Source of the DNA: a bacterium
GTDB lineage: Bacteria; Armatimonadota; UBA5829
Reading direction: 5' to 3'
Length of the DNA stretch: 40,254 nucleotides
Assembly (NCBI GenBank): GCA_021373255.1
Contig: JAJFTD010000026.1
Span: 1-40,254, forward strand
Below the pieces are notes generated by a model. The model worked only from the letters and a program-made list of their open reading frames with translations. It ran no database searches and was not told the origin of the DNA. The translations under genes and the position numbers were made by a program. Below, one piece after another: positions 1-40,254 of this stretch (the stretch's first letter is position 1; each line of letters opens with the position of its first letter).

Positions 1-614
1 TTCGCGAACTTGTCCCAGACCTGGTTTCTAGCTATTGTGTCGGCCTCATTCGGCTCAGTGAAGTAAGACTCAGCAAGGATTTCCTCACCCTTGGCAGTCT
101 GCCCTTCGACATAAAACTTCTCACCGAGGTCGTACATCAACACGTCGACGTTCTTCTTCCATGTCTCGACGTCATCCACCGAGTTGCAGAACCAACTCCA
201 GCGCTTTTCGGCAGGCATCACCGCGACCAGCACAGTGTTCTCCCGCCTGGCGGCATAATACGGATCTTTGAACTTATCGTCCAGGAACACGCGGTCGAGA
301 ACCTGAATAGCCTGCGCGTCCGGGAGCCACATACCCAGCATCACCGCCGGTTTTGCCTCTGGGACCAGTTGCTCCACGCTCACGTTCTCTTTGCCCTTTT
401 CGATCTTCAATAGAGCTTCGTAGCGCGGGAGGAAATAATCCTTAGGCGGCATCATCGCCTGGCTGCCGTCGATTATCGGACTATCGCCGGATTTAAGCTC
501 CCGAAACTCCGCGGGGGAGTCCTTGCGCTCTATTGGAGCCACAACAGTATGTGATTGCATCAGCTCGTTGATCCAATCCGTTATTCTATCTTTTGAGATG
601 ATTTTATCGCTCAT
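1..614 (-). CDS. 4Fe-4S dicluster electron-transfer subunit (FlxB/AsrA-like), 3' end outside window
   Basis: Partial gene; the C-terminus lies beyond the left edge. I translated it from the reverse strand: it starts MSDKIISKDRITDWINEL and runs about 204 residues without a stop. The start ATG (612-614) has a GGAG ribosome site a few bases upstream. The segment LGMWLPDAQAIQVLDRVFLD followed by DPYYAARRENT matches the N-terminal part of the anaerobic sulfite reductase A / hydrogenase beta-type Fe-S proteins, which pass electrons between a flavin partner and other Fe-S proteins. The two 4Fe-4S motifs usual near the C-terminus of that family would be outside the window. It is the last visible gene of the hdrA/mvhD-like cluster, so a FlxB-like role in an Hdr complex is inferred. 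Family assignment is from remembered motifs only. Confidence 0.7.
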   Translation of the reverse strand, partial: MSDKIISKDRITDWINELMQSHTVVAPIERKDSPAEFRELKSGDSPIIDGSQAMMPPKDYFLPRYEALLKIEKGKENVSVEQLVPEAKPAVMLGMWLPDAQAIQVLDRVFLDDKFKDPYYAARRENTVLVAVMPAEKRWSWFCNSVDDVETWKKNVDVLMYDLGEKFYVEGQTAKGEEILAESYFTEPNEADTIARNQVWDKFA

Positions 615-640
615 AATGTCTCCACACTTCAGCAGTTCTT

Positions 641-747
641 GAACCACTGAAGATATGATGGAAATGAGACACTGAAAATGCCGTGTTTTGATTGATAGGC
701 TATCTTTTCAGTACTTCAATTGATTCAGAGTTTCAGTGGTTCTGAAC
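641..747. repeat. Nested inverted repeat with about 8-bp periodicity in an Hdr-cluster spacer
   Basis: The 141-base spacer between two Fe-S genes holds GAACCACTGAA (641-651) and its exact reverse complement TTCAGTGGTTC (732-742). Inside these sit ACTGAAAA (671-678) and TTTTCAGT (705-712), so the whole stretch could fold into one long interrupted hairpin. The right half also repeats TTCA at 707, 715, 724 and 732, a period of 8 to 9 bases. No ORF lies here. Confidence 0.7.
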
Positions 748-755
748 AAACCCGG

Positions 756-1703
756 CTATCCCCCATGTGCCGCCGGGTCAAAATCTTCATCTTGATAATG
801 CCCTAGTACAGGCGATTTCTGCTCGGGGTCACCGGCTTCGTAGTCGTAGCGTTCTTTGACTATATTCGCCATTTCGCGCATCAACTCGGCTATTGGAATA
901 TCTACGGGACAAACGCGCTCGCACTCGCCGCAGCTTATGCAGCGTCCAGCCGAATGCATTGCACGGGTGGCGTGGAACATCCAAGCCTCCTCGGCAGTGG
1001 CTTTCTTGGCGGTCCACTTGGGTTCTATGCGGTCGGCAAAACATTGCTCGCAGTAACAGTTCGGACACACCTGCCTGCAGGCGTAGCAGCGCACGCATTT
1101 GGAGAACTGTTCGCTCCAATACTTTCGGCGCTCCTCAGGGATTTCGGGAATACTGCACGCCCTGGTTTCCAGAGGTTCGGTTCCCTCGCCCAGTTTCACA
1201 TCGTATATAGCCGGATTGCGATTTGTGCAGACACCGCACATATCTCGCAGGCAATCGGAGCAGGAGACGGTGTAGTCGCCATTGGTCGTATTGACTTTAA
1301 GGCCATCAGACGTCCAATCGAGACCGGTCACATCTTGAACATGGAAGTCCTGGCTGTCCAGATTGAACGCATCTACTACTCCCGAGCAGCCTAGCCCGAT
1401 AATATATAGATTCTCACGCTTTATCTGCCGTTCTTGAATCAATCCGACTATGCTCCTGATGTCACAAGGCTTGGCGATGATTCCAGCTTTGCTGTCTTTC
1501 GCCATCTTGGGGAGATACACTGCGAGATTATTCACGCACGCCGGATTCCAGACGAGTTTGTCAGTGTCTTCGGGTTTGTCGATGAACACAGGCGTGGTCT
1601 TGAACGCCACAGTGCCCGCGCCCCACCCTATTACGACGCTTACATCACCGCTTTCCAACGCTTTTTTTGCTTCTTCACGAATCTTGTTTTGGATATCAGA
1701 CAT
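756..1703 (-). CDS. Fe-S electron-transfer protein with C-terminal 4Fe-4S dicluster (FlxC / FrhB-like)
   Basis: A cytoplasmic electron carrier of about 315 residues. Family features: an N-terminal domain with AKPCDIRSIVGLIQE and a GCSGVVDAF segment as in F420-hydrogenase/formate-dehydrogenase beta-type subunits; a Cys cluster CSDCLRDMCGVC in the middle; a very Cys-rich block CVRCYACRQVCPNCYCEQC; and a ferredoxin-type CISCGECERVCP near the C-terminus. I use the ATG at 1703, which follows an AAGG site; the open frame extends 14 codons upstream to 1745 without a ribosome site and through the heptamer array. It lies between the MvhD-like gene and the partial Fe-S subunit, the context of FlxC in Flx-Hdr systems. 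The electron donor is not visible. The general redox role is firm, the Flx name is inference. Confidence 0.75.
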   Translation of the reverse strand: MSDIQNKIREEAKKALESGDVSVVIGWGAGTVAFKTTPVFIDKPEDTDKLVWNPACVNNLAVYLPKMAKDSKAGIIAKPCDIRSIVGLIQERQIKRENLYIIGLGCSGVVDAFNLDSQDFHVQDVTGLDWTSDGLKVNTTNGDYTVSCSDCLRDMCGVCTNRNPAIYDVKLGEGTEPLETRACSIPEIPEERRKYWSEQFSKCVRCYACRQVCPNCYCEQCFADRIEPKWTAKKATAEEAWMFHATRAMHSAGRCISCGECERVCPVDIPIAELMREMANIVKERYDYEAGDPEQKSPVLGHYQDEDFDPAAHGG

Positions 1704-1718
1704 ACTCAATACCTTTTT

Positions 1719-1746
1719 GGTCGACGGTCGGCAGTCATCAATCATC
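1719..1746. repeat. Degenerate heptamer array, 4 units of type NRTCNNC
   Basis: Plus-strand units are GGTCGAC, GGTCGGC, AGTCATC and AATCATC, exactly seven bases apart. The array lies just upstream of the chosen start of the Fe-S gene at 1703. The same unit type occurs upstream of hdrA at 5856-5890. Confidence 0.7.
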
Positions 1747-1779
1747 TAGCTGCATTCCGGTGACTACGAACCTTGATTG

Positions 1780-2244
1780 CTACGGCGTTACGCCGTCGAA
1801 TGGGCCGAGTTTCTTGACCTTTTCAGTCATCTCGGTAACCAGTTCAGCGAAGCGATTACCTTCGGATGCGGAAACCCACTCGAAGTGGAAGCGATCCTCG
1901 GAGATGCCCAAGGTCTTCAGAAGATCCTTTACTAAGGCAATTCTACGGCGGGCGTAGTAGTTGCCTTTGGCGTAATGGCAGTCGCCGGGGTGACACCCCA
2001 ACACCATCACCGCATCGAACCCCTTTTGGAAGCCCTTGAGGACGAACATCGGGTCCACCCTGCCCGAGCACGGTACACGAACGATGCGAATGGTCTCCGG
2101 GTAGTGGAGCCTCGCGCTCCCTGCCAGGTCCGCGCCCGCGTAGCTGCACCAGTTGCAGAGTATGCCAAGTATCCTCGGCTGCCACTCACTGGTCTTCGCC
2201 GATCCCTCGGCCTGCGTATCTATGACTTTGGTTTCTTCAGACAT
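1780..2244 (-). CDS. MvhD/FlxD-like hydrogenase iron-sulfur subunit
   Basis: A 154-residue cytoplasmic protein of the MvhD/FlpD/FlxD family, the small [2Fe-2S] subunit that hands electrons to HdrA. Visible motifs are ILGILCNWCSYAGADLAG near residues 26-42, VPCSGRVDP around residues 58-65, and VLGCHPGDCHY around residues 81-91; Cys30, Cys33, Cys59, Cys84 and Cys89 are the likely ligands. The length is usual for a stand-alone MvhD. The start ATG has an AGGA site about ten bases upstream. It sits 76 bases upstream of the next Fe-S gene in transcription order and belongs to the hdrA cluster, although three unrelated small genes separate it from hdrA. Family call is secure; whether the input is hydrogenase or NADH cannot be told from this window. 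Confidence 0.9.
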   Translation of the reverse strand: MSEETKVIDTQAEGSAKTSEWQPRILGILCNWCSYAGADLAGSARLHYPETIRIVRVPCSGRVDPMFVLKGFQKGFDAVMVLGCHPGDCHYAKGNYYARRRIALVKDLLKTLGISEDRFHFEWVSASEGNRFAELVTEMTEKVKKLGPFDGVTP

Positions 2245-2274
2245 TGTGTTAGATTCCTAAGTTTCAGTTGGCAA

Positions 2275-3072
2275 CTATTTCTTAACTACATATCCCGGCC
2301 TCAGCTCGGAGACCGTGCAAAAAGACGTATCCATCATCACCGGTTTGCCGCTAGGGCCGGGAGCCTGTGCGCCGGAGGTCACAACCTCGAGTTCCTTGAC
2401 CACACCGATACCATCGGCAACCCAATATATCCCGCGCCTGCGGCCTGAGGTGATATTGAACTTCTGCCCCATCATCTCTATCGTGCCCGTGATTTCTTCT
2501 GTCGTATAGACTACTTTCAAACAGTCCTTAAACGTGCCCGCGGGAACCGTAACAGTCTCCTTGCCGGCGACTTTAGCCGATACAGGGCTCTTTATATCAC
2601 CGCTGCGCATCATGCCGACATCCCACGACTTACCAGACGAAGCACTTTTGCTGAAGTAGAGCAGCGGCGGATCGTAGCTCTCCTTTTCGGCCTGTGATTC
2701 ATCTGAGGACTCATTGTCTGATGAATGGATCAATAAGCCCTGAGGAGTATTAGATATCTTAAGATTGCTGCTTTCGTGCTGGGTGCTTCCACTTATGGAC
2801 TTCAGGTCCGTGACTTCGCGGTAATTATATATCACCGGAGATGAACCGCTTTCCTGCGACAGCACCTCATACACAGAAGACCCCGAACTCTCGTCCTGCA
2901 TAGTCGCCACAGCATGCCCATCAATCGCCAGGGTGCCGTGAATGATTTTATAAGAGTCATACTCCCACTTGTTTCCCGGCACGCAGGGGATAATCTCCGT
3001 GGCTGCCATCACAGGTAAAGCCAGCGAAGCGAGTAAAACAATAATTACTGTCCTTACAATAGTTCTGGTCAA
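2275..3072 (-). CDS. Secreted hypothetical protein inside the Hdr cluster
   Basis: About 265 residues. I chose a TTG start at 3072 because it has a strong GGAG site six bases upstream and gives a clean signal peptide (TRTIVRTVIIVLLASLALPVMAATE). The frame stays open to an ATG at 3120, which would add 16 residues, overlap the upstream gene by 23 bases and lacks a ribosome site. The mature protein is mostly beta-type with Ser-rich segments. The pattern GNKWEYDSY at the N-terminus, a later TVPAGTFKDCLKV segment and GIYWVADGIGVVKE resembles periplasmic or surface proteins of the TapB/DUF3108-like kind, whose function is not established. No redox motif is present, so its place between mvhD and hdrA is unexplained. 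Confidence 0.65.
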   Translation of the reverse strand: MTRTIVRTVIIVLLASLALPVMAATEIIPCVPGNKWEYDSYKIIHGTLAIDGHAVATMQDESSGSSVYEVLSQESGSSPVIYNYREVTDLKSISGSTQHESSNLKISNTPQGLLIHSSDNESSDESQAEKESYDPPLLYFSKSASSGKSWDVGMMRSGDIKSPVSAKVAGKETVTVPAGTFKDCLKVVYTTEEITGTIEMMGQKFNITSGRRRGIYWVADGIGVVKELEVVTSGAQAPGPSGKPVMMDTSFCTVSELRPGYVVKK

Positions 3073-3097
3073 TGCAGACTCCAGTCTAAATACGACC

Positions 3098-3346
3098 TCA
3101 GGCGTCGACGTCGTCGTCATCTCGTCTGATCTTGATACCAGTGTCCTGCTTCACTGCAGGCGCCTTGATTTCCTGCAGTTCAGGTTCATCATCACGGAAC
3201 ACGAAGGGTAACAAAGCAAGTAGGATGAGCACTACCCCCACCCCAATCACCACTGGCCAGAAGTGGGTCAGCACTCCTATTATCCATACGAGCCACGCCA
3301 CTGATCTAAGCAGTGCAATTGTCTCTTTCTTTGGTTTTGTGGGCAT
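3098..3346 (-). CDS. Small two-helix membrane protein, unknown function
   Basis: An 82-residue protein not recognised as any named family. After a short Lys-rich N-terminus come two hydrophobic segments, about residues 13-30 and 32-50, joined by a very short turn (THFWP), so a helical hairpin with both ends on the same side is likely. The C-terminal 30 residues are charged and end in a run of Asp (RRDDDDVDA). The ATG is preceded by AGGGGGCGCTT, a strong ribosome site, which supports a real gene. It overlaps the extended frame of the next gene by a few bases, suggesting coupled translation of this membrane and secreted pair. Confidence 0.6.
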   Translation of the reverse strand: MPTKPKKETIALLRSVAWLVWIIGVLTHFWPVVIGVGVVLILLALLPFVFRDDEPELQEIKAPAVKQDTGIKIRRDDDDVDA

Positions 3347-3440
3347 AAGCGCCCCCTATTTATTTTTCGGTGGGCTATCAGTTCACAGAGTGTGTCCGGC
3401 GGGTTCGGCATCAGGATACCGAACCAACATAAGAACACGA

Positions 3441-3767
3441 TTACTGCTTATCTATGTTACTCAGTCGGTTTATCTCTTTCTTCTTTTCTTTGTCTATCCA
3501 AAAGAAGCTCACAACACTCAAAAGCACAACAAGCATTCCAACCCATGTTAGCAGTCCTCTCTTGCTGTAACGCATGCAGGTCGATGCAGCTAAAAATAAG
3601 ATCAAGAATGCAAGTTCATAGCTTACATACTTACGCAGACTCGGGTATTGCGTTAATTCAGCAGTCTTTGCCTCTGAGTTCTTCGCAACCTTAGCCCACA
3701 TCAAGATACGCAAGAGAGGCCACGCAATGGCTATACTGACAATCAACACAAAAGCCAAAGTTGACAT
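3441..3767 (-). CDS. Small integral membrane protein, unknown function
   Basis: A 108-residue protein. The start ATG at 3767 has a perfect GGAGG site five bases upstream; an upstream ATG at 3800 lacks one. Three hydrophobic segments are visible: residues about 2-22, 46-61 (ELAFLILFLAAS) and 70-88 (LLTWVGMLVVLLSVVSFFW), followed by a strongly basic and acidic tail (DKEKKKEINRL). No family recognised. It is the first gene downstream of hdrA, 82 bases after its stop, and with the next two genes forms a block of three envelope-type proteins inside the electron-transfer cluster. No sequence feature links it to electron transfer. Confidence 0.55.
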   Translation of the reverse strand: MSTLAFVLIVSIAIAWPLLRILMWAKVAKNSEAKTAELTQYPSLRKYVSYELAFLILFLAASTCMRYSKRGLLTWVGMLVVLLSVVSFFWIDKEKKKEINRLSNIDKQ

Positions 3768-3823
3768 ATATGCCTCCAGACGGAACGTTACGCTGTGCAT
3801 TCTCCACTAGGAGAGAGTGTCTG

Positions 3824-3858
3824 GGCTCTCCACCCTCAGCTCTCTACTCTCAGCTTCT
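3824..3858. repeat. Degenerate heptamer array at the 3' end of hdrA
   Basis: Plus-strand units GGCTCTC, CACCCTC, AGCTCTC, TACTCTC and a decayed fifth unit AGCTTCT follow each other at seven bases. The last two overlap the end of the hdrA coding region (stop at 3850). Read on the minus strand the unit is GAGAGNN, the same family as the array at 5916-5943 on the other side of hdrA but in opposite orientation. Confidence 0.65.
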
Positions 3859-5850
3859 TTTACTTTCTGCCAATGCGTCTATCTCAGCCAGAATCTGGTT
3901 ACCCTCAAAACCGCGCAACCTGGCAGAGAGGCTTCGGCAGGCGGCGGAGCAGGTTCCACAGCCTTTGCAGACGCCTTCGTTTACCTGGGCGACAGTCTTC
4001 ATTACCTGCTTCTCACGGGTGGACTTGCTTCGATCCATTACTTCCACAAGGTCGATAGCACCGAACGGGCAGACTTCCGTGCACAGGCCGCAGCCGGCGC
4101 AGGTATCTTCGTTGATGTAGGCGATCATCGGCTGGCTCTTGATTGAGGGCTTGCTGAACAGACCTATCACTTTGCTCGCAGCACCGCTGGCCTGGGCGAC
4201 TGTATCGGGAATGTCTTTGGGATACTGGCACGCGCCCGCGAGGTAGATGCCATCCGTGAGGACTTCCACCGGCTTGAGCTTGGGATGCGCTTCACTGAAC
4301 CAGTTGTATTGGTCAGTGGAGATACCCAGCTTGCGGGCGAGGTCCTTGGCATCGTGCTGCGGTTCCATTGCAGTCGCAAGCACTACCAGGTCTGCACGAA
4401 CTTCAACCGGCTTGCCCAGGAGCGTATCAGCGCCCTTTATTACCAGTTGGTCGCCATCGGGGTAAATACGGGAGACGCGGCCCCGGATGTAGTTAGCGCC
4501 AAAGTCCTCGATGGTGCGGCGAACGAACTCCTCATAGCCCTTGCCGTTGGCGCGGATGTCCATATAGAAAACGTAGGTGTCGACGTCGTGCAGCTTGTCT
4601 TTTACCAGCAGGGCTTGCTTGGCGTTATACATGCAGCAGACCTTGGAGCAGTAGGCGTGGCCGTGGGTATCGTCGCGGCTGCCTATACAGGACAAGAACG
4701 CTATCGACTTCGGCGTTTTGCCATCGGATGGGCGCACGATGTGGCCGTCGGTGGGGCCGGAAGCGTTCATAATACGCTCGAACTGAATCGAAGAGATCAC
4801 ATTGGGATACTTGCCATAGCCATACTCGCCCAGCGCCGCATGGTTCCAGAGTTGGAAACCGGTGGCAACCACAATCCCGCCGAAGTTCTCGGTAACGAGT
4901 TGGTCCTGCTGATCGTAGTCAATCGCGCCTGCGGGGCATAGTTTCTGGCAAACACCACACTTCTGACCGTTAAACAACCGGCAGTGCGCGCGATCAATTG
5001 CGGGCTTATTTGGAACAGCCTGCGGGAACGGGCGGTAGATGGCGCGGCGTGTGCCCATGCTCTCATCGAACTCGCTGGAGATACCCTTCATCGGGCACTT
5101 CTCCAGGCACAGTCCGCAGCCGGTGCACTTGGTCTCATCAACGCTCTTTGCACGCTTGCGAATGGTAACTTCAAAGTTGCCAACGAACCCCTTGACCTCT
5201 TCAACCTCTGAGTAGGTCCAGATATCGATCAGCGGGTGGCTGGCACAATCGACCATCTTAGGAGTAAGAATGCACGCAGCGCAGTCCAGTGTGGGGAATG
5301 TCTTATCATACTGAGCCATGTGGCCGCCAATGGACGGCGTTCGCTCAACGAGAACCACCGGATGCCCTGCATCGGCAATATCAAGCGCGGCCTGAATACC
5401 GGCGATACCTCCGCCTATCACGAGTGCGCGCTTGGTCAGGTCTATGTCTTTTCTGAACAGCGGCTGGTCTTTAGACACCTTTGCCACAGCCATCCTAACG
5501 AGCTCAATCGCCTTTTGGGTGGTCTCGGGCGTGTGCTCATGCACCCATGAGCAGTGCTCGCGCAGGTTGGCCATTTCGACCATATACGGGTTCAGCCCCG
5601 CATCGCCAATGCACCGCTGGAAAGTGGGCTCATGCAGCCTGGGAGAGCAGGACGCAATCACAATCCTATCGAGCTTATGCTCCCGTATCGCATCCTTAAC
5701 GATGTTCTGCCCCGGCTCGCTGCACATATACTTATAGTCAGTCGCAAAAGCGACACCGGGCATATCCTTAGCCGCCTCTGCGACAGCCTGAACATCCACC
5801 GTCTTCGCAATATTCGATCCACACCAGCAAACAAATACGCCAATTCGCAT
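3850..5850 (-). CDS. hdrA: Heterodisulfide reductase-type flavoprotein, subunit A
   Basis: A 666-residue flavin and multi-cluster Fe-S protein of the HdrA family, the electron-bifurcating hub in methanogens and in bacterial Flx-Hdr systems. Visible parts: N-terminal VCWCGSNIAKTVDV; Rossmann FAD motif VIGGGIAGIQAA (about residues 144-154); ferredoxin clusters with Cys242/245/248/252 and Cys290/298/301/305; a YCSKVCCMYNAKQALL segment typical of the family; and two C-terminal clusters, Cys584/587/590/594 and Cys628/631/634/638. The usual Pro after the last Cys of the final cluster is Arg here (AACRSLSAR), a departure from the standard CP pattern. Length is normal. A GAGG site precedes the ATG by eight bases, inside a heptamer array. 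hdrB and hdrC are not in the window. Its partners are the MvhD-like and Fe-S genes downstream. Confidence 0.93.
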   Translation of the reverse strand: MRIGVFVCWCGSNIAKTVDVQAVAEAAKDMPGVAFATDYKYMCSEPGQNIVKDAIREHKLDRIVIASCSPRLHEPTFQRCIGDAGLNPYMVEMANLREHCSWVHEHTPETTQKAIELVRMAVAKVSKDQPLFRKDIDLTKRALVIGGGIAGIQAALDIADAGHPVVLVERTPSIGGHMAQYDKTFPTLDCAACILTPKMVDCASHPLIDIWTYSEVEEVKGFVGNFEVTIRKRAKSVDETKCTGCGLCLEKCPMKGISSEFDESMGTRRAIYRPFPQAVPNKPAIDRAHCRLFNGQKCGVCQKLCPAGAIDYDQQDQLVTENFGGIVVATGFQLWNHAALGEYGYGKYPNVISSIQFERIMNASGPTDGHIVRPSDGKTPKSIAFLSCIGSRDDTHGHAYCSKVCCMYNAKQALLVKDKLHDVDTYVFYMDIRANGKGYEEFVRRTIEDFGANYIRGRVSRIYPDGDQLVIKGADTLLGKPVEVRADLVVLATAMEPQHDAKDLARKLGISTDQYNWFSEAHPKLKPVEVLTDGIYLAGACQYPKDIPDTVAQASGAASKVIGLFSKPSIKSQPMIAYINEDTCAGCGLCTEVCPFGAIDLVEVMDRSKSTREKQVMKTVAQVNEGVCKGCGTCSAACRSLSARLRGFEGNQILAEIDALAESKRS

Positions 5851-5855
5851 AATTT

Positions 5856-5890
5856 AGTCCTCGGTCAACTGTCGGCGGTCATCAGTTGGG
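5856..5890. repeat. Degenerate heptamer array upstream of hdrA, 5 units
   Basis: Plus-strand units AGTCCTC, GGTCAAC, TGTCGGC, GGTCATC and AGTTGGG are spaced by exactly seven bases. The first unit, read on the minus strand, is GAGGACT and contains the hdrA ribosome site, so the array reaches into the translation-initiation region. It matches the unit type found at 1719-1746. Confidence 0.7.
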
Positions 5891-5915
5891 GAACCGCCAG
5901 GCCCCTTTTTCTTTG

Positions 5916-5943
5916 GAGAGTGGAGGGCAAAGAGCTGAGAGCC
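5916..5943. repeat. Degenerate heptamer array between hicB and hdrA
   Basis: Four plus-strand units GAGAGTG, GAGGGCA, AAGAGCT, GAGAGCC at a seven-base period. This is the reverse-complement type of the array at 3824-3858, so hdrA is flanked by related arrays in opposite orientation. Confidence 0.65.
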
Positions 5944-5949
5944 CAGAAT

Positions 5950-6174
5950 CTATGCCGCAATGTTTAGACTTACAACTTTCGCCTCGCCGCCTTCGTGTGG
6001 TGGTTCTATTCCTTCTTCTGCGAGACAGGACAAGTGGAATGGAATTCCTTCCTGAGCTAACTGCAGGACTTCATCTTCGGAATCTCCACAGGCAACATAA
6101 CCGGGCAAAGCAGGAACAGTCAATGTGAACTTCCCTGATGGGTCTTTTTCTATAACAACAGTAAATTGCTTCAT
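5950..6174 (-). CDS. hicB: HicB-type antitoxin
   Basis: A 74-residue protein matching the short HicB form: an N-terminal beta strand MKQFTVVIEKD, then the family core with PALPGYVACGDSEDEVLQLAQEGIPFHL, the degenerate RNase H-like fold that binds and blocks HicA. There is no recognisable C-terminal DNA-binding helix-turn-helix or ribbon-helix-helix, so autorepression by this protein alone is not evident. The start codon overlaps the hicA stop as ATGA, so the two are translated together with the toxin first, the usual hicAB order. It is followed by a heptamer array and then hdrA on the same strand. No relation to the Hdr cluster is apparent. Confidence 0.85.
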   Translation of the reverse strand: MKQFTVVIEKDPSGKFTLTVPALPGYVACGDSEDEVLQLAQEGIPFHLSCLAEEGIEPPHEGGEAKVVSLNIAA

Positions 6175-6392
6175 TTGCCTCTCCTTGCTTTTTCAAACTC
6201 TTGCCTAGTAATCCCAGCCTGCCTAAGTATACTTGCAATGTTCCCTTCAGATAAATCTCTACCAGCATGAACGCTAATAGTCACACCAGCCTCAGGGCGA
6301 TCTCTATGCACCATCCTTATATGTGCACCAACCTGCCTACGCACTTGGAATCCCAAGCGCTCTAAAGTACGGATAACCTCACGCGCAGTCAT
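6171..6392 (-). CDS. hicA: HicA-type mRNA interferase toxin
   Basis: A 73-residue double-stranded-RNA-binding-fold toxin of the HicA family, which cleaves mRNA and tmRNA in a ribosome-independent way. The family pattern is clear: TAREVIRTLERLGFQVRRQVGAH, where His24 in the GAHIRM segment is the expected catalytic His; then VHAGRDLSEGNIASILRQAGI, as in other HicA proteins. The length is usual. The toxin looks intact. It precedes hicB with a 4-base overlap. A promoter candidate lies about 165 bases upstream, inside the 3' end of lepA. Confidence 0.88.
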   Translation of the reverse strand: MTAREVIRTLERLGFQVRRQVGAHIRMVHRDRPEAGVTISVHAGRDLSEGNIASILRQAGITRQEFEKARRGK

Positions 6393-6555
6393 AGTCTATG
6401 ATCCTACAGAATTAAGCATTAGGCAACAAACCTCTTGCACGGTAATAGCTCATTCTTGATGATTACAACGTAAGCATGCTAAGCCAATGATTTGAATTGT
6501 TCGGTATTAGAATATACTGTTGGTCAAACAATTCAGAAACATAACAAACCACTGT

Positions 6556-6584
6556 ATTATACCAGAGCTACTTGTCATCACCAA
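6556..6584 (-). promoter_or_regulatory. Candidate sigma70-type promoter for hicAB
   Basis: On the minus strand TTGGTG (6579-6584), a 17-base spacer and a perfect TATAAT (6556-6561) with TGG just before it. The -35 box lies in the 3' end of lepA. It would give a leader of about 155 bases before hicA. The -10 is strong, the -35 weak. Confidence 0.45.
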
Positions 6585-8379
6585 TCTTCAACACACTCAT
6601 AAATGCTTCTTGCGGGACTTCCACACTGCCTATGGATTTCATGCGCTTTTTGCCCTCTTTCTGCTTTTCGAGGAGCTTACGCTTTCGGCTTATGTCGCCG
6701 CCGTAGCATTTAGCTGTAACATTTTTTCTATATGGCTTTACCGTAGCGGCAGCGATGATCTTGCTGCCCAGCGCAGCCTGGACCCTGATCTCATATTGCT
6801 GGCGCGGTATCACCTCACGCAGCTTCTCCACAAGCACCTTCGCGCGTGAATAGGCGCGGTCGCGGTGGGTGATGAAGGACAGCGCGTCCACCGGATCACC
6901 GTTCAATAGAATATTGAGTTTGCTTAGATGTGATACTTCGTATTCACTGAACTCATAATCGAACGACGCGTATCCCCGCGTGCGACTCTTCAGCGCGTCG
7001 AAGAAGTCCATCAAAATCTCAGCCAACGGCAGCTTGAAGTTGATCATCACGCGGTCCGGAGCTGGGTATTCCATCGATTGGTAAATCCCGCGGCGCTCCT
7101 GGCACAGCTCAATTGTAACTCCAACATAATCCTTTGGCACGATGAGGGTGGCATCCACAAACGGCTCCTCAACAGCGTCGATCTCGGTCGGCTCCGGTAG
7201 GTCGTTAGGGTTGTCTATCTCAATGACATCGCCACTGGTTTTCAAAATTCTGTAGATGACGCTGGGTGCGGTGGCAATAAGCGACAGGCCGAACTCGCGC
7301 TCCAGGCGTTCCTGCACAATCTCCATGTGCAAAAGCCCAAGGAAGCCACAGCGGAACCCAAAGCCAAGAGCAAGAGAACTTTCTGGTTGATACGTTAGCG
7401 CCGCATCATTTAATTGAAGTTTGGAAAGCGCATCACGCAGGTTGGTATACTGCTGCGACTCGGTCGGGTAAAGGCCGCAGAACACCATCGGGTGCACTTC
7501 GCGGTAACCGGGCAGCGCCTCGTCCGATGGGCGAGTAGCATCGGTGACGGTGTCCCCCACCCGCGCGTCGCCGACATTCTTCACACCAGCGGTCAGGTAG
7601 CCGACTTCACCAGTGCCCAAGCGGTCGGTGCCCACCATTTCAGGCTTGAATACGCCAACCGACACGATCTCAAACTCGCGCCCACTGGACATCATTTTAA
7701 CCCGCATTCCCGGTGTAATCTCGCCATCGATAACGCGCACATAAGCGACCACGCCTACATATTGATCGAAGTGCGAATCGAAGATCAACGCCCTGAGCGG
7801 CTTGGCTGCGTCGCCGGATGGCGGTGGGACATTGTGAACTATCGACTCCAGTATCTCCTCAGTGCCTATGCCGAGCTTGGCGCTGGCGCGGATAGCCTCA
7901 CTGGCATCTATAGCCAAAACATTTTCTATTTCATCAGCAACCCGATCCGGGTCTGCACGGTCGATATCTATCTTATTGATTACTGGGATAATCTCAAGAT
8001 TGTGATGCATTGCAAGGTTGGCGTTGGCAAGCGTCTGCGCCTCGACCCCCTGCCCTGCGTCAACGACCAAAACAGCGCCCTCGCACGCGGCGAGTGAACG
8101 AGAGACCTCATAGCTGAAGTCAACATGCCCAGGTGTATCTATCAAGTTCAGCTCGTATGTATTTCCGTCTTTCGACTTGTAATCAAGCCGAACCGCTGTC
8201 ATCTTGATGGTAATCCCACGCTCACGCTCCAGATCCATGCCGTCCAGAAGCTGTTCTTTCATATGCGCAGGATCTACCGCACCAGTAAACTCGAGAATGC
8301 GGTCCGCAAGAGTCGATTTGCCATGATCAATATGGGCAACTATACAAAAGTTGCGTATGTTGGATTGCGGGTTGTTCAT
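6568..8379 (-). CDS. lepA: Translation elongation factor 4 (LepA), ribosomal GTPase
   Basis: A 603-residue GTPase of the EF-G-like family that acts on the ribosome during initiation or back-translocation. Motifs: [16 protein letters not shown] (G1), [10 protein letters not shown] (G2), [14 protein letters not shown] (G3), [12 protein letters not shown] (G4); then domains II, III and V, and the LepA-specific C-terminal part ending [11 protein letters not shown], which contains [23 protein letters not shown]. The ATG at 8379 gives the standard LepA start [20 protein letters not shown]; the frame runs 52 codons further upstream but that stretch is non-conserved and overlaps the divergent DUF2795 gene. 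A TAGAAT -10 with a preceding TGG lies only eight bases upstream of the ATG (8387-8392), which would make a nearly leaderless mRNA; that is speculative. Confidence 0.97.
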
Positions 8380-8511
8380 TACTGATATTCTACCAGAAAC
8401 GCCGCTCCCAGGGAAGCGGCTGACCAACCAAACGCCTGCCTCACATACTTTTACAGTGAGGTTGGTACAAGAGCACTGCAAGAAATCCCAGCTCTGAAGG
8501 AGGCGCAAGTT

Positions 8512-8718
8512 ATGCCGAGAGGAATGGGCGGACAATCGCCATCAAACATTGCCCATTATCTAAAAGGAATCAATTTCCCATGCAACAAGCAGGACATCGT
8601 CGATTATGCCGAAGACAATAATGCACCCGACGAAATAGTGCAGGTCATCGAAGATTTGCCGGACCAGGAGTATAGCTCTATGGCCGATTTGATGCAGGGG
8701 GTAGGACAGATCGAATAG
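8512..8718 (+). CDS. DUF2795 domain protein, first of a tandem pair
   Basis: A 68-residue acidic protein of the DUF2795 type: [54 protein letters not shown]. The family is a small helical domain in which a hydrophobic patch alternates with acidic helices; its function is unknown. A full AGGAGG site precedes the ATG by seven bases, indicating strong translation. Its stop overlaps the first possible start codon of the next gene, which encodes a second, diverged copy. It is divergent from lepA across 132 bases that hold short hairpins (8401-8420; 8439-8461). Confidence 0.8.
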
Positions 8719-8732
8719 TGCGGAGGAAAGGA

Positions 8733-8939
8733 GTGCATGTTTTGGAAAGTAGGAGAATCAGGTCTACAGCTAACCTCATGGACTTTCTGAACGACGTCGA
8801 CTACCCAGCCACCAAGGATGAAATAATTGCACTCGCCGAAGATCACATGGTTTCACACGACATCATGGGCAGACTGAAACAGATGCCGAACAGGACCTAT
8901 ATCTCATTGGCTGATGCTACAGACGAGGTACCGGTATAA
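8733..8939 (+). CDS. DUF2795 domain protein, second of a tandem pair
   Basis: About 68 residues. GTG at 8733 has GGAGG six bases upstream; the frame is also open from GTG at 8718 and a TTG at 8742 is possible, so the exact start is uncertain. The core STANLMDFLNDVDYPATKDEIIALAEDHMVSHDIMGRLKQMPNRTYISLADATDEV aligns step by step with the first copy ([26 protein letters not shown]...[20 protein letters not shown]), so the two arose by duplication and then diverged. Function unknown. The pair ends before a hairpin at 8944-8970. Confidence 0.78.
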   Translation: MHVLESRRIRSTANLMDFLNDVDYPATKDEIIALAEDHMVSHDIMGRLKQMPNRTYISLADATDEVPV

Positions 8940-8970
8940 AAATCGGCAGCTCCGTTTAGTGGAGCTGCCG
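8938..8970 (-). terminator. Intrinsic terminator, convergent ends
   Basis: CGGCAGCTCC (8944-8953), loop GTTTAGT, GGAGCTGCCG (8961-8970): a perfect 10-bp stem. On the minus strand the stem is followed by ATTTTTATA, so it is a standard terminator for the outer-membrane protein gene at 9084. On the plus strand the T-run is weak, but the same stem lies directly after the DUF2795 pair. Confidence 0.8.
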
Positions 8971-8994
8971 GTATTATATGCGGTATTCTTCTAA

Positions 8995-9068
8995 CCCGCA
9001 TTATTCACAAGATGCGGATACGACAAGCACTACTGGCGTAACCGCAATCTTATCACGAATAATGCGGG
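8995..9068. repeat. Palindromic element, copy 1 (CCGCATTATTC arms)
   Basis: CCCGCATTATTC (8995-9006) is matched by its exact reverse complement GAATAATGCGGG (9057-9068). Inside is a second, imperfect inverted pair, AAGATGCGG against CCGCAATCTT. The same arm sequence recurs at 14184-14237 around a different and shorter centre. It lies in the non-coding region between convergent genes. Confidence 0.75.
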
Positions 9069-9083
9069 CCAAAATAATGTGAA

Positions 9084-9851
9084 CTAAAATCTCACACTCG
9101 CAGATAATTTTACACCGCCGAGGTCGTAGTCTTCGACATCAGATATTGCATAATAATTGGCTTCTATTCTTACTGCACTGCCAATGCTTGTACCCACAAA
9201 TACGCTGGCGCCAGGAGTGACTTTGGTTCCGCTGTCGACATTGTCAGTTTGTGACTCTATATCAGCTACATAAGCGCTCACCCCGGCACCCAGGTAGGGT
9301 TTGAACTTGCGCCCAGCGGACATTCTATGCGTATACGCAACGCCTATCGGTATGATAAAAGCGTGACCATCATCATCGTTCTTTGCGATTCCCTCTATTC
9401 GGAGGTCAAACGAATCCTTGCGGACAATCTCATCATCAAGCCCAAACGAGATCCCGAAACCCAGCCAGCCATTGCCGAATGTATCGACGGTCTTATCACT
9501 TGTTGGGTAATAAACACTGACGGCAGGATCGAGCCGGAACTTGCGCTTTTTCGGCTGAGGCGGGGACATGGTCTGGTTGATAGTCCTGTGCGGCTGCGCA
9601 GGTTCAGCAGCCACAGTCGACACGCTGGGCTTACTAGGCTCCTGCACTGGTGCTGCGACAGGTTTGACCTCCTGCACAGGCTTGCTCTTGGGTTCAACAG
9701 TCTGCTTAGGTGCACCTGCCGTGGCGCTCGCACGAGCTGCCTCCAGGATTGCACTAGCTGTATCTGACTGAGCATGAGATGGAAGCGCAGGCCAAACCGC
9801 AATAAAAAGGGCGGCGGCAACCACTGCGCAAGGGCTTATTTTAAAGAACAT
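9084..9851 (-). CDS. Outer-membrane beta-barrel protein
   Basis: A 255-residue exported protein. The ATG at 9851 has GGAG eight bases upstream and opens a clear signal peptide (AAALFIAVWPALPSHAQSD); an upstream ATG at 9923 would bury it. After the signal comes a Pro/Lys/Val linker of about 75 residues (repeats such as VQEVKPVAAPVQEPSKP), the kind that spans periplasm or peptidoglycan. From about residue 105 alternating polar and aromatic strands (VSVYYPTSD, GWLGFGISFGLD, AVRIEANYYAISDVEDY) end in VRF, the terminal aromatic typical of barrels that insert through the BAM complex. It resembles the small eight-stranded opacity/OmpW-like type; the ligand is unknown. A strong promoter sits at 9949-9977. 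Confidence 0.75.
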   Translation of the reverse strand: MFFKISPCAVVAAALFIAVWPALPSHAQSDTASAILEAARASATAGAPKQTVEPKSKPVQEVKPVAAPVQEPSKPSVSTVAAEPAQPHRTINQTMSPPQPKKRKFRLDPAVSVYYPTSDKTVDTFGNGWLGFGISFGLDDEIVRKDSFDLRIEGIAKNDDDGHAFIIPIGVAYTHRMSAGRKFKPYLGAGVSAYVADIESQTDNVDSGTKVTPGASVFVGTSIGSAVRIEANYYAISDVEDYDLGGVKLSASVRF

Positions 9852-9948
9852 GGCTATCTCCTCTCGAACGCAAACACGTGCCCGTGTTGCCACAGGTCTA
9901 CTTATTGAAAACACATAACGCACAATCTGTGCAATACCATATATTCAC

Positions 9949-9977
9949 AGTATATGCTGCAGATGGCAGACTGTCAA
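9949..9977 (-). promoter_or_regulatory. Sigma70-type promoter of the beta-barrel gene
   Basis: On the minus strand TTGACA (9972-9977), a 17-base spacer and TATACT (9949-9954). The leader to the ATG at 9851 is about 90 bases. It begins right after the stop of the PEP carboxykinase gene, so the barrel gene has its own promoter. Confidence 0.75.
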
Positions 9978-9981
9978 CGAG

Positions 9982-11616
9982 CTAGAACTCAGCAGCAGTT
10001 TTTATTGTTGGGTATAAACCCGATAAGTGTGCGGCATAATCGGCGCGTTCTAGTCTGATGGCGGCTACGGTAGCATCAATTTTATGTTGATCGTAGTGCG
10101 TGTCGAGTTCGAATTTGCTTATATCCAGCCCCTCAACATATTCCGGGGTTTCGACCATCCAATGTGGATCTTCGCGCCACTTGATGGTATTTCTAGCTAT
10201 GCCGCGGATCACAGCAGCCATTTCAGGAATCTGGACACGTGTGACCTTGCGCAGCACCCTGCGAGCGCCGTCCAAACCGTGTTCGACCATCTCGCCCACC
10301 CCGCCTGTGTTGAGCATATAACACTCGATGCGGTCACCGTGGGCCTTAATAAGATCATAGAACCTGTTGCACTCCTCAGACGCTTCACCGATTACGAACG
10401 GGCTGGCACTGATGCCGCGTGTCGGAGTGCCGGGTGTTTGCGGATCGCTGCCGGTCGCATCGATTGATTCACTAAGCATGAACGCAACCGCCGCCTGCTC
10501 CGGTGTGAGCTTGCTGACGACCGGGACTACCGTATAACTCCTGATCATAAAAGCCAGAATCAGCCTGTCGAGTTCGTCCACGGGGGGCAGGTTAACACTG
10601 TCACTGCAATAGGCCCCGATGGCATCCCTTTGCACAAGCCCGTGACCATTAGCAGTGAGGGTACGGTCCTCAAAGAACACTCCACCATCGTAGTCCAGCA
10701 TCACATTCTCAAGTATGGCGCTATCCTGGACTGCCGCGCCGTAGAGCAGCGGTTGAGACTCGGGGTTGAGACCCTCGGTCTTGATGTAAAACGCCTTTTC
10801 GCTGCCCAACGCCGAGCCATCCTGACGCCAGAAGACGACATCATCTTGAACTATCTCCACACCTTCACCGGGAGCCGTGAGGTCATGATTATGGCAAGAG
10901 TGAGTGGTTTTGCCGGTGGCTGCAATGCCGAACATCATCATCCCAAGTTTTCGTATGCCGCCATCCGCCGCGCGCGCCTTTAATATCTTTGTTCCAGCGT
11001 GAAGACCGAGCATTCCACACTCTTTTGCACGCCACATTGCCATTCGCAGGAACGCATTCTTTGCTTCACCATAATAATCCGTGCCCAGAACATAGGTCAC
11101 CCCGATCTCAGGAAAGACCAGCACCTGCCGCTCCTTCTCCTGCCATTCGGGAATGAAGACAACAGTAAGGTCAGCCGGCTCATCTCCCTGAGATTGAAAC
11201 AGCGTTTGGATCACCAGGTGGGCAAGCCGGATGCTGTCCCGGCGATAAGTTGATACAAAGAATGAGCAGCGCGGAGTGAAGTCGCTCTGATCACCCATAG
11301 TGCAGTCCACCTGAACCAGCGGTGCTTTTTTTATATACTCGTGAACTGCCTTGATGGTCTGTGGAGCGCTCTTCTTAATGTCACGCTTTTTCTGCGTATA
11401 GTTGCCCAGTTCCACGCGGTCGCTGCCGAGGTAAACCGTGAGAGCCGTGCTCAGAGTTTTGACACCGGAGACATAGTTACAACTGCCGAACTCCGTACGT
11501 GTGCCAAACTCCTCTGCCATACTCTTAATCACATCCGGCGTGAGGCTAGCCACATTAAGCTGAGCCGGCAGGTCGCGAACGGCCTGCCTTATTTGTTCCA
11601 GAATTGCCCTATACAA
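9982..11616 (-). CDS. pckA: Phosphoenolpyruvate carboxykinase, ATP type
   Basis: About 544 residues, normal for the ATP-dependent enzyme that interconverts oxaloacetate and PEP in gluconeogenesis or, in anaerobes, in fermentative CO2 fixation. Seen in the sequence: a P-loop FGIAATGKTT (about residues 229-238), QDDVVFW as the second metal and nucleotide motif (about 258-264), then FYIKTEGLN and DSAILENVMLD, as in the family. The P-loop reads GIAATGKTT rather than the usual GLSGTGKTT, so this is a divergent branch and substrate preference is not certain. I start at TTG 11616 because AAGGA lies seven bases upstream; the longer frame to 11730 is translated palindromic repeat. Confidence 0.8.
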   Translation of the reverse strand: MYRAILEQIRQAVRDLPAQLNVASLTPDVIKSMAEEFGTRTEFGSCNYVSGVKTLSTALTVYLGSDRVELGNYTQKKRDIKKSAPQTIKAVHEYIKKAPLVQVDCTMGDQSDFTPRCSFFVSTYRRDSIRLAHLVIQTLFQSQGDEPADLTVVFIPEWQEKERQVLVFPEIGVTYVLGTDYYGEAKNAFLRMAMWRAKECGMLGLHAGTKILKARAADGGIRKLGMMMFGIAATGKTTHSCHNHDLTAPGEGVEIVQDDVVFWRQDGSALGSEKAFYIKTEGLNPESQPLLYGAAVQDSAILENVMLDYDGGVFFEDRTLTANGHGLVQRDAIGAYCSDSVNLPPVDELDRLILAFMIRSYTVVPVVSKLTPEQAAVAFMLSESIDATGSDPQTPGTPTRGISASPFVIGEASEECNRFYDLIKAHGDRIECYMLNTGGVGEMVEHGLDGARRVLRKVTRVQIPEMAAVIRGIARNTIKWREDPHWMVETPEYVEGLDISKFELDTHYDQHKIDATVAAIRLERADYAAHLSGLYPTIKTAAEF

Positions 11617-11653
11617 GAAATAGTCCTTACTAAGCCTCGTTCGGTATTCGCAC

Positions 11654-11756
11654 ACCCCAACCCTCTCCCCTGGCGGGAGAGGGTTGGGGTGAGGGGGCAG
11701 CGTCACTCCGAAGATACATTGCGCCCTCACCTTAACCCTCTCCCCCAGGAGAGGAA
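11654..11756. repeat. REP-like palindromic repeat, two units
   Basis: ACCCCAACCCTCTCCC (11654-11669), loop CTGGC, and GGGAGAGGGTTGGGGT (11675-11690) form a perfect 16-bp stem. A second, degenerate unit follows around 11725-11756 (CCCTCACC then AACCCTCTCCCCCAGGAGAGG). This is the widespread intergenic repeat that, when translated, gives PNPLPPGERV-like peptides. It lies directly upstream of the carboxykinase start. Confidence 0.85.
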
Positions 11757-11812
11757 ATAGGCTGTACCTATGACGAACAAGGTATGATATTACAAATAAT
11801 TATCGTGGCAGT

Positions 11813-13579
11813 CTACCAGGCTCCGCCGCCGCCACCGCCGCCTCCGCCACCGGAAAAACCGCCGGAGAAGCCGCTGCCGCCACCGAAGAAGCTAGACCCA
11901 CCGCCGCCACCGCCCTCGGAGCGTGGCTGAGAGGTCATTGCGTTGCTCCAACTATAGCTGGCGGTGTTGAGATCGTTCACGAAGATGGTCGGGTGGAAGA
12001 CACCACCATCATATCCAGAGTACCACTTCGGCGGATCAATCTGCAATCCCTCGAATGCTCGTGCCCACTTATCAGCTATTCCCAGAGCCATAGCATGGGG
12101 AAGGAACTTCTCAAACAACCCCTGCCTCTCTTGATACTCTATATTATCTTTTTCAGCCCTGGATAGATACTCCTCGAACCCCTTTACGCCCAGCAGCACA
12201 TTCCTGCCCTTGGCAGTCTTCCTGGGCATAGCCCTGGATGCAGCCGTTAAGCATATACCACAAACTGCGACAGCAAACGCCCAGCCGGGCGGAACAGCAA
12301 GAAATGCAGGAAGTTCAGTCGCACCAAGGAGCATAATTCCACCAATAATGCCCAAAACCAGTAATGCGATTCCTGCTGCCTGGTAGCTACTACGAACCTC
12401 ATCTGGGCGATGTGTGAAATAGCCACGCTTGATCATAGAACCGTAAAGATCATCTCTCAAACCGGGCAAGCTGGCATAGAATTGATTCTTCAGTATCGAG
12501 AGCACACAAAAGTCCATCCCGTGGAACAGCGCTTGCACCAGGTTTTGCTCGAACTTGCTCAAGCCCGGATCTTTGATCACGGTTTCATAGGGTGCAGTGA
12601 GATGGAAAGTGTAATCCGTCGTTGTAGAGATGAAACCTTTTGTCTTGGTGGACTCTATAGTCATATAGCCACGCACTGCCAAGTCGATCATAGCGGCGGA
12701 TATGTCCCTCATATCCACACGCTCGTCTATCAGCGTGCCGATCTCAGCAGGGCCCATACCGTCGGGTGGGTCGTAAGCGACTACCTCAGAACGTCCGGTG
12801 TCAGGATCTTTGCCGAGCCTGAACCAGAACACGAACAACACAAGCGCAAAGAGCGGCGGCAGGAAGAAGTAGCCGTTATCCGTAACGAACCACACAGCCT
12901 CACTCAGCACGCTGGGCTGCTTCACTGTGCCTTTAGGCCATCCGACTACTATCGTCATCGCCTCACCCGAATTCAATGTGCGAGACATCCAGAAACGAGC
13001 AGTGTGATCGTCGGGAGAATCACTGGCGGCATCGTTGGTGGTCGATCCGTATAAACCCGTGTATGAGGCTATTTGCAAGTGACCAGCCTTGGTTCCGTAT
13101 GGTACTTTAACCACACAGGTCGCATTGGAAATAGGCACCGGCCACTCAGGGCCTACAACGTTCCAGTATACCTCATCGTGATCGCTGAAGAAGTGAACAG
13201 CCCGCATCAGTTCGTATCTTATAACATAAGTCTGCTGCCCCTGGATCATAACGCTCGGGTCACCTATCTTTATAGTGATCCTGCCACCTTTATAGGCAAC
13301 TTCGTGTTCAAGAGGCGAATTGCTGCCGTCGGTCACGCTCAGCAAATGCTCTCTTATGCGATAGTTGTTACCGTATCTATCCTTACCTGTGAGCGGTATT
13401 TCGCGAAAGATGCCGTGGTGCGGGTCGCCAGTAAAATCAACCGTGATGGTCTCAGTCACCAGGACGCTGCTGTCAGGATGTACATCCATCTCGGTGTGGT
13501 AAGATGTGACCTGCCAGGCAAAAGCCGGGGTTGAGATCAGTAGAATCACGCACAACGTCAGCCACGTAAGCTTTTTCAT
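11813..13579 (-). CDS. DUF2207 membrane protein with Gly-rich tail
   Basis: A 588-residue membrane protein with an N-terminal signal (LTLCVILLISTPAFAW), then the DUF2207 extracytoplasmic domain (YHTEMDVHPDSSVLVTETIT and GIFREIPL are typical) to about residue 230. A transmembrane helix follows (about 235-253), then a cytoplasmic domain with DMRDISAAMIDLAVRGYM, two more helices at about 402-448, and a final domain LLGVKGFEEYLSRAEKDN. The C-terminus is a long Gly/Ser run ending GGGGAW. That architecture is standard for the family; its function is unknown. The start codon overlaps the lemA-type gene stop by four bases, so the two form one unit. Confidence 0.88.
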   Translation of the reverse strand: MKKLTWLTLCVILLISTPAFAWQVTSYHTEMDVHPDSSVLVTETITVDFTGDPHHGIFREIPLTGKDRYGNNYRIREHLLSVTDGSNSPLEHEVAYKGGRITIKIGDPSVMIQGQQTYVIRYELMRAVHFFSDHDEVYWNVVGPEWPVPISNATCVVKVPYGTKAGHLQIASYTGLYGSTTNDAASDSPDDHTARFWMSRTLNSGEAMTIVVGWPKGTVKQPSVLSEAVWFVTDNGYFFLPPLFALVLFVFWFRLGKDPDTGRSEVVAYDPPDGMGPAEIGTLIDERVDMRDISAAMIDLAVRGYMTIESTKTKGFISTTTDYTFHLTAPYETVIKDPGLSKFEQNLVQALFHGMDFCVLSILKNQFYASLPGLRDDLYGSMIKRGYFTHRPDEVRSSYQAAGIALLVLGIIGGIMLLGATELPAFLAVPPGWAFAVAVCGICLTAASRAMPRKTAKGRNVLLGVKGFEEYLSRAEKDNIEYQERQGLFEKFLPHAMALGIADKWARAFEGLQIDPPKWYSGYDGGVFHPTIFVNDLNTASYSWSNAMTSQPRSEGGGGGGSSFFGGGSGFSGGFSGGGGGGGGGGAW

Positions 13580-14133
13580 TGCCCCTGGCCTCCCATATTG
13601 AACTTTACAGCCTCGCGGTCATCATCTGCAGCCTGGAAATACTCCAGGTGTCTGTAGCCGAACCAGCTCCCGATGATGCCGGACGGGAATGTGTCGCATT
13701 TAGTATTAAGGTCGCGCACGACGGCGTTGTAATAGCGCCGCGCGTATTGAATGTGCTCCTCAATCTCAGTCAACTGCTTTTGCAGGTCACGGAATCCCGC
13801 ATCGGCCCTTAGCTGTGGGTAGCTCTCTGCGACCGCAAAGAGGGTCTTGATCGCGGTGGACAATTGAGCTTCATTGCCACCGATATCACCGATACCGTTC
13901 AACTCCTGCGCCTTTGAACGCAAGCGAGCCACATCCTCAAGCACACCTTTTTCATGTTGTGCATAGCCCTGGACTGTAGCGACCAGATTGGGCACGAGGT
14001 CATGCCGCATTTTGAGCTGGACGTCAATATCCGCCCACGCGCCTCTGGCGCGGTTACGCAGCGACGCAAAGCCATTATACGTGAAGATGATATACGCCAG
14101 GATCAGCCCGGCAGCCGCAATGATTATCCACAT
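13576..14133 (-). CDS. LemA family protein
   Basis: About 185 residues: an N-terminal anchor (MWIIIAAAGLILAYIIFTYN) then a long coiled-coil helical bundle with the LemA hallmark FASLRNRARGAWADIDVQLKMRHDLVPNLV and later NAVVRDLNTKCDTFPSGIIGSWFGY. LemA proteins are anchored with the helical part outside or in the periplasm; the role is unknown. The ATG at 14133 has GGAG six bases upstream; an ATG four codons earlier lacks a site. Transcribed with the DUF2207 gene (ATGA overlap), the common LemA-DUF2207 pairing, suggesting a joint envelope function. Confidence 0.88.
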   Translation of the reverse strand: MWIIIAAAGLILAYIIFTYNGFASLRNRARGAWADIDVQLKMRHDLVPNLVATVQGYAQHEKGVLEDVARLRSKAQELNGIGDIGGNEAQLSTAIKTLFAVAESYPQLRADAGFRDLQKQLTEIEEHIQYARRYYNAVVRDLNTKCDTFPSGIIGSWFGYRHLEYFQAADDDREAVKFNMGGQGQ

Positions 14134-14183
14134 GTTGATCTCCATCGATCATATTGGCTATCGAGGCAGATAGTTCCTGCTCT

Positions 14184-14237
14184 GCCGCATTATTCACCTT
14201 AGCCGGCGGCATTCAATCTCATCATGAATAATGCGGC
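14184..14237. repeat. Palindromic element, copy 2 (CCGCATTATTC arms)
   Basis: GCCGCATTATTCA (14184-14196) and its exact reverse complement TGAATAATGCGGC (14225-14237) flank 28 bases. The arms agree with copy 1 at 8995-9068 over CCGCATTATTC, the centres do not. It fills most of the spacer between the esterase gene and the LemA gene. Confidence 0.75.
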
Positions 14238-14245
14238 CACTACGC

Positions 14246-15625
14246 TTATGCTGATTTTATAGGTACGGAAAATCCGGTAAGGCACCGGCAGTTATCATCC
14301 CGCAGGGTGATGCTTGGTCTCATACCATAAAGTCCGTGGAGAATAGCTTTACCCTGCGCGGGGCGGGTAAGACTGATGCGGACCTCGCATGGTGGAATGA
14401 GCTGCATTGATTCGATAGGTACAAAACCGGCATCATCCTCGACCTTGAAATCATCCACTTTCTGAGCAGGGGTCCAATCGCCAGCAACGTTGATAAAGTC
14501 TGCAAACACGGAAGTCTGCTCTGCCCCTTCGAATCGCACAGTTCCAGGCTCGGGGAAACCTGATTGTATGGGCATACCATATATATGCTCAAGCGCCACA
14601 TCGGCATAACGCTCGCCCACCAGCACATTTGCAGCGGCGCTGTTGTGAATCTCGTCTGACACAGGGCAATCCAGAGTCACTGCCATGTAGACACCAGGCA
14701 GCTCATGGGTAAGCCGACGTTGAATCTCGCGTATGCTGCTCCAAGATGTATCCTCGGTTGGGTCGGAATAGGAGTAGCTGTTCAACTGCCCTGTTATCAC
14801 GGGGATATTGGGGTCTATGGAGCTTCGAAGTAGTGAAACGAGCTTGTGAAAGCGCTCAGCATACATTTGCGACTGTTGGACATAGCAGTCCGACTCTCCC
14901 TGATGCCACAACACACCGGCAGCCTTTCCGCCAGCTTTAGCGAGCATATCCATCATATTTTCGAACAATGGTCCAGGCTTGCCTTCATCAGTCACCCACA
15001 TACTGATGGAACTGCCGCCCAGTGCGGTCGGGATGAGGCCAATGGGGACATGGGTGTGGACGAGTACATGCTTTCCAAACGCAAGCCACGGGCTGTAGCC
15101 ATGAAAAACAGTTGTGATAGTAATTGGATGGAGGGTATTGGTGGCATCTTCGATGGGGTGAGTAGCAATTTTCCACTGCTCATCATTACCGAATAAGTGC
15201 ACGCCGAACATCGGGCCATCGTCAGCCGCCCCTTTTCCCGTACCGGAGGCGTTGCTCTGCCCGGTGATAATGTAGATATCTCCGACAGCAAAGTTGTGAA
15301 TATAATCCCCACGCATAGCCCGACGATCACCAGCCTCGGGACGGCGTATTCGGGTCTCCACACGATACAACCCACCGCATGGAATTCCCGCCAGAGTGAT
15401 CTCAAACTCACTCGAATCAATATCAATGCGTGCATCCTGCCAATCCAGATGCCGAGTAACCGGAGCGCCGGTAGCCTCACTCACCACACGAGCCTGAACA
15501 GAAAACACCGCCTCCGAAGCTCGCCATTTGCCTCGGATTGTAATCGACGCAACGTCCTTATCATCACGCTGAATAACCTGCCAATCACTCGGACCATCCG
15601 TAATTGTAACACCCCACTGCAGCAT
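14246..15625 (-). CDS. Sialate O-acetylesterase family (SGNH-type) hydrolase
   Basis: A 459-residue protein of the SASA/DUF303 family, which removes O-acetyl groups from sialic acids or from plant and bacterial polysaccharides. Motifs: ITGQSNASG with nucleophile Ser at about residue 124, ALGGSSISMW (about 201-210), WHQGESD (about 240-246), and DEIH (about 324-327) giving the catalytic Asp and His. An N-terminal beta domain of about 110 residues precedes the catalytic part. No signal peptide is evident from the ATG used (MLQWGVTITDG), so the protein looks cytoplasmic or the true start is elsewhere; no better start with a ribosome site is visible upstream. No sialic-acid genes are nearby, so plant or microbial polysaccharide is the likelier substrate. 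Confidence 0.82.
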   Translation of the reverse strand: MLQWGVTITDGPSDWQVIQRDDKDVASITIRGKWRASEAVFSVQARVVSEATGAPVTRHLDWQDARIDIDSSEFEITLAGIPCGGLYRVETRIRRPEAGDRRAMRGDYIHNFAVGDIYIITGQSNASGTGKGAADDGPMFGVHLFGNDEQWKIATHPIEDATNTLHPITITTVFHGYSPWLAFGKHVLVHTHVPIGLIPTALGGSSISMWVTDEGKPGPLFENMMDMLAKAGGKAAGVLWHQGESDCYVQQSQMYAERFHKLVSLLRSSIDPNIPVITGQLNSYSYSDPTEDTSWSSIREIQRRLTHELPGVYMAVTLDCPVSDEIHNSAAANVLVGERYADVALEHIYGMPIQSGFPEPGTVRFEGAEQTSVFADFINVAGDWTPAQKVDDFKVEDDAGFVPIESMQLIPPCEVRISLTRPAQGKAILHGLYGMRPSITLRDDNCRCLTGFSVPIKSA

Positions 15626-15733
15626 ACTCGCCCCCAGGCATAAAAGATAGATTATTCTAGCAAATAGGGAGGGAAGTGAGAAGTGCGCATTAGAGCATGC
15701 TGCATGTCGACCACGAATTGCGATTGCGATTGT

Positions 15734-15762
15734 TTGACACCCCTCCCCGCCAGTGATAAACT
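15734..15762 (+). promoter_or_regulatory. Promoter of the thiamine locus
   Basis: TTGACA (15734-15739), 17-base spacer, TAAACT (15757-15762) with TG at the extended -10 position. Transcription would start near 15769, so the RNA would begin with the hairpin ACAGCCGC/GCGGCTGT (15767-15787) just before the riboswitch. Confidence 0.75.
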
Positions 15763-15794
15763 AAAGACAGCCGCCCGCAGCGGCTGTGCGCATA

Positions 15795-15879
15795 CCGCTA
15801 GGGGTGCCCCTGAGGCTGAGAAGCTCGGATGAGCTAACCCTTCGAACCTGAGATCGGGGTCACCGATGCAGGGAAGCGG
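15795..15879 (+). promoter_or_regulatory. TPP riboswitch (THI element) aptamer
   Basis: Conserved parts are visible in order: AGGGGTGCCCC, TGAGGCTGAGA, the P3 hairpin GCTC/GAGC, ACCCTTCGAACCTGAGATC, then GGGTCACCGATGCAGGGAAG. P1 closes with CCGCT (15795-15799) and AGCGG (15875-15879). It stands upstream of thiE and thiC and would turn them down when TPP is plentiful. Confidence 0.97.
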
Positions 15880-15894
15880 AGATGGAACCTTACG

Positions 15895-15930
15895 GCCGTG
15901 AGTCCCGTCTCCAGGGATTTGCGGCTTTTT
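15895..15930 (+). terminator. Riboswitch-controlled intrinsic terminator
   Basis: Left arm 15895-15906 and right arm 15914-15925 pair over 12 bases (nine Watson-Crick, three G-U) with a seven-base loop, followed by TTTTT at 15926-15930. An alternative helix, GGAGATGG (15878-15885) with CCGTCTCC (15905-15912), would break this stem and would also use two P1 bases, so it is the likely antiterminator. Confidence 0.82.
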
Positions 15931-15959
15931 GTGTTTTAGCTAAAAATAGAAAGGCTCCA

Positions 15960-16598
15960 ATGATAGGACGTTTATCAGGACTCTACGTTATTACTGATGC
16001 ACAATTGCGTCCGGACAGGACACACGAGCAGATTGCCAGAGCGGCTATTGAAGGCGGAGCCGGCCTGGTTCAAATACGAGACAAGCATGCCTCAGATCGT
16101 GATTTTTATGAGGCGGCGCTGCAAATACGCGAGGTCACGGAAGAAGCCGGAGTGCTGTTCTTTGTGAATGACCGGATCGACATAGCTGGGGCGGTCGGGG
16201 CTGATGGTGTTAACATCGGCCAGAGCGATCTGCCGGTAGAGATCGCGCGCGGACTGTTGGGAGAAGGCGTGATCATCGGAGTTTCGGCGACAGACATCGA
16301 ACAGGCTAAGCAGGCGCAGGAAGACGGGGCTGACTATATAGGGTTTGGACCGATCTTTCCGACGACCACCAAGAGTGATTCCGGACCAGTGACCGGATTA
16401 GAAACGCTCAGGCGGATATGCCATGAGGTTTCGCTGCCAGTGGTAGCGATTGGCGGAATATGCCTGGATAATATAGGCTCGGTAGCAGCTAACGGAGCGG
16501 CGTGCGCTGCTGTGGTGTCCTCCGTTGTCTGTGCAGAAGATATGGTAAAAGCGACCGCCGACATGGCGGAAGAGTTTCACAAATTCATAGGCTGGTGA
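15960..16598 (+). CDS. thiE: Thiamine-phosphate synthase
   Basis: A 212-residue TIM-barrel enzyme that joins HMP-PP and thiazole phosphate to give thiamine phosphate. Typical segments: LYVITD at the N-terminus, GGAGLVQIRDKHASDRDF, FFVNDRIDIAGAVGADGVNIGQSDLP, GVSATDIEQAKQAQEDGADYIGFGPIFPT and VVAIGGI. I use the ATG at 15960 (AAAGG five bases upstream). The frame is open back to 15882, but those codons lie across the terminator and antiterminator and give a non-conserved N-terminus. It is the first gene of the riboswitch-controlled locus, 16 bases before thiC. Confidence 0.95.
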   Translation: MIGRLSGLYVITDAQLRPDRTHEQIARAAIEGGAGLVQIRDKHASDRDFYEAALQIREVTEEAGVLFFVNDRIDIAGAVGADGVNIGQSDLPVEIARGLLGEGVIIGVSATDIEQAKQAQEDGADYIGFGPIFPTTTKSDSGPVTGLETLRRICHEVSLPVVAIGGICLDNIGSVAANGAACAAVVSSVVCAEDMVKATADMAEEFHKFIGW

Positions 16599-16614
16599 GC
16601 ACGAGGTAAGCAAG

Positions 16615-17907
16615 TTGACGCAGTTGGAAGCCGCCCGCAAGGGACGCATAACCCCGGAGATGGAGATTGTCGCACGCGATGAGGGGATGGATATAGACAT
16701 CCTGGTCAAACGCATCGCGGAAGGGACCATTGTCATCCCAAAGAACGTAAATCGTGATATGGCGTCGATACGCGGCGTCGGCAAAGGTCTGAGGACCAAA
16801 GTGAACGCCAACATCGGCACATCGGCGGCCTACCCAGATATCAAAGATGAACTCGTAAAGCTCAAGGTAGCCGTTGAAGCCGGAACAGATGCGCTGATGG
16901 ACTTGTCCACCGGCGGAAATCTGGAGAGCATACGTAAAGTCATCCTTGACAGGTGCCCGGTGCCGCTTGGAACAGTGCCGATCTACGAGACCGCCGTGAG
17001 CATAGTCGAGGAACGTGGTGGGATCACACGTATCACCGGCGATGACCTGTTTGATGTGATCGAGCGTCAGGCGAAGCAGGGTGTTGACTTTATGACCCTG
17101 CACTGTGGAATCACCAGAGAATCGATAAGGCGGCTTCGAGATCAGGGCCGCGTGACGGACGTTGTGAGCAGGGGCGGAGCCTTTTTAGTCAAGTGGATAC
17201 TTGCAAACGACAAAGAGAACCCGCTTTACGAACGCTACGATGAACTGCTGGAAATTGCCCGCAAGCACGATATCACGCTCAGCCTGGGCGATGGTTTCAG
17301 ACCCGGTTGTGGCGCAGATGCTACCGACAGGGCTCAGATTCAAGAGTTAATTATTCTTGGTGAACTGGTTAAGCGGGCAAAAGATGCCGGCGTGCAGACT
17401 ATGGTCGAGGGGCCAGGCCATGTGCCGATGGACCAGATAGCGGCAAACATGCTCCTGCAGAAAAAACTCTGCGAAGGTGCGCCGTTCTATGTGCTGGGAC
17501 CGTTGGTAACCGATGTCGCTCCAGGTTACGATCATATCACATCAGCCATAGGTGGAGCGATTGCGGCAATGAGCGGCGCGGATTTCCTGTGCTATGTAAC
17601 CCCATCCGAGCACCTTGGACTGCCGGACGCGAAGGACGTAAAGGACGGCGTAATTGCAGCGCGAATCGCGGGACATGCCGCTGATGTGGTCAAGGGTATT
17701 CCCGGCGCGCGTGAATGGGACCAGGCAATGAGCAAGGCACGCAAGGCTAGAGATTGGAACGCCCAGGTAGAGTTGTCAATCGACCCAGTGCGGGCAAAAG
17801 AGCTGCGCGACGAGCGCTCCGGCGGATCGGAAGACGTGTGCTCAATGTGCGGTGAGCTTTGCGCGATGAAGGTTGTTGAGGAGTATTTGGGGAAGGCGAA
17901 GAGATAG
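16615..17907 (+). CDS. thiC: Phosphomethylpyrimidine synthase (HMP-P synthase)
   Basis: A 430-residue radical SAM enzyme that rearranges aminoimidazole ribotide into the pyrimidine part of thiamine. Family segments: TKVNANIGTS near residue 60, DALMDLSTGGN, YETAVSI, LHCGITRESI, SRGGAFLVKW, LSLGDGFRPGC, QTMVEGPGHVPM and YVTPSEHLGLP. The C-terminal cluster reads CSMCGELCAMK, i.e. C-x2-C-x3-C, where large bacterial ThiC proteins have C-x2-C-x4-C; the short form without the long N-terminal domain is used here. TTG start at 16615, with AGGTAAG upstream. The related enzyme BzaF makes hydroxybenzimidazole, but the riboswitch and thiE next to it favour ThiC. Confidence 0.93.
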   Translation: MTQLEAARKGRITPEMEIVARDEGMDIDILVKRIAEGTIVIPKNVNRDMASIRGVGKGLRTKVNANIGTSAAYPDIKDELVKLKVAVEAGTDALMDLSTGGNLESIRKVILDRCPVPLGTVPIYETAVSIVEERGGITRITGDDLFDVIERQAKQGVDFMTLHCGITRESIRRLRDQGRVTDVVSRGGAFLVKWILANDKENPLYERYDELLEIARKHDITLSLGDGFRPGCGADATDRAQIQELIILGELVKRAKDAGVQTMVEGPGHVPMDQIAANMLLQKKLCEGAPFYVLGPLVTDVAPGYDHITSAIGGAIAAMSGADFLCYVTPSEHLGLPDAKDVKDGVIAARIAGHAADVVKGIPGAREWDQAMSKARKARDWNAQVELSIDPVRAKELRDERSGGSEDVCSMCGELCAMKVVEEYLGKAKR

Positions 17908-17930
17908 TCTGTGGGAGGTGGAGAGTACTT

Positions 17931-18158
17931 ATGAAGCTGGACAGAATCACAATTGACCCCGAGGTGATGAATGGCCAGCCCTGCATTAGAGGGCTTCGGC
18001 TTACAGTACGACGCGTTCTAGAAGCACTCGCTCTATATCCCGACCGAAAAGAACTGCGGCGCGAGTATCCAGAGATCGAAGACGAGGACATTCGGCAGGC
18101 ACTGGAATATGCCGCAGCCAATCTTGATGACCAAACAATAGACCTATCTGCCGCATGA
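17931..18158 (+). CDS. DUF433 antitoxin-like protein
   Basis: A 75-residue protein of the DUF433 family: ITIDPEVMNGQPCIRGLRLTVRRVLEALA, then an acidic helix and YPEIEDEDIRQALEYAA. These helix-turn-helix-like proteins act as antitoxins (VapB-like) and DNA-binding partners of DUF5615 toxins. A GGAGG site is present about 15 bases upstream of the ATG. The stop overlaps the start of the next gene by four bases. It sits in the thiamine locus, 23 bases after thiC, on the same strand, so it may share the riboswitch-controlled transcript. Confidence 0.87.
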   Translation: MKLDRITIDPEVMNGQPCIRGLRLTVRRVLEALALYPDRKELRREYPEIEDEDIRQALEYAAANLDDQTIDLSAA

Positions 18159-18526
18159 TCAAGCTACTATTAGACCAGGGACTACCTAGATCAGCAGCGA
18201 AATTGTTATGCAAAGCAGGCATAGAGACTATTCATGTAGGTGAGATCGGAGCTGCAAGGTGGACTGACGCCGAAATACTGCGAAAAGCAAGCGAAGATAA
18301 CCTCGTCATAATTACATTGGACGCCGATTTCCACGCGCTGCTCGCGGTAAATAAAAGCACACTGCCATCTGTCATAAGGATTCGCATTGAAGGTCTGCGT
18401 GGTGAAGCAATTGCAGGGTTGTTGCAGTCAGTAATCAAGCGTTGCACAGAAGATCTGAAGCAAGGAGTAGCTATTACTGTTCAAGAAAGCAGGCTACGCA
18501 TTAGGCGCCTGCCACTCGTAAAATGA
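18155..18526 (+). CDS. DUF5615 PIN-like toxin
   Basis: A 123-residue PIN-like nuclease domain: IKLLLDQGLPRSAAKLL at the N-terminus with the first acidic residue Asp7, then DAEIL with Glu40, and VIITLDADFHALL with Asp56 and Asp58. These are the expected metal-binding acidic positions, so the active site appears intact. The family motif usually reads LLDENLP; here it is LLDQGLP, a mild change. It overlaps the DUF433 gene by ATGA, the standard arrangement of this toxin-antitoxin type. Target RNA is unknown. Confidence 0.85.
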   Translation: MIKLLLDQGLPRSAAKLLCKAGIETIHVGEIGAARWTDAEILRKASEDNLVIITLDADFHALLAVNKSTLPSVIRIRIEGLRGEAIAGLLQSVIKRCTEDLKQGVAITVQESRLRIRRLPLVK

Positions 18527-18569
18527 GACCCTGACCAGTGGCTGGGAATTGGCATGCCGGACAACACAA

Positions 18570-19568
18570 ATGAAAATTTCCGAACTGGGCGGCGAGACCG
18601 CCCTTATTAGTTTGATACGGGAGAAGTATGGCGCGGCGGGTGTTGGTGATCTGGCGCTGAGCATTGGTGACGATGGGGCGCTGGTGAAGTGCGGTGAGAG
18701 CTTGATGATCATTACCACTGATCTCCTTGTGGAGGGGACGCACTTCAGGATGGACATCAATGACGCTTACCTGCTCGGTTGGAAAAGCGCGGCGGTGAAC
18801 ATCAGCGATGTCGCTGCGATGGGCGGACTGCCCACTTTCTCGTTTGTCTCAATCGGTTTGCCGGATATTAGCGTGGCGGTGGTCGAAAGCATTTATCAGG
18901 GTATGTATGATGCATCCAACGCGTTTGGGAGTGTCATAGCCGGTGGGGATACGGTCGGGAGCGAGTGCGGGATTGTGATCAATGTGACTCAACTCGGCAC
19001 CGTGGAACCAGACCGGGCAGCCAGACGCAGTGGGGCGAAGCCGGGTGACGTAGTGATTGTGACTAACACCCTGGGGGACTCGCGCGCGGGTCTGGAGATG
19101 CTTCTCAAGTTTGGACTTGACGAGGCGCGGCGGGTAAGTGCGTTTTTAGTGGAGCGGCATTTGAAACCGGAGCCGAGAGTATGGGAAGCTAGGTCGGCAG
19201 TGGAGACGGGCCGCGTGCACTCGATGATGGACCTCAGCGACGGCTTGGCGAGTGATATTGGAAAACTTTGTGAGGCGTCGGGGGTCGGAGTACGCATCTT
19301 CGCGGATAAGTTGCCGGTTTCTGAAGACTTACATATTGCTGCTGCACGGTTAGATGCTGATACGACTGCCCTTGCGGCAGGTGGTGGCGAAGACTATGAA
19401 CTGCTGATCACGTGCGCGGCTGAGGATGCGCAGGCTATTATCAAGGTTATATCGAGCACAGGGTCCAGTGCGGCGGTGATTGGTGAAATTGTTGACGGTG
19501 GGGATGTAGTTTTGGTATCCTCAGACGGCAACGAGCAGCCGATGCCTGTTGGCTGGAAACACTTCTGA
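18570..19568 (+). CDS. thiL: Thiamine-monophosphate kinase
   Basis: A 332-residue ATP-dependent kinase that makes TPP from thiamine monophosphate, the last step of the pathway. Typical parts: KISELGGETALISLIREKY, SIGDDGALV (metal binding), TTDLLVEGTHFRMD, GWKSAAVNISDVAAMGG, GGDTVGSECGIVINVT, MMDLSDGLASDIGKL and LAAGGGEDYELL. ATG at 18570; the frame is open from TTG 18549 but that adds only seven non-conserved residues. It is separated from thiC by the toxin-antitoxin pair. TPP made here is the ligand of the riboswitch upstream. Confidence 0.95.
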   Translation: MKISELGGETALISLIREKYGAAGVGDLALSIGDDGALVKCGESLMIITTDLLVEGTHFRMDINDAYLLGWKSAAVNISDVAAMGGLPTFSFVSIGLPDISVAVVESIYQGMYDASNAFGSVIAGGDTVGSECGIVINVTQLGTVEPDRAARRSGAKPGDVVIVTNTLGDSRAGLEMLLKFGLDEARRVSAFLVERHLKPEPRVWEARSAVETGRVHSMMDLSDGLASDIGKLCEASGVGVRIFADKLPVSEDLHIAAARLDADTTALAAGGGEDYELLITCAAEDAQAIIKVISSTGSSAAVIGEIVDGGDVVLVSSDGNEQPMPVGWKHF

Positions 19569-19572
19569 TTTT

Positions 19573-19600
19573 AGATTTAAGATTGCAGATTGTAGATTTA
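19573..19600 (+). repeat. Heptamer array AGATTNN, 4 units
   Basis: AGATTTA, AGATTGC, AGATTGT and AGATTTA follow at exactly seven bases, filling almost the whole spacer between thiL and tsaE. A decayed fifth unit overlaps the thiL stop codon. Confidence 0.8.
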
Positions 19601-19604
19601 GTTT

Positions 19605-20081
19605 ATGAGAATAGTTGTTCGCACTTATAGTGCAGATGAGACTATGGAGATTGGCGAAAGGCTTGGGCGTGGGCTGCAGGCGGGTGATGTACTCGCCTTG
19701 TTTGGTGACCTCGGCGCGGGCAAAACTACGTTCACCAAGGGGATTGCGCGCGGGCTGGGGTTAGAGGCCGATGTGCACAGTCCTACGTTTACGCTCATTC
19801 ACGAACATCTTGGCACAATTCCGCTGTATCACGTGGACCTCTACAGGCTGGCTTCTGAGGAAGAAGTAGACACACTGGGTATTGATGAGTATATCTACGG
19901 AGACGGCGTGACCATAATCGAGTGGGCGGACAGGATGAAGTCGCTGCTTCCACCAGAGAGACTGGATATCGAACTAAAGCTGATAGGCGAAACGGAACGT
20001 GAGATGGTCTTCGAAACGGATTCGCCGAGGCTGCAAGCTGTAATCGAGGAGTTAGTAAGCAATGCTGACATTAGCCATTGA
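19605..20081 (+). CDS. tsaE: tRNA t6A biosynthesis ATPase
   Basis: A 158-residue P-loop ATPase that helps TsaB/TsaD build N6-threonylcarbamoyl-adenosine at position 37 of ANN-reading tRNAs. Walker A is GDLGAGKTTFTKG (about residues 35-47); other family segments are VHSPTFTLIHEHLG and LYHVDLYRL, then IIEWADRM. Length is normal. Its 3' end overlaps the tsaB start by 20 bases, so the two are probably translationally coupled. It follows thiL across the AGATTNN repeat; no separate promoter is obvious. Confidence 0.94.
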   Translation: MRIVVRTYSADETMEIGERLGRGLQAGDVLALFGDLGAGKTTFTKGIARGLGLEADVHSPTFTLIHEHLGTIPLYHVDLYRLASEEEVDTLGIDEYIYGDGVTIIEWADRMKSLLPPERLDIELKLIGETEREMVFETDSPRLQAVIEELVSNADISH

Positions 20082-20769
20082 TTCTTCCCAGGACGTGTGC
20101 ACACTGGCGCTGGGGAATGAGACAAAGCTCCTCGCTGAGTATCATTTCGAGCACAAAATGAGCTTGCTCAGGCGATTGGTGCCGAATATCGAGCAGATGC
20201 TTGTGGACTCGGGCTGTTCCACCCACGACTTGGATGCAATAGTCGTTTCGTTGGGGCCGGGATCGTTCACGGGGCTTCGTGTCGGAGTCACCACAGCCAA
20301 AGCACTCGCGTATGCGCTTAAGAAGCCGATCGTGGGAGTACCCACAATGGATGCCATTGCGCGTGGTGTGGCTCCCGTCGCAACGGAGTTCATCTGCCCT
20401 ATGGTCTTTGCTAGATCAGGTGAAGTTTACTGGTCGCTGTATGACTCTCGGGGGGATGTCCGGCTGGAGGACTATCAGGTTTCGACCCTTGCTCACGCAA
20501 TGGAAATTTTAGAGAACCACGGAACTACGTTGACGTTCTGCGGAACGGGCGCCACTCGCAACGCCCAGGCCATCCACCACAGATTTGGAATCAAAGCGGT
20601 GATCAGCAAACCATGGGCCGACTTCGCGCGGGGAGCCGCGTTGATTGAGATAGGAATGCACAAACTTCAAGATGGCCGCACAGATAACGTCTTTACACTT
20701 GCTCCTATGTATATCAAAAAGCCCACCCCCGTCGTCAGGCTTGAGACAGGGGAGTTTGAGAAGGCCTGA
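20062..20769 (+). CDS. tsaB: tRNA t6A biosynthesis dimerisation protein
   Basis: A 235-residue actin-fold protein of the TsaB family, the scaffold that pairs with TsaD in t6A synthesis. Characteristic are MLTLAIDSSQDVCTLAL at the N-terminus, then SLLRRLVPNIEQML, the strongly conserved VVSLGPGSFTGLRVGVTTAKALAYA, and VPTMDAIA. The ATG lies inside the 3' end of tsaE. The C-terminal half is variable in the family and continues to LAPMYIKKPTP. tsaD is not in the window. It is followed after three bases by rtcA. Confidence 0.95.
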   Translation: MLTLAIDSSQDVCTLALGNETKLLAEYHFEHKMSLLRRLVPNIEQMLVDSGCSTHDLDAIVVSLGPGSFTGLRVGVTTAKALAYALKKPIVGVPTMDAIARGVAPVATEFICPMVFARSGEVYWSLYDSRGDVRLEDYQVSTLAHAMEILENHGTTLTFCGTGATRNAQAIHHRFGIKAVISKPWADFARGAALIEIGMHKLQDGRTDNVFTLAPMYIKKPTPVVRLETGEFEKA

Positions 20770-20772
20770 GAC

Positions 20773-21813
20773 TTGATAACTATTGACGGCAGCTTTGGCG
20801 AAGGCGGAGGGCAGATACTCAGGACCAGCCTTTCGCTCGCGGCGATCACAGGTCAGGATGTGACCATCGAGAACATCAGGGCCAACCGCCCGAAGCCTGG
20901 TCTGAGGCCTCAGCACCTCACCGGCGCGCTCGCTGTGGCTGAGATATGTGGTGCGGAGATCAGGGGAGCCGAGGTCGGGTCCACCCGGCTGATATTCAAA
21001 CCACACACTGTGAAACCGGGCAGGTATGAGTTCGACGTCGCAAAGATCAGATCATCGGCGGGTTCGGTTAACCTGGTCCTGCAGACGGTGCTGTGGCCAC
21101 TCGCGTTCACACACAAGCAAAGCCGCATCACAATCAAAGGCGGCACCCACGTCCCCCACGCTCCCACATCAGATTTCATCAACAACACATTCCTCCCAAC
21201 CATTGCCGAGATGGGCCTGATATGCCACTACGAGATGATCACGGCGGGCTATTACCCCATCGGTGGCGGTGAAGTACGGCTGGAGATCAGACCTGTAGAT
21301 GAGTTAAGACCGGTACATCTCACGCGACATGATGAACCAATCAAAGTAGAGATTATTTCCGCTGTCTCCAACCTGCCGATGAGCATTGCGGAGAGGCAGT
21401 TGAGCGTGGGTATTGAGCGAATCAGCGCACTGAAATGTGCACACACTGAAAAACTCACACAATATCCCAGCCCAGGCAAAGGCACAGTGTTTTTCGCTGG
21501 AGTGAGCTCGGGGAGAATCAAGGCGGGGTTTCAATCGCTGGGTGAACGTGGAAAACCGGCGGAGAAAGTGGCAAGCGACGCCTGCGATGAGCTTGAGACC
21601 TACCTCGCAAGCGGCATGGCTCTTGATAAACGTCTCGCTGACCAGCTAATCATCCCCATAGCCCTGGCAAATGGCAAATCCAGCTTCACGACATCTGAGA
21701 TCACCATGCACCTCATCACTAACATTGCGATTGTAGAGAAGTTCTTGCCCGTGCACTTCCACATGAGTGGAGGATTGGGCGAAGCGGGGATGGTGGAGAG
21801 CTTTAGTGCATAA
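20773..21813 (+). CDS. rtcA: RNA 3'-terminal phosphate cyclase
   Basis: A 346-residue enzyme that converts RNA 3'-phosphate into a 2',3'-cyclic phosphate via an adenylated His. Typical: IDGSFGEGGGQILRTSLSLAAITG, NIRANRPKPGLRPQHLT, GGTHVPHAPTSDFINNTFLP, YYPIGGGEV, and the active-site region SEITMHLITNIAIVE, where His313 matches the adenylated His of known cyclases. The start is TTG with AAGG eight bases upstream, three bases after the tsaB stop. rtcB, often next to rtcA in enterobacteria, is absent here. Being in a t6A/thiamine operon suggests a housekeeping rather than stress-controlled role; that is inference. Confidence 0.93.
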   Translation: MITIDGSFGEGGGQILRTSLSLAAITGQDVTIENIRANRPKPGLRPQHLTGALAVAEICGAEIRGAEVGSTRLIFKPHTVKPGRYEFDVAKIRSSAGSVNLVLQTVLWPLAFTHKQSRITIKGGTHVPHAPTSDFINNTFLPTIAEMGLICHYEMITAGYYPIGGGEVRLEIRPVDELRPVHLTRHDEPIKVEIISAVSNLPMSIAERQLSVGIERISALKCAHTEKLTQYPSPGKGTVFFAGVSSGRIKAGFQSLGERGKPAEKVASDACDELETYLASGMALDKRLADQLIIPIALANGKSSFTTSEITMHLITNIAIVEKFLPVHFHMSGGLGEAGMVESFSA

Positions 21814-21845
21814 GTGAGCTCAAGAAGAATGGAGAGAAGAAGGCG

Positions 21846-23411
21846 ATGGAACAACTCGAGCATTCCGGTTGTATAGCAGTAATAAAGGCAGTCAGAGACG
21901 CTGACTCGGCAGGTGATTCACGCCTGTCAGAGCGTTTAGTGGAGGACGGTCTTGCAGAGTATCCTGAGTCAGCCGAACTGTGGAGTCTCGCTACAACAAT
22001 CCGGCTCTGGCGCGGACGACGCGAAGAGGCACAGGTCGCACTTGATAATGCACGCCGGTTAGGTCCGGATATTGCGCTGAGGTGGGCGGCTGAAGCTGAC
22101 ATAATATCGTTCGAAGGAATGCTTGACGAAGCGAAGGAAGCTGCTTCAAAGGCACTCGCAATTGACCGTAACGATCCGTGGATTCTGGAGAGATGCATCA
22201 GCGTATATGCTATTGCCGGAGAGTTTGCATTAGTTTCAGAGCTTACTTCGAGCTGGCGGAAAGCATTTCCTGACTCTGCAGTAGCTATGACGATGGGCAT
22301 TACCTGTTTGATGTTGGTGAATAAAACAGAAGATGCACAAGCACTGCTAAATGAAGCCGAACTTCGATTCCCGGACTCTCCGCTCATCTGGCGAAAGAGA
22401 GCACAGTTGCTCATGCGGTCGAGTCGTCTGAATGAGGCAATCGAGCTTTTGCAGCAGGCAGCAGAGAAACTTGATGGCAATTGGGAGATATGGTCGGAAT
22501 TAGCCACGGCATTAAGCTTTGCCAAACGGGCTGATGAAGCTGAAAGAGCTGCTATTAAAGCTCTAGAAATAAGCTCGATCAGTACAAATGCTCTGTCTGC
22601 GATGGCGAGAATTTGCCGACAGAGAGGTGAAAACAAAGAGGCCGCGAAATGGGACAAAAAAGCGTCTACTGCTATCCCAGCATTGCGAACAGTAGCATTG
22701 CTAAGAGAAGCAAACGCTGCCATACGCAAGGCTGATTGGAAAAGAGCCGCTGCAGCCGCAGACAAGGCAATGGCTGGCTCATCTCCCTGCACAAAAGCTA
22801 CTGCCCTAGAGATCAAAGCACGAGCCCTACTTCATATGAACCGGCTTGGAGAGGTAAAGAAAACTCTGAAAGAACTAGAAAGTCTTGGACGGACTTCAGC
22901 GTCCATATACGAATTTAGAGGACAACTCGCATCAAAGACTGGTAACAGCCGCGATGCAGCAAAAATACTCCGCGATGGAATTCGGCAGTATCCAGCATCC
23001 GGCACACTTAGGGCTGAGCTTCTGTGGGTACTCCATTCGCTGCATGCAACCGAAGAAGAGCGCTCGCTAATTCAGGACATATTCAACAACTTGCCTCAGG
23101 TGCCATGGCAGTTAATAACGTTGCTAACTGCATTAGATGAAACGGACCACAAGGACGACTTCCACAGGCTCTTGGCAAGTGAACGCAAAAAGTATCCAGA
23201 TATGGAAGAGCTGCGTGTAATTGAGGCAGTAGACAGATTCGAGAAAGGTGATTTTGCTGGGACAGAACAGTTGGCCCACGGTGTAAAGGGAGAATGGTGC
23301 GAAATCGCCAGAATTGTGGAGAAAGCACCAGGTAAATTGGCCAAGATCATGGAGATAATAAACAAACTTTTCGGAAAAAGAACTGATGGTAAACCGCCAA
23401 CGCTAAATTGA
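21846..23411 (+). CDS. Tetratricopeptide-repeat protein, function unknown
   Basis: A 521-residue soluble protein with no signal peptide or membrane segment. Repeated helical hairpins of the TPR type run through most of it: clear units are AELWSLATTIRLWRGRREEAQVALDNARRLGP (residues about 44-75), DEAKEAASKALAIDRNDPW, EAIELLQQAAEKLDGNWEIWSELATALSFAKRADEAERAAIKALE and RDAAKILRDGIRQYPASGTLRAEL. Such repeats usually bind peptides or partner proteins; no catalytic motif is seen. It is the last gene of the long plus-strand run from thiE, 32 bases after rtcA, and is followed by a terminator. No specific function can be assigned. Confidence 0.85.
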   Translation: MEQLEHSGCIAVIKAVRDADSAGDSRLSERLVEDGLAEYPESAELWSLATTIRLWRGRREEAQVALDNARRLGPDIALRWAAEADIISFEGMLDEAKEAASKALAIDRNDPWILERCISVYAIAGEFALVSELTSSWRKAFPDSAVAMTMGITCLMLVNKTEDAQALLNEAELRFPDSPLIWRKRAQLLMRSSRLNEAIELLQQAAEKLDGNWEIWSELATALSFAKRADEAERAAIKALEISSISTNALSAMARICRQRGENKEAAKWDKKASTAIPALRTVALLREANAAIRKADWKRAAAAADKAMAGSSPCTKATALEIKARALLHMNRLGEVKKTLKELESLGRTSASIYEFRGQLASKTGNSRDAAKILRDGIRQYPASGTLRAELLWVLHSLHATEEERSLIQDIFNNLPQVPWQLITLLTALDETDHKDDFHRLLASERKKYPDMEELRVIEAVDRFEKGDFAGTEQLAHGVKGEWCEIARIVEKAPGKLAKIMEIINKLFGKRTDGKPPTLN

Positions 23412-23427
23412 GATTACTATCGCTTAG

Positions 23428-23464
23428 TTTAATGGCGGCCCAGCAATGCCGGGCCGCCATTAAA
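23428..23464. terminator. Bidirectional terminator between TPR gene and serC
   Basis: TTTAATGGCGGCCC (23428-23441) and GGGCCGCCATTAAA (23451-23464) form a perfect 14-bp stem with a nine-base loop. The A/T-rich stem base gives T-rich ends on both strands. It lies between convergent genes. Confidence 0.75.
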
Positions 23465-23485
23465 CTATCAGACTATCAAACCAAA

Positions 23486-24565
23486 CTAGCCGTTCTTGGA
23501 CTCGAAGTCCTTCATGAACGCAATCAGAGCGTCGATGGCTTCTACGGGAACAGCGTTGTAGATGCTGGCTCGGATGCCGCCTACTGAGCGGTGGCCTTTT
23601 AGACCTATCATACCTGCATTTTTAGCCTCACTCACAAACTTCGCTTCCAGCTCTTCGCTCGGCAGTCTCCAGACCACGTTCATAATTGAGCGGCTGGCCT
23701 TGTCGGCGGGAGCTTTCCAGAAATTGCTGCTGTCGAGCACGGAATAAAGCTTGCCTGCTTTACCCTCGTTGATCTTCTGCATCCCGGCTATTCCACCGAT
23801 GGACTCCATCCAATCAGTGATCAGTTTTACGATGTAGATACCCCATGTGTTCGGGGTGTTGTAAAGGCTGCCCTCGTCGGCGTGGGTCTTGTAGCGAAGG
23901 AAGATCGGAACGTTCTCAGGGGTGCGCTCTATCAAGTCCTTGCGAATGATCACAAGCGCGAGACCGGAAGGTCCGATATTCTTCTGAGCGCCAGCGTAGA
24001 TCATTCCGAACTGGTTCACATCAATTGCGCGGGACATTATCTCGCTGGACATATCCGCAATCAGCGGGACATTGGTCTTAGGAAACTCAGGGAAGCGAAT
24101 GCCGCCGATGGTTTCGTTGGAGCAGATGTGGACATATTCGGCGTCGGCGCTGAAGTTGAGTTCCTCAGGCTTGGGAGTGCGCATATAGCTCTCTTCTTTG
24201 CCTGACCAAACCACGTTCACGCCACCCGTGACCTTGGCCTCTTTGATCGCCTTGGATGCCCAGCTTCCGGTATCTACAAAGTCCGCGCTCTTGCCCGGTC
24301 TGCGGAGGTTCATCGGAATCGACGCAAACTGCAAGCTCGCCCCACCCTGCATGAACAGGACTGCATAATCATCGCTCACACCCAACAGCTTGCGCACGCC
24401 TGCCTCGGCTGCATCAATAATCGCCTGGAAGTCCTTGCTGCGGTGAGATAGCTCCATAACCGACATTCCGCTGCCGGCGATGTCAAGCATCTCAGCCTGG
24501 GCCTTTTCGAGGACCGGAAGCGGCAACGCGGCGGGGCCGGCGTTGAAATTATATACTCGTGCCAT
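23486..24565 (-). CDS. serC: Phosphoserine aminotransferase
   Basis: A 359-residue PLP enzyme that makes 3-phosphoserine from 3-phosphohydroxypyruvate, the second step of serine synthesis. Family features: VYNFNAGPAALPLPVLEKAQ, MSVMELSHRSKDF, MQGGASLQFASIPMN, GSWASKAIKEA, HICSNETIGGI, IADMSSEIMSR, and IYAGAQKNIGPSGLALVII, in which the Lys binds PLP. The C-terminal MIGLKGHRSVGGIRASIYNAVP is standard. I use the ATG at 24565 (GAGG nine bases upstream); a GTG five codons earlier is possible. serA and serB are not nearby. Confidence 0.96.
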   Translation of the reverse strand: MARVYNFNAGPAALPLPVLEKAQAEMLDIAGSGMSVMELSHRSKDFQAIIDAAEAGVRKLLGVSDDYAVLFMQGGASLQFASIPMNLRRPGKSADFVDTGSWASKAIKEAKVTGGVNVVWSGKEESYMRTPKPEELNFSADAEYVHICSNETIGGIRFPEFPKTNVPLIADMSSEIMSRAIDVNQFGMIYAGAQKNIGPSGLALVIIRKDLIERTPENVPIFLRYKTHADEGSLYNTPNTWGIYIVKLITDWMESIGGIAGMQKINEGKAGKLYSVLDSSNFWKAPADKASRSIMNVVWRLPSEELEAKFVSEAKNAGMIGLKGHRSVGGIRASIYNAVPVEAIDALIAFMKDFESKNG

Positions 24566-24709
24566 AGTGTTTGTCCTCACTTATATAGAAGTTGAAATTG
24601 TTTCTGCATTATCCGTAAGTAGATGGAGTGCCATATCGGACACGTAATGATCTGCCTTACAGAAACATATTAGACACAACAGTGCAAAATCCCTTGTACC
24701 TAATAATCA

Positions 24710-25567
24710 TCAAGACACCGGATCGTTTGAATTGGATGCTCTCACAGCGGAATGACCCGATTTAGCTTCGTTGATAACTTCAATACGTGCCTCGATCTGC
24801 TGTAGTTCGCGAAGGACATCTTCAACCTTATCATCACCTGCAGGCCCCCTCAGGTCTCGCTCCTCGCTGGAACTGGATTGATCAGTATTTACAAAGAAGC
24901 TCGCGAGTGAGCCTGCTACATAGCCAAATACAGTCACCCCGAAAACCATCACCAGAACAGCCAATACGCGGCCTTCTGCGGAAACCGGGTAAAGCTCAGT
25001 GCCGACGGTGGTCAAAGTGCCGGCAGACCACCAGAGGCCATCACCAAAGCTGCGAATGTTAGCGCCGGGGAGAGTGCGCTCCACATAATACATCCCCGCG
25101 CCACTCAAAAGTGTCACCGCCACCATTACTGCCGCTACATAATGGAGCCGTCTGCGGTCGAAAAAGTAGCGTAGATCATTGATAGCACGGTTGCTGATGG
25201 TTATCACCCTCAACACACCAAATGACCTCACCGCTCGAACAACTCTGAACACCCTGAATACCGGTAAAATAATGGCAAGCGTGATAAGCCAGTTTTGCTT
25301 GACGAACCGGATCTTGTCGTCCGCTAAAGCCATCTCGATAGCATATTCTACTACGAACATGACCCAGATGATCCACTGTATCAGGCTAATGGTGCGCCGA
25401 GCATCGGGGGAAAGTTGCATTGTAAGCTCAGCGATGAAGAGCACGAGCATGACGAACGAGAGGATTACCATAGGCAGATCAATCCACCCCTGGAGGTTTA
25501 CAAGCAGTTCGCTCCTCTCCAGTTCACGCTTGCGTTTCACCAGGTCTGAGGCATCTCGTGCAGGCAC
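24710..25567 (-). CDS. Voltage-sensor-type ion channel with atypical filter
   Basis: A 285-residue six-helix membrane protein of the voltage-gated cation channel superfamily. S1-S3 are at about residues 30-105; S4 carries Arg at every third position (FRVFRVVRAVRSFGVLR, Arg105/108/111/114, and Arg120), a true voltage-sensor pattern. After S5 comes a pore loop GDGLWWSAGTLTTVGTELYPVS, then S6. The selectivity filter reads TTVGTE instead of the potassium signature TVGYG, so the ion is uncertain. The C-terminus has a short coiled-coil (VEDVLRELQQIEARIEVI), likely tetramerising. GTG start at 25567 with GGGAGG upstream. Confidence 0.85.
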   Translation of the reverse strand: MPARDASDLVKRKRELERSELLVNLQGWIDLPMVILSFVMLVLFIAELTMQLSPDARRTISLIQWIIWVMFVVEYAIEMALADDKIRFVKQNWLITLAIILPVFRVFRVVRAVRSFGVLRVITISNRAINDLRYFFDRRRLHYVAAVMVAVTLLSGAGMYYVERTLPGANIRSFGDGLWWSAGTLTTVGTELYPVSAEGRVLAVLVMVFGVTVFGYVAGSLASFFVNTDQSSSSEERDLRGPAGDDKVEDVLRELQQIEARIEVINEAKSGHSAVRASNSNDPVS

Positions 25568-25696
25568 TAAGGGCCACCTCCCAGTGCCGTTTACCCGGCA
25601 AGCGCGAAGTTACAAACGAAACTATCTCACGTTATGAGTTTGCTGGTGTGCCATCTATGGGTTTTCGGATACTAGACAATATGTCTTTGCGATGAC

Positions 25697-27175
25697 TTAT
25701 CGTCCGAAAGTCAATAGTTCAGGGTCCAAGTCGATGGCTGAAAGATGGCCGGAATGAGTGTAATCGTCATCCCACTGCTGGTCTGTAAGGGCTCGCATGC
25801 GCTCTCCGTAGGCTACCATTTGCTGATAATATACAGGGTCTTCGATGGCTTCTTTGGCCTCGGGATTAATCGGGCGGGCGTTGCACTGCTTTACCATAGC
25901 GGAGAACTGATCGAAATGGTCGCGAATAGCGCACGGGCAAAGCCAATTGCCGGTCTCGCTCATAGGCTTGTCGTAGCCATAATCCCTTTGCCACTCCCGA
26001 ATCCTCTTGAAGAACGGCAACTGAATGGTGTGGTTGAGGTTCTCGCCTCTGGCGTAGAGCTCATTGATATTATCAGCGGCATAGGGAGTGAAGACGCACG
26101 GCATAATATCACCGTCCCAATTTATGTGAAAATAACCCGTGGGACGACCGGCGGCGATACAGCCGAGGCTCGCAGTGCCACTGTTCCAGAAGTCTACCAT
26201 AAACACCTTCCGCTCGCGGACCAACCGCCACATGCGGTCTAGCATTTGCACACGCGCTTCAGGTGGAACAAGTAAATCCAGGTTCGGATCACGACCGATA
26301 GGCATATATTGGAACATCCAACAATACAACGCGCCCTGATCGGTAAAGAAGAAGTCCGTAAACTCCTCACTGGTAACGGTTTCCCAGTTTCGGCTGGTAG
26401 CAGTAGCTGAGATTCCAAACGGGACCCCATGATTACGAAGGCAATTCATTGCGCTTAGTATTTTAAGGTATACACCATCGCCACGCCTGGCATTAGTCTC
26501 CCTGGCAAACCCCTCTACCGAGATACCTGGTGTGATGTTGGCTGCATCGGCGATGCGCTCAGCGAGTTTGTCATCAATGAGCGTACCGTTTGTGTAGACC
26601 AGGAAGATGTCCTGAGGATGTCGTTTTGCAATTTCGATGAGGTCATGCCCCTTGTCTTCCCAAATGAACGGCTCCCCACCGGAAATGACCGTGAAATGGC
26701 TTCCCCACAGCTCGCGCTTTTCTGTGAGGATGCGGTCGAATGTCTCAAAGCTGAGTTGATTACCCTGCAGTGCCGCATCCGAAGCATAGCAACCTCTGCA
26801 CTTCAAGTTGCAGCGGCCTGTTGGACTAATCGTGATAAATGATGGAGGATTAAAGCCCAGCTCGTCTGCAGCCTTTGCGGAGTCCGCATTAAGGATTACA
26901 TTGCCGAGGAACGCCTCAATTACAGATCGCGCGATGTTCTTTGACACTATCCCCCTGCTGATGATGCGATCCAGGCCATGAAGCAGAGCCGATGCACAGT
27001 CAAGCCTGTCTTGTTGGACCTGGTTGAGTAGGCCGTTCGGAGAATCTTCGATAGACTCTTTGTATAGCGCCTTTTCAACCTGATCAAAAACAAAACCTCT
27101 GGCTCGTTCGTGAGATACCAGTCCTTGAATAATCGCTCTGAGGGAACTGCGGACTAGAAAATCACGGATATTCAT
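25697..27175 (-). CDS. Radical SAM protein with SPASM-like C-terminus
   Basis: A 492-residue enzyme. An N-terminal helical domain of about 110 residues precedes the radical SAM core, which starts at SPTGRCNLKCRGCYASD, giving the CxxxCxxC that binds the 4Fe-4S/SAM cluster. Then VISGGEPF (GGE motif), VYTNGTLID and ISVEGF follow as in the family. The C-terminal part has further Cys (SLGCIAAGRP, IMPCVFTPYAADNI, NWLCPCAIRDHF) in a SPASM-like layout that would hold auxiliary clusters. The substrate is unknown: no small precursor peptide or modification partner is seen nearby. ATG at 27175 with GGTGAGG upstream; the frame is open to 27247. Confidence 0.88.
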   Translation of the reverse strand: MNIRDFLVRSSLRAIIQGLVSHERARGFVFDQVEKALYKESIEDSPNGLLNQVQQDRLDCASALLHGLDRIISRGIVSKNIARSVIEAFLGNVILNADSAKAADELGFNPPSFITISPTGRCNLKCRGCYASDAALQGNQLSFETFDRILTEKRELWGSHFTVISGGEPFIWEDKGHDLIEIAKRHPQDIFLVYTNGTLIDDKLAERIADAANITPGISVEGFARETNARRGDGVYLKILSAMNCLRNHGVPFGISATATSRNWETVTSEEFTDFFFTDQGALYCWMFQYMPIGRDPNLDLLVPPEARVQMLDRMWRLVRERKVFMVDFWNSGTASLGCIAAGRPTGYFHINWDGDIMPCVFTPYAADNINELYARGENLNHTIQLPFFKRIREWQRDYGYDKPMSETGNWLCPCAIRDHFDQFSAMVKQCNARPINPEAKEAIEDPVYYQQMVAYGERMRALTDQQWDDDYTHSGHLSAIDLDPELLTFGR

Positions 27176-27259
27176 GGCCTCACCTGCCTCTCCAGATTTG
27201 CATAATAGTTGACTCATACCCGATTCAGCAGGCAAGCAACCACGCACCAGGCATCAAAC

Positions 27260-27288
27260 AGTGTAATACCAGTTAGCGTAAAAGTCAA
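27260..27288 (-). promoter_or_regulatory. Promoter of the radical SAM gene
   Basis: On the minus strand TTGACT (27283-27288), a 17-base spacer and TACACT (27260-27265). The leader to the ATG at 27175 would be about 80 bases. Confidence 0.6.
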
Positions 27289-27383
27289 GTTTATCTTTGA
27301 CTCCAAACTAGATATTATGACGTCATTACAATCATGGAAGATGCTTCACATCTGCAGACAATCCATGCGTGACATTATCTAGC

Positions 27384-28922
27384 CTATACACCCGCTATAT
27401 TTGACACCGCTGTGAAGTCACCCTTAAGAGAAGAGTAAAGAGACCGATACACTTGATAGTATTTATCATATGTTAATTTAGCTTGAGAGTTCGACCGGGT
27501 AGTTTTGACAACCTTAATGACCGACTTGCACGCTTCCTCCACACTGCCGTATATGCCCGTACCCACACCAGCCAGCAGAGCCACACCCAGAGCCGGGCCT
27601 TCGTCAATATTGATGGTGACGTGGTCATAGCCAATTATGTCAGCTTGAATCTGCCGCCATATATCACTTTTCGCGCCGCCGCCGGAAGCACGAACTTGCT
27701 TGATCGGCACGTTCATTCCCTCAAGAATACTGAAGGAGTCTCTGAGGCCGTAGGCTACTCCCTCGAGCACGGCACGTGTGAAGTGTGCCTTGTCGCTGCG
27801 GAGTGTAATGCCGAAGAATGCGCCGCGGGCGTTGGGGTCAGGGTATGGGGTGCGCTCGCCCGTGAGGTAGGGAAGGAATATCAAACCCTCGCAACCGGCA
27901 GGCGCCTTGGCGGCTTCCTGGTTCAGCACTTCGTAGGTATCCACTCCCAGTGCTTTTGCCACGGAGTACTCGGCATCGGCGAATGTGTCTCGATACCATC
28001 TCAAGCTGCCACCCGCGGAGAGCATTACGCCCATCACATGCCACTTACCAGGGACTGCGTGGCAGAATGTGTGCACGCGCAGATCGGGGTCTACCACGGG
28101 TTGATCAGCAAACGCGAATACCACTCCAGAAGTCCCGACTGTGCTGGATATTATACCCGGCTCGACTATACCGTTGCCGACCGCGCCTGCTGCCTGGTCA
28201 CCACCTCCACCGACCACAGGAGTTCCCACAGCCAAGCCGGTAAGAGCAGCAGCTTCGGCGCTAATGCGTCCGCTGACCTCAGGGCTCTCATAAACTCTCG
28301 GCATCCAGTCGCGCGGAATGTCTATAGCATCCAGCATCTCCCATGCCCAGTCACGCTTGATCACGTTAAATAACGCAGTGCCACTAGCATCGGAGACCTC
28401 TGTGGCGAACTCACCAGTGAGGCGGAAGCGGACATAATCCTTAGGCAATAGAACCTTGCGGACCTGCTTGTAAGCCTGGGGTTCATGGTTGCGAAGCCAT
28501 ATGATCTTGGGGGCAGTAAAACCCGTGAGGACGGGATTGGAGATAAGCTGGACGACATTGTCTCGTCCAACAGTGCTCATTATCCAATCACACTCCGCCT
28601 GTGTGCGCTGATCACACCAGAGAATGGCTGGGCGTATGACCTGGCTATCGGCATCGAGAAAGACAGAACCATGCATCTGACCAGACAAGCCGATGCCCTT
28701 AATGTGTTTAGGATCAATGCCGGAGGTCTGGATCAGTTCACGCACTGCCGCAACCGACGCCTGCCACCAATCCTCAGGCTCCTGTTCAGCCCACAATGGC
28801 TTGGGGGTATATAGTGGATAGGTCTTGGTGCAAGAACCGACCACCTCCCCACCCTTGCTTGCATTTATCAACAGCGCCTTGGTACCGCTGGTCCCTAAGT
28901 CGATGCCCAATAAGTAATTCAT
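27384..28922 (-). CDS. xylB: Xylulokinase
   Basis: A 512-residue FGGY-family sugar kinase that phosphorylates D-xylulose to xylulose 5-phosphate for the pentose phosphate pathway. Seen: LLGIDLGTSGTKALLIN at the N-terminus (phosphate binding), LWAEQEPEDWWQA, GIGLSGQMHGSVFLD, LWCDQRT, then GGGDQAAGAVGNGIV in the middle and RASGGGAKSDIWRQIQADI near the C-terminus. The MHG and CDQR segments favour xylulose among FGGY substrates. Length is usual. No xylA or transporter genes are next to it, so substrate choice rests on sequence alone. A promoter candidate is at 28957-28985. Confidence 0.93.
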   Translation of the reverse strand: MNYLLGIDLGTSGTKALLINASKGGEVVGSCTKTYPLYTPKPLWAEQEPEDWWQASVAAVRELIQTSGIDPKHIKGIGLSGQMHGSVFLDADSQVIRPAILWCDQRTQAECDWIMSTVGRDNVVQLISNPVLTGFTAPKIIWLRNHEPQAYKQVRKVLLPKDYVRFRLTGEFATEVSDASGTALFNVIKRDWAWEMLDAIDIPRDWMPRVYESPEVSGRISAEAAALTGLAVGTPVVGGGGDQAAGAVGNGIVEPGIISSTVGTSGVVFAFADQPVVDPDLRVHTFCHAVPGKWHVMGVMLSAGGSLRWYRDTFADAEYSVAKALGVDTYEVLNQEAAKAPAGCEGLIFLPYLTGERTPYPDPNARGAFFGITLRSDKAHFTRAVLEGVAYGLRDSFSILEGMNVPIKQVRASGGGAKSDIWRQIQADIIGYDHVTINIDEGPALGVALLAGVGTGIYGSVEEACKSVIKVVKTTRSNSQAKLTYDKYYQVYRSLYSSLKGDFTAVSNIAGV

Positions 28923-28956
28923 AATGCTTCCTCCGCACGGATCGTGTTCGGTTTAT

Positions 28957-28985
28957 AGGATACTGAAATCAAGCGGGGAAGTCAA
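28957..28985 (-). promoter_or_regulatory. Promoter of xylB
   Basis: TTGACT (28980-28985, minus strand), a 17-base spacer, TATCCT (28957-28962). The transcript would start near 28950, about 28 bases before the ATG at 28922. No operator-like palindrome is obvious. Confidence 0.6.
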
Positions 28986-29046
28986 AGATTGCAATGGGCT
29001 ACCAGAGCGAAAGGTCACTAATATCTCAACGTCGAATAGGTAATAC

Positions 29047-30507
29047 ATGAGGATCTTTAGTGTCAGATTCGTGATTTCACTGAGTCTACTAGCAAGCGCA
29101 TGTGCTTGCTTTGGCGATGGTGTGCGTGTATTCGAAAAAGATGTCGCCCAGCTCAAGCATCCTTTTTATGCTGAGGTGATATTTCGAGCAGAACACAAGG
29201 GGCGGCAATCGTTGAGCAATCGGACTCTGATATGGTATCGAAGTCCCGAGTGTTATCGGCTGGAATTGGTCGATTGGCCATGTGATGATCTGCGCACATA
29301 CTTTGTCCGGTCTGGCAACTGCGTATTCTCCACTATAGCCAAACGAGACATGCACAATGAGCCCAAGTGGGAAGCTACCCCGGCATTCTGGTCGGATGAG
29401 AATATGCTGAGCAGTATCTTGCAACCGACTTGGCGTTTGCAAGATACTGCTCTTGTAGGGCTAGAGCAGGTGCACAGTGTCTCCACTGAGCACTGGCACA
29501 ACCACTCAACGGGCATGCACTCCACAACCGAGAGAACAGTCGACGTTTGGCTAAGCATTAACCGTCAATTTCCCCTGGTGATGAAAGCTCAAACGCATGG
29601 TCCAAACTCCAGTATGCATTGGGAAATCACACAACTCCACATAGATGAGTCAATCCCCGGCAAAATGTTCACTGCCCAGGTCCATCCTGCGAATGGACTC
29701 TCTTCCCAGCTCAAAATGCAGTATAAGCCCCTTTGGATGATCTTGTTGTGGTATGTTCTTCTGCTATCGGTATACACATGGATGATATTTGCGCTGGCAA
29801 TGCCGAAACTTGGGCGAATGCGAGTATTGCATATTGTCGGCTCGGCAGTCGGGATGTTGGTAATGCTTTGGGTTACACCTAACCTGAACGCATATCAGAA
29901 CCGCATATCAGGCTTGCCGGTGCTCCTCCTTATGGCACTGATGCTGGTCGTCACGCTTCTGTTTTGCTGGCGCAAGATCGGAATGCCGGGGGAGATCAAG
30001 TTATTTGCCGGAACCCGGTGGCCAGTAATAGCAGCGGCGCTAATAGCGGCAGGGGCAGCATTCCTATTTTTTGGTGCACGAGGGCAGGCAGTTGCCACAA
30101 AAATCTATGGGCCATCTGGCTGGCATATAACATTCTTACCACAAACTCTAGCCACCGTGCTAGTCTATGCAGCTACGTGGGCTGCACTAGAGGAAGTAGT
30201 TTTTCGTGGTTATGTGACTGGCGTGCTAAGCCGAAGATTTAGCGCTCTTTGGTTGGTCAACATACTTCAAGCGATCGCGTTTAGTGTCGAGCACATACCC
30301 AAGTATTTGAGAGAGCCTACGTCCAACTCAATATTGCTCTGCAACCTTGCATTCATGTTTGCATTCGGGTTGGTATTCGGTGGGCTCCGTCTGAGATATC
30401 GCAATCTCGGCGCTCCCTGGCTGGTCCATACGGCATATAATGTCGGGGCTTTCTATGCATTGCACGCCAACACTTTTGCCACGCTTGCTGCACTTAAGAG
30501 CATGTAG
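29047..30507 (+). CDS. Secreted domain fused to CPBP intramembrane protease
   Basis: A 486-residue protein in two parts. Residues 1-24 look like a signal peptide (VISLSLLASACACFGDG). Residues 25-225 form a beta-rich periplasmic domain (RTLIWYRSPECYRLELVDW; VDVWLSINRQFPLVMK) resembling LolA/outer-membrane lipoprotein-sorting proteins in strand pattern. From about residue 227 on there are seven or eight membrane helices with the CPBP (Abi, CAAX-protease-like) signature: EEVVFRG (Glu382/383, Arg387), FSVEH (His416) and HTAYN (His461, Asn465), all four motif positions present, so it is likely an active metalloprotease. CPBP members process prenylated proteins or bacteriocins in some lineages. The combination is unusual. 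The gene stands alone, convergent with the HEPN gene. Confidence 0.8.
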   Translation: MRIFSVRFVISLSLLASACACFGDGVRVFEKDVAQLKHPFYAEVIFRAEHKGRQSLSNRTLIWYRSPECYRLELVDWPCDDLRTYFVRSGNCVFSTIAKRDMHNEPKWEATPAFWSDENMLSSILQPTWRLQDTALVGLEQVHSVSTEHWHNHSTGMHSTTERTVDVWLSINRQFPLVMKAQTHGPNSSMHWEITQLHIDESIPGKMFTAQVHPANGLSSQLKMQYKPLWMILLWYVLLLSVYTWMIFALAMPKLGRMRVLHIVGSAVGMLVMLWVTPNLNAYQNRISGLPVLLLMALMLVVTLLFCWRKIGMPGEIKLFAGTRWPVIAAALIAAGAAFLFFGARGQAVATKIYGPSGWHITFLPQTLATVLVYAATWAALEEVVFRGYVTGVLSRRFSALWLVNILQAIAFSVEHIPKYLREPTSNSILLCNLAFMFAFGLVFGGLRLRYRNLGAPWLVHTAYNVGAFYALHANTFATLAALKSM

Positions 30508-30543
30508 TATGCATCTGTTATTATCACATGGATGCGCCACAGA

Positions 30544-30921
30544 CTAATACAACGCCGTCTTGATCCAGTCCACTATTGTCTGCGCGCAGCGGAGGTGCAG
30601 GCGGGCGGATTTGCGGTCGTAGTTTTGTGCGGGGACGCCTGATACGGCTTCGGGGCTGCGGGTTGCGAGAAATTCAGGGTTAAGCTCCGCAGCGGAGTTC
30701 ATTACTTCCAGGGGAGCTTCCAGTTCGTTACACATCTGGATCAGGTTATGACCACGGGGTATCTTCTGTTTCTGCTGGATGGTGGCAGCACGAAGAGCCT
30801 GCTCGGCAGCTTGTTGTGCAAAGAAGACGCTGGCAAAATATACTCCGGCGTCAAGCAGCGTCACCGCCGCGGCATAGTTAGCCCGTGCCTGCGACCAGCA
30901 AGCCTCGGACATTTTTCTCAT
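30544..30921 (-). CDS. HEPN domain protein without a visible partner
   Basis: About 125 residues of all-helical HEPN fold (pfam HEPN group): SEACWSQARANYAAAVTLLDAGVYFASVFFAQQAAEQALRAATIQQKQKIPRGHNLIQMC, then DRKSARLHLRCAQTIVDWIKTAL. Such proteins usually pair with a MNT-type nucleotidyltransferase as a toxin-antitoxin or regulatory pair; none is adjacent here. The typical RNase motif RX4-6H is not clear, although RGHNL keeps the conserved His. I start at the ATG at 30921 because the longer frame (to 30999) is not typical of the family; the ribosome site is weak, so the true start may be the ATG nine bases further in. Confidence 0.75.
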   Translation of the reverse strand: MRKMSEACWSQARANYAAAVTLLDAGVYFASVFFAQQAAEQALRAATIQQKQKIPRGHNLIQMCNELEAPLEVMNSAAELNPEFLATRSPEAVSGVPAQNYDRKSARLHLRCAQTIVDWIKTALY

Positions 30922-31129
30922 ACCAGTTCCGCCTTCACGCTCCAAATCCGCTTTACCCCGTTTCAGTCTTATTTGTATAATGCGAGTCTGCAAACACAAT
31001 CTGATACCCTTACTAGCCGTATATTCAACGCAGCAACAAAACTACCTTTCAGTCTTTTTATGAGACGAAGCGGCTAAAGCATTATTACGTGGTTTATTGA
31101 TTCTATGTAATACTAATACGATTGCTTGT

Positions 31130-31158
31130 TTGTCTGGTGAGCGCAGATGTTGTATAAT
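31130..31158 (+). promoter_or_regulatory. Promoter of the FmdB-type gene
   Basis: TTGTCT (31130-31135), 17-base spacer, perfect TATAAT (31153-31158). It gives a leader of about 75 bases before the ATG at 31242. The rest of the 240-base spacer after the HEPN gene shows nothing else recognisable. Confidence 0.65.
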
Positions 31159-31241
31159 TGAGCTTGTTAGTGAGCTTTATTGGCGACAAGATGCCGCGAT
31201 TCCACTGTCCCTAACAGGACGGTTTATTAAGAGGTAATGTT

Positions 31242-31493
31242 ATGCCCACGTATGTGTATAGGTGCAGAGATTGTGGACACGAGTTTGAGAAGGTCCAGAG
31301 AATGAGCGACAACCCGCTCACCCAGTGCCCCAAGTGCAAGGGAAAGATCGGCAGAGTACCTTGCGCTGTCGGGATCACATTCAAAGGTTCAGGCTTCCAC
31401 GTGAACGATTATCCAAGTTCCAAATCAGCTACGGCAGCCCCGGCAAAGAAAGAAGAAACCAAAGCCGGAACCGCAGCAACGTCCGCAAGCTGA
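31242..31493 (+). CDS. FmdB family zinc-ribbon protein
   Basis: An 83-residue protein of the FmdB/CxxC-CxxC putative regulator type: PTYVYRCRDCGHEFEKVQRM with Cys8 and Cys11, then TQCPKCKGKIGRV with Cys29 and Cys32 forming the zinc ribbon, followed by the family segment GITFKGSGFHVNDY. The C-terminal tail is low complexity Ala/Lys/Thr (AAPAKKEETKAGTAATSA). Function is not established; members often lie near tetrahydrofolate or stress genes. AGAGG precedes the ATG by six bases. It forms a single-gene unit with its own promoter and terminator. Confidence 0.9.
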   Translation: MPTYVYRCRDCGHEFEKVQRMSDNPLTQCPKCKGKIGRVPCAVGITFKGSGFHVNDYPSSKSATAAPAKKEETKAGTAATSAS

Positions 31494-31513
31494 GTATATC
31501 TCAGCTAAATTAT

Positions 31514-31549
31514 AAAAAAGAGCCAGGCCGGTTGGTCTGGCTCTTTTTT
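31514..31549 (+). terminator. Intrinsic terminator after the FmdB gene
   Basis: AAAAAAGAGCCAG (31514-31526) pairs with CTGGCTCTTTTTT (31537-31549), with three more pairs extending into the loop (GCC/GGT around GGTT). Because it starts with an A-run and ends with a T-run it can work on both strands. Confidence 0.92.
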
Positions 31550-31876
31550 ACTTTTAATAACACCTTTAATCTATCGCAGAAGCATAAAAGCTAGCAAAAA
31601 GCTGAAATGCTTATGTCAGATAACATAGTGCGTCCGGCGGTTTCGGGAAAAGGGTTTCCCGAAACAACCTGGAAAATTCACTGCTACAAGCAACTGAACT
31701 GGAACGAAACCCAGCATCCTGAGCTCCGTCGAAGGGCGCGGCTAGATTTAGTTATATGTCACTTCGGAGCCGCATGCTCAGCATGCTTGCGTTAGCTTCC
31801 TAACTTTCTAACCTTATGACCTTATAACCAATTTCGCGTTTTCGCGATTAAAAATCAACTTGCATTTCCTAATAGC
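31550..31876. other. Non-coding spacer with a hairpin and short repeats
   Basis: No supported gene. It holds a perfect 11-bp hairpin GTTTCGGGAAA/TTTCCCGAAAC (31640-31650 and 31655-31665, loop AGGG), a piece like the dispersed bacterial repeat that reads HPELRRR when translated (about 31708-31735), the self-complementary GCATGC twice (31772-31786), and an octamer array (31797-31828). The region separates the FmdB terminator from the 3' end of the convergent Ig-like protein gene. Confidence 0.5.
31797..31828. repeat. Octamer array of type NNNYTRAC, 4 units
   Basis: TTCCTAAC, TTTCTAAC, CTTATGAC and CTTATAAC follow each other at exactly eight bases. The array lies 49 bases beyond the stop of the minus-strand Ig-like protein gene. 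Confidence 0.7.
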
Positions 31877-33727
31877 TTACCTTGCATTGGCGGAACGATT
31901 AGCAGTCCCGGACGCCAGCATTGCACATGCCTGGTGGTAAATGCTGATATCTATCACCGTTCTCCCGTCTGCAGTGATGCGGGGAGCAGTGGTTAAGCGC
32001 ATCTCAATACCATTCACCCTGGCAATCTTGCTGCCGATCTCCAGTTCCAGCTTCATGTTTCCGGCATAAGCTGTGATGATGTGATCTTCGGAATCCCAGA
32101 AGAGCACTCCGTGGAGGTCGTTGAACAAATCTCGCAGCTTCACTTTTCCGGTAGCAGGCACAGTGCGCTTCTCTAGCTTGGCCCTGACTTCTTTCTTGAT
32201 CTGCAGAGGGCATGCAATACGCTTGGTGGATGCTCGCTTGGAAGTTGCGTCATCCACATATGCAGCCGAAGCCATACGCGCTGGCTTGGACTTGGAAGCC
32301 GAAGCTGTTGCAGCTTTCGGTGCATACGCGCTCATTCGATGCCTCGATGATGAAGCACGTGTAACTGATGCACGTAAACTCGAAGACGGGGATGGAACAG
32401 CCACTGTTCTGGCATCAGCGAGCACCGGATCGGCAAGCACTTCCTCGCCACCCCGCAGGCTTGCGCTTGGAATAGAGGAAAGAGCGTCACTTCGCAGTTC
32501 AGCAGAAGGAACAGCCATAGCCATCTGAACAGCTTCGCTCGCGACAGGCTCACCCATCGGCCCCGGCTCAACAGCAGCATGCTTGCTGGATGCCGTACCG
32601 GACTCATCACCAACGATACCAGCGGGAAGCTGTGTTACATCCACAGGCAACACAGATGATACTGCAGGATCGACCGGCACTGCCGGTTCAATCGAATGCC
32701 TTGGCTGGAATGAGTGCTGCGGTTTTGCCTGATATGATCTAGGCTCAGCCTGAGATGATACCGCCGAAACCGAAGGCTTGGCTATAACAGCGGGGACCGA
32801 CACCTGCACCGGCGTCATAGGTCTACCCAACTTCACGCTGGTCTTCGCAGCCGAAGCTACAGAATATGCAGGCATGCTGGCTTTGCTCAATCCATTGCCA
32901 GAGGCTTCTGAACGAGATGCACCACGCCTTGCGGAAGGCCGGGCTGGTGTATCGGTAATAGTCGGAACGGACTCAGCAGGCGCCTCATCAAGTGAAGCCA
33001 TATTTGGATGCGAATTTACCACAACCGCCGCAACAACCGGCAGCTCCTGCTTATTCTTGAACGCCACTTTAACGACTGCGGGGTCGCTCTTGTTACCTTC
33101 GGAGTCGTAGGCGTAAGTCTCCATCTCATGGCTGCCATTCGGGTAGCTGGTGGTATCGAGGTCATAGGAATAAGGCGGCTGGTTCTTGATCAGCTTCAGC
33201 GCCTTGTCAACCAGCAGGCTGACCAGCGGCTGATCGCCACTATCATCCTTCGCATTAAGTTTGATAGTGGTTATACCGGTGAGCAAATCGCCTGACTTAA
33301 CATTGGCAAAACTCACGACTGGGGCGCGCCTATCATAGGTATAGCTCCCCACGTTGCCGGTGCTGCTTATCTTGGAGAGAAGCTCTTCATTAGAATAAAT
33401 TTTTACAGCAAGGTTATGCGGACCCTCGGAATACTTGTATGTATCCCACCAGAATGAACATACGCCGTGCGTAATTGGGCGGATCAGAGTTTTCCTGGAG
33501 TATAGCTTACCATCAACCCAAAGCTCCAGCATCGTAACCGTCACATCGGACTGTGTATTGTAGCCGATTGCGACTTCCACATTACGAGTATTGAGCTTCT
33601 GACCAGGCAGCGGTGAAAGCCATGAACCTACCGACGCCTCCACTACCGAGCCGATGAGAGACAATATCATCGACATCGCGACAGCCAGGCTAACAACTCT
33701 AAGTGTTCTTCTGTTAATCATCCGCAT
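31877..33727 (-). CDS. Secreted protein: Ig-like domains, low-complexity stalk, copper-amine-oxidase-like N domain
   Basis: A 616-residue exported protein. A signal peptide (RVVSLAVAMSMILSLIGSVVEAS) leads into two Ig-like beta domains (about residues 36-130 and 135-230; PLPGQKLNTRNVEVAIGYN, then APVVSFANVKSGDLLTGITTIKLNAKDDSGD and YPNGSHEMETYAYDSEGNKSDPAVV). Residues about 240-500 are Ser/Ala/Pro-rich low complexity. The last 110 residues (KVKLRDLFNDLHGVLFWDSEDHIITAYAG...TVIDISIY) match the copper amine oxidase N-terminal-like domain, which in secreted proteins is a non-catalytic stalk or wall-binding module. No sorting signal or membrane anchor is seen at the C-terminus. It is divergent from the flagellar operon, but no motif ties it to flagella. 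Confidence 0.75.
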   Translation of the reverse strand: MRMINRRTLRVVSLAVAMSMILSLIGSVVEASVGSWLSPLPGQKLNTRNVEVAIGYNTQSDVTVTMLELWVDGKLYSRKTLIRPITHGVCSFWWDTYKYSEGPHNLAVKIYSNEELLSKISSTGNVGSYTYDRRAPVVSFANVKSGDLLTGITTIKLNAKDDSGDQPLVSLLVDKALKLIKNQPPYSYDLDTTSYPNGSHEMETYAYDSEGNKSDPAVVKVAFKNKQELPVVAAVVVNSHPNMASLDEAPAESVPTITDTPARPSARRGASRSEASGNGLSKASMPAYSVASAAKTSVKLGRPMTPVQVSVPAVIAKPSVSAVSSQAEPRSYQAKPQHSFQPRHSIEPAVPVDPAVSSVLPVDVTQLPAGIVGDESGTASSKHAAVEPGPMGEPVASEAVQMAMAVPSAELRSDALSSIPSASLRGGEEVLADPVLADARTVAVPSPSSSLRASVTRASSSRHRMSAYAPKAATASASKSKPARMASAAYVDDATSKRASTKRIACPLQIKKEVRAKLEKRTVPATGKVKLRDLFNDLHGVLFWDSEDHIITAYAGNMKLELEIGSKIARVNGIEMRLTTAPRITADGRTVIDISIYHQACAMLASGTANRSANAR

Positions 33728-33751
33728 TATCCTCTCGTTCCCACCGTGAAA

Positions 33752-33780
33752 ACTCTACCATACAAAAGACCGAAAGTCAA
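33752..33780 (-). promoter_or_regulatory. Promoter of the Ig-like secreted protein gene
   Basis: TTGACT (33775-33780, minus strand), 17-base spacer, TAGAGT (33752-33757). The leader is about 18 bases before the ATG at 33727. Confidence 0.6.
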
Positions 33781-33882
33781 CGATTTCCAGCTAGTGTCAA
33801 AGTATCGGAAATGAACTCGATTCTGGTCAAAATCCGCTAAAGCTCTTACTCGGTGCTGTCGATACCTCCATTGGAGACAACT

Positions 33883-34575
33883 ATGATTAGAGCATTTTAT
33901 ACAGCATCAAGCGGGCTGGTCGCGCAGTCGCTCAAGCAGGATGTTATCGCGAACAATATCGCTAACGCACAGACGCCGGGATTCAAGCGGCAGAAACTTG
34001 TTGCCGCATCTTTCGCGCAAGAGCTGGAAAACCAAATGTCGGGAACGGCGCTAAGCACAAAACCGCCCTACCCCAACTCATCTGTAGCGCCTGTGACAGT
34101 GCAGGTGGAGGAGTCACTCGACCCCACCCAGGGACCAATAAAACAGACCGGCAATCAGCTTGATTTCGCAATCGACGGTCCCGGAGCGTTCGAGGTGCAG
34201 TCCGGGAGTGGGACGACATATACTCGCGCAGGCAATTTCAGGCTCGATGCTGATGGTGAACTAGCCACAGCCGATGGCGAAAAGGTGCTCGGCGATTCCG
34301 GCCCGATACGTATTCCCGAGGGAACCTGGGAAGTCGCCGCTGATGGCACTATCACTTCCAATGGCTCAGCCGTAGGCAAAATTAAAATAGTCGGCGCGCG
34401 AGACGACGGCAGCACCAGCTTGCTTCAGGGCAGTATCGAGGGTGCGAATGTCAACATCGTGCGCGAAATGGTAGATATGATCACCAACGTGCGGGCATTT
34501 GAGGCGAACCAGAAGGTGATCTCTTCAGTAGATGGCACACTCGACAAGCTGATCAACAGCGCGGGAAACGTGTAG
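33883..34575 (+). CDS. flgF: Flagellar basal-body rod protein, FlgF type
   Basis: A 230-residue rod protein. The ATG at 33883 has GGAGAC four bases upstream; the open frame begins at 33853. N-terminal MIRAFYTASSGLVAQSLKQDVIANNIANAQTPGFKR and C-terminal ANVNIVREMVDMITNVRAFEANQKVISSVDGTLDKLI are the paired helical ends that build the axial rod; the middle has FAIDGPGAFEVQSG and YTRAGNFRLDADGELATADGE as in the FlgF/FlgG group. It is followed 32 bases later by the closely related FlgG gene, the usual pair. FlgF rather than a second FlgG is chosen by order and shorter length. No clear sigma28 promoter was seen upstream. Confidence 0.85.
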   Translation: MIRAFYTASSGLVAQSLKQDVIANNIANAQTPGFKRQKLVAASFAQELENQMSGTALSTKPPYPNSSVAPVTVQVEESLDPTQGPIKQTGNQLDFAIDGPGAFEVQSGSGTTYTRAGNFRLDADGELATADGEKVLGDSGPIRIPEGTWEVAADGTITSNGSAVGKIKIVGARDDGSTSLLQGSIEGANVNIVREMVDMITNVRAFEANQKVISSVDGTLDKLINSAGNV

Positions 34576-34607
34576 TTTTGCAGTCGAATGTTTTTGGAGG
34601 ACAGTAA

Positions 34608-35396
34608 ATGATCCGAGCTTTATATACAGCGGCAACGGGAATGGAAGCCCAGCAGCTTAACATCGACGTGACAGCCAACAACCTGGCTAACGTCAATACC
34701 ACAGGATTCAAGAAGAGCCGCGTAGATTTCCAGGACTTGCTTTATCAGAATATTCGCAGCGCAGGCGCGTCCCAGGCACAGGGGGTACAGGTTCCGACGG
34801 GTATACAAGTTGGACTCGGCACCCGAATGGCTGCTGTGCAGAAGATATTTACACAAGGCGATTATAAGCAGACGGATAATGACCTCGACGTCGTGATAGA
34901 AGGAGACGGCTTTTTCCAGGTAATGCAGCCATCGGGTGAGATGGCTTATACCAGGGATGGCTCATTTAAAGTAGATGGACAGGGCAGATTGGTTAATTCC
35001 GACGGTTACCCGGTCCAACCTGAGATCACTATCCCCGCTGAAGCGGAAGATATCACTATTGGCGAGGACGGAACGGTAACAGTCACCGTGGCCGGACAGA
35101 GCGCCCCGCAGCAGCTCGGACAGTTCCAGCTTGTGAAGTTCATCAATCCCGCTGGGCTTACCAACCTTGGCCGGAATGTTATGTCCCCCACCGAGGCCTC
35201 GGGAGAACCTATTACGGCGAGCCCGGGCCAGGATGGCGTGGGAACTCTGCGCCAGGGCGCAGTGGAAATGTCCAACGTAAAGGTTGTTGACGAGATGGTC
35301 AACATGATCGAGGCTCAACGGGCCTATGAGATCAACTCCAAGAGCATCCAGACGGCAGACGATATGCTCAACATTGCCAACAACCTGAGGAGATAG
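34608..35396 (+). CDS. flgG: Flagellar distal rod protein
   Basis: A 262-residue distal rod protein, standard FlgG length. Features: [47 protein letters not shown], then [57 protein letters not shown], and the C-terminal [32 protein letters not shown]. These match the family throughout. TTGGAGG precedes the ATG by about seven bases. It lies between flgF and flgA, with six bases before flgA. Confidence 0.97.
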
Positions 35397-35402
35397 TCTG
35401 AG

Positions 35403-36365
35403 ATGAAACGCTCGATCCTGATTCTACTGTTAACTGCATGCACACTAACCATCGGCGCGGTGCATGCGGCTCAGGTGAAAGTCACTTTGAGACCCGAGTC
35501 TCAGGTGCAGCCAGCTCATACAGTGACCGTGGGTGACATCGCCAGCATAGAAGCGCCTAAGGCGGTAGCTTCACGGATCGGCGGTGTGACGATAGCGACA
35601 GCCCCGCTCCCGGGCCAGCAGAGAATGATCAAATCGAGCTACATCAAGCTCAGATTAAAGTCAATTGGCAGCAGCGGAGACGTGAAGCTGATCGGACCGG
35701 ATGAGGTGGCTATAGTAGGCGAGTGTGTGAAGCTCAGCTCGGATGAGCTTGCGGATGAGGCGAAGAGCTTTGTCCTCTCACAGCTTCAAAACGATAGCTG
35801 CACATACGAAGTGACTATTGAGCGCGCGCCACGGGAATTGACCATCGCTGCCGGTGGCAACATCAAGTTGAAATCGAGATTTATGGGGAGCGCAATTCGC
35901 CGTGGTGTGAATACCGTGATGGTGGATGTGCAGCGCGACGGGAGAACAGTGGCCAGCGTGAGCACCCCGGTAATGGTGAAATCCGTGGCTCAGGTGCTGA
36001 TAGCGACAAGTCCTATCCGCCAGGGTGAGGCGCTGACAGCATCAAACACGGCGCTCGAACAAAGAGAAGTAACAAACATCCCGGATGCCATCGGGCAGGA
36101 CAGCGAAGCCATGCAGTGGATTGCACGGCGCTCCATCAAACCAGGATGCATAATTGTTTCTTCGGACGTGGTGCTTCCGCCCACGGTAAAAAAGGGCGAC
36201 AGCGTCAGCCTGGTAGTGAGATGCGGCAATATCACCCTGCGCACAAATGGTGAGGTAAAACAAGACGGCAGGGTTGGAGACACAGTGCGAGTAATCAGCG
36301 CAGTTTCACAAAGCGAAGTGAGGGCGCGTGTGGTCGAACCTGGTTTGGTAGAGATCAACAGCTAG
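35403..36365 (+). CDS. flgA: Flagellar P-ring assembly chaperone
   Basis: A 320-residue periplasmic chaperone for FlgI polymerisation into the P-ring. A signal peptide (SILILLLTACTLTIGAVHAAQ) is followed by a variable N-terminal part and then the SAF-like and C-terminal FlgA domain: VLIATSPIRQGEALTASNTALEQREVTNIPDAI, SIKPGCIIVSSDVVLPPTVKKGDSVSLVVRCGNITLRTNGEVKQDGRVGDTVRVI, ending AEV-type RARVVEPGLVEI. The last 150 residues fit well. It is longer than enterobacterial FlgA because of the extra N-terminal stretch. P-ring genes imply a peptidoglycan layer inside an outer membrane. Confidence 0.92.
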   Translation: MKRSILILLLTACTLTIGAVHAAQVKVTLRPESQVQPAHTVTVGDIASIEAPKAVASRIGGVTIATAPLPGQQRMIKSSYIKLRLKSIGSSGDVKLIGPDEVAIVGECVKLSSDELADEAKSFVLSQLQNDSCTYEVTIERAPRELTIAAGGNIKLKSRFMGSAIRRGVNTVMVDVQRDGRTVASVSTPVMVKSVAQVLIATSPIRQGEALTASNTALEQREVTNIPDAIGQDSEAMQWIARRSIKPGCIIVSSDVVLPPTVKKGDSVSLVVRCGNITLRTNGEVKQDGRVGDTVRVISAVSQSEVRARVVEPGLVEINS

Positions 36366-36378
36366 AGAAGGTGCAACT

Positions 36379-36963
36379 ATGTTTAAATCCATGACAATAT
36401 TTTCTGCCATCATTTGCATAATGGCGGTATCAAGCCCCATCACAGCGGAGTCACTGTGGAAGCCACAGGAGACAAAATCTCAGCTCGCGGACAAGAAAGC
36501 GGCGAAGGTGGGAGATATCGTGACTGTGGTGATCGTGGAATCTTCAACCTCCAGCCAGAAGGCGTCCACCGATACCAAGAAGGACAGTTCCGTCGAAGCC
36601 GGACCGGGCGTGGGACCGCTGCTCGACAGGGTGCCGCTATTTAGTTATGGAGGCGGGGACAGCATGAGTGCTTCCGGGTCAACGAGCAGATCCAGCAATT
36701 TCACCGCCAAAATGACAGCTACGATAACCAAGGTGAACGAAAACGGCACCATGGAGCTCGAAGGTACGCGCTTTGTTCAGACGAACAAGGAAAAGGAAGA
36801 GATCAAACTTTCAGGCACCATTCGACCGCAGGATATTGCTACGGACAACTCGATCCTCTCCACCTATGTCGCCGACGCCAAAATCACACACGTCGGCAGC
36901 GGGCCGATAGGCAGCAGGCAGAAGGAAGGGCTGATCGGGAAGATATTCAAGATACTCTTTTAG
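36379..36963 (+). CDS. flgH: Flagellar L-ring protein
   Basis: A 194-residue L-ring subunit, the bushing in the outer membrane. Core motifs: SLWKPQETKSQLADKKAAKVGDIVTVVIVESSTSSQKASTDTKKDSS, FTAKMTATITKVNENGTMELEGTRFVQTNKEKEEIKLSGTIRPQDI, then YVADAKITHVGSGPIGSRQKEGLIGKIFKILF, all usual for FlgH. The N-terminal signal (SMTIFSAIICIMAVSSPITAES) has no lipobox, although most FlgH proteins are lipoproteins with Cys at the cleavage site; the only Cys in this stretch lies within the hydrophobic core. The gene is followed by an octamer array before flgI. Confidence 0.92.
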   Translation: MFKSMTIFSAIICIMAVSSPITAESLWKPQETKSQLADKKAAKVGDIVTVVIVESSTSSQKASTDTKKDSSVEAGPGVGPLLDRVPLFSYGGGDSMSASGSTSRSSNFTAKMTATITKVNENGTMELEGTRFVQTNKEKEEIKLSGTIRPQDIATDNSILSTYVADAKITHVGSGPIGSRQKEGLIGKIFKILF

Positions 36964-36993
36964 TCCGGGAGTCCGGAGGTCCGGAAGTCCGAA
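36962..36993. repeat. Octamer array AGTCCGGR, 4 units
   Basis: AGTCCGGG, AGTCCGGA, GGTCCGGA and AGTCCGAA are joined end to end at an eight-base period, starting at the last base of the flgH stop region and filling most of the spacer to flgI. Confidence 0.85.
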
Positions 36994-37010
36994 TGTTGGG
37001 AAGGTAGTTG

Positions 37011-38129
37011 GTGGTGTTGATGAGATTACAGTTTAGACAACTTATTATAGCGGGTTTGCTGGTTGCTTTGGCGGCGTGCGGAGCCTGGGGGCAAGGCGTG
37101 CGGCTGAAGGATGTGGCGAGCATAGAGGGAGTGAGGGACAACCAGCTCCTGGGCTACGGGATCGTGGTCGGATTGGACGGGACTGGCGACAGCCAGCAGT
37201 CAAAATTCACACCGCAATCTGTAGCGAATATGCTTGATTCCTATGGTATCAGCATTCCGGCAGATAAGCTCAAGTTGAAGAATGTGGCAGCGGTAATGGT
37301 TACAGCGACCCTGCCGCCATTCGCCAGACCTGGAAGCAGTATAGATGTTGTCGTCTCATCACTCGGTGATGCACGCAGCCTGCAGGGCGGCACTTTGATA
37401 CAGGCGCCGCTCAGAGCCGGGAACGGCGATGTATATGCAGTGGCGCAGGGACCGGTATCCGTGGGTGGCTTTGCCGCCGGCGGTGGCGGAGGATCGGTAA
37501 CGAAGAACCACACCACCGTGGGCAGAATCCCAGGCGGTGCTCTCGTGGAGAAAGAAACCAAGACTGATCTCGCCGTTGATGAAAGGCTGAATATCACCCT
37601 GAATCGAAACGACTTCACCACGGCATCGCGCACAGCCAATGCAATCAATGATACACTCGGCGGTGATTTCGCAAAAGCAATCGATGGCAACGCAGTCTCA
37701 GTAAAGGTTCCTATCGAATACACCAGGGACGTGGTGCCGTTGATAGCCACACTTGAGTCGGTGGAGATAGAGACCGATTCAGTCGCTAAAGTAATTGTGA
37801 ATGAGCGCACGGGAACGGTCATCATAGGCGGGCAGGTGCGCCTATCACCGGTGGCGGTATCGCACGGTTCGCTTACAGTTGAAATATCCACTGATGTTGC
37901 TGTCTCGCAGCCAAAGGCACTGAGCAAAGGCAAGACAGTAGTAACTCAGGAGAAGACAGTGACCGCTGACGAACCACCGAGCCATTTAGTGAATATCAGT
38001 GGTGGATCGACTATAGAAGAGCTGGTACGCGCACTGAACGCCCTGAGGGTAACACCCAGAGACCTGATATCGATACTCCAAGCCATCAAAGAGGCCGGAG
38101 CGCTGCAGGCACAGTTGGAGGTCATCTAG
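37011..38129 (+). CDS. flgI: Flagellar P-ring protein
   Basis: About 372 residues, normal for the P-ring subunit assembled around the rod in the peptidoglycan. Typical: VRLKDVASIEGVRDNQLLGYGIVVGLDGTGDS, FTPQSVANML, VAAVMVTATLPPFARPGSSIDVVVSSLGDARSLQGGTLIQAPL, GDVYAVAQGPVSVGG, then IVNERTGTVIIGGQVRLSPVAVSHGSLTVEI and LVRALNALRVTPRDLISILQAIKEAGALQAQL. The signal region contains VALAAC, which has the form of a lipobox; FlgI is normally not lipidated. Start uncertain: GTG at 37011 has AAGG six bases upstream, ATG at 37020 would be shorter by three residues. Confidence 0.95.
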   Translation: MVLMRLQFRQLIIAGLLVALAACGAWGQGVRLKDVASIEGVRDNQLLGYGIVVGLDGTGDSQQSKFTPQSVANMLDSYGISIPADKLKLKNVAAVMVTATLPPFARPGSSIDVVVSSLGDARSLQGGTLIQAPLRAGNGDVYAVAQGPVSVGGFAAGGGGGSVTKNHTTVGRIPGGALVEKETKTDLAVDERLNITLNRNDFTTASRTANAINDTLGGDFAKAIDGNAVSVKVPIEYTRDVVPLIATLESVEIETDSVAKVIVNERTGTVIIGGQVRLSPVAVSHGSLTVEISTDVAVSQPKALSKGKTVVTQEKTVTADEPPSHLVNISGGSTIEELVRALNALRVTPRDLISILQAIKEAGALQAQLEVI

Positions 38130-38131
38130 CA

Positions 38132-38491
38132 ATGGCTCTCGACAGCGTAAACACAAGCACAAATATACCGGCAAACTCGGCTCAGAAAACGAGCCGAACA
38201 GAGAGCAAAGCAAGCTCTGAGGACCCTAAACTCAAGCAAGCGTGCAAGGATTTTGAGTCAATTTTTCTCGGATTCATCATGAAGTCAATGCGAAAGACTG
38301 TCCAGCAAAATGAGCTCATGGGATCAAGTGATCAAGAGAAGATGTTCCAGGATATGATGGATGATGAGGTTTGCAAGTCGGCCTCAGAGACCAGTTCGGT
38401 GGGCATTGCAGACGTGTTATATAACCAATTGAGCGCGCAGTTCAAACTGCAGGGGACTGCAATGCCCGAAACATCAAGAGGTACGAACTGA
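38132..38491 (+). CDS. flgJ: Rod-binding protein, FlgJ N-terminal type
   Basis: A 119-residue protein with only the rod-binding domain of FlgJ: KLKQACKDFESIFLGFIMKSMRKTV, then EKMFQDMMDDEVCKSASETSSVGIADVLYNQLSAQF. The muramidase domain that follows in enterobacterial FlgJ is absent, so a separate lytic enzyme must open the wall for the rod. The first 30 residues are polar and low complexity. The start follows the flgI stop by two bases, and its stop overlaps the flgM start as TGATG, so translation is coupled. Confidence 0.88.
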   Translation: MALDSVNTSTNIPANSAQKTSRTESKASSEDPKLKQACKDFESIFLGFIMKSMRKTVQQNELMGSSDQEKMFQDMMDDEVCKSASETSSVGIADVLYNQLSAQFKLQGTAMPETSRGTN

Positions 38492-38769
38492 TGATAACAC
38501 CGACCAATGGCCCTGATAAAGCCCAGGGCCTCCAGATATTGAAAATACATAAGGTAAACGCCACCAGCGGGGTGAGCAGGAGGGATGATGTGACTATTTC
38601 TAATTTCTCAACGCTGGTAAAGCACGCCAGAACGTGCGCAATGGCACTTCCTGATGTAAGAGCTGATGTAGTCGCCAGAGCCAGGCAGGCAATCGATAAT
38701 GGAAATCTGCCCGGCAGCGGAGACATTGCATCACGCATGATAAACCGCTCAGTGGAAGGGCAGGTGTAG
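38491..38769 (+). CDS. flgM: Anti-sigma28 factor
   Basis: A 92-residue protein of the FlgM family, which holds the flagellar sigma factor FliA until the hook is finished and the protein is exported. The N-terminal half is polar and probably unfolded; the C-terminal half carries the sigma-binding helices, with LVKHARTCAMALPDVRADVVARARQAIDNGNLPGSGDIASRMI, where the VRADVVARARQAIDNG segment is the usual family signature. It overlaps flgJ and is followed by flgN after five bases, the common flgM-flgN-flgK order. Confidence 0.88.
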   Translation: MITPTNGPDKAQGLQILKIHKVNATSGVSRRDDVTISNFSTLVKHARTCAMALPDVRADVVARARQAIDNGNLPGSGDIASRMINRSVEGQV

Positions 38770-38774
38770 AGATA

Positions 38775-39281
38775 ATGCTAAATCATGAACAACTCGGAAA
38801 ATCATTGCTAGAGTGCCTTACTGAGGTAAAATCACTGCTTACACACGCCCATTCAATCGCAATGAAGCAACAACAGGCGCTGGTATCAAGTGATGCTGAA
38901 GAGATCGTTGTCACAACAAGGGCTCAGGAAGAGATACTGCGCCGCGTCGGTGAAGCTGATCAGCGCGCTGCAGCAATAGCCACGGAACTGGCTCAGAGCG
39001 CCGGGCTGGACTCGGACACATCAGACATCACAGCACTGGCAGAAGTGGCGGGTTTTCCGAACTCGATATACATCAAACAAGAAATGGAGAGCATATCTTC
39101 CATTTCAGAGCAGGTGCGTAGAACAAATGAAGTCAATCAGCAGCTTCTCCAGAACGGTCTGGAAATTATAACCTGCTGCCTGCGCACCGTGGCAAACGAT
39201 CCAGGACCAGCGTCTTACGGCAATGATGCCAGCTTTGGCGGATTCCAGGCTAATGTGTTGAGTCTGGACTTGAGGGTGTAG
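38775..39281 (+). CDS. flgN: FlgN-type export chaperone
   Basis: A 168-residue, mostly helical protein in the position of FlgN, the cytoplasmic chaperone for the hook-junction proteins FlgK and FlgL. Sequence signatures are weak, as is usual: LGKSLLECLTEVKSLLTHAHSIAMKQQQALVSSDAEEIVVTTRAQEEILRRVGEADQRAAAIATEL forms a long amphipathic coiled-coil, and a second helix ends with VNQQLLQNGLEIITCCLRTV. The assignment rests on length, helicity and placement between flgM and flgK. Confidence 0.8.
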   Translation: MLNHEQLGKSLLECLTEVKSLLTHAHSIAMKQQQALVSSDAEEIVVTTRAQEEILRRVGEADQRAAAIATELAQSAGLDSDTSDITALAEVAGFPNSIYIKQEMESISSISEQVRRTNEVNQQLLQNGLEIITCCLRTVANDPGPASYGNDASFGGFQANVLSLDLRV

Positions 39282-39292
39282 GAGCTTCGACG

Positions 39293-40254
39293 ATGTCAAG
39301 CACATTCTTCGGAATAAGCGTAGCACAATCTGGACTGGCCGCCCAACGGCGAGCCATGGACATATTGGGCTACAATATCGCCCACGCAAACGACCCAACC
39401 TATAAGCGCCAGAGAATGGTGATGGTGGAGGGGGCCGTGCTGGCGACTTCCCAGGAAGCATCATCCGTGGGAGTCTCGGCTGTTGGTGGCGGTGTAAGCA
39501 GCGGTGATGTTGAACGCATTCGCGACACCCTAATCGAAAACCGCCTCAGAGAGGCAACCACTTCAGCAGCCAGTTGGAACTACACGCAGAATGTTATGAG
39601 CCAGATCGAGACGGCACTCGGCGAGCCAAGCGATACCGGGCTTCAGAAGGATATCGACAACTTCTGGGCATCATGGCAGAAGGTCGCGAATAGTCCAGAT
39701 TCATCCTCGATCCGTACTGCATTGCTCGAAGACACATCGGCGTTGTGCCAGCGAATGCAATATGTCTATGGTCAAATGCAGGACACTGTTAGTGACCTGA
39801 ACCTGGCAGTTGTAGACCGTGTACAGCAGGTGAACCTGATCGCCGGGGAAATTGGAAAGCTCAATAATGAGATTGGAGCACTCTCCTCCGGGCAGATGCC
39901 TGTAAACGACCTCCTCAACCGCCGCGATGCATTGGTTCAGGAACTCTCAAAGCTGGTGGCTATCAGTCAGCATGGCAGCGGTGTAGACAATTTCATTATA
40001 TCCATCGGCGGCACGGCGCTGGTCCAGGGAACGAAAGTAAATAAACTTGAGACCGAAGTGGGCACCAACGGCCAGCAAATGGTCCAGTGGGAACGTGATG
40101 GAGAGCCTGTGAACATCTCAGATGGCGAATTGAGCGCCATACTGACTCTCAGGGACGAGACAGTTCCGGGTTACATGGAACAGCTCAATAATATCGCCAC
40201 CACTCTAGTGGCGCAAGTAAATGCCGTACATCACACAGGACAGACAATTACCAA
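39293..40254 (+). CDS. flgK: Flagellar hook-associated protein 1, 3' end outside window
   Basis: Partial: 320 residues to the right edge, read directly from the sequence. It begins MSSTFFGISVAQSGLAAQRR, then MDILGYNIAHANDPTYKRQR, the N-terminal helical motif shared by axial flagellar proteins. Further segments LQKDIDNFWASWQKVANSPDSSSIRTALLEDTSALCQRM, VNLIAGEIGKLNNEIGAL and LLNRRDALVQELSKLV are typical of FlgK. It forms the junction between hook and filament. A GGAG site is present about eight bases before the ATG. It follows flgN by 11 bases. The C-terminus and any filament genes are outside. Confidence 0.93.
   Translation, partial: MSSTFFGISVAQSGLAAQRRAMDILGYNIAHANDPTYKRQRMVMVEGAVLATSQEASSVGVSAVGGGVSSGDVERIRDTLIENRLREATTSAASWNYTQNVMSQIETALGEPSDTGLQKDIDNFWASWQKVANSPDSSSIRTALLEDTSALCQRMQYVYGQMQDTVSDLNLAVVDRVQQVNLIAGEIGKLNNEIGALSSGQMPVNDLLNRRDALVQELSKLVAISQHGSGVDNFIISIGGTALVQGTKVNKLETEVGTNGQQMVQWERDGEPVNISDGELSAILTLRDETVPGYMEQLNNIATTLVAQVNAVHHTGQTIT

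Follow-up and report, generated by a model that had tools for sequence, protein, structure and literature searches.

Proteases of the CPBP or type II CAAX family (PF02517, Rce1-like; MmRce1 and MrtX are examples) are multi-helix membrane proteins whose core carries the motifs EExxxR, FxxxH, and HxxxN. Among them, the myxosortases MrtX, MrtJ, and MrtS process envelope proteins. MrtX sorts cell-surface proteins of Myxococcus and cleaves MYXO-CTERM proteins, for which lipidation of a cysteine is proposed (PMC11980579).

A second group of related systems is formed by the N-terminal domain of RseB/MucB and the LolA_like family (PF03888 and PF17131). MucB binds lipid A, upon which the anti-sigma factor MucA is released and proteolyzed (PMC7400510).

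No described family with a LolA/RseB-like plus CPBP layout was found in the literature searched, as the initial annotation of the present locus had supposed. The literature search also returned no paper on Armatimonadota CAAX proteases and none on LolA fused to a zinc-finger anti-sigma factor. The gene described here is located in an Armatimonadota genome, within a window of 40,254 nucleotides (the whole stretch of DNA that was analyzed). Its product quite probably combines a LolA/RseB-like domain and a CPBP protease in one protein, as judged from sequence. The features are listed in Table 1.

Table 1. Positions of the fusion gene, its parts and the inserted stretch in the window
Feature	Residues	Window coordinates	Strand	Evidence
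Whole fusion gene (486 aa), coding for a signal-peptide-like start, a probable LolA/RseB-like exported domain, and a predicted CPBP protease	1-486	29047..30507	+	Continuous ORF; PF02517
Signal-peptide-like segment	1-22	29047..29112	+	Hydropathy peak 3-21; translation
Probable LolA/RseB-superfamily domain	about 39-213	29161..29685	+	Profile matches; HHalign
First transmembrane helix	about 228-250	29728..29796	+	Hydropathy; L002 alignment
CPBP / Rce1-like catalytic core	367-466	30145..30444	+	PF02517 E 7.8e-15
EExxxR motif: E382, E383, R387	382-387	30190..30207	+	Sequence; L002 alignment
FxxxH motif: F412, H416	412-416	30280..30294	+	Sequence; L002 alignment
HxxxN motif: H461, N465	461-465	30427..30441	+	Sequence; L002 alignment
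Inserted stretch; G004, of the same genus, has 23 bp in its place (between xylB and HEPN)		28987..30559	.	blastn; gene order

The protease half

The fusion gene begins with an ATG codon and consists of one uninterrupted frame of 486 codons. The C-terminal half of its product is, by sequence, a CPBP (Rce1-like) protease with all three motifs, in agreement with the initial annotation. The PF02517 score is 55.4 bits, compared with a curated Pfam cut-off of 22.4. A pairwise alignment shows EExxxR, FxxxH, and HxxxN to be invariant between the fusion protein and L002. L002, in G011, is the top CPBP match outside the window's own genome when the full protein was searched against the 291 genomes of the phylum. 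The fusion protein differs from the known CPBP family in an exported domain, roughly 200 residues long, that precedes its first membrane helix.

NCBIfam gave only sub-threshold matches for the fusion protein, to myxosortase-type and ABC-permease/CPBP models. The scores for MrtJ, MrtS, and Mrt_core are 32.2, 25.5, and 25.0 bits, all below their respective cut-offs of 75, 130, and 100 bits. These weak matches would suit a substrate-capture enzyme. Its exported domain would hold on to a lipidated protein or a lipid and hand it over to the CPBP active site, where it would be matured or sorted, as by a myxosortase equipped with a LolA-like holder. MrtX, which cleaves proteins with a proposed cysteine lipid (PMC11980579), would be a precedent, as would the remotely CPBP-like LnsB, which is needed for lipoprotein N-acylation in Staphylococcus (PMC7387801). 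However, the Mrt scores lie far under the cut-offs, setting the fusion protein apart from the myxosortases, and LnsB is reported to lack the conserved catalytic residues that the fusion protein possesses. The nearest relatives found for the exported domain also belong to anti-sigma-like proteins, as described below. Substrate capture is considered unlikely.

Membrane topology

Hydropathy was calculated with a plain Kyte-Doolittle window rather than a dedicated topology predictor. The peak of the signal-peptide-like segment and the first membrane peak are separated by about 200 residues without a hydropathy peak. Seven membrane peaks follow at about residues 232-250, 260-278, 289-307, 326-344, 361-386, 399-417, and 429-447. 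We infer an eighth membrane helix around the HxxxN motif. Judged by eye against the lipobox pattern, C19 (LLASAC) could be a lipobox cysteine.

By simple calculation, the successive loops contain 3, 1, 2, 2, 3, and 2 lysine and arginine residues. These charges mildly favor a location of the N-terminal domain outside, as far as loop composition indicates. The window additionally holds flagellar L-ring and P-ring genes and a sub-threshold match to an OMP barrel, which fit a two-membrane cell.

Direct searches with the exported domain

Residues 1-230 match no Pfam family up to E 10, and hence neither LolA (PF03548) nor LolA_like (PF17131). The exported domain has no NCBIfam match, and a comparison with PDB sequences gave nothing meaningful, with two erythropoietin entries at E 0.34. 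The N-terminal (PF03888) and C-terminal (PF17188) domains of RseB/MucB were both unmatched in the fusion protein at E up to 1 in Pfam. The first membrane helix follows at about residue 228. AlphaFold models from the single sequence have a mean pLDDT of 43.8 over the full length and 33.2 over residues 21-228, too poor for fold comparison. These models are unusable, and support for a LolA-like soluble part comes from profile comparison.

Profile relationship to the LolA/RseB superfamily

When the domain was compared by phmmer with 1140 ORFs of the fetched loci, the best non-self match was L087 (E 0.015). L087 belongs to the zf-HC2 proteins and matches LolA_like below threshold; L090 has the same layout. 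Both were originally fetched for PF17131 matches in long frames. Profile A1, composed of these two rows, matches 46 of the 291 phylum genomes at E 0.01 and finds nothing in the window's own genome at that threshold. A rebuilt twin of A1 scores 12.0 bits against the domain (E 0.023), with a shuffle maximum of 7.8.

Profiles were iterated from the L087/L090 seed with the query left out and with an inclusion E of 0.01 for 4000 sequences. Six such profiles score 19.8, 15.7, 13.7, 15.2, 13.9, and 13.5 bits against the domain in HMMER (E 9.9e-5 to 0.01), and give E 0.0015 to 0.11 against the whole fusion protein. For each of the six, the domain score was reached by none of 2000 shuffles, 1454 to 1569 of which got any score, and by none of 84 decoys, which are fragments of the window. 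The match is one collinear stretch from iteration 3 on. HHalign with the single domain sequence yields a probability of 11% for the first profile, 34% for the second, and 78% for the fourth. Its scores are 30.3 for the second profile and 35.7 for the fourth, compared with maxima of 22.1 and 20.6 among 200 shuffles and of 19.2 and 19.3 among 53 decoys. L087 was picked by its similarity to the query near the start of the domain and is not independent there; the rest of the domain was therefore tested alone. With three profiles this remainder scores 11.2, 7.6, and 10.9 bits; of 2000 shuffles, none attains the first or the third value and two attain the second.

Profiles with other seeds behave differently. 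Four profiles seeded from PF17131-fetched loci (L022, L024, L055, and L057) give no signal, and 126 to 579 of 1000 shuffles score at least as high as the domain. At iteration 1, when it contains no zf-HC2 protein, the profile seeded from the RseB-type L024 scores -1.1 bits, a value equaled or exceeded by 416 of 1000 shuffles. After zf-HC2 proteins joined, the scores are 5.2, 8.9, 9.7, and 7.7 bits (E 3.9 to 0.17), reached by 3, 0, 0, and 0 of 1000 shuffles. HHalign probabilities with the first, second, and fifth L024-seeded profiles are 2.7, 3.0, and 29.4%. The silence of the PF17131-only and RseB-only profiles indicates that the signal of the domain runs through the zf-HC2 anti-sigma-like subgroup. 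Because of this dependence, "RseB-like sensor" appears to fit the exported domain better than "LolA carrier".

Could the N-terminal part be some other exported domain, matched to the LolA/RseB profiles by coincidence? Such a coincidence would explain the lack of a direct Pfam or NCBIfam match, the failure of profiles built from PF17131-fetched or RseB-type proteins only, and HHalign probabilities of just 11 to 78%, depending on the profile. It would also sit well with the unusable single-sequence AlphaFold models and with the first selection of the key relative, L087, by query similarity. Yet the scores exceed every shuffle and decoy in both HMMER and HHalign, the part of the domain not used for picking stands out too, and the match is collinear. 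A chance match is quite improbable. The exported domain is likely a member of the LolA/LolB/RseB superfamily, judging from profile comparison with shuffles and decoys, so the exported domain of about 200 residues and of lipid- or lipoprotein-binding type that the initial annotation had proposed is probably present.

The exported domain thus resembles RseB/MucB and LolA_like proteins in being apparently exported and in a profile relationship via intermediate proteins. In contrast to them, it is missed by the Pfam models, lacks a detectable RseB C-terminal domain, and has a protease attached.

Intermediate proteins

The intermediate proteins are represented by alignment A4, 15 members chosen out of 36 rows. 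Searched against the PDB, A4 finds 22 distinct sequences with E values of 1 or less, the best being 3.2e-6. The matches comprise LolA-superfamily proteins, LolA, MucB (E 0.0015), RseB (weakly, at E 0.05), and two chains that simply bear the name "uncharacterized". In Pfam, LolA_like is matched by 8 of the 15 members, DUF2092 by 7, MucB_RseB by 3, LolA by 3, and DUF6612 by 1. The A4 matches arise partly by construction, as several members were fetched with PF17131. In the L087/L090-seeded profiles, PF17131-fetched members account for 2 of 36 at iteration 1 and 55 of 101 at iteration 4.

Three proteins of the same phylum carry zf-HC2 and a LolA/RseB-like domain together: L087, L090, and L100, the last assigned via its 51% identity to L090. 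Each of them may be an anti-sigma factor with a built-in RseB-like sensor. These are the nearest relatives found of the exported domain, but their partner is a zinc-finger domain, whereas that of the fusion protein is a protease.

LolA-like matches in multi-domain proteins of the phylum are mostly below the Pfam cut-off. One is in an ECF sigma factor (L088:1319-3376, minus strand; Sigma70_r2 and r4) whose frame contains a sub-threshold LolA_like stretch (PF17131 E 2.4e-4). Another pairing of LolA-like and peptidase-type domains occurs at L085:859-2355 (plus strand), where a LolA_like stretch (29.4 bits, cut-off 30) accompanies a C39-family peptidase domain. A beta-lactamase-family protein (PF00144; L089:3-2513, plus strand) has a C-terminal sub-threshold LolA_like stretch.

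Distribution of the fusion

A search with the full protein found no full-length relative at E 0.01 in 290 other Armatimonadota genomes. Three of 101 relatives match, the window's own genome included. Across the phylum, 11 of 291 genomes match at E up to 0.01, again including the window's own, where the second match is a CPBP paralogue. The ten non-self genomes have one match each. Seven of these matches lie in CPBP-like ORFs (G002, G011, G043, G048, G121, G178, and G268), a call made by eye and with a purpose-built CPBP model for which several of the seven were seeds. The match in G045 covers 59 residues of an ORF that, by eye, does not resemble a CPBP protease. In G158 and G143, short stretches in ORFs of 82 and 91 aa overlap the N-terminal part and are taken as chance. 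L002, from the same-family genome G011, is a 255-aa frame that aligns over the whole membrane part and starts at about the first helix, without the exported domain. L006 has a score similar to that of L002 but covers only residues 375-484.

The N-terminal part alone, searched in 28 class genomes, found the window's own genome and one 34-residue match (E 0.046) in a frame with a stop, taken as chance. Outside the phylum, the searches of contig collections were short near-exact peptide scans: viral_contigs gave 2 pattern matches and genome_contigs 16, none confirmed. With alignment A3, genome_contigs gave 71 pattern matches, of which the one confirmed was the G011 locus again (L128; CPBP part only). 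No match was found in plasmids, searched with the N-terminal part, or in phages, searched at full length.

A PF02517 scan of the phylum is positive in 283 of 291 genomes; it lists best matches only, so diverged fusions may remain. The window's genome has five PF02517 matches. PF17131 is matched seven times there when E values up to 0.1 are admitted, once with a score over the cut-off, and two of these proteins (L021 and L024) are RseB-type by Pfam. Both parts were found in one ORF in none of 38 CPBP ORFs and none of 89 LolA/RseB ORFs (86 after collapsing repeats) among 1626 ORFs of the fetched loci, query excluded; the purpose-built CPBP model used here was seeded in part with the query itself and overlooks weak family members such as L019. 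Seven LolA/RseB ORFs fetched later likewise do not contain both parts.

Of the 66 class-level PF02517 matches, 30 were fetched. Among these 30, 11 long CPBP ORFs, with L015 as one of them, are 469-562 aa in length and have a common N-terminal part that differs from that of the fusion. Three other long CPBP ORFs (L043, L044, and L045; 494-513 aa) do not match the N-terminal part of L015.

The initial annotation had named absence of the fusion from all relatives as evidence against its reading. The absence from the 290 other Armatimonadota genomes argues against a conserved family within the searched data.

Genomic locus

The fusion gene lies between xylB (xylulokinase) and a HEPN gene. Both neighbors are on the opposite strand, so the fusion gene has no operon partner. 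In a blastn comparison of window positions 28601-31300 with L162 from G004, DNA similarity breaks off after 28986 and picks up again at 30560. In G004, xylB and the HEPN gene are adjacent and the fusion gene is absent. G007 and G011 have roughly 1.1 kb separating xylB from the HEPN gene, and this interval carries another gene, of uroporphyrinogen decarboxylase type by eye. The 15 flanks fetched contain no relative of the fusion gene and no LolA/RseB-like ORF. Gain in the lineage of the window seems more likely than loss, with the gene seen in one genome only.

The HEPN gene itself (window 30544-30999) is 77-94% identical in six relatives. Its position varies: beside xylB in G004, G007, and G011, and near FmdB or CuAO-type genes in G001, G002, and G005.

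A frameshift or an assembly fusion is rejected, as the reading frame runs through without a break, the two flanking genes adjoin in G004 too, and the GC content by codon position looks coding. The GC content of the fusion gene is 0.501, compared with 0.524 for the window, and is the second lowest among 16 window genes measured.

The low GC content, the empty site in G004, the 255-aa CPBP relative without the domain, the lack of a second copy among 291 genomes, and the lack of ORFs with both parts (0 of 38 CPBP; 0 of 89 plus 7 LolA/RseB) would all be expected if two parts with little joint function had been joined in this lineage and the protease worked like standalone CPBP proteins. On the other hand, the long frame is intact and, in this single sequence, has kept a signal peptide and all protease motifs. 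Lineage-specific joining with little joint function is regarded as rather doubtful.

Possible function

Tentatively, and at somewhat less than even confidence, the protein may be a lipid- or lipoprotein-responsive sensor that gates the attached intramembrane glutamic protease. The single-polypeptide sensor-protease would sit in the inner membrane, and its exported LolA/RseB-like domain would bind an acyl-chain ligand, for example a mislocalized lipoprotein or a lipid. The state of the domain would control the CPBP glutamic protease, to which it is joined by the first membrane helix, and the protease would then cut a membrane-embedded substrate. We infer the gating and, by analogy with LolA, RseB, and MucB, the ligand class.

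The occurrence in the phylum of similar domains with zf-HC2 and with an ECF sigma factor, together with the MucB precedent, favors a sensor joined to a protease. Confidence in both the architecture and the gating is tempered by the failure of profile A1 to find the window's own genome and by the failure of the pure RseB profile. Against a joint function, the fusion was found in only one of the genomes searched, which leaves no conservation argument, and has no operon partner. The initial annotation had suggested that the protein senses or receives a lipidated substrate: by analogy only, sensing gains from the zf-HC2 anti-sigma-like nearest relatives, and the receiving of lipoproteins does not.

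A more specific version of the sensor-protease reading is a one-protein sigmaE-type envelope alarm, in which an RseB-like sensor of lipids or lipoproteins would be coupled without intermediates to the intramembrane glutamic protease. This version is rather unlikely. If true, it would combine sensing and intramembrane cleavage without a separate sensor, site-1 protease, and site-2 protease.

To our knowledge, the ligands that regulate CPBP proteases are largely unknown. The rarity of the fusion limits its general importance, and this unusual architecture, found once, is best seen as an intriguing candidate for a sensor-protease, short of an established system. If a CPBP protease is naturally fused to a domain that senses lipids or lipoproteins, this would point to a ligand class and open the gating of intramembrane glutamic proteases to direct tests.
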